From: Saprospiraceae bacterium
GTDB taxonomy: Bacteria > Bacteroidota > Bacteroidia > Chitinophagales > Saprospiraceae
NCBI GenBank assembly: GCA_013001975.1
Contig: JABDKX010000112.1
Span: 1-44,084, forward strand
Direction of reading: 5' to 3'
DNA length: 44,084 bases
In this document: in pieces, positions 1 through 44,084 of the stretch
How positions within the stretch are numbered: the stretch's first letter is position 1
How the letters are laid out: every line of letters starts with the position of its first letter
Translations under genes and position numbers: made by a program
The notes under the pieces: generated by a model
The model's input: the letters and a program-made list of their open reading frames with translations, nothing else
The model's database searches: none
What the model was told of the DNA's origin: nothing

Positions 1-2
1 CA

Positions 3-1646
<1,644 letters not shown>

Positions 1647-2297
1647 TTACTTCTTCCGGATTAAATTGATGCCATCATCTATGGGTAGAATAATATTGTC
1701 TACCCTATCGTCATTATAAATGTATTCATTGAATGTCATGAGACCTTGACCTAATTTGTCAACGTCTTTCGTGACTACTTTTGCTTTCCATAAAACGTTA
1801 TCAGCTAACACAACACCACCTGGGTTTAGTTTGTCGAAAAGCAAATCGTAGTAATTTTTGTATTGCCTTTTTGCAGCATCTATAAAGACCAGATCAAAGG
1901 TGTCTTCTAATTTGGGGATGATTTCTGCGGCATCACCAATGTGCTGAACGATATCAATATGAGGATTCATTTCAGTTACATATTCGCTGTAAAATTGTTT
2001 AAGCTCAGCATTCTTTTCAATTGTAATTATCTTACCGTTATCCCTTAATCCTTCAGCTAGGCATAAGGTACCATAACCTGTAAATGTACCCAACTCTAAA
2101 ATTGTTTGTGGGTTTAAAATTTTAGAAATCAAACTTAAAAAGCGTCCTAAAAAAGGACCAGAAAGCATTTTAGTTTGGGCTGTTATTTCAGATTTGTTTT
2201 GCAACTCTGACAAATGTTGTCCTCCTTCTTTTGACCATTTCTCACAGTAAGCTCTGATTTCTTTTGATGTAATATCTGGATATTTACTTTCGTCCAT
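1647..2297 (-). CDS. SAM-dependent O-methyltransferase (class I, COG4122-like)
   Basis: Predicted to transfer a methyl group from S-adenosylmethionine to a catechol-type hydroxyl. It has the SAM-binding motif ELGTFTGYGTL, the metal-binding FIDAAKRQYKNYY segment and the following LADNVLW motif, all typical of bacterial caffeoyl-CoA/catechol O-methyltransferase relatives. The reading frame extends upstream to 2333, but the ATG at 2297 (MDESKYPD) gives the usual N-terminus and about 216 residues. The start lies inside the 3' end of the upstream EamA transporter gene (14-bp overlap), so the two are probably translated from one mRNA. The natural substrate cannot be read from sequence. Confidence 0.9.
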   Translation of the reverse strand: MDESKYPDITSKEIRAYCEKWSKEGGQHLSELQNKSEITAQTKMLSGPFLGRFLSLISKILNPQTILELGTFTGYGTLCLAEGLRDNGKIITIEKNAELKQFYSEYVTEMNPHIDIVQHIGDAAEIIPKLEDTFDLVFIDAAKRQYKNYYDLLFDKLNPGGVVLADNVLWKAKVVTKDVDKLGQGLMTFNEYIYNDDRVDNIILPIDDGINLIRKK

Positions 2298-3165
2298 TTG
2301 AATACTTTTGTAAGATCGGATGACTAAATACAACCAACATAATCATTAAAACACCAAGATAAAAAGTCAAAGACATTTCATGGTGCTCATTTAAAATGAC
2401 AATGGCCAATAAAATACCATAGACGGGTTCTAAGTTGACGACTAGGTTAGCATCAAATGCACTCACATGCTTAAGCGCTTTCATACTAATGACATATGCC
2501 AATGTTGTACAAAGCAATGACAATATGATAAGATAAATCCAGTCTGTTGGTGATGGCATTAATTGATTTATATCAGTTAGAACAAATGGCAACACAATTG
2601 AAATAAATAAAAACGCGCTGAACATTTCAATAAAGGTAATTTGGTAAGACGATGCTTTCTCAACGTACTTCTTGTTTAACGAAGCAAAAAGAGAGGCCAA
2701 AAAAGCAGAAATAAGACCAATCCAAATTCCTTTTTGCAAATCCAAATCGATATTCTTTGCTATCAATACCATTGGGGGGATAACCAACAAGCCTAGGACA
2801 AATTCCAGTTTACTAAATTTCTTCTTGGTGACAAGCGGCTCAATTAAAGCTGTAAACAATGAAGTTGTAGCCATTGTTGCCAAGACAATAGAAGCATTAG
2901 AATATTTGATTGCACCATAAAAAGTTATCCAATGCACAGCGACGATCACACCAATTCCTGCATAGATTAATACCAACCGCTTATCCATCTTTAAAATCTG
3001 CTTACCCAACTCTATGAAAAAGAGCAATGAGATACTGGTAATCAAAACACGCCACCAAACCAGATTAATAGCTGAAATGCTGATTAAATCACCCAAAATG
3101 GCGGTCAATCCATAAAGAAGTACAGCAAAATGCAACTGAAAATAAGCTAGCTTTTTCTTAGTCAT
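2284..3165 (-). CDS. EamA/DMT family permease
   Basis: A 293-residue integral membrane protein with about ten hydrophobic helices arranged as two EamA halves, the fold of drug/metabolite transporters that export amino acids, metabolites or drugs. The second half ends with the typical NLEPVYGILLA segment and a following helix pair. No signal peptide is needed. It is first in a two-gene minus-strand unit with the O-methyltransferase, whose start it overlaps, so substrate and methylated product could be linked, but that is inference. The substrate is unknown. Confidence 0.9.
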   Translation of the reverse strand: MTKKKLAYFQLHFAVLLYGLTAILGDLISISAINLVWWRVLITSISLLFFIELGKQILKMDKRLVLIYAGIGVIVAVHWITFYGAIKYSNASIVLATMATTSLFTALIEPLVTKKKFSKLEFVLGLLVIPPMVLIAKNIDLDLQKGIWIGLISAFLASLFASLNKKYVEKASSYQITFIEMFSAFLFISIVLPFVLTDINQLMPSPTDWIYLIILSLLCTTLAYVISMKALKHVSAFDANLVVNLEPVYGILLAIVILNEHHEMSLTFYLGVLMIMLVVFSHPILQKYSNGRK

Positions 3166-3262
3166 CCCTGTGATTATGGCCTATTAAATGGCAAATATTA
3201 GTCATAAGCAAAATAATTTTTTCAAAATGAAAGATTGATTCACTTTTGTTCAAAGATTATCA

Positions 3263-3270
3263 TATTTTTG
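3263..3270 (+). promoter_or_regulatory. Possible Bacteroidota -7 box upstream of peroxiredoxin gene
   Basis: TATTTTTG matches the Bacteroidota -7 consensus TAnnTTTG and lies 25 bases before the ATG at 3296. A TTTG at 3245-3248 could be the -33 element, but the 14-base spacer is shorter than the usual 17-23, so support is weak. Confidence 0.3.
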
Positions 3271-3295
3271 GACTTATCTTTTGTATTAACCATTT

Positions 3296-3766
3296 ATGAC
3301 TCTTGATATAGGAAATATTGCACCCGCTTTCTCTTTAAAAAATACTGATCTCAAAGATATCAGCTTAGAAGACTATAATGGTCGCAATGTTGTTATATTG
3401 TTTTTTCCTCTGGCATTTACAAGTACTTGTACTGAAGAATTGTGCCACATGCGAGACAACATTAATAAATATAATGATCTGGATGCTCAAGTTTTAGCGA
3501 TTTCTGTCGATTCCCCCTTTACTTTAAAAAAATACAAAGAAGAAAATGCATTGAATTTTCCCGTGTTATCTGATTTCAACAAAGAAGTAAGTCAGAAATA
3601 TGGAGCTTTTTATGCAAATTTTGTATTAGGTTTGAAAGGCGTTGCAAAACGAGCTGTATTTATCGTTGATAAAAATGGAATGTTACAGTATTCAGAAGTT
3701 TTGGAAAATGCAGGAGATTTACCGAATTTTGACAGTCTTGAAAAAGCACTTTCAAATTTAAAATAA
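3296..3766 (+). CDS. Peroxiredoxin (AhpC/TSA, BCP/AhpE-like)
   Basis: Thiol peroxidase expected to reduce hydrogen peroxide and organic hydroperoxides in the cytoplasm. The PxxxTxxC active site is present as PLAFTSTC with the peroxidatic Cys45; a second cysteine at Cys50 sits at the +5 position used as resolving cysteine in BCP/PrxQ enzymes. The protein has 156 residues, normal for the family, and no signal peptide. It is the first gene of a plus-strand run with clpS (18 bases on), aat and an M16 peptidase, placing an oxidative-stress enzyme beside protein turnover genes. Confidence 0.93.
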   Translation: MTLDIGNIAPAFSLKNTDLKDISLEDYNGRNVVILFFPLAFTSTCTEELCHMRDNINKYNDLDAQVLAISVDSPFTLKKYKEENALNFPVLSDFNKEVSQKYGAFYANFVLGLKGVAKRAVFIVDKNGMLQYSEVLENAGDLPNFDSLEKALSNLK

Positions 3767-3784
3767 CACCTTTAAATTTTTACA

Positions 3785-4102
3785 ATGGCTAAAGAGTTAG
3801 ATTCTTTATTAAACGACGCGTTAAATGGGGTTTTGGTTGAAGAAGAAAAAAAGTCAACTGGATTGCAAGTAGCTCAGTTATTAGTTTTTAATGACGATTT
3901 CAATACATTCGATTGGGTAATTCAATGTTTCATGGAAGTTTGTAATCACACTTTTGAGCAATCTGAGCAGTTATCTCTTTTAGTACACTATAAAGGTAAA
4001 GCCATTGTTAAGACTGGAGATTTCGATCACCTAAAACCAATGAAAGAAGCATTGGTTGAAAGAGGTCTTTCTGCAGTAATCGAAATGACGGTTCAAAGTT
4101 AA
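3785..4102 (+). CDS. clpS: ATP-dependent Clp protease adaptor ClpS
   Basis: Adaptor that binds destabilising N-terminal residues and hands the substrate to the ClpA/ClpC-ClpP protease. The 105-residue protein has the N-terminal tail and ClpS core: the ND-D motif (Asn36-Asp37, with Thr41) that contacts the substrate amino group, a long amphipathic segment, and the VHYKGKA strand followed by the KPMKEAL helix. It is followed with no gap by aat, whose product creates the Leu/Phe N-degrons that ClpS reads, so the pair makes up the bacterial N-end rule pathway. The stop codon TAA at 4100-4102 is the only thing separating the two frames. Confidence 0.94.
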   Translation: MAKELDSLLNDALNGVLVEEEKKSTGLQVAQLLVFNDDFNTFDWVIQCFMEVCNHTFEQSEQLSLLVHYKGKAIVKTGDFDHLKPMKEALVERGLSAVIEMTVQS

Positions 4103-4783
4103 TTGGCATTCCTTCTGCCAGATAAGGTAGATTATTTTCCACATCCTCTTCTATCTGATGAAGATGGATTTCTTGCGATTAGTTCTGATATTTCTGTTTC
4201 CAAAGTTTTACTAGCATATCAGTTTGGTATCTTTCCTTGGTATAACCAAGAAGATCCTATCCTTTGGTGGTTTACAAACCCCAGATTTGTTCTTTTTCCG
4301 GATCGATTGAAAATAAGTAAAAGCATGCGCTCTTATTTAAATCAAGATAAATTCCAGTACACTTTTGACACTGCATTCACCAAAGTCATGCAAGCATGTC
4401 GTCATGTCAAAAGAAAGGGTCAAGAAGACACATGGATTACGAACCGTCTCGAAGAAGTATTTACGGAATTACACAATCAAGGTTACGCTCATTCAGTGGA
4501 AGTTTGGGAAAACGAAAAACTAATAGGCGGATTATATGGTATATCTTTGGGAAAAGTTTTTTATGGCGAGTCTATGTTTTCTCTAAAAAGCAATGCGTCA
4601 AAATTTGGGATGATCAAATTGGTGCAGTGGTTAGATAAAAAAGGATTCGAATTAATCGATTGCCAGCAGGAAACAAAACATTTGGCATCTTTGGGCGCTG
4701 AATTAATTGATGGTAATACTTTTTTTAATTATTTGAAAAGCAATATTTTTAATACAACTTTAAAAGGAAAGTGGCAGAAGTAA
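4103..4783 (+). CDS. aat: Leucyl/phenylalanyl-tRNA--protein transferase
   Basis: Transfers Leu or Phe from aminoacyl-tRNA to proteins with N-terminal Arg or Lys, marking them for ClpS-ClpAP. Family motifs are clear: GIFPWY near residue 40, ILWWFTNPRFVLFP, the central GGLYGISLG, and FYGESMFS followed by ASKFG. About 226 residues, normal length. The start is assigned to TTG at 4103, directly after the clpS stop and in the same frame; no ATG occurs before the conserved core and no Shine-Dalgarno site is visible. Reinitiation after clpS termination, or low-level readthrough giving a ClpS-Aat fusion, are both possible. Confidence 0.92.
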   Translation: MAFLLPDKVDYFPHPLLSDEDGFLAISSDISVSKVLLAYQFGIFPWYNQEDPILWWFTNPRFVLFPDRLKISKSMRSYLNQDKFQYTFDTAFTKVMQACRHVKRKGQEDTWITNRLEEVFTELHNQGYAHSVEVWENEKLIGGLYGISLGKVFYGESMFSLKSNASKFGMIKLVQWLDKKGFELIDCQQETKHLASLGAELIDGNTFFNYLKSNIFNTTLKGKWQK

Positions 4784-4803
4784 ACGCCATTTTAAATTAG
4801 TCC

Positions 4804-6039
4804 ATGATACATTTTACAAAATATAAATTAAAGAACGGCCTCACAGTCATCTTACATAATGATCAAAGCACACCTTTGGTTGCTGTTAACGTTTTATATA
4901 AGGTAGGCTCAAAAAATGAAAGCCCCGATAAAACCGGATTTGCACATTTGTTTGAACACCTTATGTTTGGCGGATCGCAAAATGTTCCGGATTTTGATAC
5001 GCCGATTCAAGTTGCTGGCGGTGATAATAATGCCTTTACTAATAGTGATCTCACCAATTTTTATGACATCATGCCGGCAGAAAATTTGGAGACTGCTCTT
5101 TGGTTGGAATCAGATAGAATGAAAAGTTTGATCTTCAGTCAAGAGAGTTTAGATATCCAAAAAAAGGTTGTAATCGAAGAATTTAAAGAGACCAGTATTA
5201 ACAAGCCATACGGCGATTTGTGGCATGAATTATCTGCTTTGGTATATACACAACACCCATACCGTTGGCCAACGATTGGGTTAGTACCTCAGCATATTGA
5301 GGATGCAAATTTGGACGATGTCAAGTTGTTTTTTAAAAATCACTACAAACCCTCGAATGCTATTCTTGTGGTTGCAGGAAAGATAGATGAAGGCAATATC
5401 AAGTCAAAAATTGAACAATGGTTTGGCAGCATAGAGGGAGATAGCAATTTACCTCCAGCCATCCCAGAAGAGCCTGCACAAATTGAATATCGGCAAAAAA
5501 CTATTTATCGCCCTGTTCCATCAAATGCGATATATTTGGCTTTTCGAATGAGCGAACGACTGCATAGCGACTTTGCAGTTTGTGATGTCATTTCTGAAGT
5601 TCTGTGCGGCGGTCGATCGTCAAGGTTTTACCAAAATTTAATCAAGAATGCCAATTATTTTTCCAATGTCGATGCCTATATCTCTGGGTCTATGGATCCA
5701 GGACTATTTATTATTGAAGGAAAATTATTAGATGATGCAGATATTGATCAAGCCAGAGAATTGATATGGAAAGAATTAGAAGACTTGACAAATTCATTAG
5801 TTGAAAAAGAAGAATTGCAAAAAGTAAAAAACGGATTATTAAGTTCTATTGCTTTTTCTGAAGTGAGCATAATTAATAAGGCGATAAATTTGGCTTATTT
5901 TGAAATGCTTAAAGATGCCGATATGATCAACAATCAAGAAGAAGAATACATTAATATCGTACCTGAAGATTTACAACGTGTTTCTAAAGAGCTCTTCAAA
6001 AAAACCAACTGTTGTGAAATACTCTATCTGAAAGAGTAG
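4804..6039 (+). CDS. M16 family zinc metallopeptidase
   Basis: Insulinase/pitrilysin-type peptidase. The inverted zinc motif HLFEH is at residues 48-52, in the usual GFAHLFEHLMFGG context, and a downstream acidic pair (E125/E126) can supply the third ligand. At 411 residues it is a single M16 half; this family often works as two homologous halves, but the partner subunit is not next to it here. No clear signal peptide is seen, so it may be cytoplasmic. It begins 20 bases after aat and is likely the last gene of the peroxiredoxin-clpS-aat unit. A palindrome immediately downstream may end transcription. Confidence 0.92.
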   Translation: MIHFTKYKLKNGLTVILHNDQSTPLVAVNVLYKVGSKNESPDKTGFAHLFEHLMFGGSQNVPDFDTPIQVAGGDNNAFTNSDLTNFYDIMPAENLETALWLESDRMKSLIFSQESLDIQKKVVIEEFKETSINKPYGDLWHELSALVYTQHPYRWPTIGLVPQHIEDANLDDVKLFFKNHYKPSNAILVVAGKIDEGNIKSKIEQWFGSIEGDSNLPPAIPEEPAQIEYRQKTIYRPVPSNAIYLAFRMSERLHSDFAVCDVISEVLCGGRSSRFYQNLIKNANYFSNVDAYISGSMDPGLFIIEGKLLDDADIDQARELIWKELEDLTNSLVEKEELQKVKNGLLSSIAFSEVSIINKAINLAYFEMLKDADMINNQEEEYINIVPEDLQRVSKELFKKTNCCEILYLKE

Positions 6040-6135
6040 GACCTGACAGGTTGTACAACCTGTCAGGTCTTAAGCGGTCCTAAGTTATAAAACATCAATA
6101 ATCATTGGCATCAAGCATTAGAACCTGTCAGGTCC
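6040..6135. repeat. REP-like palindrome with an extra half copy
   Basis: Bases 6040-6069 form a perfect 30-base palindrome, half-sequence GACCTGACAGGTTGT. A third copy of the core, ACCTGTCAGGTCC, lies at 6123-6135 just before the stop codon of the minus-strand gene. The element fills the space between two convergent genes and would fold into a strong hairpin on either strand. It resembles Bacteroidota extragenic palindromes; it could also act as a two-way terminator, although it lacks a U-run. No transposase is nearby. Confidence 0.75.
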
Positions 6136-6136
6136 T

Positions 6137-6649
6137 CTAAAACTTATTGTTCTCTTTAAAAGCAATATTCAACATCTTAAAATCCAGTTTTCCTTCGTTG
6201 GCCTTCAAATGATCCAAAATTATCATTGCCTTGGTTATACGTTTATCTATGTTTTTAACTTTAGCAACGATGTAGATTAGGCTTCTCTTTTTCCCATCTG
6301 TTAAATTTTCGAAAAAAGTACTTCCTTCGATATCTTGAGCCAATACTTCTTCAAATTCTTCAGGCATTTCCATACCATACCTACTGTTGTCGCTTTCTAT
6401 AGAAACCATGACTTCTTGCCCAAGCGCAACTTTGTATTTTTGCATTTTTTCTTTGTTCAACATAATAAACCATCCTCCGTCTCCATCTGGCATAAGCCCT
6501 CCGTGAAAAGGTTTGTGATCATCAATTTGACAGATAGTTCGCTTGTTTCCATCTTTAGCTAATTGCTTAAAAATCTTTTCAGGGATCTTCACATGATAGC
6601 TCCATAAGCCTTCTTTAAAATTTGATATCTCCGTTTTAAATTTTGGCAT
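6137..6649 (-). CDS. YdeI/OmdA-type protein with DUF1905 domain
   Basis: About 170 residues. The N-terminal half resembles DUF1905 (residues ending in the HGGLMPDGDGGWFIMLNK stretch) and the C-terminal half resembles the YdeI/OmpD-associated domain (PEEFEEVLAQD, then a helical segment with a KRSLIYIV motif and a lysine-rich region). Such proteins are small, cytoplasmic and of unclear function. The frame opens at 6670, but the ATG at 6649 (MPKFKTEIS) fits the family N-terminus better. The gene faces the M16 peptidase and is divergent from the Smr gene. Confidence 0.8.
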   Translation of the reverse strand: MPKFKTEISNFKEGLWSYHVKIPEKIFKQLAKDGNKRTICQIDDHKPFHGGLMPDGDGGWFIMLNKEKMQKYKVALGQEVMVSIESDNSRYGMEMPEEFEEVLAQDIEGSTFFENLTDGKKRSLIYIVAKVKNIDKRITKAMIILDHLKANEGKLDFKMLNIAFKENNKF

Positions 6650-6725
6650 TCTACATTTTTGAATCAACAAAATATTAAACTTGTTGAAAGAAAAAAAATG
6701 TAAAACCTTTTTGTAAGTACTTTAT

Positions 6726-6733
6726 TACTTTTG
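6726..6733 (+). promoter_or_regulatory. Possible -7 box next to the Smr gene start
   Basis: TACTTTTG matches TAnnTTTG and ends only four bases before the ATG at 6738. If used, the mRNA would have almost no leader. No good -33 TTG is found at the usual distance. Confidence 0.3.
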
Positions 6734-6737
6734 TCAT

Positions 6738-7247
6738 ATGGTTGATCCTAAAAATTTATGGGTAGGCGATGAATTGCGCGTTAAATCATCTGGAAGAATA
6801 GGCACATTTGAAGGTGTTGCTGGAAACGGCAAGGTGCGTGTCAAGTCAGGACCAAAAATTTATTTAGTGGCTTCAACAAATCTAGAATTGTATACGCCAT
6901 TAGAAGATCCTGTGACAGATCTTGGAATTGAGGACATTGATCTTGAACATAAAAAAAATAATTCAACAGAAAAGGTAGGTGACGCTATTGATTTACATAC
7001 TGAAAAACTAAGTCCTGAATTATCAAATGCACTGCCAGAACGTATCATTGATTTACAAATAAGCAGTTTTGATATATACATAGAAGCGGCCATTAAAGCT
7101 AAGAAACATATCGTGACAATTATTCACGGAAAGGGAACAGGCGTTTTAAAATCAATTGTCCATCAAAGACTTAAAACAGAAGAAAAGGTGTTTAGTTTTC
7201 GCGAATTAAATGATGGAGGCGCCACTGAGGTGGTATTTTATTTTTAG
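6738..7247 (+). CDS. Smr domain protein
   Basis: The C-terminal 85 residues form an Smr domain, the small MutS-related nuclease/nucleic-acid-binding fold: AIDLHTEKL provides the DLH motif and IIHGKGTGVLK the HGxGxG motif. The first ~55 residues look like a small beta-barrel (VGDELRVKSSGRIGTFEG) as in Bacteroidota stand-alone Smr proteins. MutS2 normally carries this domain; here it is separate from any MutS core. The likely role is nucleic-acid binding or cleavage, but the target is unknown. The stop codon overlaps the convergent neighbour by four bases. Confidence 0.85.
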   Translation: MVDPKNLWVGDELRVKSSGRIGTFEGVAGNGKVRVKSGPKIYLVASTNLELYTPLEDPVTDLGIEDIDLEHKKNNSTEKVGDAIDLHTEKLSPELSNALPERIIDLQISSFDIYIEAAIKAKKHIVTIIHGKGTGVLKSIVHQRLKTEEKVFSFRELNDGGATEVVFYF

Positions 7248-8845
7248 TCAAACTTAATGGTTCCCATCGCATATTTCCTTCTCCATGTACTGCCAATAAG
7301 CATATACTCATCATTATATCCAGAAAAATAAGTTGTGAATTCTAAATCAATTTCTCTGTCTGAAAATAGTGTTTCTCTTGTTTCGATTGCACCATCCTCA
7401 CCGATTACAACCAAGTCAGTAAACCGCCTTCCTTTTTTACCCATATCCTTTTTTTCACTCCTTGATTTGGTATCGTTAAAAACCAGATAAGCTTTTCCTT
7501 TATTTATAGCTAAACTATATGAAGTATTGTATTGTGAAAGACTTGCAAAAGTTTTATCTACTCTTTGAATATTCAACATATTTCCTTGACTATCAAATTT
7601 TGGAATGATAATATTGTTCGTAAAATAAGTGATTTGAACTTGTCTTGTTGTTCCAAATCCTCCAGCCCCAAAAGCCGTTCTTCCAAATTGATCTGTGTAT
7701 GTTGTATTAGTGCGGGTATATGTTTCTTCTGCAATAAAACCAATCGTGCCGTTATCATATTCCAACATATCTTTCAATCTGTATCGCGCATTTAATCCTT
7801 TGCCTTTTTTCAGTGCTTTATTGGAAACCAAGCCTTTTATAAATTCATCTTCAAACTCATGAATTTTTATTTCATGTTCCGTAAAATCCCTGTCCCCATA
7901 TGTAAAAAATACACCATTGATTCTGCCAGAACTAAACTCATCTGTTGTATAAAGTCCAGCCATCAAATATTGGTCTGTATTGTTATTAGGAAAGTAGAGA
8001 CCAACATCAATGGGTGCTTTGCCCTTGTCCAAAACTACATCTTGACTTAAAATTCCTTCTTGATTTATGTGATAAATTGTAAATACTTCCTCAGGAAGAT
8101 TTTTAGATTTTTTACTTCTTATTTTTGATGACCTATTTTTTTCACTTTCACCTACTAAGTATATTTCACCATCATTAGTGACTCTTTGTTGATTAATAGT
8201 TGCGTTTTTGTCACCAAACTGATAATAAAAGACATCCTTCCAAAGAAGTTGCATTTGGTCATCAAAAACAGATATCGCAACTATGTCATCATTTTTCTTG
8301 CGATTCCGTTCAAAGAATTTAATGAAGGCTACCTTTGAGCTATCTTGACTAATCACATGATCACCTTTGACTGCGCCCCACTGATACTGATAACCTAAGA
8401 ATCCTGATTTTAATTGGCCTTTATCCAAGTTTTCTAAATTATGAAAACAGACTTCTTTAGGCTCAACAAACCTGTTATTGATTTTTTTGCTGGCATGAAT
8501 AATCCACTCCTTGTATTTCTCTGAAAACTGGTGCATGTATAGGTAGGTCCCTGATTTTGTTTGAACCGCACCATTAATTCCCAATCTTGTTTTATTTCTA
8601 ATATGCTCAAAATCGTATTCTAGAATTTCTTGATGATTGAGATCATACGTTTTAATCGTATTATCATTTTGAGGATCCATTATCATAAAATAGTTGTCAT
8701 CATGTAACCCGAGAAATTTATACTCAGAAGCGTTCATGCCTTTTCTAGAATAGGTGGGGCCCCAATCTACTTTATAATTTTGTGCAAAAGTCTGTGTAAT
8801 AGGAAGTAAAAAAAAGAAAAGTAAAAATTTGCTCAAATAGTGCAT
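7244..8845 (-). CDS. Exported protein of unknown function
   Basis: A 533-residue protein not assigned to a family. It begins with a clear signal peptide (hydrophobic LLFFFLLPI core, cleavage after TFA-Q near residue 21). The rest is rich in beta-type sequence with repeated YxxG, D-x-D and FxxxG patterns, suggesting a beta-propeller-like fold in which segments report values such as energy or messages, but no repeat is clean enough to name. A basic stretch (KKSKNLPEE) lies near the middle, and a glycine-rich loop (TAFGAGGFGTTRQV) near residue 390. It has no T9SS sorting domain and no lipobox. Upstream is a strong inverted repeat at 8854-8891. Confidence 0.8.
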   Translation of the reverse strand: MHYLSKFLLFFFLLPITQTFAQNYKVDWGPTYSRKGMNASEYKFLGLHDDNYFMIMDPQNDNTIKTYDLNHQEILEYDFEHIRNKTRLGINGAVQTKSGTYLYMHQFSEKYKEWIIHASKKINNRFVEPKEVCFHNLENLDKGQLKSGFLGYQYQWGAVKGDHVISQDSSKVAFIKFFERNRKKNDDIVAISVFDDQMQLLWKDVFYYQFGDKNATINQQRVTNDGEIYLVGESEKNRSSKIRSKKSKNLPEEVFTIYHINQEGILSQDVVLDKGKAPIDVGLYFPNNNTDQYLMAGLYTTDEFSSGRINGVFFTYGDRDFTEHEIKIHEFEDEFIKGLVSNKALKKGKGLNARYRLKDMLEYDNGTIGFIAEETYTRTNTTYTDQFGRTAFGAGGFGTTRQVQITYFTNNIIIPKFDSQGNMLNIQRVDKTFASLSQYNTSYSLAINKGKAYLVFNDTKSRSEKKDMGKKGRRFTDLVVIGEDGAIETRETLFSDREIDLEFTTYFSGYNDEYMLIGSTWRRKYAMGTIKFD

Positions 8846-8853
8846 ACATTAAG

Positions 8854-8891
8854 TGCTTTAATATAAATGTGAAGATATTTATATTAAAGCA
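8854..8891. repeat. Perfect 15-bp inverted repeat upstream of the 7244-8845 gene
   Basis: Left arm TGCTTTAATATAAAT at 8854-8868 and its exact complement at 8877-8891 are separated by eight bases. It begins nine bases before the start of the exported-protein gene. It may be an operator, a 5'-leader hairpin, or a terminator for the XRE gene transcribed towards it; no U-run follows on the minus strand, so a terminator is least likely. Confidence 0.7.
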
Positions 8892-8977
8892 ATAATGATA
8901 GACTACCCTAAGTTAAAAAAACTATAATTCCCGTGAATAAGTCGCAACCTGAGTCTTAGATTTTAGTAAAAGTTTAA

Positions 8978-9232
8978 TTACGGTAGTGTAACACTTAACT
9001 GTGAATCATTAAGCTGCCTAACTTCTTGTGACTCAACTTCGTCTCTTAAAACAAAAATATCATTGACGGTTACATTAAACTCTCTAGATAGTTTTAATGC
9101 CAATTTAGCTGAAGGCACATAGTTTTGTGATTCTATAGCGTTAATTGTCTGTCGTGAAACACCAATTTTTTTTGCTAATTGAGCTTGTGTTAAATTTTTG
9201 ATTGCGCGGTGAACTTTTAAATTATTTTTCAT
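8978..9232 (-). CDS. Small XRE-family transcriptional regulator
   Basis: About 84 residues with a single helix-turn-helix: LTQAQLAKKIGVSRQTINAI is the canonical Cro/XRE motif, followed by the YVPSAKLALKLSREFNVTVNDIF segment typical of short stand-alone regulators. The frame is open up to 9298, but the ATG at 9232 (MKNNLKVHRAIKN) matches the family start; the extra upstream sequence overlaps the palindrome. The gene is bounded by copies of ACTACCGTAA: one within a near-perfect palindrome at 9273-9304 upstream, one in opposite orientation at its stop codon (8978-8987). Autoregulation through these sites is likely but unproven. Confidence 0.9.
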   Translation of the reverse strand: MKNNLKVHRAIKNLTQAQLAKKIGVSRQTINAIESQNYVPSAKLALKLSREFNVTVNDIFVLRDEVESQEVRQLNDSQLSVTLP

Positions 9233-9272
9233 GTCTGATCTATTTGGGGGGTTTATCAATTTAAGAAAATCA

Positions 9273-9304
9273 ACTACCGTAACGTTAGTATACGTCACGG
9301 TAGT
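9273..9304. promoter_or_regulatory. 32-base palindrome, candidate operator of the XRE gene
   Basis: Arms ACTACCGTAACGT (9273-9285) and ACGTCACGGTAGT (9292-9304) pair with a single mismatch around a six-base centre TAGTAT. It is 41 bases upstream of the XRE start. The half-site ACTACCGTAA recurs inverted at 8978-8987, and a related ACTACCCTAAGTTA is at 8902-8915. Confidence 0.65.
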
Positions 9305-9388
9305 CTTATTTAAAATTTCGATCTTGCCAACTTTTTGGCAAATGCATCAAAAGACGAGGGCACCTTTCGACACATATGGCCGAGATTT

Positions 9389-10642
9389 TTATTCGAATGT
9401 AATTTTTTCAACTTTGGACCAAGGGATGTATTCTTTTTTACTATTATCGATTACAATAATGCCATCATTAGATTCTGAAACATCCACCTTATCTTCAAAC
9501 AGCATTTGTTCTCCATTGGTCAACACGACTAATGATTCATTCCTATTCTTTGGGGTGATGCTTTTAATGGCACCAAATGGAATGAAGTATTCTATATCAT
9601 CAATCATCCCATCAAGTATTTCAAGTTCATACTGTTCATCTAAATCAAAAATGATTTGTCCAGTATGCGTGTCACCTGAAATAGTTTGAACAGATGCATT
9701 TAGAACTTTGCTACCATTATAATCATTGTATCCCAATTCAATGTTGGAAGGAATTTCTGTAAAGGTTATTTCTTCAAACTCATCCCAAGGAATATCAACT
9801 CTTCCATAATTAGGCATATTAACAATGATACCTCTGTTTTCATCATTCACATCATTGGTCCCGTCTAATTTAAACGAGCGACCTGACTTCAAGGTTACAT
9901 CACTGCCTCTAAAAGTTTTCTTAATAGATTGGATTTTTCCAAACTCTATATCCATTTCTCCATCATCGGTATGGCCATTTAACTCATCGTAACTCAATCT
10001 TTCATCATGATCCCACTGAAGAAAGCCTTCAAAAGTCGCATTATACGTTTTGACTGTGCCATAAAGCGGATCACCAAATCGACTTTCTAAATTACTAGGC
10101 GTCTCCATAAACTCAACCCGCTTAATCTTATTCCAACCAAGTTTTATTTTTCCTAATTCTTCATCATAAACTTGAACTTTGGCTCCCACGTCATTCGAAC
10201 CTCCTTCTAAATCATAGTGGTCTCCATTTTTAAAGGTCACCCTAATCTTTTCTTTTCTTTTAATGTCTATTGATTTAATATCACCAAATTGACAAGCAAA
10301 AATATGTGTGTGATCACTGCTATAATGCCACCTTTTATTCCACATCTTGCTCCAAGAGCTGTTATTGGATTCGTAATCTTTGTCATTTAAATCGGAGACT
10401 TCATCCTTTGACAACCACTTTAGGTTTTCGTTTTCAGGCTTTGTTGAGTTGAAGAAATCAAACCAAAATGCCTCTTCTGTTCCCCACCGGATTTGTCCTT
10501 GATAGACCTCATCACCATGTGTGATAATTTTCCCATAAATAAACTGAGAAGAAGGGCCTTTTGAAAATGAAAATTCTATTGAAGAAAGTAGAAGTGCGTT
10601 TGATACAGCTAAAAATAAAACTGTTAATAGTTTAGTTTGCAT
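9389..10642 (-). CDS. Exported protein with three copies of a ~100-residue unit
   Basis: No named family recognised. A hydrophobic N-terminus (residues 4-24) looks like a signal peptide. The body consists of three homologous units at about 36-178, 194-294 and 313-416. Each has a strand rich in Gly/aromatic residues (YGKI-x-THGDEVYQGQIRW and equivalents), then FGDIKSI / FGKIQSI / FGAIKSI, a positively charged or hydrophilic beta-hairpin, and a closing W-x-x-[IFV]-x-x-[IV]-x-F. The first unit carries a ~40-residue insert rich in Asp, Asn and Trp. The pattern suggests three small beta domains. Its location beside the XRE gene gives no further clue. Confidence 0.8.
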   Translation of the reverse strand: MQTKLLTVLFLAVSNALLLSSIEFSFSKGPSSQFIYGKIITHGDEVYQGQIRWGTEEAFWFDFFNSTKPENENLKWLSKDEVSDLNDKDYESNNSSWSKMWNKRWHYSSDHTHIFACQFGDIKSIDIKRKEKIRVTFKNGDHYDLEGGSNDVGAKVQVYDEELGKIKLGWNKIKRVEFMETPSNLESRFGDPLYGTVKTYNATFEGFLQWDHDERLSYDELNGHTDDGEMDIEFGKIQSIKKTFRGSDVTLKSGRSFKLDGTNDVNDENRGIIVNMPNYGRVDIPWDEFEEITFTEIPSNIELGYNDYNGSKVLNASVQTISGDTHTGQIIFDLDEQYELEILDGMIDDIEYFIPFGAIKSITPKNRNESLVVLTNGEQMLFEDKVDVSESNDGIIVIDNSKKEYIPWSKVEKITFE

Positions 10643-10810
10643 GATAGGTTTTTTATTGCTTTTAAATCAGAATATCTGTTTTTAGACATTCAATTGATCA
10701 ATACTTCAAATCTGCACTATTATTATAAAAATAGGTATCAAAAATTGACGGACAGGTATATAGCTATGATGAATCGGACAAATTATATGTTGACGAAACG
10801 TACTCTTGGG

Positions 10811-11509
10811 TTAAAACAAGGTCAGCGGTTCATCATTTTTTCTTTCTAACAGCGATTTGTCATTGTTCCTGACATTGTTCACTTTGTCTGAAACTGGGTA
10901 GGCAATAAGCAATTCATCTGGATATGGGGCTATCATTCCTACTAAATCTTCAGGAGATAAATCTTCAGAAAGCCATAATTCTTCTTGTTCTTCAGTAAGA
11001 ATAGCGGGCATCCTATCATGAATATCTTCTACTAATTTATTAGGTGGTTGTGTAATTACAGTAAAGGAATAGATTGTTTCACCTTGAGGAGAAATCCATT
11101 TTGACCATAAGCCGGCATAAGAAAACAAGGATCCATCTTTTTTCTGTATTCTAAAAGGTTGCTTGATTTTTCCTTGCCTTTTCCATTCATAAAAACCATC
11201 AGCAGGCACAAGGCATCTTTTATTAGAAACTGCTTTTTTAAATGTGTTCTTTTCCAAAACAGTTTCAACTCTTGCATTAATCATTTTATAACCAATCTTA
11301 ACATCTTTTGCCCAAAAAGGAATAAATCCCCAACGCATAGCTTGAAAATGTGTTTTATCAGATTGTGTAATAATGGGCATCATATGTGATGGTGCAACAT
11401 TAAAATTGGGAATCGGATTATAGCGTTCTAAGTCTTCCGAATAAAATGTTGCATTAAAGCGTTCTTCTAATTCCTTTTCAGTTTTTGTTAAAGATGATCG
11501 GCCACACAT
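10811..11509 (-). CDS. SOS response-associated peptidase family protein (SRAP, YedK/HMCES-like)
   Basis: Forms a covalent thiazolidine DNA-protein crosslink with abasic sites in single-stranded DNA, shielding them. The catalytic Cys2 is exposed after removal of Met1, and the sequence starts MCGR as required; the other active-site residues are visible as Asn78 (NAR), Glu108 (YEW) and His164 (IHDRMP). The reading frame extends to 11581, but the ATG at 11509 is the true start because Cys must be residue 2. Length of 232 residues is normal. A terminator for the upstream gene lies between, so it is transcribed independently. The gap 10643-10810 beyond its 3' end holds nothing recognised. Confidence 0.95.
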   Translation of the reverse strand: MCGRSSLTKTEKELEERFNATFYSEDLERYNPIPNFNVAPSHMMPIITQSDKTHFQAMRWGFIPFWAKDVKIGYKMINARVETVLEKNTFKKAVSNKRCLVPADGFYEWKRQGKIKQPFRIQKKDGSLFSYAGLWSKWISPQGETIYSFTVITQPPNKLVEDIHDRMPAILTEEQEELWLSEDLSPEDLVGMIAPYPDELLIAYPVSDKVNNVRNNDKSLLERKNDEPLTLF

Positions 11510-11529
11510 AAGTCTGTATTTTATTATGA

Positions 11530-11568
11530 ATATAAAAAAAACCTCGTTTAAATAATAAACGAGGTTTT
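11530..11568 (-). terminator. Rho-independent terminator of the SPOR gene
   Basis: A 13-base stem (AAAACCTCGTTTA at 11538-11550 with its complement at 11556-11568, loop of five) is followed on the minus strand by a run of U residues (11530-11537). It is just after the SPOR gene and before the SRAP gene. Confidence 0.9.
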
Positions 11569-11598
11569 CATGCAATTGCATATTTAGTCAAATATTTC

Positions 11599-12162
11599 TT
11601 ACGATTTCTTTTTTACGTAGCAGTCAATTCCTTTCTCTTTTAAACTGCTGGCGGCTTGTAAAGCATCACTATAACTAGAGTACCTTGATGCAATAACCGT
11701 TCGGTAATTCGAGCCATTAAAGATGGCAATCTCTGCATTGTTGTAACCCATGTTTTTCAACTTAGATTTCATTTTATCTGCATTAGTCTCTACTAAATAG
11801 TTGCCTGAAATTAAGAGGTATTGACCTCCAGAAGATCCAGAAGAGGATGACGTCGTTGATTTTGTTGTAGAAGATTTTTTAGATGTTGATTTAGAAGGTT
11901 CGTCTTCGAAAGGTTCATCTTCAAACTCAACATATGACTCTTCTTCACTATCATCATCAGAGAGCCCCAGATCATCATCTTCAAATAATTCTTCATCAAC
12001 TTCCTCCAATAACTCTTCACCGTCATCCAGTGAGTCGTTTAACATTTCAATTCCATCATTATCATTTTTCTTATTTTGACAAGACTGAAACACAGAACTC
12101 ATCCATATATAAAAAAGAGATAAAGCTAAAATTGACACTAAAATTTTCAATAATCTATTCAT
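11599..12162 (-). CDS. SPOR-domain membrane protein with acidic linker
   Basis: A 187-residue protein with an N-terminal membrane segment (residues 5-25, ending near a Cys), a strongly acidic linker (about residues 38-90, almost all Asp/Glu with few neutral residues), a Ser/Thr/Lys-rich stretch, and a C-terminal SPOR domain from about residue 113 (GGQYLLISGNYLV, ending in CYVKKKS). SPOR domains bind denuded peptidoglycan at division sites. It may be tethered in the inner membrane, or be a lipoprotein through SC at about residue 28. No partner gene is linked to it. Confidence 0.85.
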   Translation of the reverse strand: MNRLLKILVSILALSLFYIWMSSVFQSCQNKKNDNDGIEMLNDSLDDGEELLEEVDEELFEDDDLGLSDDDSEEESYVEFEDEPFEDEPSKSTSKKSSTTKSTTSSSSGSSGGQYLLISGNYLVETNADKMKSKLKNMGYNNAEIAIFNGSNYRTVIASRYSSYSDALQAASSLKEKGIDCYVKKKS

Positions 12163-12308
12163 ATTTATAAAATATATTATAAAAATACATAATATTTAAT
12201 AAATAGGTAATCAATTGAATAAACAGAATTAAAAAAGAGACGATTCTTTAATAAGAATTTTATAGTCATTTATATTATTCTTTCTTATTTTGATTTAAAA
12301 TATATAAA

Positions 12309-13931
12309 ATGCGCAGAGGGTTTGTTATTTTTTCGATTGTTGCATTAGCCGCAATTGCCTTTTTAAGCTATAAAATCAACATTAAGATTTTATGGACATT
12401 GGTATTGATCGGGCCATTGGTCGTTTTAGGCTTCATTGATATCTTTCAAAATAAACAAGCCATCAGAAAAAATTTCCCCATTGTCGGAAGAAGTCGATAC
12501 CTAGCAGAATGGCTCCGTCCTAAACTATACCAATATTTTGTTGAGCCAGATACTGATGGCCGACCTTTTTCCAGAATTCATCGAAATATCGTTTACCAAA
12601 GATCTAAATCTGTAAATGATACTGCTCCATTTGGAACTCAGCTGAACGTTTATCAAGAAGGTTATGAGTGGATGAACCACAGTATTGCACCTCTTGACCA
12701 TCATGATTTACCTGAACATCCTCGTGTTTTAATTGGCAGCAAAGCATGTTCCCAACCCTACAGTTGTTCTATATTTAATGTATCAGCAATGAGTTTTGGA
12801 TCTCTAAGTAAAAATGCTGTTATGGCTTTAAATGGTGGTGCTGCACTAGGAAATTTTGCGCATAACACAGGTGAGGGAGGTATTGCAAAATATCATGATA
12901 AATTTAACGGTGATCTTATTTATCAAATAGGCACTGGTTACTTTGGATGTAGAACAGATGATGGTAATTTTTCAGAAGAACTTTTTAAAAAGCGAACGGC
13001 TGCTGCTAATGTCAAAATGATTGAGATTAAATTATCTCAAGGAGCTAAGCCTGGACATGGAGGAATTCTCCCAGCAAGAAAAGCAACGCCAGAAATTGCA
13101 AAAATCAGGAATATAAAACCTTATGAAGCTGTATTATCGCCTCCCTTTCATAAAGCTTTTAAAGATCCGAAAGGATTGCTAGATTTTATTGAAAAATGTC
13201 GAAACCTATCGGGTGGAAAGCCAGTAGGTTTTAAATTATGTATCGGTCATAAAAGTGAATTCTTAGCTATTTGTAAAGCTATTGTTGAAACAGGCATAAA
13301 GCCAGATTTTATATCTGTAGATGGTGGAGAAGGCGGAACAGGGGCAGCACCACTTGAATTCAGCAATTCTGTTGGTGTACCTGCAAAAGAAGGGTTATCG
13401 TTTGCTTATAATGCCTTGGTTGGATTTAATATAAAAAAAGAAATAACCTTGATCAGTGCGGGAAAAATACTTTCTGGTTTCGATATTTTCAAAGCCATTT
13501 CACTTGGTGCTGATGTTTGTTATTCTGCCAGAGCTATGATGATGGCCGTTGGGTGTATTCAAGCTTTAGAATGCAACCACAACACTTGCCCAACAGGTGT
13601 TGCTACTCAAGATCCTGAACTTATAAAAGGTCTTGATGTCAATGATAAAAAAGTACGTGTTGCAAATTATCACAAGGAAACCGTAAAGTCTTTTGTTGAA
13701 TTGTTAGCTGCAGCAGGATTAGATAATCCAGATAAAATCAATCGTACACATGTGTATCAAAGAGTAGATCAACATTTGTCAAAAAGTTATTTTAGACTCT
13801 ATCCATACATTCCTGAAGGGGCTTTATTGTCTGCAGAATCAGTTCCAAAATCTTGGAAAGCTTACATGGCAATGGCAGATTCCAACAGTTTTAGACCGAG
13901 ATTTGAGGTAGTTTACATAGAAGAAGACTAA
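12309..13931 (+). CDS. FMN-binding glutamate synthase family protein
   Basis: A 540-residue protein related to the synthase domain of glutamate synthase large subunit. Two membrane helices at residues 5-20 and 28-45 precede the barrel. The FMN and substrate region is seen as SAMSFGSLSKNAVMALN and HNTGEGGIAKYH, the QGAKPGHGG loop, DGGEGGTGAAP, and a cysteine cluster C-x5-C-x4-C (GCIQALECNHNTC) suited to a [3Fe-4S] cluster. The glutaminase domain of a full GltB is absent, so it may use ammonia or another substrate. It stands alone and is closed by a terminator at 14017-14046. Confidence 0.9.
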   Translation: MRRGFVIFSIVALAAIAFLSYKINIKILWTLVLIGPLVVLGFIDIFQNKQAIRKNFPIVGRSRYLAEWLRPKLYQYFVEPDTDGRPFSRIHRNIVYQRSKSVNDTAPFGTQLNVYQEGYEWMNHSIAPLDHHDLPEHPRVLIGSKACSQPYSCSIFNVSAMSFGSLSKNAVMALNGGAALGNFAHNTGEGGIAKYHDKFNGDLIYQIGTGYFGCRTDDGNFSEELFKKRTAAANVKMIEIKLSQGAKPGHGGILPARKATPEIAKIRNIKPYEAVLSPPFHKAFKDPKGLLDFIEKCRNLSGGKPVGFKLCIGHKSEFLAICKAIVETGIKPDFISVDGGEGGTGAAPLEFSNSVGVPAKEGLSFAYNALVGFNIKKEITLISAGKILSGFDIFKAISLGADVCYSARAMMMAVGCIQALECNHNTCPTGVATQDPELIKGLDVNDKKVRVANYHKETVKSFVELLAAAGLDNPDKINRTHVYQRVDQHLSKSYFRLYPYIPEGALLSAESVPKSWKAYMAMADSNSFRPRFEVVYIEED

Positions 13932-14016
13932 AATATCACTCTTTTGAGGGATGAAAAAGACAAATAACATCTTGATATTTGTTATACAAATAGTATAGTG
14001 TTAGTCGTAAACTTTC

Positions 14017-14046
14017 AAGCCTTAACTAAAGCGTTAAGGCTTTTTT
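14017..14046 (+). terminator. Rho-independent terminator of the glutamate synthase-like gene
   Basis: A perfect 10-base stem (AAGCCTTAAC at 14017-14026, complement at 14033-14042, six-base loop) is followed by further T residues. The poly-U side faces the plus-strand gene. It abuts the stop codon of the minus-strand lipoprotein gene. Confidence 0.9.
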
Positions 14047-14899
14047 ATGTCCCAATGTTTAAATCTGCTTCAAGTTCAAGGATATCAGATAGGTAAATTT
14101 GCTCTATAGCCTCATATCTGAAACCGCGCATTGCATTCCTATCCTCAAATTTTTTCTTTGCTATCGTCAGTTGTTTTCTTGCTTCATCCAAATCTCCTAA
14201 AAAACAATAGGCTCTTGCTAAGTGAAAATGAAAATCCGCATTCCCTTCTTCATATAAAATACCACGTTGAAGGTTTTGAATCGCTTCTTGGTACTTGTCC
14301 TCCTTTAAATATACTATACCCAAATAAAGGAAAGCTGTTTCATCAACAAACTTATCTCCTACTTTCTTTTTATCATCTTCAATATAAATATTAAAATACT
14401 CTATGGACTTATTATAATCTTTCAAACCCAAATAACACAAGCCCCTTAAATAATCAACGCTCGTATTTTGAAGATAATCAACCTGGTTTTTTGTAAGTGT
14501 GTCCGTGGCATCTAAGTCAAACAATGCGCCTGCGTAATCTCTAACATAAAACAAGCGATCATAAGCTCTCCAACCTTGCCAATTTTCAGGATTAATTTCA
14601 ATAGCCATTCTCATGTTTTCACTCCATTCGCTGTAAAGACCTGCATGTAAATATGGCAATGATAATTCGCGCCAAGCCTGATCATTTTGAGGATCCAATC
14701 GAACAGCTTTTTCTAAAATTCGCATTGCCTTTGAAGAACCACGTTCCGTTAGATTAGCTAGTCTGACATAATCTTTAGATAATTGCTTCTTTTCTTCAAC
14801 CGTCATCTTGTGAAATGTCTCTTTAATAATATTATCACAGGACATGAAAAGGAAGGAAGCCAAACATAAACTAAGGCAATATTTCAACAATCTCTCCAT
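14045..14899 (-). CDS. TPR-repeat lipoprotein
   Basis: The N-terminus has a lipobox (FLFMSC, Cys about residue 21), so it is a lipoprotein. The body has several tetratricopeptide repeats, for example AMRILEKAVRLDPQNDQAW, the YLGLKDYNKSIEYF unit, and YLGIVYLKEDKYQEAIQ, followed by another ending ARAYCFLGDLDEARKQL. The role is probably protein binding. It overlaps the upstream gene by 29 bases. Start at ATG 14899. Confidence 0.87.
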   Translation of the reverse strand: MERLLKYCLSLCLASFLFMSCDNIIKETFHKMTVEEKKQLSKDYVRLANLTERGSSKAMRILEKAVRLDPQNDQAWRELSLPYLHAGLYSEWSENMRMAIEINPENWQGWRAYDRLFYVRDYAGALFDLDATDTLTKNQVDYLQNTSVDYLRGLCYLGLKDYNKSIEYFNIYIEDDKKKVGDKFVDETAFLYLGIVYLKEDKYQEAIQNLQRGILYEEGNADFHFHLARAYCFLGDLDEARKQLTIAKKKFEDRNAMRGFRYEAIEQIYLSDILELEADLNIGT

Positions 14900-15371
14900 T
14901 GATAATTTTAAATGTTATGTGATAAAAACTATCATAATTTGCATCTGCAAATTCAATGGGTGTCCAATCCTCTAAACTTCTTACAATATCTAATAAGTGA
15001 TTAACTGTATAGTCATTAAAGTTTACTTTTTTAAAATCTATCCCTACTTCCTCCGTTCGAAATCGACCGATCTCTCCTTTGCAATTAATAATAAATCTGA
15101 TGGTAACATATCCCGATATACTTGTATATCCATTATTGTTAAATTGATCGAGAATCATTTGTCTGAGCGTATCTTTTCCAGATGTAAATCTTGCAGGAGA
15201 TCTGCCGTAATAATAAGGAAATATTTTTTCGTTATAACAGACCTTAAATCCATCGTCATCAGAAAACATTTTGGCTTCAATAACACCGATATGGGTTCTG
15301 TGTGGATTAACTAAATAGTAATCACATCCAAACAATGAAAAAAAGAATAACCCTAATATGAAATTTTTCAA
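14871..15371 (-). CDS. Lipoprotein with TonB C-terminal-like domain
   Basis: 166 residues with a lipobox (SLFGC, Cys about residue 16). The C-terminal half, GYVTIRFIINCKGEIG and LLDIVRSLEDWTP, resembles the TonB C-terminal fold common in Bacteroidota small envelope proteins, which may bind TonB-type partners. Start is TTG at 15371: a stop codon lies two codons upstream in frame and there is no ATG. It is followed by the overlapping TPR lipoprotein gene, so the two are likely one unit. A decayed homologous fragment lies upstream (15488-15676). Confidence 0.75.
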   Translation of the reverse strand: MKNFILGLFFFSLFGCDYYLVNPHRTHIGVIEAKMFSDDDGFKVCYNEKIFPYYYGRSPARFTSGKDTLRQMILDQFNNNGYTSISGYVTIRFIINCKGEIGRFRTEEVGIDFKKVNFNDYTVNHLLDIVRSLEDWTPIEFADANYDSFYHITFKIINGEIVEILP

Positions 15372-15487
15372 TTTTTATTTTATCTGACTCTAAGTTGTAG
15401 AAATGAGCATTAAAATTATACTCTGACTATAAAATTATAATTGTATTAACAAATTGTTTATGATTAGGATACCAAACAAGAATATAA

Positions 15488-15676
15488 TTATTGAAGACGT
15501 AATGTATAGTCAAAAGAAATTTGTCTTCTTCCATTGAAAATATTTTCTTGAATATCTAAATCTAACGTGTTTTAAATGTTTATTCGACAATTTTCACTAA
15601 CATCATCTAAGAATTTTATATTCTCAATGACACCAAATTCTGATAGCGATAATTTTAAGTTAAGTTTCGTGTATTT
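15488..15676 (-). pseudogene. Decayed TonB C-terminal-like domain fragment
   Basis: Translating the minus strand in one frame from about 15676 gives a coherent protein-like stretch, KLSLSEFGVIENIKFLDDV and onward, interrupted by TAA at 15572-15574, then continuing in the same frame to a final stop at 15488-15490 with a NGRRQISFDYTLRL ending. The pattern of a strand, a G-x-I turn, a further strand, then NGRR and a final strand fits a TonB C-terminal domain and resembles the neighbouring lipoprotein (15371). No start codon or N-terminal part is visible. It occupies most of the otherwise gene-free 15372-15688 stretch and overlaps the plus-strand promoter region of the YfiT-like gene. Confidence 0.6.
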
Positions 15677-15679
15677 TTG
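15672..15679 (+). promoter_or_regulatory. Possible -7 box next to the YfiT-like gene
   Basis: TATTTTTG fits TAnnTTTG and ends nine bases before the ATG at 15689. No convincing -33 element is seen. Confidence 0.3.
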
Positions 15680-15688
15680 AATAAAAAA

Positions 15689-16231
15689 ATGACAGTGGAT
15701 AACCTTGAATCACTCAAATACCCAATCGGCAGATTAAAAGTTCCTGAAAAGGTAACGCCTGAGGACAGAAGCAATTGGATCGCTGCTATTGAAAGACTTC
15801 CAAGTTCACTTGAAGCTCTAACAGGTCATTGGAATGTTGGACAATGGCATACGCCTTATCGCCCTGGTGGGTGGACTGCGCATCAATTGGTTCATCATAT
15901 CGCAGACAGTCATATGAATAGTTTGTTGCGATTTAAACTAGGGTTAACAGAAGATAATCCAACGATTAAACCTTATGATCAAGATGCATGGGTAAAGATG
16001 AAAGATGTTTCAAATTTACCCGCTTCTGTTTCATTACAAATAATTGATGGGATCCATAAACGATTTGTAAATGTATTGAATAATATGTCTGACAATGATT
16101 TTAAGAGAACGATTTTCCATCCTGAAATGAATAAGACATTAGATTTAAACTTTATGTTAGCACTGTATGGGTGGCACAGTGACCACCACTACATGCATTT
16201 AAAAAACTTAAGTAAATCAGAAGGTTGGTAG
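15689..16231 (+). CDS. DinB superfamily putative metal-dependent hydrolase (YfiT-like)
   Basis: About 180 residues with the DinB four-helix fold. Metal-binding histidines are visible at HHIADSH (His69/His70) and in the GWHSDHHYMH segment (His163 and His167), the spacing seen in Bacillus YfiT. These enzymes are linked to bacillithiol-dependent S-transfer, and Bacteroidota can make bacillithiol, so a thiol S-transferase is plausible. The frame opens at a TTG at 15677, but the ATG at 15689 is the preferred start. It faces the DUF6249-like gene with a two-base gap. Confidence 0.9.
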   Translation: MTVDNLESLKYPIGRLKVPEKVTPEDRSNWIAAIERLPSSLEALTGHWNVGQWHTPYRPGGWTAHQLVHHIADSHMNSLLRFKLGLTEDNPTIKPYDQDAWVKMKDVSNLPASVSLQIIDGIHKRFVNVLNNMSDNDFKRTIFHPEMNKTLDLNFMLALYGWHSDHHYMHLKNLSKSEGW

Positions 16232-16233
16232 TA

Positions 16234-16575
16234 TTAATGATCATCTCGTCTTGAAACAACCGAATAAAATAGAATTAATCCAAGTCCACCACCGACGAAA
16301 GAAAGCGGTAAAATTGCCAGGCCTTCTTCGATGCGCAAAAAGGATTCAAACAATACGCCAGTGAAAAACCCAAGGCCAGCTCCTGTAAAAAACATACCAT
16401 TTTTTAACGCATTAGATTTGTTATCTAAATTTCTTTCAACCAATAAGTCGGCAGATTGTCCACTATCGATCAATGCCATTCTTTGTTGATGCTTTGATTT
16501 ATATCTCATATAAATAAAAGTGATTATTGATCCAAAAAAGCCTACAACAGCGAGTAATCCAATTAATTCTTCCAT
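16234..16575 (-). CDS. Small membrane protein, DUF6249-like
   Basis: 113 residues with about three hydrophobic segments (residues 4-24, ~60-77 and ~88-107) and a short charged cytoplasmic loop between the first two (KSKHQQRMALIDSGQSADLL). It resembles DUF6249 proteins of Bacteroidota, whose function is unknown. It is transcribed divergently from the ECF sigma gene, and its own promoter (16595-16623) is a mirror copy of the sigma promoter, so it is predicted to be under the control of that sigma factor. The leader is short (about 13 bases). Confidence 0.8.
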   Translation of the reverse strand: MEELIGLLAVVGFFGSIITFIYMRYKSKHQQRMALIDSGQSADLLVERNLDNKSNALKNGMFFTGAGLGFFTGVLFESFLRIEEGLAILPLSFVGGGLGLILFYSVVSRRDDH

Positions 16576-16594
16576 TTTATTATTTTTTTGCCTC

Positions 16595-16623
16595 TAAGAC
16601 GCATCGAATCTAAACGAGGTTAC
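16595..16623 (-). promoter_or_regulatory. ECF-type promoter for the DUF6249-like gene
   Basis: On the minus strand GTAACC (16623-16618) is followed after exactly 16 bases by CGTCTTA (16601-16595), the layout of ECF sigma promoters. The -35 lies in AGTGTAACCTC, identical to that of the sigma gene promoter. Confidence 0.8.
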
Positions 16624-16664
16624 ACTTTTTCTTTACTTTCATTTTATATCTTGATTTAAATAGT

Positions 16665-16693
16665 GTAACCTCTATAAAATTATATACGTCTAA
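16665..16693 (+). promoter_or_regulatory. ECF-type autoregulatory promoter of the sigma operon
   Basis: GTAACC (16665-16670), 16 bases, then CGTCTAA (16687-16693). It matches ECF -35/-10 spacing and mirrors the divergent promoter. Transcription would begin near 16700, about ten bases before the sigma start. The AAGGAG at 16692-16697 would lie upstream of the mRNA start, so it is probably not a ribosome site. Confidence 0.82.
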
Positions 16694-16709
16694 GGAGCAT
16701 TAATAACTT

Positions 16710-17273
16710 ATGAATACAGATAACCAATTAATTCAACAAGTCTTGGATGGCCATCAAAAAGCTTTTGGTGAGTTGGTTAAACGATATCAAAACAAAATGT
16801 ATTCTGTTTGCTTAAGTATATTAAAAAAACCAGACGAAGCTCAAGAGGCCACTCAAGATACCTTTATAAAAATGCATCGATCTTTGGACAAATACAATGC
16901 AGAAGCTAAATTCAGTTCGTGGCTATATAAAATTGCATATAGAACAAGTTTAGATTATTTGCGCAAAAGAAAAAGTACAGTTGACATTGAGGTTGTGGAT
17001 TATGCAAGTTCGCATCAAGAGAATGGAACGGAAGCAGCCATCAACAATGCCGAATTGACAAGTCAGTTACAAAAAGCATTAACTTATTTGAAGCCAGATG
17101 AAGCCGGGTTGGTCAGGATGTTTTACTTAAAAGAGTTGTCAATTAAAGAATTAGAAGAAGTGACAGGAATGAGTAAAAGCAATATTAAAGTAAAATTATT
17201 TCGTGCGAGAAAGAAGTTGTCTGAAATCATCAGCCAGCATTTTTCTGAAATAGAAAACTATTTAAGTATCTGA
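16710..17273 (+). CDS. ECF-family RNA polymerase sigma factor
   Basis: 187 residues with sigma-70 region 2 (FGELVKRYQNKMYSVCLSI through DTFIKMHRSL and FSSWLYKIAYRTSLDYLRKRK, which binds the -10 element) and region 4 (LKPDEAGLVRMFYLKELSIK followed by the helix-turn-helix EVTGMSKSNIKVKLFRARK that reads the -35). No region 1 or 3, as in ECF factors. It is followed by a gene for a membrane protein with anti-sigma features and carries its own type of promoter upstream, so it probably activates itself and the divergent gene. The inducing signal is unknown. Confidence 0.93.
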   Translation: MNTDNQLIQQVLDGHQKAFGELVKRYQNKMYSVCLSILKKPDEAQEATQDTFIKMHRSLDKYNAEAKFSSWLYKIAYRTSLDYLRKRKSTVDIEVVDYASSHQENGTEAAINNAELTSQLQKALTYLKPDEAGLVRMFYLKELSIKELEEVTGMSKSNIKVKLFRARKKLSEIISQHFSEIENYLSI

Positions 17274-17286
17274 ATAATTTAATTAT

Positions 17287-17294
17287 TAACTTTG
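17287..17294 (+). promoter_or_regulatory. Possible internal -7 box before the anti-sigma-like gene
   Basis: TAACTTTG matches TAnnTTTG and ends seven bases before the ATG at 17302. No -33 TTG at standard distance, so this is a weak candidate for separate low-level expression. Confidence 0.25.
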
Positions 17295-17301
17295 AAATAG
17301 T

Positions 17302-17820
17302 ATGAAGATGGAAGAACATTTAAAACTCATATACAAAAAAATTGATGCTTCATTAACCAATGAAGAGTCTGAGACGTTTGATATGTTATTTCATTCCAAT
17401 CCACAATTTGTTGATTTATATGAAAAGCAAGTCAGTTTGGATAACGCGCTTACAAATCTACCACTTGAAGTTGCACCTAAAGGAATGCTTGAAAATATTA
17501 TGCAACAAGTTTCTGTTCCAAGAGAATCATACGCAGCAAAATATGGATCGTTTGGCGGCATAAAATACATTGCATTGGGGCTAATCGTTTTGACGGTTGT
17601 CGGCGTTTTAATCGCTGTATTTTTTCAACAGGATGTCACTTTTGAGTCGTCTCCATCGCGGTTGGCAACCTGGATCAATCAGTACATGTCGTTCGAAGGT
17701 ATATTAACTGCAATGACGGGTCACTTAAAATATGGGTTCTTAATTGTCCCTGCTTTGGTATTAATCTGGCTAGATCTTGTATTAAGACACAACAAGTTGA
17801 TCTACAAAACAGTCAACTAA
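17302..17820 (+). CDS. Membrane protein, putative anti-sigma factor
   Basis: 172 residues. The soluble N-terminus (about 1-85) has the EEHLKLIYKKIDASLTNEES layout and a later NLPLEVAPKGMLENIMQQV helix that are common in Bacteroidota anti-sigma factors. Two membrane segments follow at about 89-110 and 143-162, with a short periplasmic loop. It lies 28 bases after the sigma gene, supporting a role in holding it at the membrane. No HxxxCxxC zinc motif is present, so it is not a ZAS-type anti-sigma. Confidence 0.75.
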   Translation: MKMEEHLKLIYKKIDASLTNEESETFDMLFHSNPQFVDLYEKQVSLDNALTNLPLEVAPKGMLENIMQQVSVPRESYAAKYGSFGGIKYIALGLIVLTVVGVLIAVFFQQDVTFESSPSRLATWINQYMSFEGILTAMTGHLKYGFLIVPALVLIWLDLVLRHNKLIYKTVN

Positions 17821-17823
17821 GAT

Positions 17824-18876
17824 TTATTTTTCTTCTTCGAATTTCTGTCGTGCATATTCTTGTAAGTCGATGACTTTATCAGACTCGTCAACGATTTCTT
17901 GTCCTAATAAGGTTTCAAACATATCTTCCATAGTCACTAATCCTACCACTGTTCCAAACTCATCTTTGACCACTGACAAATGTTGTCTTTCTTTGGTTTG
18001 AAACTTAAAAAGTTCGGGTAAGGGCATTGAATCACTAATTACGTTTACTTCAAACATGAGATCTTTTATTTTTTGATCTCCTCCTTGTTCTACAACACAA
18101 TGCAAGATGTCGTCTTTTAAAACCATTCCAGTTATATTGTCTTTACCTTCTTTATAAACAGGTATCCTTGAAAACGTCCTAGAAGGTGCGGCATTTAAAA
18201 ATTCATTGACTGTTGCATTTTCTTCTACCATAAAAGCAACTGTTCGAGGTGTCATAATATCTCTTGCAGTCAGAGATTCAAAATTCATCAGATTTTTAAT
18301 GATTTCCGATTCTTCAACACCGATCGCTCCTGAGTTTGCACCTTCAACGGCCAAAGCTGAAAAGTCAGCACGACTTAATACCGATTTGTTCTTTTCATTT
18401 TTGAATGTCTTTGTAATAAGTTGGCTAACCCATACAAGTGGTGCGAGAATAAACATTAAAAAACGAAGCGTTTGCACCGTAAATCCGGAAAGGGATCTCC
18501 AGTAATTTGCGCCAATTGTTTTAGGTATAATTTCTGATAAAATTAATATGGCTAAAGTCATGACAACTGCCACTACTGACTCATACGAAATCGGTATAGC
18601 ATCGCTTATTTTTCCAGTGCCTATCGCCTCGCCTGCAACTGCGCCTACACCAATGGCACCAACAGTATGTGCTATTGTATTGAGTGTTAGGATGGCTGAT
18701 AATGGCTTGTCAATATCTTTTTTATATTCCCTAAGAAGGAGGCCCACTTTTGATCCTTGAGCTATTTTCTGCCTTATAAATGTAGGTGTGATACTTAATA
18801 AAACCGCTTCTAATATTGAGCATAAAAATGAGAATGCGATCGATAAAACAAAAAAGAAAATCAATAAACTAATCAC
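17824..18876 (-). CDS. CNNM/HlyC-CorC-type protein (DUF21 plus CBS pair)
   Basis: 350 residues: four hydrophobic segments of a DUF21 (CNNM) membrane domain, including LSEIIPKTIGANYW, followed by two CBS domains (RDIMTPRTVAFMVEENATV, then the second around HLSVVKDEFGTVVGLVTMED). Such proteins are linked to magnesium or cobalt efflux; the C-terminal CorC/HlyC domain is absent, giving the shorter type. Start is GTG at 18876; the ATG at 18887 is out of frame. A good TTG-N18-TACATTTG promoter lies just upstream, so it can be transcribed apart from bioY. Confidence 0.9.
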   Translation of the reverse strand: MISLLIFFFVLSIAFSFLCSILEAVLLSITPTFIRQKIAQGSKVGLLLREYKKDIDKPLSAILTLNTIAHTVGAIGVGAVAGEAIGTGKISDAIPISYESVVAVVMTLAILILSEIIPKTIGANYWRSLSGFTVQTLRFLMFILAPLVWVSQLITKTFKNEKNKSVLSRADFSALAVEGANSGAIGVEESEIIKNLMNFESLTARDIMTPRTVAFMVEENATVNEFLNAAPSRTFSRIPVYKEGKDNITGMVLKDDILHCVVEQGGDQKIKDLMFEVNVISDSMPLPELFKFQTKERQHLSVVKDEFGTVVGLVTMEDMFETLLGQEIVDESDKVIDLQEYARQKFEEEK

Positions 18877-18899
18877 GTGTTTTTCATTTAATTAAGTTA

Positions 18900-18928
18900 C
18901 AAATGTACATAAAAGTATTGGCCTTCAA
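18900..18928 (-). promoter_or_regulatory. Bacteroidota housekeeping promoter of the CNNM gene
   Basis: On the minus strand TTG (18928-18926), 18 bases, TACATTTG (18907-18900): matches TTG-N17-23-TAnnTTTG. It would give a leader of roughly 20 bases. Confidence 0.55.
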
Positions 18929-18941
18929 GTATATCATCATT

Positions 18942-19487
18942 TTACAAAGGTTTCGTTGCAGATTCAGCCTCAGAAGCCATTCTTAGAATCAAATAAGTTA
19001 TGGCTGATGCTATAATGGCTTTGACTAAACCCATTTTCCAAAAAGGAAACAAACCATATTCCAATGCTTTCGAAAATCCAAATTTAAAAGACAAATGAAG
19101 TATGCCAAAAAAGAATAAAATAAAGGTTGCAATAAAAAATATTAAAACCAGATCTGTAAATTTTATAATCTCTTTTTTGTTTATGTTGTAGCTAATAAAG
19201 AATCCTGAAAAAATAAATCCATATAAAAAACCCCCACTCGATCCGAAAATTTTATCAATGCCTGAACTTCCATCAGAAAAGACGGGTAATCCAACAGACC
19301 CAATAGCTAAATATATCAATATTGTTATCACAAACTCTCTAGGGTTCAAAAACCCTGCTATTACAAAAACGGCGAGAGATTGCATAGTAAATGGAATTCC
19401 TGTTTCAAGTATTGGTACAGAAAATGAAACATAAGATGATAGCACTAATAAACACAATGATGGTATAATATTATTTATCATTTTCAT
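18942..19487 (-). CDS. bioY: Biotin transporter BioY
   Basis: 181 residues with about six membrane helices. Family hallmarks are IPFTMQSLAVFVIAGFLNPR, YLAIGSVGLPVF and the SGGFLYGF motif that forms the biotin site of the ECF-type S component. The gene starts at ATG 19487, which overlaps the stop of the LURP-one-like gene by four bases (ATGA), so translation is coupled. No energising EcfA/EcfT genes are adjacent, so it may share a distant module or work alone. Confidence 0.93.
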   Translation of the reverse strand: MKMINNIIPSLCLLVLSSYVSFSVPILETGIPFTMQSLAVFVIAGFLNPREFVITILIYLAIGSVGLPVFSDGSSGIDKIFGSSGGFLYGFIFSGFFISYNINKKEIIKFTDLVLIFFIATFILFFFGILHLSFKFGFSKALEYGLFPFWKMGLVKAIIASAITYLILRMASEAESATKPL

Positions 19488-19975
19488 GCTAAACCAGATG
19501 CTTTAAGTAGTGCAACGATTATGACAACCGATAAAATCATTGGAATATGTTCACCATCTTTAATAGCTATTCCAAAAGTGCCATTCGACCAAATTTTATG
19601 AGAAACTATCCCAAACTCCTCTTCATTTCTAATAAAGCGATATTCATTGCTCCACATATTTCCTTTTAATATAAACGGATCTACAATTGCACTTTCAATT
19701 TCAAAGGCTTTAGCATTCCAATTAATCGGTTTGTCAATTTTAGCAATCAATTTTCCCTCTTCGTATAAGTTATAACTGATCTTAAGTTGTTTCGCTTTTT
19801 CAATCTTATACTCAACATTAAAATTTACCGATTGCAATGTCGTTACCAAAGAAAAATTTTTATACCGAGATTGTACCTTGTAAACAATGTCCTCATTTTC
19901 ATCGAAAATGTCAAAGTTACCTACCTTCCACCAGCTTGATTTTTTTATTTTAAATTTAGCAAATTCGATAGGCAT
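19484..19975 (-). CDS. LURP-one-like protein with C-terminal membrane segment
   Basis: 163 residues. The repeated short beta-strand pattern (FDIFDENEDIVYKVQ, GKLIAKIDKP, the FEIES strand, NEYRFIRNEEEFGIVSHK) suggests a LURP-one/scramblase-like beta-barrel. A hydrophobic C-terminal segment (about 144-162) may anchor it in the membrane. It sits 11 bases after the M1 peptidase and four bases into bioY, so it belongs to that operon, but why it is coupled to biotin uptake is unknown. The family call is from pattern only. Confidence 0.65.
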   Translation of the reverse strand: MPIEFAKFKIKKSSWWKVGNFDIFDENEDIVYKVQSRYKNFSLVTTLQSVNFNVEYKIEKAKQLKISYNLYEEGKLIAKIDKPINWNAKAFEIESAIVDPFILKGNMWSNEYRFIRNEEEFGIVSHKIWSNGTFGIAIKDGEHIPMILSVVIIVALLKASGLA

Positions 19976-19986
19976 GCGATGGTTGA

Positions 19987-22587
19987 TTAAGGTTGGATAT
20001 ATTCTTGAAAACTAGAACGCAACCGCTCATCAGTCGACGTATTAACGATTTCTTTCATTATCTCAGTGAGTTTGTTTATTGCGTCTGTTTCTTCTTTATT
20101 TTCTTCTCCAACTTTCTTTCTAGATTCAACATTTGAAATTAATTTTTGAATAGTGTTTGTTGAAGAATACTTTTTAAAGTAATTATTCGATTGATCCAAT
20201 GCAATTTTCTTAAGTACATTTGATACTTCAACAATCTTAGCAACATCTTCAACAGACTTTATTAACTTCTCATATTGCTTCATATAATTGAAGAAGCCAA
20301 AAAGACTAACGGAGTTTATATTCTTTTCGAAAAAACCCAAATACTTTTCATCGCCAGTATTTGCATAAATTTCAGCAATCTTTGAAATTAACGGTTTGTG
20401 ATAAGATTTAGTTAACCTATTAACCTCTTTCAATGCAAGATCTTGATCGTTCTTATAAATAACATTTAGAGCTTCTCCAATAACTCTAAACGATTGTTCA
20501 TTTTTGATTACTTTTTTAGCTGTCTCTATATCCTTAACAGATTTCAAAGCCATTGCGCGGATTGCTGAACTTTCATCATTTAGAACAAGGTTAATTAATT
20601 TGTCTTTATACTCTTGAGGATCAAGAGAAGACACAACCATTGATCTGATTTCTTTTGCATCATCATTTATAGCTTTATCCAGTATTTTTGAGAAAGAAGG
20701 TGTACCCTTTAAGTTTTTCAGCGCTTGATTTTTATCACCAAATTCGTTTGATAAATTAAACAGATCTACATACTCTTGTTCGGTTCTTGATTCCTTTATT
20801 ATTGCTAGGATATCGTGCTTACCATCTAAAACAGCAACTACTGGCATTTCGTCTCCTTCAATATCTATAGTAAATTCTTGTTCTCTCTGATTGATCCATT
20901 TTTCAACATATTCAACTTTTCCAGAAGGATAATACATTGCAACTTCTACAGGGATTTGAAATATAGGTAAAAATTCTTCAGGGTCTTGAGTTTGTACAAC
21001 TGAAAACATAACAGATTTTGATTCGGCATCAATATTATTATCAATGGCTAAGATAGGATGGCCTTCATCAAAAAACCATTGATTGAAAAACCAATTTAAG
21101 TCTTCACCGACAACATCCTCAAAAGCCAATCTAAGTTCATGAGCTTCTACATCTGAGTATTGATGTTTTTCGAGATAGAATTTCAAACCTGAGAAGAATG
21201 CATCGTCTCCAACATAAGACCTCAACATATGCACAACCAATCCACCTTTATTATAGCTATGACCATCAAACATCTGTTCTTTATCGCCATACTCGAAGTC
21301 AATTAAATCATGCGTGCCGCCTTGTTGTGCAGACATCAAATAACCATTCATATCCTGTAGTCTTTTTCTTTCTGCATTTTCATGACCGTATTTATATTCT
21401 CTCCATAAGAATTCACTATATGTAGCAAATCCCTCATTCAAGGTGAGGTTAGACCAACTTTCACAAGTAACCAGGTCTCCAAACCAATGATGGAATAGTT
21501 CATGTGCTACTATATCATCGTTATTGCTATCTATTAATTCTCTAGAGTTTTTCTGAACAAACTCTCCAAATACTACAGCTCCTGTATTTTCCATTGCTCC
21601 AGAAACGTAATCGCGACAAACTATTTGAGCATATTTGTCCCATGGATAAGAATATCCTAAAATGTCTGAAAAGAACTCTAACATTTCTGGTGTGTGATTA
21701 AATATTTTTTCAGCGTCATCTTCATATTCCTTTTCTACATAGTACATTAAGTCCTTGCCATTCCAGGTATCTTTTACAACTGCATATTCACCTACTCCTA
21801 ACATAAATAAATAAGGAGCATGAGGCTTTTCTTGTTTCCAATAGTCTGTTCTGGTACCGTTAGGGTTGCTTGTTGAGGAAATCAATTTTCCATTTGAAAG
21901 TGTTTGGAATTTTTCTTGGACAGTTACATATATTTCTTGGCTGCAGCGCTCATTAGGTTTGTCAATTGTTGGAAACCATCTTGAGCTATTTTCTGTTTCA
22001 CCCTGAGTCCAAATTTGTTGTGGCTTATTTTTATTCTCTTTAAGTGGATTGATAAAAAACAGTCCTTTGTCAGAAGTAATGGCTGCGCTCCCTCCACTTG
22101 GTCCTTCGTTTGGTTTTGCTGTGTACTCTATATAAACTGTATAGGTCTCATCCCTTGTGTAAGTCCTGTCAAGATTTATTTTTAGTTTTTGTTCATCATA
22201 GTCATAGGTCAAGGACTTTCCATTCATTTCTATTTTATGAATATCAAATACTTTGGCGTCCAACTCCAAAGTGTTTGTGGCATAAAACATCGGTTTCAAT
22301 TGCAGCGTAGCCTTTCCTAAAACATGTTGTTTGGCCCAATCAAAAGCTATTTCAAGTTTGGTATGCAAGAGATCATGTTTTCTAGTTGCTGATGCCTGAT
22401 AGCCTGGCAATTCATAAACCACTTCTTCCTCTTCTACAATTGGGGAAGCCGTTACGACCATTGTATCTAATAATTCTTCGTCTATAACAACTTCGGGCAT
22501 CTCCATTGGGGCTTTAGTTGATTTACAGGCAAAAAACGTTATAAATATTAATGCAAGAAAATAGGGTGATTTTAATTGATGTCTCAT
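19987..22587 (-). CDS. M1 family aminopeptidase lipoprotein
   Basis: An 866-residue zinc aminopeptidase that trims N-terminal residues from peptides outside the cytoplasm. A lipobox (FFAC, Cys about residue 21) makes it a lipoprotein. Catalytic motifs are complete: GAMEN at 326-330, HELFH at 362-366 with Glu385 as third zinc ligand (NEGFA). The C-terminal ~250 residues are helical, HEAT-like repeats. Start at ATG 22587. It leads an operon with the LURP-one-like gene and bioY. Confidence 0.95.
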   Translation of the reverse strand: MRHQLKSPYFLALIFITFFACKSTKAPMEMPEVVIDEELLDTMVVTASPIVEEEEVVYELPGYQASATRKHDLLHTKLEIAFDWAKQHVLGKATLQLKPMFYATNTLELDAKVFDIHKIEMNGKSLTYDYDEQKLKINLDRTYTRDETYTVYIEYTAKPNEGPSGGSAAITSDKGLFFINPLKENKNKPQQIWTQGETENSSRWFPTIDKPNERCSQEIYVTVQEKFQTLSNGKLISSTSNPNGTRTDYWKQEKPHAPYLFMLGVGEYAVVKDTWNGKDLMYYVEKEYEDDAEKIFNHTPEMLEFFSDILGYSYPWDKYAQIVCRDYVSGAMENTGAVVFGEFVQKNSRELIDSNNDDIVAHELFHHWFGDLVTCESWSNLTLNEGFATYSEFLWREYKYGHENAERKRLQDMNGYLMSAQQGGTHDLIDFEYGDKEQMFDGHSYNKGGLVVHMLRSYVGDDAFFSGLKFYLEKHQYSDVEAHELRLAFEDVVGEDLNWFFNQWFFDEGHPILAIDNNIDAESKSVMFSVVQTQDPEEFLPIFQIPVEVAMYYPSGKVEYVEKWINQREQEFTIDIEGDEMPVVAVLDGKHDILAIIKESRTEQEYVDLFNLSNEFGDKNQALKNLKGTPSFSKILDKAINDDAKEIRSMVVSSLDPQEYKDKLINLVLNDESSAIRAMALKSVKDIETAKKVIKNEQSFRVIGEALNVIYKNDQDLALKEVNRLTKSYHKPLISKIAEIYANTGDEKYLGFFEKNINSVSLFGFFNYMKQYEKLIKSVEDVAKIVEVSNVLKKIALDQSNNYFKKYSSTNTIQKLISNVESRKKVGEENKEETDAINKLTEIMKEIVNTSTDERLRSSFQEYIQP

Positions 22588-22649
22588 TTACTTATTTTGA
22601 CTATTGCTTAATTAAAAATTTCTTCTAAAAATTTGGGTTGTGATTATCT

Positions 22650-23231
22650 CTAATACTCATAACCCATTGATGATAATATTTCCTCTATTTCATCATCTAC
22701 AGATTCCATGTTTTTCTGCAAATTAAATGTTTTACCATTTTCAATTTCATAAAATACTCTTAAATATGCTAGAAAAAAATCGCTGGGTATATCATTAAAT
22801 CTATAGGCTCCATAGAAATATTTAAAGTGTTCTTTTTTAAATCCTTTATTTTCTGAAGCATAAAAATAAACTACGAGTGGTGCTATGGCTGCATATTGAC
22901 CATGTGTTGTCCTACTTGGGTATCCATAGGTATTGAAATATGCCTCGACTCTATCCAAATATATTTTCTCCTCTTTTACTTTCTTCTTTATAAATGATAT
23001 ATGCTCTTCAGAGTTTTGTCCAAATTTTCTTATTGTAAAATCTTCTTCATTTAAAATGTTTTGGAATTCGTAGAAGATATTCTCGAGGTATTCCGTTTTT
23101 AAGTCATTTGATTTTAAGGCTGAAATTTCAGCCTGAACATTTACTTTTTCAATCCGAGCATCAGATTTACAGGAAACAAAAGATAGGATTGATAAAATTA
23201 TAAGACCTATATAAGTGATTTGTTTTGACAA
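22650..23231 (-). CDS. Lipoprotein of unknown function
   Basis: 193 residues; lipobox SFVSC (Cys about residue 21). The remainder is mostly helical. A LDRVEAYFNTYGYPSRTTHG segment followed by a YAAIAPLVVYFYA helix is loosely like the DUF6624 family, not enough to assign. Start is TTG at 23231; a stop lies five codons upstream in frame with no ATG between. It lies between a terminator and the M1 peptidase. Confidence 0.75.
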   Translation of the reverse strand: MSKQITYIGLIILSILSFVSCKSDARIEKVNVQAEISALKSNDLKTEYLENIFYEFQNILNEEDFTIRKFGQNSEEHISFIKKKVKEEKIYLDRVEAYFNTYGYPSRTTHGQYAAIAPLVVYFYASENKGFKKEHFKYFYGAYRFNDIPSDFFLAYLRVFYEIENGKTFNLQKNMESVDDEIEEILSSMGYEY

Positions 23232-23250
23232 AAGGCAGAAAAATTATGAT

Positions 23251-23290
23251 GTAAATAAAATCAGCCAACAAGAATTTATGTTGGCTGATT
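23251..23290 (-). terminator. Rho-independent terminator of the PorE-like gene
   Basis: Stem AATCAGCCAACA (23259-23270) with complement at 23279-23290, eight-base loop, followed on the minus strand by a U-rich tract. It begins just after the stop codon of the PorE-like gene. Confidence 0.88.
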
Positions 23291-23295
23291 AAACT

Positions 23296-25362
23296 TTATT
23301 TATTTGCCGGTTTAGTAACCGTTCGTGTTATTTCAATTGACTTTGGACCACCAATAATTTTGAATTCTGTCCTCCTATTTACACGATGCTCATCATCTGT
23401 ACAAGGAACCCTATTCTTACATTGATTTAGTATTCGTTTTTCACCATATCCTACTGCTTCAATTCTGTTTTTCTTAATTCCTTGATTCAAGAGCCACTGT
23501 CTGGCAGAATTCGCTCTTCTTTGAGATAGGTCTTCATTGTATCGAGCAGGTCCTTGTGAATCTGTATGAGATGATAATTCGATGACTAAGGTCGGATACT
23601 CATTCATAAGATCATATAAGAATGTCAAATCTTTTTCAGCATCTTCTAAGATGGCGTCGTCATCAAAATCGTAGTAAATATTGTTAAGCCTAATTGGTTC
23701 GTTTGTAGTAACCGTTTCCGTTACTTCAATTTCTTCTTCAACTGGCATTGCTTTTAAAGTAATTTTCTTTTTGATTGTGTAATTATCCAATATACCTGCT
23801 GTATTGAAATTAATCGAATCAGGGTAATAACCTGAGCTGGTAATCGTAGCTTTATATTTAAAATCAGAATCCAACAAAAACTGAAACTCATTTCCTAATG
23901 AGTTAAATTTCATATCCGTCGGATAATTTATTGGATCAGAAAGGTTTTCTAATTTGATGGTTGCACCATTTAATGGTTCATCGTTTTCATTTACAACAAT
24001 AGCTAACAAATCAATAACAATGGTTCTGATATTAAAAGCAAAGATGTCATCACAACATGTTTTACTTCTTAATTTTTTCTTTTTATCAGTTGGTCTGTTA
24101 GAAAGAAAGTATCCTCTTCCACCTTCTTCCGCCATGCTTAAGCCAAGGTCATCATAAGAAGAATTATATCCCAATCCCATGTTTTCACCCACACTCCATT
24201 CTGTACCATCCCATAAACTGTAATAAATATCCATACCGCCAATTGTTGGGCGGCCATCAGTACTAAAATACAAAGTGCCTTCATAATAGAATGGCGTCAA
24301 TTCGTCGCCAGCTGTATTGATGTTTTCTCCAAGGTTCACTGGAGAAGAAAAGCTGCCATCACTGTTAATGTTAGAATAATAAATATCGAATCTTCCTAAT
24401 CCTCCTTCCATATCAGAAACAAAAAATAAGACATCTTTACCAAACAGTTGTCCTACAGCAGGTTGCTTAGACAGCCAATCACCATTTACTGTTGGTAACA
24501 TTGTTGCGGCTGACCAACCAGAATCTTTTTTATAGCTGACCATTAGTTTAGATGATGTTGTTTCAGTCCCTACCATTTGTACCCTTGTAAAATACATTGT
24601 ACGTCCATCTCTTGAAAAGGCAACATGGGCATTATGAAAACCGATTCTATTTACGTTTTGATCAAGCGCATCGCCATCCTCAAGTTTTCCTTCTTTATCT
24701 TTTGAGGCTAAATATATTTTTGCATGATATTCATCGTCATCTTCTTCGCCTGGCTGAATTATTGATTTCCTATTTAGAGAGGCGTAGTAAAATTCTCCGT
24801 CGCCAGATTCTCTAGGGGAATATTCTGCCGATGGCGAATTAATTGAAGCATCAAGGGGACCAATTGCAGTTTCAACATTTGGTTCAATGCCTTCTAAAAG
24901 CTGAATGCCTTCAATTTCGAATTCCGCCTTTTTAATAATGTCTTCATTTTCACTTAAGCTGATCACTTTGTTGAATTCCTTCAAGGCATCAGAATATTTA
25001 GCATTTGCTTTGAGAGTCATACCGTAGATATATCGCCAATCACTGAAAAGGTTGTCCTCATCTTTATCCAATATTTTTTTTAACGACTTTTCAGCTCTTG
25101 CATAATCCCTTACACGGTAGTTGAGTTCAGCAATTTTTAGCGCGTACTTTTTGACTTCAGGGTTACTTTTACGTCCTGAGTTTTGTCTCACTTCATCGTA
25201 GACTTCTTCATACCATTCTAAAGCGCCAAAATAATTGTACTGAGCTTCAGCGGTCTGTGCGGCTTCTAGTTTTTGGGCGAAAGAATTTTCTCTTATTGGT
25301 TGAGCCAGCAAGAAAGTTGCTGTGAATAAAGAGAAACAAATAATTTTAATAAAGCGCTGCAT
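23296..25362 (-). CDS. OmpA-family protein with TPR, PD40 and regulatory domains (PorE-like)
   Basis: 688 residues. Signal peptide (residues 1-20), TPR-like helices (~25-160), a PD40/WD40-like propeller (~175-430), a carboxypeptidase regulatory-like beta domain (~445-540, GATIKLENLSDPIN) and a C-terminal OmpA domain (~555-680; SSHTDSQG with the peptidoglycan-binding Asp, and NRRTEF Arg). This order matches PorE of Porphyromonas, a T9SS accessory protein anchored to peptidoglycan, but there the protein is a lipoprotein and here the signal lacks the Cys. It follows the PorP/SprF gene by 12 bases. Confidence 0.85.
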   Translation of the reverse strand: MQRFIKIICFSLFTATFLLAQPIRENSFAQKLEAAQTAEAQYNYFGALEWYEEVYDEVRQNSGRKSNPEVKKYALKIAELNYRVRDYARAEKSLKKILDKDEDNLFSDWRYIYGMTLKANAKYSDALKEFNKVISLSENEDIIKKAEFEIEGIQLLEGIEPNVETAIGPLDASINSPSAEYSPRESGDGEFYYASLNRKSIIQPGEEDDDEYHAKIYLASKDKEGKLEDGDALDQNVNRIGFHNAHVAFSRDGRTMYFTRVQMVGTETTSSKLMVSYKKDSGWSAATMLPTVNGDWLSKQPAVGQLFGKDVLFFVSDMEGGLGRFDIYYSNINSDGSFSSPVNLGENINTAGDELTPFYYEGTLYFSTDGRPTIGGMDIYYSLWDGTEWSVGENMGLGYNSSYDDLGLSMAEEGGRGYFLSNRPTDKKKKLRSKTCCDDIFAFNIRTIVIDLLAIVVNENDEPLNGATIKLENLSDPINYPTDMKFNSLGNEFQFLLDSDFKYKATITSSGYYPDSINFNTAGILDNYTIKKKITLKAMPVEEEIEVTETVTTNEPIRLNNIYYDFDDDAILEDAEKDLTFLYDLMNEYPTLVIELSSHTDSQGPARYNEDLSQRRANSARQWLLNQGIKKNRIEAVGYGEKRILNQCKNRVPCTDDEHRVNRRTEFKIIGGPKSIEITRTVTKPANK

Positions 25363-25374
25363 ATATTTGATTTA

Positions 25375-26475
25375 TTATAGTCTTGGACAAATTAATTTTG
25401 GTTTAACCTCTGCTTTCTTATTCCACTTAAAAATTTTACTGATACCTAATTCAAAAGCACCAGCATTACTTGTGGCTCCAGATAAGCCAGTTAGATTTAA
25501 ATCGAAAGAAAGGCCGACTCGCCAATCTTTATAATCTGCGCCTAAATAAATAGGAACATCCATATTTGAAGCGACTCTAACGCCCAAACCAAAGTTTAAA
25601 TAGATTTCTTTCTTCTTGTTATGTTGGTATGAAAAAAGTCCTTGAAGTAAAAGATTACTTGCTGCTCCCATTTTCTGATATAACAATGTTGGGTTGAATA
25701 CCAATCTTGGATTTAGATCTGTGTATAATTGTATAAAACCATTTATTCTACGATCTATCTTTGCCCCAACTTGTTGCCCTGTTAACGTATCTAGTTGACT
25801 ATTCAATCTCGGTGCAAATAAGTGATCCGAAGATATGCCTATTCTTAAATCAGATGATTTACCCATTGGTGTTGTATACATAAACCCTAAATGGATATCA
25901 TTGGTATCTTCAATAACTTCTCCGTCTTGATTTTGACCTATTTTTAAATCCATTTCATCTACATCTTCAAACGAAGCCATTTGACCATTAACAATATTTG
26001 ATGGAGATAAAGAGACACCATTACCGTTATATCCATTTGAATATTTGCCATATTTGGCAGCAATGGTTAAAACTTTAGTTTGTTTTTTACCCAGTGTTAA
26101 GTGATATGCACCAGAAAGACCTGCGAATCCTCTTCTCATGTCCAAAATACCTGCTGTTGGCTCAGCAATAAGTCCTGTATTTTCAGACAGCATATTAATA
26201 CCAAAAGAAATCCAATCTCCTTCTTTTAAACCAAAGGGAATATTTCCATCTAATAATACATTCATAGTATTAAAACCATCATTGCCATTTGATCCAATAT
26301 TAAACCATTGTGATCTCCTGATTATCGTGGCTCTGATATTACCATAAAATGATCCAGTTAGCGCCGGGCTAACGGTAGATGGTGCAAATTGATAGTAACT
26401 AAAATGTGCATCCTGTGCAGACATTGAAATCGACAGAAAGCACAGAATTGCTAGAAACGATTGTTTAATGTTCAT
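25375..26475 (-). CDS. PorP/SprF family T9SS membrane protein
   Basis: 366 residues with signal peptide and the FSYYQFAPSTVSPALTG-type N-terminus of the PorP/SprF family; the rest is outer-membrane beta-barrel with alternating hydrophobic strands. These proteins help T9SS export or retain particular surface adhesins; SprF works with SprB. It pairs with the PorE-like gene downstream, but no giant adhesin gene lies upstream in the window, so it may serve a distant cargo. Confidence 0.9.
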   Translation of the reverse strand: MNIKQSFLAILCFLSISMSAQDAHFSYYQFAPSTVSPALTGSFYGNIRATIIRRSQWFNIGSNGNDGFNTMNVLLDGNIPFGLKEGDWISFGINMLSENTGLIAEPTAGILDMRRGFAGLSGAYHLTLGKKQTKVLTIAAKYGKYSNGYNGNGVSLSPSNIVNGQMASFEDVDEMDLKIGQNQDGEVIEDTNDIHLGFMYTTPMGKSSDLRIGISSDHLFAPRLNSQLDTLTGQQVGAKIDRRINGFIQLYTDLNPRLVFNPTLLYQKMGAASNLLLQGLFSYQHNKKKEIYLNFGLGVRVASNMDVPIYLGADYKDWRVGLSFDLNLTGLSGATSNAGAFELGISKIFKWNKKAEVKPKLICPRL

Positions 26476-26522
26476 CTTTGTAAGAAAATTATACGCTAAA
26501 ATTAGCTTATTAAGGTTTTATA

Positions 26523-26603
26523 ATGAAATACTTCGAAGACAATAGTGCTAAATATTTGCAATCTCGACTGGGCTATGACGATATTGCCTTAATTTTAGAC
26601 TAA
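26523..26603 (+). CDS. Possible small ORF of 26 codons
   Basis: ATG at 26523 opens a frame of 26 residues, MKYFEDNSAKYLQSRLGYDD and six more. The composition is protein-like, but there is no family match known to me and no promoter. It may be a chance ORF or a remnant. It lies in the otherwise gene-free 26476-26677 gap. Confidence 0.2.
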   Translation: MKYFEDNSAKYLQSRLGYDDIALILD

Positions 26604-26677
26604 TCCTAATTATTTAATGCGAAAAACAACTTATTATTTTACTAATTCATCCAAAACAATTTAGATTTTTATTCACC

Positions 26678-27637
26678 TTGATTGCATTCATTCTGATCTG
26701 CTTTCCATCCTACTGTCAGCAATTTCCTAATGATAGTATAAATGACATCCATCAAAGCAAATATAAAAAGAGGCAAAATATTTTAAAATGGGGAGGTATA
26801 GGCGTTTATACTGTCGGGTCAATTGGGCTTTATAATTCGTGGTACAAAAACTATGATCAAGAAGATTTTCATTTTTTCAATGATTTAAATGAATGGGAAA
26901 ATGTTGACAAATTAGGACATATTCATGCATCTTATTTTCAAGCAGATCTCATTTATAAAAGTCTCAAGTGGAGTGGCGTAAAAGAAAGCAAAGCCATTTT
27001 GATTGGTTCATTAACGAGTCTTGGGTTTCAATCCACCATAGAGATTATGGATGGGTTTTCTTCTGGGTGGGGTTTTTCTATTCCTGATTATACCGCTAAC
27101 TTGATTGGCATCACATCATTTGCACTTCAACAAAAATTATGGGGGGAACAAAAATTTAAAATTAAAGTCTCTTATTGGCCAAAAACATATGCTAATGAGC
27201 CCATAAATAGTCAAACTGATTTTACTTTTAGAGATAGAGCGAATGATTTATTTGGTAGACCTTTCTATCAAAAGTTGGTTAAGGACTACAATGCTCAAAC
27301 TGTTTGGATTTCATCCAATCCACGTAATTTTAATCCTGATCTTCGGTGGCCTAAGTGGCTCAATTTCGCCTTGGGATATGGTGCTGATAATATGTATGGC
27401 GGATTCAATAATACATGGCAACATTCGGGTGGATCAGAATTTAGCATAAGCAATACCGATTACCCAAGAACAAAACAGTTTGTCTTAGCCTTAGATTACG
27501 ATTTAAGTAAAGTAAAAACCGATAGTGCTTTTTTAAAAAGTGCTTTAGATGTATTGAATATATTTAAATGGCCTGCACCGGCTATTGAACTGACATCAAA
27601 AGGAGAATTTAAATTCCACTTGTTGTTTTTGAATTAG
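26678..27637 (+). CDS. DUF2279 family protein, start uncertain
   Basis: About 319 residues with a signal peptide, the DKLGHIHASYFQADL motif and the D-x-x-AN-x-x-G motif (SIPDYTANLIGI) of DUF2279/YfiM-like proteins. The TTG at 26678 is the first usual start in frame, but the open frame continues upstream, giving HPKQFRFLFTLIAFILICF, a better signal peptide with basic residues, and no ATG/GTG/TTG until the stop at 26615. A short out-of-frame ORF, MRKTTYYFTNSSKTI, starts at 26617. A frameshift, or a rare start such as ATT at 26645, could explain this. Its 3' end overlaps the convergent M28 gene by four bases. Confidence 0.8.
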   Translation: MIAFILICFPSYCQQFPNDSINDIHQSKYKKRQNILKWGGIGVYTVGSIGLYNSWYKNYDQEDFHFFNDLNEWENVDKLGHIHASYFQADLIYKSLKWSGVKESKAILIGSLTSLGFQSTIEIMDGFSSGWGFSIPDYTANLIGITSFALQQKLWGEQKFKIKVSYWPKTYANEPINSQTDFTFRDRANDLFGRPFYQKLVKDYNAQTVWISSNPRNFNPDLRWPKWLNFALGYGADNMYGGFNNTWQHSGGSEFSISNTDYPRTKQFVLALDYDLSKVKTDSAFLKSALDVLNIFKWPAPAIELTSKGEFKFHLLFLN

Positions 27638-29262
27638 TCCTGTTTTACTTCACCATCTACCTCGATACGTTCATCTCTATTTGCTAAGTCCCAAATCAGA
27701 TGAAAAATATGTCTGCCGATTTTTTCCATTTTAGGAAATAAAATCTTATCCACAGTATCACTTGGTCTGTGATAATCTTTATGAACACCACTAAAGAAGA
27801 AAATGGCTGGAATGCCCTTTTTAGCGAAGTTGTAATGGTCAGATCTGAAGTAATACCTATTAGGATCATTTTCATCATTGTACTTATAGTCCATTAAGAT
27901 TTGACTATAATTTTGGTTTATTCTTTCGTTAATTGTGTGTAACTCTGAGCTCAATCTATCCGATCCAATGACATAAATATAATTCGGGTTGTCTTCGTAC
28001 TTTTTATCTGTTCTTCCAACCATGTCGATATTTACATTAACGACTGTATTTTCAATTGGGTATACCGGATTCTCAGCATAGTATTCTGATCCGAGAAGTC
28101 CTTTCTCTTCACCGGTGACCAATAAACAAAGTACACTTCTTCCTGGTCCATTGCCTTCAGCTTTTGCTTTAGCTAAAGCTTCAGCCAATTCAAGAACAGT
28201 ACTTGTTCCTGAACCATTATCATCTGCGCCGTTAAACACATCTGGGCCTCTTTTCCCAAGGTGATCATAATGTGCTGAGACAACAACTATTTCATCTTTT
28301 AAATCTGTTCCTTCAATAAAACCCATCACATTTTGACCACTGATAACATCAATGTTTTTTGTCAAATTCATATTAACAGTAGGTTTTAATTTAATATCGC
28401 AAGCTTTGCCTTTTTTGGTATTCTTCTTACGCCACCTCTTAATTTTCTTTGCTTTTCCACCTATAATATCTTTTGCCATTGTAGATGAAATATAAGCGTG
28501 GTTAGCATATTTTTTGTCTGATGTAGAGCCATCTCCTAACCTCAAAGAAGGAGAAACCAAGAACCTCCTGTTTTTATCAAGAAATTGCTTTAGTTCATTC
28601 TCGATTACCAATACCATCTTCGCTCCTTTTGTCTGAGCAACCTCTAGCTTTTTCCACACATTATCATTCCAGTCAGAAAACGCTTTAGTACCCGTTATAT
28701 ACGATATGCTATCTTTATTTAACGGCTCACCTTTATTTATCATAATGACCTTACCTTCGACATTATTTCCTTTGTAGTCGCTATACTTAGGATCATCAAT
28801 ACCAAAGCCTAAAAAGATAACCTCGTTAGGAGAAAAATTAGGCAATTCATCGTTCATTGTAGCAAAACTCATATAATCCCATAGGTGTTTATATTTGTTA
28901 CCATTTATAACCATCTCGTTCGTATTCCACCCAGTTTTATTAAAGCTAACTTGTTGGAAGTATGTGTTTTCTAGCCCAACTTTTGGCAATCCTAATTTAT
29001 CGAAATGTTCAGCAATATAATTTGCTGCCATTTCATTACCTGGCTCTCCTGTTTCACGTCCTTCAAAAAGATCTGAGGCCAATATGCTTAAATGTGACTC
29101 TAAGTCTTCGGCAGTGATCGTATTGGCTAATTGAATAGCATAATCATTGGAATCTGCTATCATGGCAACAGTCGTATCCGGTACCATTACAGAACTGATA
29201 TATTGTGCATTTAGTCCTTGTCCTAAACCAATCAGTAAGAGAATAAAAGAAAGTTTTTTCAT
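27634..29262 (-). CDS. M28 family exported metallopeptidase with PA insert
   Basis: 542 residues with signal peptide (cleavage near NAQ, residue 20). The zinc site residues are seen in SAHYDHLG, GADDNGSG, TGEEKGLLGS, NIDMVGR and the late HKDYHRPSDT histidine. Residues ~120-290 form a PA-like insert. Such enzymes cleave N-terminal residues from extracellular peptides. It follows rpiB by 11 bases. A basic segment (KKIKRWRKKNTKKGKA) interrupts the PA region. Confidence 0.93.
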   Translation of the reverse strand: MKKLSFILLLIGLGQGLNAQYISSVMVPDTTVAMIADSNDYAIQLANTITAEDLESHLSILASDLFEGRETGEPGNEMAANYIAEHFDKLGLPKVGLENTYFQQVSFNKTGWNTNEMVINGNKYKHLWDYMSFATMNDELPNFSPNEVIFLGFGIDDPKYSDYKGNNVEGKVIMINKGEPLNKDSISYITGTKAFSDWNDNVWKKLEVAQTKGAKMVLVIENELKQFLDKNRRFLVSPSLRLGDGSTSDKKYANHAYISSTMAKDIIGGKAKKIKRWRKKNTKKGKACDIKLKPTVNMNLTKNIDVISGQNVMGFIEGTDLKDEIVVVSAHYDHLGKRGPDVFNGADDNGSGTSTVLELAEALAKAKAEGNGPGRSVLCLLVTGEEKGLLGSEYYAENPVYPIENTVVNVNIDMVGRTDKKYEDNPNYIYVIGSDRLSSELHTINERINQNYSQILMDYKYNDENDPNRYYFRSDHYNFAKKGIPAIFFFSGVHKDYHRPSDTVDKILFPKMEKIGRHIFHLIWDLANRDERIEVDGEVKQD

Positions 29263-29273
29263 TTAAATAATTT

Positions 29274-29708
29274 TTATTGACAAGATATTTTACCAACTCT
29301 TCTTTGGTGTCTGCCTCCTTCAAATGGTGTATTTAAAAAAGTTTGAACCATTTTCCAAGCCATTCTTTTAGAAACAAATCTTGCTGGAATACATATAATA
29401 TTAGCATTATTATGTTGTCTGGCCAATGCGGCTATATCATCTTTCCAACATATAGCAGCTCTAATATTTTCATGCTTATTAGCCGTCATTGCTACGCCAT
29501 TGGCACTTCCGCATATCAAGATTCCGAAATCAATATCTTTTGATTCAGAAACTTCTTGAGAAACAGGATGTGCAAAATCAGGGTAATCAACAGAATCGCC
29601 AGAATCTGTACCAAAATTTATACATTCTATTCCTTTTTTTGACAAGTGACCCATTAGATAATTCTTATACTCATATCCAGCATGGTCTCCACCAATAGCA
29701 ATTTTCAT
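29274..29708 (-). CDS. rpiB: Ribose 5-phosphate isomerase B
   Basis: Interconverts ribose 5-phosphate and ribulose 5-phosphate in the pentose phosphate pathway. The 144-residue protein has the MKIAIGGDHAGY N-terminus with Asp8-His9, the GILICGSANGVAMTANK cysteine loop, and the HNNANIICIPAR segment. Its ATG overlaps the DUF2723 stop as TAATG, so it is translationally coupled to that gene. Confidence 0.96.
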   Translation of the reverse strand: MKIAIGGDHAGYEYKNYLMGHLSKKGIECINFGTDSGDSVDYPDFAHPVSQEVSESKDIDFGILICGSANGVAMTANKHENIRAAICWKDDIAALARQHNNANIICIPARFVSKRMAWKMVQTFLNTPFEGGRHQRRVGKISCQ

Positions 29709-32700
29709 TAGTTCTTCATTTTTGTAATATCATATTCAGATAAATCCTTCTCTAATTTAGCAAGTAATTCAGGGTCGTTTAAAAGTCTGGCATTATCCAA
29801 AACTTCAGAAACCGCTCTTATAGCATAACTATAATCCGACTTAAAGCTTTCAAAATCATCTTCTGCTAAAGAGTCATAGAATTTTAGTTTTTGTCGCGTT
29901 TCTTCTGCAAGGATCTTTAAGTGTTTCTTCGCCTCTTCTCTTCTATCTGACTTTATTAATACATTTATAAATGGAACAACACTTTCATCATATGGGAAAT
30001 TAAAGTGAGGAAATGCCTCAAAATATTTTGCTGCTAAATCACCCGCTTTTTGCTTATTATTATTTCCGAGGAACTCTTGACTTGTTCTCATCATAATAAT
30101 CTTCATAGCTTGAATTTCTGCAGCATAACTATTATCAACAAAAGTTTCATGTTTGTCAAAGTTACCCCACCTCCATTTTGTCATTATATTTTCATAAACT
30201 TTGTCTTCCTGGACACGTCCACTTCCATATATAGAAAGTGATCTGATACTTGGTGTTTTCACAGGTACAATTCTTAATCCAAGTCCTTCCATTTGCATGT
30301 AATCATTTAATCCTAACAATTTGTCATTCTTACATGTTACGGCGAAATAGATTGGTCTGTCGTGTAAATTGGAAGCAACCACATCAATAACAGCTAATTC
30401 ATCTTTTGAGATATATTGTTTGTTGTTCGAGAATCTTAATAAGATATTATCAACCATATTGGCAGTATCTTTTTGTGGCATTAAGCCTTTATCCAATAAC
30501 TTTTGTTTGTTGATTGGAATATATAAGTTTCTCGATCTCGCAAAAGATTGTCCACGTACACTGTTTTGTGGACTTCCAACAAATTGTAATTCTGTATTGA
30601 TATCGATTGGAGAAGAAAGGTTTTCTTGGTTTGATGGATTATAAAAGAAAACTTGATGTCTCTTATTACCACGATAGCTTTCCGAAGGTATTGTTAATTT
30701 GAGTGGTGGAGAGTCATTGACTTTCCGTCTTAATTTTTCAATATACCAATCAACAAAGATCAAACTTAAATTTACAACCCTTACATCTCTTCTAATATTT
30801 TCAACTTCTTGAGCATACCATAACGGATAAGTATCATTATCACCATATGTGAAGATGATGGCATCTTTTTCAACAGAATTTAAAAAATTAGATGCGTAAT
30901 CTCTTGAAGCATAATGTGTCATTCTGCTGTGGTCATCAAAATTTTGAGTTGCCATGAGCAGCGGTGCCAGCAAGACCATCACGCCGGCGATTATTGGTGA
31001 TATCTTGCCACTTAATTTTAACTTTTTGATAAAGTTTTCACTTAAAAACAAGACCGCCATTCCAATCCAAATACAGAATGTAAAAAAGGAGCCTACCAAT
31101 ACGTAATCTCTTTCTCTTGGCTCATTCGGTGGTTGATTAGAATATAATATCAAGCCTAAACCCGTGAGGAAAAATAAAGCAAATATTGACAAGAATGTTT
31201 TCTTATCTCTGGAGAAATGAAAGAACATTCCGAGCAAACCAAAAATCAATGGAAGGAAGTAATAGTGGTTTGTTCCTTTATGATTTTTCATTGTATCAGT
31301 CAATTCATCCATGTTGTGTAATCGCATCTCATCAATAGGTTTGATCCCAGATGCCCAATGACCCGATTTTACATCCCACGGCATAAATCCTTGTTGCGCA
31401 TTTTGCTTTCCGACAAAGTTCCACATAAAGTACCTCCAGTACATCCAACCCATTTGGTAATTCAATAAAAATTTAATGTTGTATCCAAATCCTGGTCGGT
31501 TACCGACTTCTTTTCCCATTATGGCCTTATGCCATTGTTTGTGCAATCCTGGTCTTGGTCCTTCTGTGTGACCAACTCTAGGGAAAAACATTTTATCTCT
31601 GGCTCTATATTTATACTCTAATCGCTGATCTACAACTTCGTATTTATCTCCTACTATTCCATATCTGTCTTCTTTTTCAAGACCTTCAGGCTGTGCGTTA
31701 AAATGTGGACCAAATAAAAGCGCTCTTTCACCGTATTGCTCTCTATTTAAATATGGAATAACTCTGGTAGCATCACTCGGTACATTCATGTTTACAGGTG
31801 TATCGGCGTTTGCCCTAATTATAATCACACCAATTGTTGAAAATCCAACTATCAACATTAAGGCACCCACAACAAGCAATTGCAAAATATTATTGCGTTT
31901 AGTATTGGCCATTTTTAATAAATAAAATATTAATGCGCCCACCAACAATAATGCTAAAACCAACCCTGAATGGAAAGGCATGCCAAATGAGTTAACCATT
32001 GGAATTTCCAAATTTTTCCAGAGCGTTGGAATGCCTACGATAATAAACTTTTGTACGAATACTATGATAGCAGCTCCTCCCAAGAAACTCAAAGCATAAC
32101 CAAACAAGGTATGTTTTTCATACTTCTTTATATAATACATTATGCCTATTGCGGGCAAAGTCAAGAGACTTAATAGGTGTACTCCCAAAGACAATCCAAC
32201 AATGTAAATCGTTAAGATTAACCATCTGTCTGCTTTTGGCGAATCAGGCATTGAAAACCATTTCGTTCCTGCCCAAAGTGTGAGTACCGTAAACATCGTC
32301 GACATTGCATAGACTTCCCCTTCCACTGCTGAAAACCAAATTGAAGAACAAAAAGCCATTGAAAGACCTGCTGCTGTTCCAGCAAAAGTAAGGGCAAGAT
32401 TTTGAGTTCCCGTTGTTTCCCCTTCTCTTCCAACCAAAGCCAATTTTCCTAACAATATTGTAATCCTAGCTAAAAGGAATGCGCCGAATGCCGTACAAAG
32501 TGCAGACATAAAGTTTACAGCAAAAGCAATATTTGCAGGATTATTTGAAACTAAGTCTGCTATCCAGCTAAACATTCGACCGACCAACATAAACAAAGGT
32601 GCTCCTGGTGGGTGAACGACTTCTAATTTATAAGCCCCTAATATAAATTCTCCCACATCCCATAAACTACCTGTTCGTTCTACGGAAAAATAATACACAA

Positions 32701-32767
32701 CGATAGCAATAAAAAACACCAGCCAACTGGCTATCGTTTTTGCTTTTTTTAATGAATTTATTGTCAT
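29708..32767 (-). CDS. DUF2723 family membrane protein (PMT-like)
   Basis: About 1019 residues: roughly 12 membrane helices in the first 600, then a soluble region. The DVGEFILGAYKLEVVHPPGA motif near the N-terminus carries the acidic residue and HPPGAP loop typical of DUF2723 proteins, a protein O-mannosyltransferase-like group linked to glycosylation in Bacteroidota. The frame opens at 32809; ATG 32767 (MTINSLKKAK) is more likely the start, with TAACTTTG 31 bases upstream. It is followed by rpiB and an M28 peptidase in one unit. Confidence 0.9.
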   Translation of the reverse strand: MTINSLKKAKTIASWLVFFIAIVVYYFSVERTGSLWDVGEFILGAYKLEVVHPPGAPLFMLVGRMFSWIADLVSNNPANIAFAVNFMSALCTAFGAFLLARITILLGKLALVGREGETTGTQNLALTFAGTAAGLSMAFCSSIWFSAVEGEVYAMSTMFTVLTLWAGTKWFSMPDSPKADRWLILTIYIVGLSLGVHLLSLLTLPAIGIMYYIKKYEKHTLFGYALSFLGGAAIIVFVQKFIIVGIPTLWKNLEIPMVNSFGMPFHSGLVLALLLVGALIFYLLKMANTKRNNILQLLVVGALMLIVGFSTIGVIIIRANADTPVNMNVPSDATRVIPYLNREQYGERALLFGPHFNAQPEGLEKEDRYGIVGDKYEVVDQRLEYKYRARDKMFFPRVGHTEGPRPGLHKQWHKAIMGKEVGNRPGFGYNIKFLLNYQMGWMYWRYFMWNFVGKQNAQQGFMPWDVKSGHWASGIKPIDEMRLHNMDELTDTMKNHKGTNHYYFLPLIFGLLGMFFHFSRDKKTFLSIFALFFLTGLGLILYSNQPPNEPRERDYVLVGSFFTFCIWIGMAVLFLSENFIKKLKLSGKISPIIAGVMVLLAPLLMATQNFDDHSRMTHYASRDYASNFLNSVEKDAIIFTYGDNDTYPLWYAQEVENIRRDVRVVNLSLIFVDWYIEKLRRKVNDSPPLKLTIPSESYRGNKRHQVFFYNPSNQENLSSPIDINTELQFVGSPQNSVRGQSFARSRNLYIPINKQKLLDKGLMPQKDTANMVDNILLRFSNNKQYISKDELAVIDVVASNLHDRPIYFAVTCKNDKLLGLNDYMQMEGLGLRIVPVKTPSIRSLSIYGSGRVQEDKVYENIMTKWRWGNFDKHETFVDNSYAAEIQAMKIIMMRTSQEFLGNNNKQKAGDLAAKYFEAFPHFNFPYDESVVPFINVLIKSDRREEAKKHLKILAEETRQKLKFYDSLAEDDFESFKSDYSYAIRAVSEVLDNARLLNDPELLAKLEKDLSEYDITKMKN

Positions 32768-32797
32768 AAATAATACGTGATTGCTTAATAATGACAA

Positions 32798-32805
32798 CAA
32801 AGTTA
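32798..32805 (-). promoter_or_regulatory. Possible -7 box of the DUF2723-rpiB-M28 unit
   Basis: Minus-strand TAACTTTG matches TAnnTTTG. No clear TTG is found at the standard distance. The next ~155 bases upstream hold only the short repeats at 32901-32943. Confidence 0.35.
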
Positions 32806-32900
32806 ACAAATAAGGATAAAGACGAATATGATTATCTACGAAACGTTTCGTTTTTTGGATTATATAGCGTATTTACTAAATAAAGTGTCTTAAGAAATTA

Positions 32901-32943
32901 CACAAGAGAATCTCAAAGAATCACACAGAGGTTCTCAAAGAAT
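32901..32943. repeat. Two imperfect ~21-22 bp direct repeats
   Basis: CACAAGAGAATCTCAAAGAAT (here split as 32901-32921) is followed directly by a related copy at 32922-32943; the shared 11-base end is CTCAAAGAAT plus flanking T. Located between porQ and the DUF2723 gene. Such CACAGAG-type repeats occur between genes in Bacteroidota; the function is unknown. Confidence 0.6.
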
Positions 32944-32962
32944 TGCTGAAAATAAAACAGCA

Positions 32963-34009
32963 TTATATTTTTTTGAACATCCGAGATAAGTCCATGCGCA
33001 TACTCAAATGATTGGTAGCACCTGCTAGATGATAAAATCCCAATCCATAGTCAAACCTTATTTTTTTGATGTTGAATCCAAGGCCAAATGAAAACCCTGC
33101 TAAACTTCTAAAGTTGGTCACTTTAAGTTCTTGTTTTCTTAAATGATTATAACCAAAGCGTAATCTGACCTGCTCTTGTTTTCCAATTAAAAACTCACCA
33201 TTGAATACAAAATGTCTGAAAAAATTGTCGACGTTTTTACTGGTCTGGCTTTTAACTGTTACTTCTCCAAAAATATTTACTTGATTATCAACGTCTGGGT
33301 CATCAAAACGTATATACCACTTTTGCAATTGTTGGCCGATAATAGAAAATCTAAAAGGAAGATGTTCAAGCTTTTTCGAAAAACCTAATTGTAATTCAAA
33401 AGGTAATCCTCTTTTATCATCAACAATTGGATTTAACTCTGCACCCATATTTTTTAAAACTAGCGCCCAACTGGCATTGCTTCCCGGCTTTTGATAATGA
33501 AACCCAATATCAATACCTGCTGCTAAGGAACTATAAGACTCGTAGTTTCCATTATAAAATTTCAAATTTACACCAGCCTTTATTCTTTCATTAAGTTGCT
33601 TTGCAGCACCCAATATAACGCCAACTTCTCCTGCAGAAAATGTTCCATTGATATTGCCAATGGCATCTGTATTTTGAAAGTCACCATAACTTACGTATTG
33701 AATGGCGGCATGAGTATAAATGCCTAAAGAATCAAACGATTTTCCAAAGGCTACATTTCCATTTGAAATGCCCGCAAAATTAAAGTTGTGATTAATACCT
33801 AACTGAAAGTTACTTTTCTCATTTAAAAGAGAAGGGTTATGTTGTGCCAATGCAATGTCATCATCCTGAACTGTGATTAAATGTCCTCCTAGCGCTGTAA
33901 GCCTTGCATTTGTAGGAAGTGCTGAAGATTCAAAAGCAAATCTACCGCCTATTTGTGCCGTAAGGTGAATTTGACAAAAAAGAAAAATTAAAAAAAATGA
34001 TTGTTTCAC
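32963..34009 (-). CDS. porQ: Type IX secretion system protein PorQ
   Basis: 348 residues with signal peptide and the GGRFAFESSALPTNARLTALGG-type N-terminus characteristic of PorQ (quoted in part: SALPTNARLTALGG). The rest is an outer-membrane beta-barrel with conserved GKSFDSLG and NNxH-type strands. PorQ, with PorU/PorV/PorZ, belongs to the attachment complex that links cargo to the cell surface. Start codon is GTG at 34009. PorU and PorZ are not in the window. Confidence 0.9.
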   Translation of the reverse strand: MKQSFFLIFLFCQIHLTAQIGGRFAFESSALPTNARLTALGGHLITVQDDDIALAQHNPSLLNEKSNFQLGINHNFNFAGISNGNVAFGKSFDSLGIYTHAAIQYVSYGDFQNTDAIGNINGTFSAGEVGVILGAAKQLNERIKAGVNLKFYNGNYESYSSLAAGIDIGFHYQKPGSNASWALVLKNMGAELNPIVDDKRGLPFELQLGFSKKLEHLPFRFSIIGQQLQKWYIRFDDPDVDNQVNIFGEVTVKSQTSKNVDNFFRHFVFNGEFLIGKQEQVRLRFGYNHLRKQELKVTNFRSLAGFSFGLGFNIKKIRFDYGLGFYHLAGATNHLSMRMDLSRMFKKI

Positions 34010-34059
34010 TGGGTTTTATATTAATACGTAAACTTAATCCTTTCCTTTTATAAAAGACC

Positions 34060-34674
34060 TTAATACTTAGGCTTTATGTCGCCATCTTTCATGGTCCAGA
34101 TAGTCCTACAAACTGCCAAACTATCACACATCATTTTTTTCAACAACTGACCATTTTCATCATACTCTTTTAAAAGTCCGAATTCATTATCTCCATTTAA
34201 GTATTGACCTTCCCAATGAATTTGTCCATTCTCAAAGTATTCTTTAAAGGGGCCATTTTCGGTATTGTCAACCATTTGGATCTTTTCCTGTACCTTGCCA
34301 TTTTCATAATACTTTGTCAGAGGTCCATTCATAACACCATTTGAATACTTAGAAGAAATTTCAATTTGACCATTTTCATAATAACTAAAATAATCGCCCT
34401 CTAGAACATCATCTTTATAAAATTCTCTAATTTCTGGCTTACCATTTTTATGGTAGATTATGCGCTCACCTTCTAATTTACCATTTACATACGTCGCTGT
34501 CTCTTGAATCTCCCCGCTTTCAAAAAAGCGCTTATAAGCGCCATTTTTAACTTGATTTTCTGAAACTTCATACTCTTCTATGACATTTCCATTTTCAGAT
34601 TCTATTTTGACTATATTTTGCTTGCAAGCGCTTCCAAATGTGCCTAAAACAAGGAATAATAGGATATTTCTCAT
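34060..34674 (-). CDS. Lipoprotein with MORN-like YwqK repeats
   Basis: About 204 residues. A lipobox (GSAC, Cys about residue 17 from the ATG at 34674) is followed by six or more MORN-type repeats: FFESGEIQETATYVNGKLEG, KNGKPEIREFY, YENGQIEISSKY, YENGKVQEKIQMV, FENGQIHWEGQYLNG. Similar proteins are annotated as YwqK-type antitoxins, but as a secreted lipoprotein this one is more likely a surface repeat protein. The frame opens at 34716, but ATG 34674 gives the proper signal. Confidence 0.85.
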   Translation of the reverse strand: MRNILLFLVLGTFGSACKQNIVKIESENGNVIEEYEVSENQVKNGAYKRFFESGEIQETATYVNGKLEGERIIYHKNGKPEIREFYKDDVLEGDYFSYYENGQIEISSKYSNGVMNGPLTKYYENGKVQEKIQMVDNTENGPFKEYFENGQIHWEGQYLNGDNEFGLLKEYDENGQLLKKMMCDSLAVCRTIWTMKDGDIKPKY

Positions 34675-34791
34675 ATAAAAGTTAATTTTCAATGTTATAA
34701 AACGCAATTTTGGCAAAGAAATTGGACTTCATAACAATATGTTAAGAAAAAATTTGGCCGATTGAGCTTATTTTTACAAAAATTCAAAACC

Positions 34792-35829
34792 ATGATTAAA
34801 AATTATTTAAGTATATCATTTTTAGCTTTCATTTGTGCATTCAGCATCAATGAGATTTCAGCACAAGATAAAACCGTTTCCAAAAAAGTTGTCGTCATCG
34901 AAAAAAGTGTTGACCAAGACGGTAAAGTAACACAAAAGAAAATCGTGAAAGAAGGTGCTGAAGCAGACAAATACATCAAAGAAATGGAAGACGAAGAAAA
35001 AAATGTATTCGTTTTAAAAAGTGAAGATGAAAAGATATCAAAGAATGTCGTAAAAAAACAAGCTTATAAAATTAAGACTGTTGATGAGGAAGGAAACGAA
35101 GATGTCATCGAATGGAATGGTGACGGTGAAATGCCTAATGAAATCAAAGAAATGATGGAAAAAGAAGGTGTGAATGAAGATATTGAAAAAACCATCATCA
35201 AAAAACAAGCTTACAAAATTAAGACTGTTGATGGGGAAGGAAACGAAGATGTCATAGAGTGGAATGGTGAAGGTGAAATGCCTCAAGAAATCAAAGAAAT
35301 GATGGAAAAAGAAGGCATGAACAAAGATGGTCATGAGCCAAAAAGAATAAGAATTAAAAAGTCAATTGATGGAGACAATCAAGACATTGAAATAGATATT
35401 GAAGGCGGCGACCTATCTGACGAAATGATTCAAATGTTGAAAGAAGAAGATATCGATATTGAAATCGGATCAGATTCTAATAAAGCACAATTGGGTGTTT
35501 TTATTGAAAATGATGACGCTGGTGTAAAGGTTACTGAACTAATTCCTGGATCTGCAGCTGAAGAAAGTGGTATTCTCGAAGGAGATATCATCACTAAAGT
35601 TGACGACAAAAAAGTAATGAGCTTAGAAATGTTGATGGAAGTAATGGCTGATTATTCGCCAGGAGATAAAACAAGAGTCGGCATCATAAGAAATGGAGAA
35701 AAAACATACAAGGATCTAGTTTTGAAAGAAGCAAAAAATGTGTTTAAAATGCGTGCACATGGTGACAAAGATCACATGATCAAGGTTTTTGAAGTTGAGG
35801 AAGATGTAATTATAGAAAAGAAGAAATAA
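34792..35829 (+). CDS. Exported PDZ-domain protein with tandem internal repeats
   Basis: About 345 residues from ATG 34792; a TTG at 34762 opens the frame but leaves the signal peptide (MIKNYLSISFLAFI) internal. After the signal come acidic repeat units: residues ~87-180 hold two nearly identical 49-residue copies (147-bp tandem duplication), and a third diverged copy follows (KSIDGDNQDIEIDIEGG). A PDZ domain ends the protein (~QLGVFIENDDAGVKVTELI through GDKTRVGIIRNGE). The role may be binding peptides at the envelope. It is closed by the terminator at 35851-35888. Confidence 0.88.
   Translation: MIKNYLSISFLAFICAFSINEISAQDKTVSKKVVVIEKSVDQDGKVTQKKIVKEGAEADKYIKEMEDEEKNVFVLKSEDEKISKNVVKKQAYKIKTVDEEGNEDVIEWNGDGEMPNEIKEMMEKEGVNEDIEKTIIKKQAYKIKTVDGEGNEDVIEWNGEGEMPQEIKEMMEKEGMNKDGHEPKRIRIKKSIDGDNQDIEIDIEGGDLSDEMIQMLKEEDIDIEIGSDSNKAQLGVFIENDDAGVKVTELIPGSAAEESGILEGDIITKVDDKKVMSLEMLMEVMADYSPGDKTRVGIIRNGEKTYKDLVLKEAKNVFKMRAHGDKDHMIKVFEVEEDVIIEKKK
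35052..35330 (+). repeat. 147-bp tandem duplication inside the PDZ gene
   Basis: Copy one is about 35052-35198, copy two about 35199-35330. They share most bases, including AAACAAGCTTA and GATGTCAT; differences are mainly synonymous or conservative. The unit is 49 codons, so the frame is kept. Confidence 0.85.
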
Positions 35830-35850
35830 AAAAGACTATAAAATAAATTG

Positions 35851-35888
35851 AAAGTCAGCTATTGGGAACTTTAGCTGACTTTTTTGTT
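35851..35888 (+). terminator. Rho-independent terminator of the PDZ gene
   Basis: Stem AAAGTCAGCTA (35851-35861) with complement at 35872-35882, ten-base loop, followed by T-rich sequence. Confidence 0.88.
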
Positions 35889-35918
35889 TATATATAATGG
35901 GTTAACACTGTTAATAGA

Positions 35919-36887
35919 ATGTATCAATCGCAAGCAAGGCACCTAATGAATAAGTGGTCATTTGAAAAAAGGCCTTTCATTGTTATAGCTGATTTTGAAT
36001 TGGAAAACATTAAAGTGTACCCATTGAATGCCCTACCCTCAGATATCCTGTTCAATTTTAATGGTTCAAGAAACTATGACAACTATTTTGTTCAATCAGT
36101 AAAACCAGAATTTACACACTTAGGATTAAGTTTATCTCAGTATAAAATCGCATTTGATAAAGTACATCAAGAATTGCAATATGGCAATACATTTCTGATC
36201 AACTTGACAATGCGAACAGAAGTGACTTCTTCATTTTCATTAAAAGAATTGTTTTTCTACAGCAATGCAAAATACAATCTGTTTTACAAGGATGAATTTA
36301 TCTTCTTTTCACCTGAACCTTTTGTTAAAATAAAAGATGGGTATATCCATTCATATCCCATGAAAGGAACAATAAATGCTGATATTCCAAATGCAGAAAA
36401 AGTTATTCTTAATAATTTAAAGGAAAAAGCAGAACACAATACCATCGTTGATTTGATCAGAAATGATTTAAGTATCGTCGCCAAACAAGTACATGTGCCT
36501 CGTTTTCGGTATGTAGAAGAAATCAAAAACAATGGTCAAAATATTCTACAAGTAAGTTCTGAAGTAAAAGGAAAAATTAAATTAAAATATATAAACAGAT
36601 TGGGAGATACCATTTTCAATCTTCTACCAGCAGGAAGTATATCTGGTGCTCCGAAACCAAAGACAGTAAACATCATTAAAAATGTTGAATCACAAAAAAG
36701 AGGCTTTTATACCGGTATTTGTGGTATATTTAACGGAAGTGAGTTTGACTCCTGTGTCATGATAAGATTTATTGAAAAGGAACAAAATAAATTATTCTAC
36801 AGGAGCGGAGGTGGAATAACACATAAAAGTGATATGATGTCAGAATACAAAGAAACATTACAAAAAATTTATGTCCCAACTCATTGA
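35919..36887 (+). CDS. pabB: Aminodeoxychorismate synthase component I-like (PabB)
   Basis: 322-residue chorismate-binding enzyme that, with a glutamine amidotransferase, makes aminodeoxychorismate for folate. The PMKGT motif (147-151, Lys149 as in PabB; anthranilate synthase has Ala), EHNTIVDLIRNDL, LPAGSISGAPKPKT and YTGICG are all visible, as is the C-terminal GGGITHKSDMMSEYKETL. It is shorter than E. coli PabB, a common short type. ATG at 35946 is an alternative start. It overlaps pabC by 17 bases. Confidence 0.9.
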   Translation: MYQSQARHLMNKWSFEKRPFIVIADFELENIKVYPLNALPSDILFNFNGSRNYDNYFVQSVKPEFTHLGLSLSQYKIAFDKVHQELQYGNTFLINLTMRTEVTSSFSLKELFFYSNAKYNLFYKDEFIFFSPEPFVKIKDGYIHSYPMKGTINADIPNAEKVILNNLKEKAEHNTIVDLIRNDLSIVAKQVHVPRFRYVEEIKNNGQNILQVSSEVKGKIKLKYINRLGDTIFNLLPAGSISGAPKPKTVNIIKNVESQKRGFYTGICGIFNGSEFDSCVMIRFIEKEQNKLFYRSGGGITHKSDMMSEYKETLQKIYVPTH

Positions 36888-37476
36888 ATCCATAAAAGTT
36901 TCAGGCAACCGGCTTCATAACCTTTCTTACCATCAACGACGGATGCAACGTTCATGCCTTGAACTATTTGGGACATCTGACCACCCTGTTTCATTCAATG
37001 ATCTTCAAAAAGAAGCCCTAAAATTAAACAACAAGACGCTTTATAAATTACAAATAACATACGATAAGACCAGTTTTGAGTTTAAATTTCTTCCCTATAA
37101 ATTGAGAACTATAAAATCAATAAGAGTTGTAGAAGACGCGGACGTAGATTATAGTCACAAATTTTATAATAGAGAGAAGCTTAACGAGTTATTTAATAAG
37201 AAAGGTAAAGCAGACGATATTCTAATAACCCGTAACGGTGCCCTAACAGATACATATTATTGTAATGTTGCCCTTAAAAAAAATGGACAATGGTTTACAC
37301 CAGATTTGCCACTTTTAAGTGGTACAAAGAGACAAAGACTTCTTGATGAACTGGTCATATCTCCAAAAGAAATATTTTTTGAAGATATCCCAGATTACAA
37401 CAGCATCACTTTGTTTAATGCAATGATTGATTTAGGTGATATTGTTATACCAATAGAAAACATTCTTCTTGACTAA
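36871..37476 (+). CDS. pabC: Aminotransferase class IV, aminodeoxychorismate lyase-like (PabC)
   Basis: 201 residues. Lys97 in YSHKFYNREKL is the likely PLP-binding lysine; RNGALTDTYYCNVALKKNG is the class IV motif near the active site, followed by TPDLPLLSGTKRQRLL. It would release p-aminobenzoate from aminodeoxychorismate made by the upstream gene, with which it overlaps. Its length is shorter than typical PabC (~270). The stop overlaps the convergent lipoprotein gene by four bases. Confidence 0.88.
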   Translation: MSQLIESIKVSGNRLHNLSYHQRRMQRSCLELFGTSDHPVSFNDLQKEALKLNNKTLYKLQITYDKTSFEFKFLPYKLRTIKSIRVVEDADVDYSHKFYNREKLNELFNKKGKADDILITRNGALTDTYYCNVALKKNGQWFTPDLPLLSGTKRQRLLDELVISPKEIFFEDIPDYNSITLFNAMIDLGDIVIPIENILLD

Positions 37477-38192
37477 ATCCTAATCGTCCATAACTCCCCA
37501 AATTCATCTTCAAAGCCAATAAATCCATATTCTTTATTATAATAAAATCTTAAGAATACATAATCGGGATTGAAAAAATCTAAATTTGATATGACTTGCG
37601 TATAGGTTAACCCATTCAACTCCAAACTATCGAAATTAGCAAATTGTGGCGTAGAAATAAATATGTCTTCAGGACAAGAATCATGCATTTTAATATTTAG
37701 ATAATTAAATGTAGAATCCCTTTTATTGATGTTAATTGATAAATTAAATCGTTCTTCATAACATGTGTCACGACTAATATTATTGAGGCTAAATGTATCT
37801 TGATGCGCATTTTCAATGTTATTAAAATCATAGTCTAAGCTCACATTGGCATCTACCCTCAAGTTGTACTTTTCACTTCTGAACCATACATAAATCTGTT
37901 CCATTTCATAGGTAAAAGCAGTGAAAATATCATTACACGGTTTACGAGAAATTTGAGTAACAAATGAAGAAGATTTACCTCCATGTTCAAAAATTAAGGA
38001 GTCTCCATTTTCATTAAATAAAATAATATCATTAAATCCCGACAAATATTTTTCAGGAAAATAAGATAAAGATTCTTCAGACAATGGAATATCTCCTTTT
38101 AACTCAATTTCATTACAAGAATCTATATTATCTCCTGGCTCTCCACAACTAAAAAACATAAAAAATACTAAAGGAATTACTAACAGTCTCAT
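37473..38192 (-). CDS. Lipoprotein of unknown function
   Basis: 239 residues with lipobox FFSC (Cys about residue 16). The remainder looks like beta-sheet with several cysteine pairs (SC at 26, PC at 85, TC near 143, SC near 172) that could form disulfides outside the cell. No family recognised. It faces pabC and is divergent from the NhaC-type gene. Confidence 0.78.
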   Translation of the reverse strand: MRLLVIPLVFFMFFSCGEPGDNIDSCNEIELKGDIPLSEESLSYFPEKYLSGFNDIILFNENGDSLIFEHGGKSSSFVTQISRKPCNDIFTAFTYEMEQIYVWFRSEKYNLRVDANVSLDYDFNNIENAHQDTFSLNNISRDTCYEERFNLSININKRDSTFNYLNIKMHDSCPEDIFISTPQFANFDSLELNGLTYTQVISNLDFFNPDYVFLRFYYNKEYGFIGFEDEFGELWTIRI

Positions 38193-38278
38193 TATTCGTA
38201 AATTATTTATATGATTAAAATTGCAAAAAACAATGCTAAAATAAAAATGCTATTTTTAGCTTCAAGCAAATTAGATAT

Positions 38279-39724
38279 ATGAAAAACCAACAAGAAGTTA
38301 CAACCTTAAAAGCTGTGTCTCCACTTCTGTTTTTTTTAATGCTTCTTGTTTATGGATTATTTGTACATCCTGTCATATTTAAAGGTGGTATGCTACCACT
38401 GGAGGTCTTGATTCTAATGGCATTAAGTTTTAGTTGTATCTACTTGATGTACAATGGTTACTCTTGGGAAACCATACAAGATAATATTACGAAAAAAGTA
38501 GGTGAGTCGGTACCTGTTTTAATGATACTTTTTTCTATCGGTGTCCTTATTGGAAGTTGGATTGTAAGCGGAACTATTCCCATGCTCATTTACTATGGAA
38601 TTTCCATTATTGATCCAAATTGGATATACATTTTTTCTTTCCTTATTTGCATAATTTTTTCATTATTAACCGGGACATCTTGGGGTTCTGCAGGAACAAT
38701 TGGAATTGTGATGATTGGTGTTTCGCAAGTTTATGATGCGAACTTAGCAGTTACAGCCGCTGCCGTGGTAGGTGGTTCATTTTTTGGAGATAAAATGTCT
38801 CCACTTTCAGATACCACAAACATCGCTTCTCTGGCAACAGAAGTGCCTTTGTTTGATCACATTAAATCGATGATCTACACGACTGGTCCATCCGCAATTA
38901 TTGCTGGATTAATTTATATTATAATGTCGCCTGCCATGATGGGATCTGCCCCTGAAAAAGCAGTTGAACTGTCTCAGATCACAAATACGATGACTGGTTT
39001 GAAAAAGATATTTAATTTTAATCTATTACTACTCCTTCCTTTACTTGTTGTCATTTGGGGTTCTGTCAAGAAAAAACCAATTGTACTGACTTTGTTGGGG
39101 TCTTCTTGGTTAGCTATGCTGTTGGCTTTTGGATTTCAAGAGTTTTCTTTTTACGATATATTCCAAAGTTTTAACAAAGGATTTTCCGTTGACATGGCTC
39201 CAACCCAAGGAATTGATCAAGAAGTATTATCAATACTCAATAGAGGAGGGTTGTATAACTTGATAGAAGGCATCACGATATCTATCTTGATCTTTGCATT
39301 TATAGGAACACTTCAAGTAATGAACTCAATTGATGTTGTTATTAAATCTATAATGACCAGGATAAAAACACCGAGCCAAACTATTGTGGCTGCGCTTACA
39401 ACAACCGCTTTTACCAACTTAACAACATCTAATCAATATGCAACAAGTTTTATAATCGGCGAAGCTTATAAAAAGCAGTTCGATAAAATGAAAATTCCAC
39501 GCAAAGTACTCAGTCGTTCAATTGAAGATGCTGGAACAATGCTAGAAAATCTGGTTCCTTGGACGCCTTCTGGTATTTTTATGGCAAGCACTTTGGGGGT
39601 AACGGTATTTGAGTATGCGCCATATCAGTTTCTGTCTCTAATAAATATTATAATCGCATATACCTTTGCTATGACAGGCATTGCTTGTTTCTACAATAAA
39701 AACGAATTGAAAGATGAAGGATAA
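38279..39724 (+). CDS. NhaC family carrier
   Basis: 481-residue membrane protein with about 11-12 helices. The family is fixed by the GGSFFGDKMSPLSDTTNIAS motif and the LLTGTSWGSAGTIGIVMIG helix. NhaC members are Na+/H+ antiporters or, in the MetT group, amino-acid transporters. Here it overlaps by 11 bases with a Cys/Met-metabolism PLP enzyme, which makes a methionine-type substrate plausible. No SAM riboswitch is seen upstream. Confidence 0.9.
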   Translation: MKNQQEVTTLKAVSPLLFFLMLLVYGLFVHPVIFKGGMLPLEVLILMALSFSCIYLMYNGYSWETIQDNITKKVGESVPVLMILFSIGVLIGSWIVSGTIPMLIYYGISIIDPNWIYIFSFLICIIFSLLTGTSWGSAGTIGIVMIGVSQVYDANLAVTAAAVVGGSFFGDKMSPLSDTTNIASLATEVPLFDHIKSMIYTTGPSAIIAGLIYIIMSPAMMGSAPEKAVELSQITNTMTGLKKIFNFNLLLLLPLLVVIWGSVKKKPIVLTLLGSSWLAMLLAFGFQEFSFYDIFQSFNKGFSVDMAPTQGIDQEVLSILNRGGLYNLIEGITISILIFAFIGTLQVMNSIDVVIKSIMTRIKTPSQTIVAALTTTAFTNLTTSNQYATSFIIGEAYKKQFDKMKIPRKVLSRSIEDAGTMLENLVPWTPSGIFMASTLGVTVFEYAPYQFLSLINIIIAYTFAMTGIACFYNKNELKDEG

Positions 39725-40898
39725 GAAGCTAAAAGATGAAACCATTTTAAGCTATGACAACTACAAGGATCAACATGGCGCTGTCGTGCCTCCTTTATAT
39801 CAAAATTCTCTGTTTACTTTTGAATCTTGGGATCATATCGATAAAGCTTTCGATGGCAAGTATGAAAACTTTATTTACTCCAGACTTTTAAACCCAACAG
39901 TTAAAGTAGCAGAAGATAAAATTGCAGCGATATGTGGTGGAGAAAAAGCGAAATTATGTGCCTCAGGAATTGCAGCAATTACAAGTGCTATTTTACACTG
40001 TGTGAATGCAAATGATCACATCATTACCATTCAAAATATATATGGTCCAACAAATAATTTTATAAGTAAATATCTGAAAGAAAAATTCAATATCACTTCT
40101 ACCTTTATTGATGGGAAAGATGTTAAAAACTTTGAAAATGCTATTCAAGAAAACACGAAGTTAATTTACTTGGAAAGTCCGGCTTCACTCACTTACGAAC
40201 TTCAAGATTTAAAGGCTATTAGTGCCTTAGCAAAATCAAGAAGCATTAAAACAGTTATTGATAACACTTGGGCATCGCCTGTATTCCAAAAGCCTTTAAA
40301 ACTAGGGATAGATATCGAAGTCCATTCGGTGTCCAAATACTTAGGTGGACACAGTGATGTTGTTGCCGGTGTAATTGTATCAAAAGCTACAATTTTGGAT
40401 TCTATTCTCGGTAACGAACATGAGTTACTTGGTGCGAAAATGGCTCCTTTTGAAGGATGGCTTATCTTAAGAAGTTTGAGAACACTTATGATAAGAATGA
40501 AAGCGCACCAAGAGAATGCTATGCATGTCTCTCAATATTTAGAAAATCATGATAAAGTGAAACAGGTTTTTTATCCAGGTCTTGAAAGTTTTCCGCAGTA
40601 TGATCTTGCTCAAAAACAAATGACAGGATCAAGTGGTCTGTTAAGTTTTGAGTTACAAACTAAAGACATTCAAAAAATAAAAACATTTGTGGATAGTTTA
40701 ACTTTTTTCAAACTTGGCGTCAGTTGGGGCGGACACGACTCTTTAGTTTATGCTCCTGTTATCAGTTATCTGAAAGAACTTAGTCCTGAAAAATTTGAAG
40801 CAATGGGCATCAATGCGAGTATCATTAGAATATCTGTAGGGCTTGAAAATTATCAAGATTTAATTGGAGACTTATCTGATAGTTTGGATTTAATATGA
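39714..40898 (+). CDS. Cys/Met metabolism PLP-dependent enzyme
   Basis: 394 residues. The PLP lysine is Lys208 in HSVSKYLGGHSD; other family motifs are YSRLLNPTV, CASGIAAITSAILH, DNTWASPVFQKP and GGHDSLVYAP. It could be a methionine gamma-lyase, cystathionine gamma-synthase or a related lyase; the sequence alone does not decide. It is translated together with the NhaC-type carrier, which it overlaps. The convergent cupin gene begins five bases after it. Confidence 0.9.
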   Translation: MKDKKLKDETILSYDNYKDQHGAVVPPLYQNSLFTFESWDHIDKAFDGKYENFIYSRLLNPTVKVAEDKIAAICGGEKAKLCASGIAAITSAILHCVNANDHIITIQNIYGPTNNFISKYLKEKFNITSTFIDGKDVKNFENAIQENTKLIYLESPASLTYELQDLKAISALAKSRSIKTVIDNTWASPVFQKPLKLGIDIEVHSVSKYLGGHSDVVAGVIVSKATILDSILGNEHELLGAKMAPFEGWLILRSLRTLMIRMKAHQENAMHVSQYLENHDKVKQVFYPGLESFPQYDLAQKQMTGSSGLLSFELQTKDIQKIKTFVDSLTFFKLGVSWGGHDSLVYAPVISYLKELSPEKFEAMGINASIIRISVGLENYQDLIGDLSDSLDLI

Positions 40899-40903
40899 GA
40901 CAA

Positions 40904-41269
40904 TTATTCAAGACTCTCATAACTTTCAGCACCAAAAGATGGTGCACAATAACAAAGGAATAACAAGTCCGTTTCTCCAGTATTAGTAATGCGTTGCGCT
41001 GTGTCTGCAGGAATTAATACTGCATCGCCACTTTTGACATTTTTTTGCATCGACTCCCCTATTTCTACTAACCCTTGACCATCTAAAATATAGTAAGTCT
41101 CTGTCGTTCCTTTCAATCGATGCCAAGCAGTTGTGACGCCGGGTAAGACTCTCGCTCTGGCTAAAGAAAGTTTAGTTTCTGAAGGGTCGTTTATAATTTC
41201 TAAAATGTGGCATCTCTCTTCGGTTTCAAACTCCTCTGATTCGTCTGGCCTAAAAAGGTAGTCGTCCAT
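40904..41269 (-). CDS. Cupin domain protein
   Basis: 121 residues with a single small cupin: PGVTTAWHRLKGTTETYYIL supplies His and Glu metal ligands (motif 1), and GDAVLIPADTAQRITNTGE is motif 2, although its usual late His is replaced. A metal may still bind with fewer ligands. The function is unknown. It is last after the T9SS cargo gene with a two-base gap, so both may be on one mRNA. Confidence 0.85.
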   Translation of the reverse strand: MDDYLFRPDESEEFETEERCHILEIINDPSETKLSLARARVLPGVTTAWHRLKGTTETYYILDGQGLVEIGESMQKNVKSGDAVLIPADTAQRITNTGETDLLFLCYCAPSFGAESYESLE

Positions 41270-41271
41270 AT

Positions 41272-41727
41272 TTAATTAATAATAAGTTTTCTGACAAAGA
41301 CCTCTTTGTCTTGAATTATTGAAAAAACGTAAGCTCCCGGAGGGATTGTACTAAGGTCTATTTGATTATTATAAATACCATCAAAATCAACAACCTTTTC
41401 ATTCATAAAGTTGCGACCATCGAGTCCTGTAATTAATATTTGAGTCGGTCTTTTTACCGCTTTGAAAGCAACCGTCAAATTGTCTTTTGCTGGATTAGGA
41501 AACATTTCAAACTCATCTACAAATTGACATTGGTTAACGTTTGTTTCAACAATATCTTTTTCTTTGATTGTGATATTCGTTTGGCATGTTGAACTTTGAG
41601 CGACATCAAGAATCCAGTTATAGCTATCTAGTATATCCTTTTCTAATACATCAGGTAATTGCGCACTTAATGCAGCGAAATGCCCAATAAAAAGAACAGA
41701 AGCTATCATTCTGATAAGAACTTTCAT
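41272..41727 (-). CDS. Small T9SS cargo protein with type A sorting domain
   Basis: About 151 residues. Signal peptide MKVLIRMIASVLFIGHFA, a ~55-residue passenger with two cysteines (Cys-x17-type pair), and a C-terminal sorting domain: FPNPAKDNLTVAF, the G-rich turn, then STIPPGAYVFSI and a VFVRKLIIN end. The C-terminal domain is the T9SS signal removed and attached at the surface. Start at ATG 41727; GTG 41760 and ATG 41754 also open the frame but give a long charged leader. The passenger is too short to name. Confidence 0.85.
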   Translation of the reverse strand: MKVLIRMIASVLFIGHFAALSAQLPDVLEKDILDSYNWILDVAQSSTCQTNITIKEKDIVETNVNQCQFVDEFEMFPNPAKDNLTVAFKAVKRPTQILITGLDGRNFMNEKVVDFDGIYNNQIDLSTIPPGAYVFSIIQDKEVFVRKLIIN

Positions 41728-41881
41728 GTTACGATTTTTAATAAAGTTAAGCATTTTCACAAACTATGAATCAAACACAAGCCTTAATCAACTCAATTTT
41801 CAAGCGGCAAATGCTTTTTTAAGATAAAATTTTGATTTTGATTTGATTAAATAGATTAGTTTGCAATAAATTATATTCTTT

Positions 41882-42793
41882 ATGGATTGGAAGTCTGGTA
41901 TCATCGGCTTTAAATCATATTTAATTCTTGAGCGATCACTTTCAACGCATTCTATCGATGCATACTTGCGTGATATAAACAAACTATGGGAATTTATTAA
42001 GATGCAAAATCAAGATATTGGACCAAAGGAGATGAGTTATGCCTTTCTGCAATCTTTTATCATGTATATCAACAAATTGGGTCTGGGTGAACGATCTCAA
42101 GCACGCATTATTTCAGGTATTAAGGCATTTTATAAATATCTTCTCGTTGAAAATATTATTGATAACGATCCAACGGAGTTGCTCGAAGGGCCAAAATTAA
42201 AAAGGAAAATTCCTGACGTACTTTCATTTGAAGAAATTGATCAAATATTATCTGCTATTGATCTTAGTGAACAAATGGGACATCGCAACAGAGCCATTTT
42301 AGAAACACTTTATGCTTGCGGCTTAAGAGTCAGCGAATTGGTTAATCTAAAATTATCAAACTTTTTCCCAGAAGTAGAATATGTCAAAGTGATTGGAAAA
42401 AACAATAAGGAAAGAATTGTGCCCATCAGTCAAGAAGCGATTAAACAAATACAATACTATATTGAACACTATAGAAATCACATGGAGGTTAAACCTGGTT
42501 TTGAAGATTTCGTTTTTCTAAATAGGAGAGGCCGATCCTTATCGCGCGTTATGATTTTTACAATTATAAAAAAGTTGGTACAAAAAGTTGGGATCAAAAA
42601 AAATGTGAGCCCTCATACATTCAGACACTCATTTGCCACTCATCTGGTGGAGGGCGGCGCGGACTTAAGAGCAGTACAAGATATGCTGGGGCACGAATCA
42701 ATAACAACAACAGAAATTTATACACATCTCGATAGAGAATACTTGCGTAATACAATTTTAAAATATCACCCAAGAAATAAATCAGCCATATAA
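41882..42793 (+). CDS. xerD: Tyrosine recombinase XerD
   Basis: 303-residue site-specific recombinase that resolves chromosome dimers at dif with XerC. The catalytic set is intact: Arg149 (CGLRVSEL), Lys173, His245 and Arg248 (HTFRHSFATHL), His271 (LGHESITTTEIYTH) and Tyr280. The N-terminal SAM-like DNA-binding domain begins with DWKSGIIGFKSYLILERSLS. Intact and of normal length, with no attachment site or phage genes nearby, so it is the housekeeping enzyme. Confidence 0.93.
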   Translation: MDWKSGIIGFKSYLILERSLSTHSIDAYLRDINKLWEFIKMQNQDIGPKEMSYAFLQSFIMYINKLGLGERSQARIISGIKAFYKYLLVENIIDNDPTELLEGPKLKRKIPDVLSFEEIDQILSAIDLSEQMGHRNRAILETLYACGLRVSELVNLKLSNFFPEVEYVKVIGKNNKERIVPISQEAIKQIQYYIEHYRNHMEVKPGFEDFVFLNRRGRSLSRVMIFTIIKKLVQKVGIKKNVSPHTFRHSFATHLVEGGADLRAVQDMLGHESITTTEIYTHLDREYLRNTILKYHPRNKSAI

Positions 42794-42812
42794 ATTCTTT
42801 CCATTATAAAGT

Positions 42813-42820
42813 TATTTTTG
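42813..42820 (+). promoter_or_regulatory. Possible -7 box before the terminal lipoprotein gene
   Basis: TATTTTTG fits TAnnTTTG and ends nine bases before the ATG at 42830. Confidence 0.3.
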
Positions 42821-42829
42821 ATCACTCAA

Positions 42830-44084
42830 ATGAATCACATTATAAAATTTAAATATCATATCTGGATTTTGGTTTTTATCGCCATGGGTTGTGCGCAATT
42901 TCAAAGTCCAAAAGGTGGACCAAGAGATACAGATCCACCTCTTTTAATTGAGGCTGAATCAGAACCAAATTATCAAACAAATTTTGTCAAGAAACCGATT
43001 GAGTTACACTTTAATGAATGGATTAAAATCACAAATCCTACTAAAGAAATTGTTATTTCCCCTCCTACGGACTATCCAATAAAAGTCATTGAAAAGGGAA
43101 GGCGTGTGCTTTTAGAATTTTCAGAAGATGAAGTTTTAAAGGAAAATACTACCTATCAAATCAACTATGGTGATGCAATAAAAGATTTTACAGAAGGAAA
43201 TATTATAAAAAATCTGGTCTTCATTTTTTCAACTGGCGATGTGATTGATTCTCTTTCAGTATCAGGTAAAGTCATTGACGCATTAACAAAAGAACCGCTT
43301 GATAATGTTATTGTTTCTCTTTATGATAACCTATCTGATACTGCATTTACGAAAACGAAGCCACTTTATTTTACGAAAACGAATAAAGATGGGTCTTTTA
43401 ATTTGACAAACTTAAGAAGCGATACTTTTCAGATATTTGGATTAACTGATAACAATGTCAATTACTTCTATGATCGATTAGATGAAAAAATAGCATTCAA
43501 TGATTCTACAATTTTAGTATCAGATCTTGATTCAACATTTGTGACATTGGAATTATTTGATGAAGAAGACCCTCCTCGTCAAATTAGTGTGAAACAATCT
43601 AAATCAGGATTAATAAAACTTGTCTATTCTCCCCCTCTACAAGATGTGGACATTACCCTTTTGGATGCAGACCCTTTTTATACATTCAATGAAATTGTAA
43701 AAGACACCGTTTATCTCTGGCATAACGCACTAGAATTGGACTCTCTGACTTTTACTTTAAAATCAGGAGAGCTATCAGATACGATTATGAGCAAGCCTGC
43801 AAAAGATAGTTTTATAGGAAGCAACTTCAATTTTGATAAATCTTTTGTACAAAAATTCAACTTTCACAAAGAGGATTCTTTAAATATAAAGTTCAATCAT
43901 CCAATTAAGAACATTAAATTAGACAGCATAAGCGTATATGACACCGTTAGTTCATTCAACATATCATATTCAGAATTTAACAACCGAATACTTTCGATAA
44001 AATTGGATAGCCTACAAGACAACAGCAGTTATTCATTCCAACTACTGCCTGGTGCCATCACCGACATTTATAACAACAGTAATA
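42830..44084 (+). CDS. Lipoprotein with Ig-like domain, truncated by window end
   Basis: Open from ATG 42830 to the window edge (418 codons, no stop), so it is absent from simple ORF lists. A signal with lipobox AMGC (Cys about residue 21) is followed by PKGGPRDTDPPLL and HFNEWIKITNPTKEIVISPP, the start of the Bacteroidota Ig-like domain family, and a later carboxypeptidase-regulatory-like region (SGKVIDALTKEPLDNVIVSL). A short direct repeat of TTTACGAAAACGAA (43346-43359 and 43370-43383) gives two FTKT units. The C-terminus is outside the window. Confidence 0.85.
   Translation, partial: MNHIIKFKYHIWILVFIAMGCAQFQSPKGGPRDTDPPLLIEAESEPNYQTNFVKKPIELHFNEWIKITNPTKEIVISPPTDYPIKVIEKGRRVLLEFSEDEVLKENTTYQINYGDAIKDFTEGNIIKNLVFIFSTGDVIDSLSVSGKVIDALTKEPLDNVIVSLYDNLSDTAFTKTKPLYFTKTNKDGSFNLTNLRSDTFQIFGLTDNNVNYFYDRLDEKIAFNDSTILVSDLDSTFVTLELFDEEDPPRQISVKQSKSGLIKLVYSPPLQDVDITLLDADPFYTFNEIVKDTVYLWHNALELDSLTFTLKSGELSDTIMSKPAKDSFIGSNFNFDKSFVQKFNFHKEDSLNIKFNHPIKNIKLDSISVYDTVSSFNISYSEFNNRILSIKLDSLQDNSSYSFQLLPGAITDIYNNSN

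Follow-up and report, generated by a model that had tools for sequence, protein, structure and literature searches.

Mirrored ECF-type promoters suggest a sigma factor switch that includes a DUF6249 membrane protein in Bacteroidota

The window, by which we mean the whole 44,084-nucleotide stretch of Saprospiraceae DNA analysed here, holds an ECF sigma gene with a putative anti-sigma gene behind it and, on the opposite strand, a gene for a DUF6249 protein (Table 1). The 134 bases between the DUF6249 gene and the sigma gene contain two ECF-type promoters that face outward. The promoter-binding parts of the sigma factor are sigma regions 2 and 4 only (Pfam Sigma70_r2 and r4_2), matches that agree with its identification as a sigma factor in the first-pass annotation, and its nearest solved relatives by sequence in a PDB search are SigW and sigma-E. 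The anti-sigma gene follows the sigma gene after 28 bases and is predicted to belong to the same operon. According to Pfam, the genes around the pair are a DinB-like gene and a gene for a CNNM/CBS membrane protein, both of which also flank it in three relatives (L004, L005 and L023); among named relatives, the closest four (L004-L007) all come from Saprospiraceae.

Table 1. Genes and candidate promoters at the DUF6249/sigma locus (positions in the window)
Feature	Position	Strand	Basis and remarks
DUF6249 gene, 113 aa	16234..16575	-	Pfam PF19762, E 7e-13; membrane protein with three predicted helices
Promoter of DUF6249 gene, ECF-type	16595..16624	-	TGTAACC-N16-CGTCTTA; last base of CGTC 23 positions before ATG
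Promoter of sigma operon, ECF-type	16664..16693	+	TGTAACC-N16-CGTCTAA; last base of CGTC 20 positions before ATG
ECF sigma factor, 187 aa	16710..17273	+	Pfam r2 7e-18, r4_2 1e-10
Anti-sigma factor, 172 aa	17302..17820	+	Cytoplasmic helical domain and two predicted membrane helices; family profile

A housekeeping promoter was considered as the driver of these genes and rejected, as TAnnTTTG, the housekeeping motif according to the part of PMC9723704 available to us, is absent between the DUF6249 and sigma genes. Elsewhere at the locus, a TAACTTTG box, the Bacteroidota housekeeping -7 form, lies at 17287-17294 (+) and stops 7 bases 5' of the anti-sigma gene, where it could provide that gene with basal transcription of its own; housekeeping -7 boxes occur in the window about once per 1,350 positions, which is the chance expectation.

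The first-pass annotation had pointed to an inverted 11-mer in two mirrored promoters. AGTGTAACCTC occurs without mismatch at 16662-16672 (+) and 16616-16626 (-), and the -10 parts after 16 bases read CGTCTAA (+) and CGTCTTA (-), exactly as claimed; the inverted arms are 35 bases apart. The accompanying statement that the window holds no other GTAACC-N16-CGTC was borne out by a pattern search with spacers of 15 to 17: GTAACC-N15..17-CGTC has exactly two matches, one at 16665-16690 (+) and one at 16598-16623 (-), and the spacer is 16 in each, while the mean in shuffled windows is 0.02 and none of 100 shuffles reached two. At both sites the -35 contains AAC and the -10 contains CGT, as ECF target promoters do according to the accessible part of PMC8103513. 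We infer that the sigma factor controls both promoters directly.

The comparison with relatives covers 111 loci. Searches seeded with PF19762 contributed 73 loci from 247 sampled genomes of the phylum, and searches seeded with the sigma factor contributed 38, namely nine from one set of 18 and 30 from a second, minus one duplicate. Left out of the set of 18 were L013-L021, which have 27-30% identity and lie outside Bacteroidota or are not placed in it; of the sigma matches in the second set, only the 30 with loci were used. L145-L149, which repeat loci already included, and L026, which shares a contig with L007, were removed before counting. DUF6249 is present in 71 of the 247 genomes. With the window counted, an ECF sigma gene lies no more than about 2 kb from 72 of 74 DUF6249 matches (all but those in G132 and G323), a near-obligate pairing that counts ECF neighbours rather than orthologues because the sigma profile also scores other ECF factors. 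Across the 111 loci, the two genes are paired in 99, with some of the 12 unpaired cases at contig ends, and all 99 paired sigma proteins are distinct. The orientation is divergent in 84 of these and codirectional, with DUF6249 upstream, in 15. The search for DUF6249 genomes was centred on the phylum of the window; the control genome, that of Caulobacter vibrioides, gave one DUF6249 match above the cut-off.

In the relatives, the promoter pattern was defined as GTAACC or a near form (G, T/A, AAC, C/T) followed after 15-18 bases by NGTC. It stands on both sides in 69 of the 84 divergent loci, on one side in five and on neither in ten, two of which have the -35 together with CGTA or CGTT; dinucleotide shuffles give the pattern at 1.5% per side and at 0.02% on both sides (0.0002 per locus). 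Mirroring at this frequency supports the earlier proposal that the sigma factor reads both promoters. The exact form, GTAACC-N16-CGTC, is found on both sides in 25 of the 84 loci, and the consensus built from promoters with a spacer of 16 (63 on the sigma side and 51 on the DUF side) is identical on the two sides, TGTAACC with CGTCwwA, the final A reaching 94% on each. The distance from the end of CGTC to the called start codon is mostly 10-13 positions on the sigma side and about 30-50 on the DUF side, and some promoters fall inside called frames because start codons were called mechanically and some of them are wrong. Among the 15 codirectional loci, 11 have no clear site upstream of DUF6249.

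Two genomes have separated the genes to different extents. In G032, which belongs to the same genus, the DUF6249 and sigma genes lie 801 bases apart with another reading frame between them, which looks like a SanA/YdcF-type protein from a reading of its sequence. Each gene has a promoter directly upstream; the two promoters are about 750 bases apart, and the genome holds no other TGTAACC-N16/17-CGTC, with a count of two for the reversed control as well. In G132, a single contig of 5.1 Mb, DUF6249 lies at 1,071,951 (locus L077, G132:C1:1071771-1072271) and the best sigma match, with 42% identity to the query from L080, at 1,346,009, so that 274 kb separate them. This genome contains 12 GTAACC-N16-CGTC, one of which stands 9 bases 5' of the sigma frame, and two more are found 130-180 bases before the DUF6249 domain, inside a frame whose mechanically called start probably lies too far 5'. 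That the promoters stay with their genes when the pair is split is further support for the sigma factor reading both.

These separations also bear on a quite different reading of the inverted 11-mers, as an operator for a dimeric transcription factor or as a stem-loop instead of two promoters. The perfect inversion in the window, at an arm distance of 35 bases, would suit such an element. However, the two -35 elements lie anywhere from 3 to 1869 bases apart across the 69 loci, so the sites behave as two promoters and not as one operator, and the 274 kb between the sites of G132 point the same way. Outside the letters of the bipartite promoter, moreover, likeness to the window sequence disappears in the relatives, and each site includes CGTC at a near-fixed spacing. 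We therefore consider an operator or stem-loop very improbable.

The two promoters of a locus vary together. The two sides share the second -35 base in all 69 loci (shuffle mean 54.9, largest 63, 2000 shuffles), share the first -10 base in 56 (mean 24.0, largest 38) and have spacers of equal length in 59 (mean 46.4, largest 53), which again favours one sigma factor for both sides. When sigma columns are ranked by their coupling to the first -10 base, residues 82 and 85 come out on top; both lie at the end of region 2. Counted by loci, D82 is accompanied by C on both sides in 28 of 30 cases, and other residues in 4 of 39. Residue 82 is aligned with an asparagine of sigma-E that we take to be Asn80, a -10 contact. 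Columns ranked after 82 and 85 are spread across the whole protein, a scatter that clade effects would give. For the second base of the -35, 8 of the 14 most coupled sigma columns fall in 141-169, in region 4. Phylogeny was then corrected for by means of independent pairs on supported branches of a sigma tree built without the 82/85 segment. No test of coevolution was significant with the 1 to 8 independent supported pairs at hand; A in the -10 and T82 showed no association, the trend being slightly reversed (0.8 against 1.1; 1 to 8 pairs), and for the agreement between promoter sides contrary pairs were nearly absent from the tree (at most 0.1 on average). Because of this result, the joint variation, which lies largely between deep clades, is a real pattern but no proof of repeated coevolution.

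The whole-genome motif search that had been proposed at first pass was run on the assembly (4.2 Mb, 259 contigs) and returned three GTAACC-N16-CGTC, against nine for the reversed control. Two are the promoters of this locus; the third lies inside a short-repeat array, with no frame of at least 70 aa starting within 200 bases. The relaxed GTAAC-N17/18-CGTC has 23 matches against 82 for its reversed control, and of the 21 away from the locus, 19 are within reading frames, three of them also preceding a same-strand frame start by 126-232 bases, and two are outside with no downstream frame. A sharper pattern, TGTAACC-N16-CGTCNWA, which was picked after the relatives had been inspected, matches the two promoters alone in the assembly, with none for the reversed control. 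Over 198 genomes of the class it occurs in 36 places, of which 33 were examined, 18 lying at a DUF6249 or sigma gene and 15 elsewhere; its reversed control occurs in 63 places by hand count. In ten Saprospiraceae-family genomes selected for holding the module, 18 of 53 places of TGTAACC-N16/17-CGTC are at the module, and the reversed control gives 74 (summed by hand). Genome-wide, then, the motif is no commoner than its reversed control, and by these counts it is not enriched outside the DUF6249/sigma locus. A wider regulon was rejected as an explanation, since lone motif hits elsewhere recur too rarely to support one. Lone intergenic copies were noticed in L150, L167, L179 and L200, where the downstream genes, named from their protein starts, are FtsX-like permeases (two genomes), a PadR-like gene and a DUF2807-like gene.

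It could also be that the promoters are of the ECF type and are read by another ECF factor of the genome, or by several overlapping ones. Genomes of the family contain many sigma-like candidates, other ECF factors of the genome could use the same motif, and the available part of PMC9723704 raises the possibility that ECF regulons of Flavobacterium psychrophilum overlap in part. Against this stand the rarity of the motif and its location at this locus, as well as promoter letters that track residues of this sigma factor, subject to the clade effects noted above. Ten loci taken from 21 ECF matches comprised the orthologue, with the motif, one locus without a usable frame and eight others; upstream of all eight of these other ECF genes, examined in G132 and G323, the motif was not found, which further supports the assignment of both promoters to the adjacent sigma factor. 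We accordingly rate reading by other ECF factors as improbable and retain the adjacent sigma factor as the preferred candidate.

The gene downstream of the sigma gene had been put down as a putative anti-sigma gene, and the family profile agrees. Built from 50 family members, the window's protein first among them, the profile matches RsiW at 1.5e-10, DdvA at 3.5e-5, RseA at 0.0015 and RsrA at 0.0065; a CHAT-domain protein also matches, at 0.00096, and unrelated coiled proteins follow from 0.0097 on. By this profile, the family carries a class I anti-sigma domain, N-terminal and helical, before the membrane helix. Matches to zf-HC2 are present in 15 of the 50 members and to RseA_N in six (E ≤0.01); the window's protein matches neither and, as a single sequence, gives no Pfam hit worth naming, and we read the zinc site as lost in many members of the family. 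The model of the window's anti-sigma factor (mean pLDDT 81.5, pTM 0.45) has RsiW as its best Foldseek match among solved structures, with a probability of 0.95 but an E value of 0.28. Frames downstream of the sigma gene, picked mechanically, were found in 103 of 109 loci; the prediction gives 85 of them two membrane segments, 10 a single one and 8 none. Membership of an RsiW/RseA-type anti-sigma family with two predicted membrane helices is thus well supported. The protein has no evident sensor, because only a short stretch joins its two membrane helices. Shortened anti-sigma factors of about 130-144 aa (L104, L106-L108, L111-L113, L116-L119, L123, L125 and L126) retain, ahead of their first membrane helix, nothing but a segment bearing a PSxxF(T)-like motif, possibly a minimal anti-sigma domain.

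The DUF6249-like identity given at first pass stands, with a Pfam PF19762 score of 48.8 bits against a gathering cut-off of 33, and PF19762 is matched by all 72 members of the DUF6249 alignment A1 (E ≤0.01); other weak and scattered Pfam hits in this alignment, such as PspB in one of the 72, were set aside. The consensus of the 72 members runs from a first helix through RxxERxALIEKG and LKxGxL...GxGLxxG to a third helix with GxGL, and in our reading the basic stretch after the first helix would put that loop in the cytoplasm. The AlphaFold2 model (mean pLDDT 89.5, pTM 0.57) has helices at 2-38, 42-80 and 88-112. A solved-structure search with this model gave no significant match (best E 1.3), so the fold suggests no function for DUF6249, and in those parts of the searched literature that were accessible, its sole mention is in a paper on a plant kinase family.

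We propose, with a probability of roughly 0.86, that the locus is a self-contained ECF switch in which the sigma factor would read both promoters and so serve its own operon and the divergent DUF6249 gene. At rest, the cell would keep its sigma factor bound to the two-helix membrane anti-sigma factor until a signal, probably derived from the envelope or membrane, released it. Sigma-loaded RNA polymerase would then initiate at the two outward-facing TGTAACC-N16-CGTCwwA promoters. Initiation at the first would amplify the sigma/anti-sigma operon in a positive loop, with the co-made anti-sigma factor providing shut-off, and initiation at the second would yield the small membrane protein DUF6249, either as a dedicated output or as a feedback part of the circuit. 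We lean towards a dedicated output.

With the same promoters, DUF6249 might instead be a signalling part, that is, a sensor or an antagonist of the anti-sigma factor. Several features favour this: an ECF sigma neighbour accompanies 72 of the 74 DUF6249 matches, DUF6249 overlaps the sigma gene or lies within 12 bases of it in 13 of the 15 codirectional loci, and the anti-sigma factor, with its short inter-helix stretch, has no evident sensor. The available part of PMC8103513 describes such a part in phyR, divergent from nepR-ecfG in alphaproteobacteria. In the case of ECF41, however, the adjacent COE gene is concluded to be a target and not a signalling component, as far as the accessible text of PMC3426412 goes. 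A signalling role is in our judgement a real possibility, if short of an even chance. Slightly more tentative still is its specific form, in which DUF6249 would be a third component, a glycine-rich three-helix membrane protein that senses the state of the membrane or acts on the anti-sigma factor. If this were true, sigma factor, anti-sigma factor and DUF6249 would form an obligate three-part unit throughout the phylum, with the mirrored promoters holding the three parts in proportion.

Whichever role DUF6249 has, the proposed self-contained switch would resemble two known schemes, ECF41-COE and EcfG-PhyR, in the accessible parts of the sources on both. ECF41-COE is the nearest precedent (PMC3426412). 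As here, one conserved neighbour is the detectable target (a putative one in the present case), the same bipartite promoter precedes both genes, and the -10 is CGTC after a spacer of 16; of 55 divergent ECF41 loci, the motif was reported at 36 ECF and 41 COE genes. ECF41 differs in its -35, TGTCACA, and its regulatory C-terminal extension, whereas the present factor has GTAACC and 187 aa without an extension; the COE gene is likewise lacking, and the factor does not qualify as an ECF41 member. The module described here further differs in its membrane anti-sigma factor, in DUF6249 as the partner and in the predominance of the divergent layout (84 of 99 paired loci). In EcfG-NepR/PhyR, as proposed here, divergent units are both driven by the sigma factor that one of them encodes (PMC8103513, in the part available), but PhyR antagonises the anti-sigma factor NepR and there is no membrane anti-sigma factor, whereas the present module pairs a small membrane protein, DUF6249, with an anti-sigma factor of the RsiW/RseA kind.

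SigW-RsiW of Bacillus provides the best solved-structure matches for the sigma factor and the anti-sigma family, but the window's anti-sigma factor has two predicted membrane helices and lacks a zinc-finger match, and the SigW equivalog cut-offs are not reached (112 bits against 209; 100.8 against 243.1). Closer in taxonomy are CirY-CirZ and EcfO-Reo of Phocaeicola, which are Bacteroidota sigma/anti-sigma pairs linked to stress (PMC13114119 and PMC9308784, each in the sections at hand). The target genes of CirY are adjacent, like the putative target here, but consist of a Spy chaperone and two wall-related genes (PMC13114119), while EcfO targets NigD proteins and Reo extends to the outer membrane (PMC9308784); the term DUF is absent from both papers. 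For Flavobacterium psychrophilum, the available part of PMC9723704 describes a CGT-type ECF motif, SM6, with one sigma/anti-sigma pair under it. What is new here is DUF6249 as a near-obligate ECF partner. In the accessible portions of the ECF literature on factors, promoters, regulons and Bacteroidota, no description of a DUF6249-ECF module was found; the 2021 ECF reclassification may include it.

For DUF6249, a family of unknown function present in 71 of the 247 sampled genomes, the locus points to a likely regulator and a promoter code and allows a concrete hypothesis to be framed. Many genera share the mirrored layout, which may serve as an evolutionary record of an ECF factor and its promoters changing together, and the module is compact and apparently insulated, as half of the 36 places of the sharper motif in the 198 genomes are at the module.

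Two variations of the layout were noticed in the relatives. Upstream of DUF6249, 11 loci (L081, L103, L109, L110, L120, L121, L122, L124, L128, L131 and L132) have two tandem ECF-type promoters about 55-96 bases apart, and nine of these loci belong to one family (f16). At L144:3959-4679, a tandem pair of DUF6249 genes lies opposite one sigma gene, in divergent orientation.
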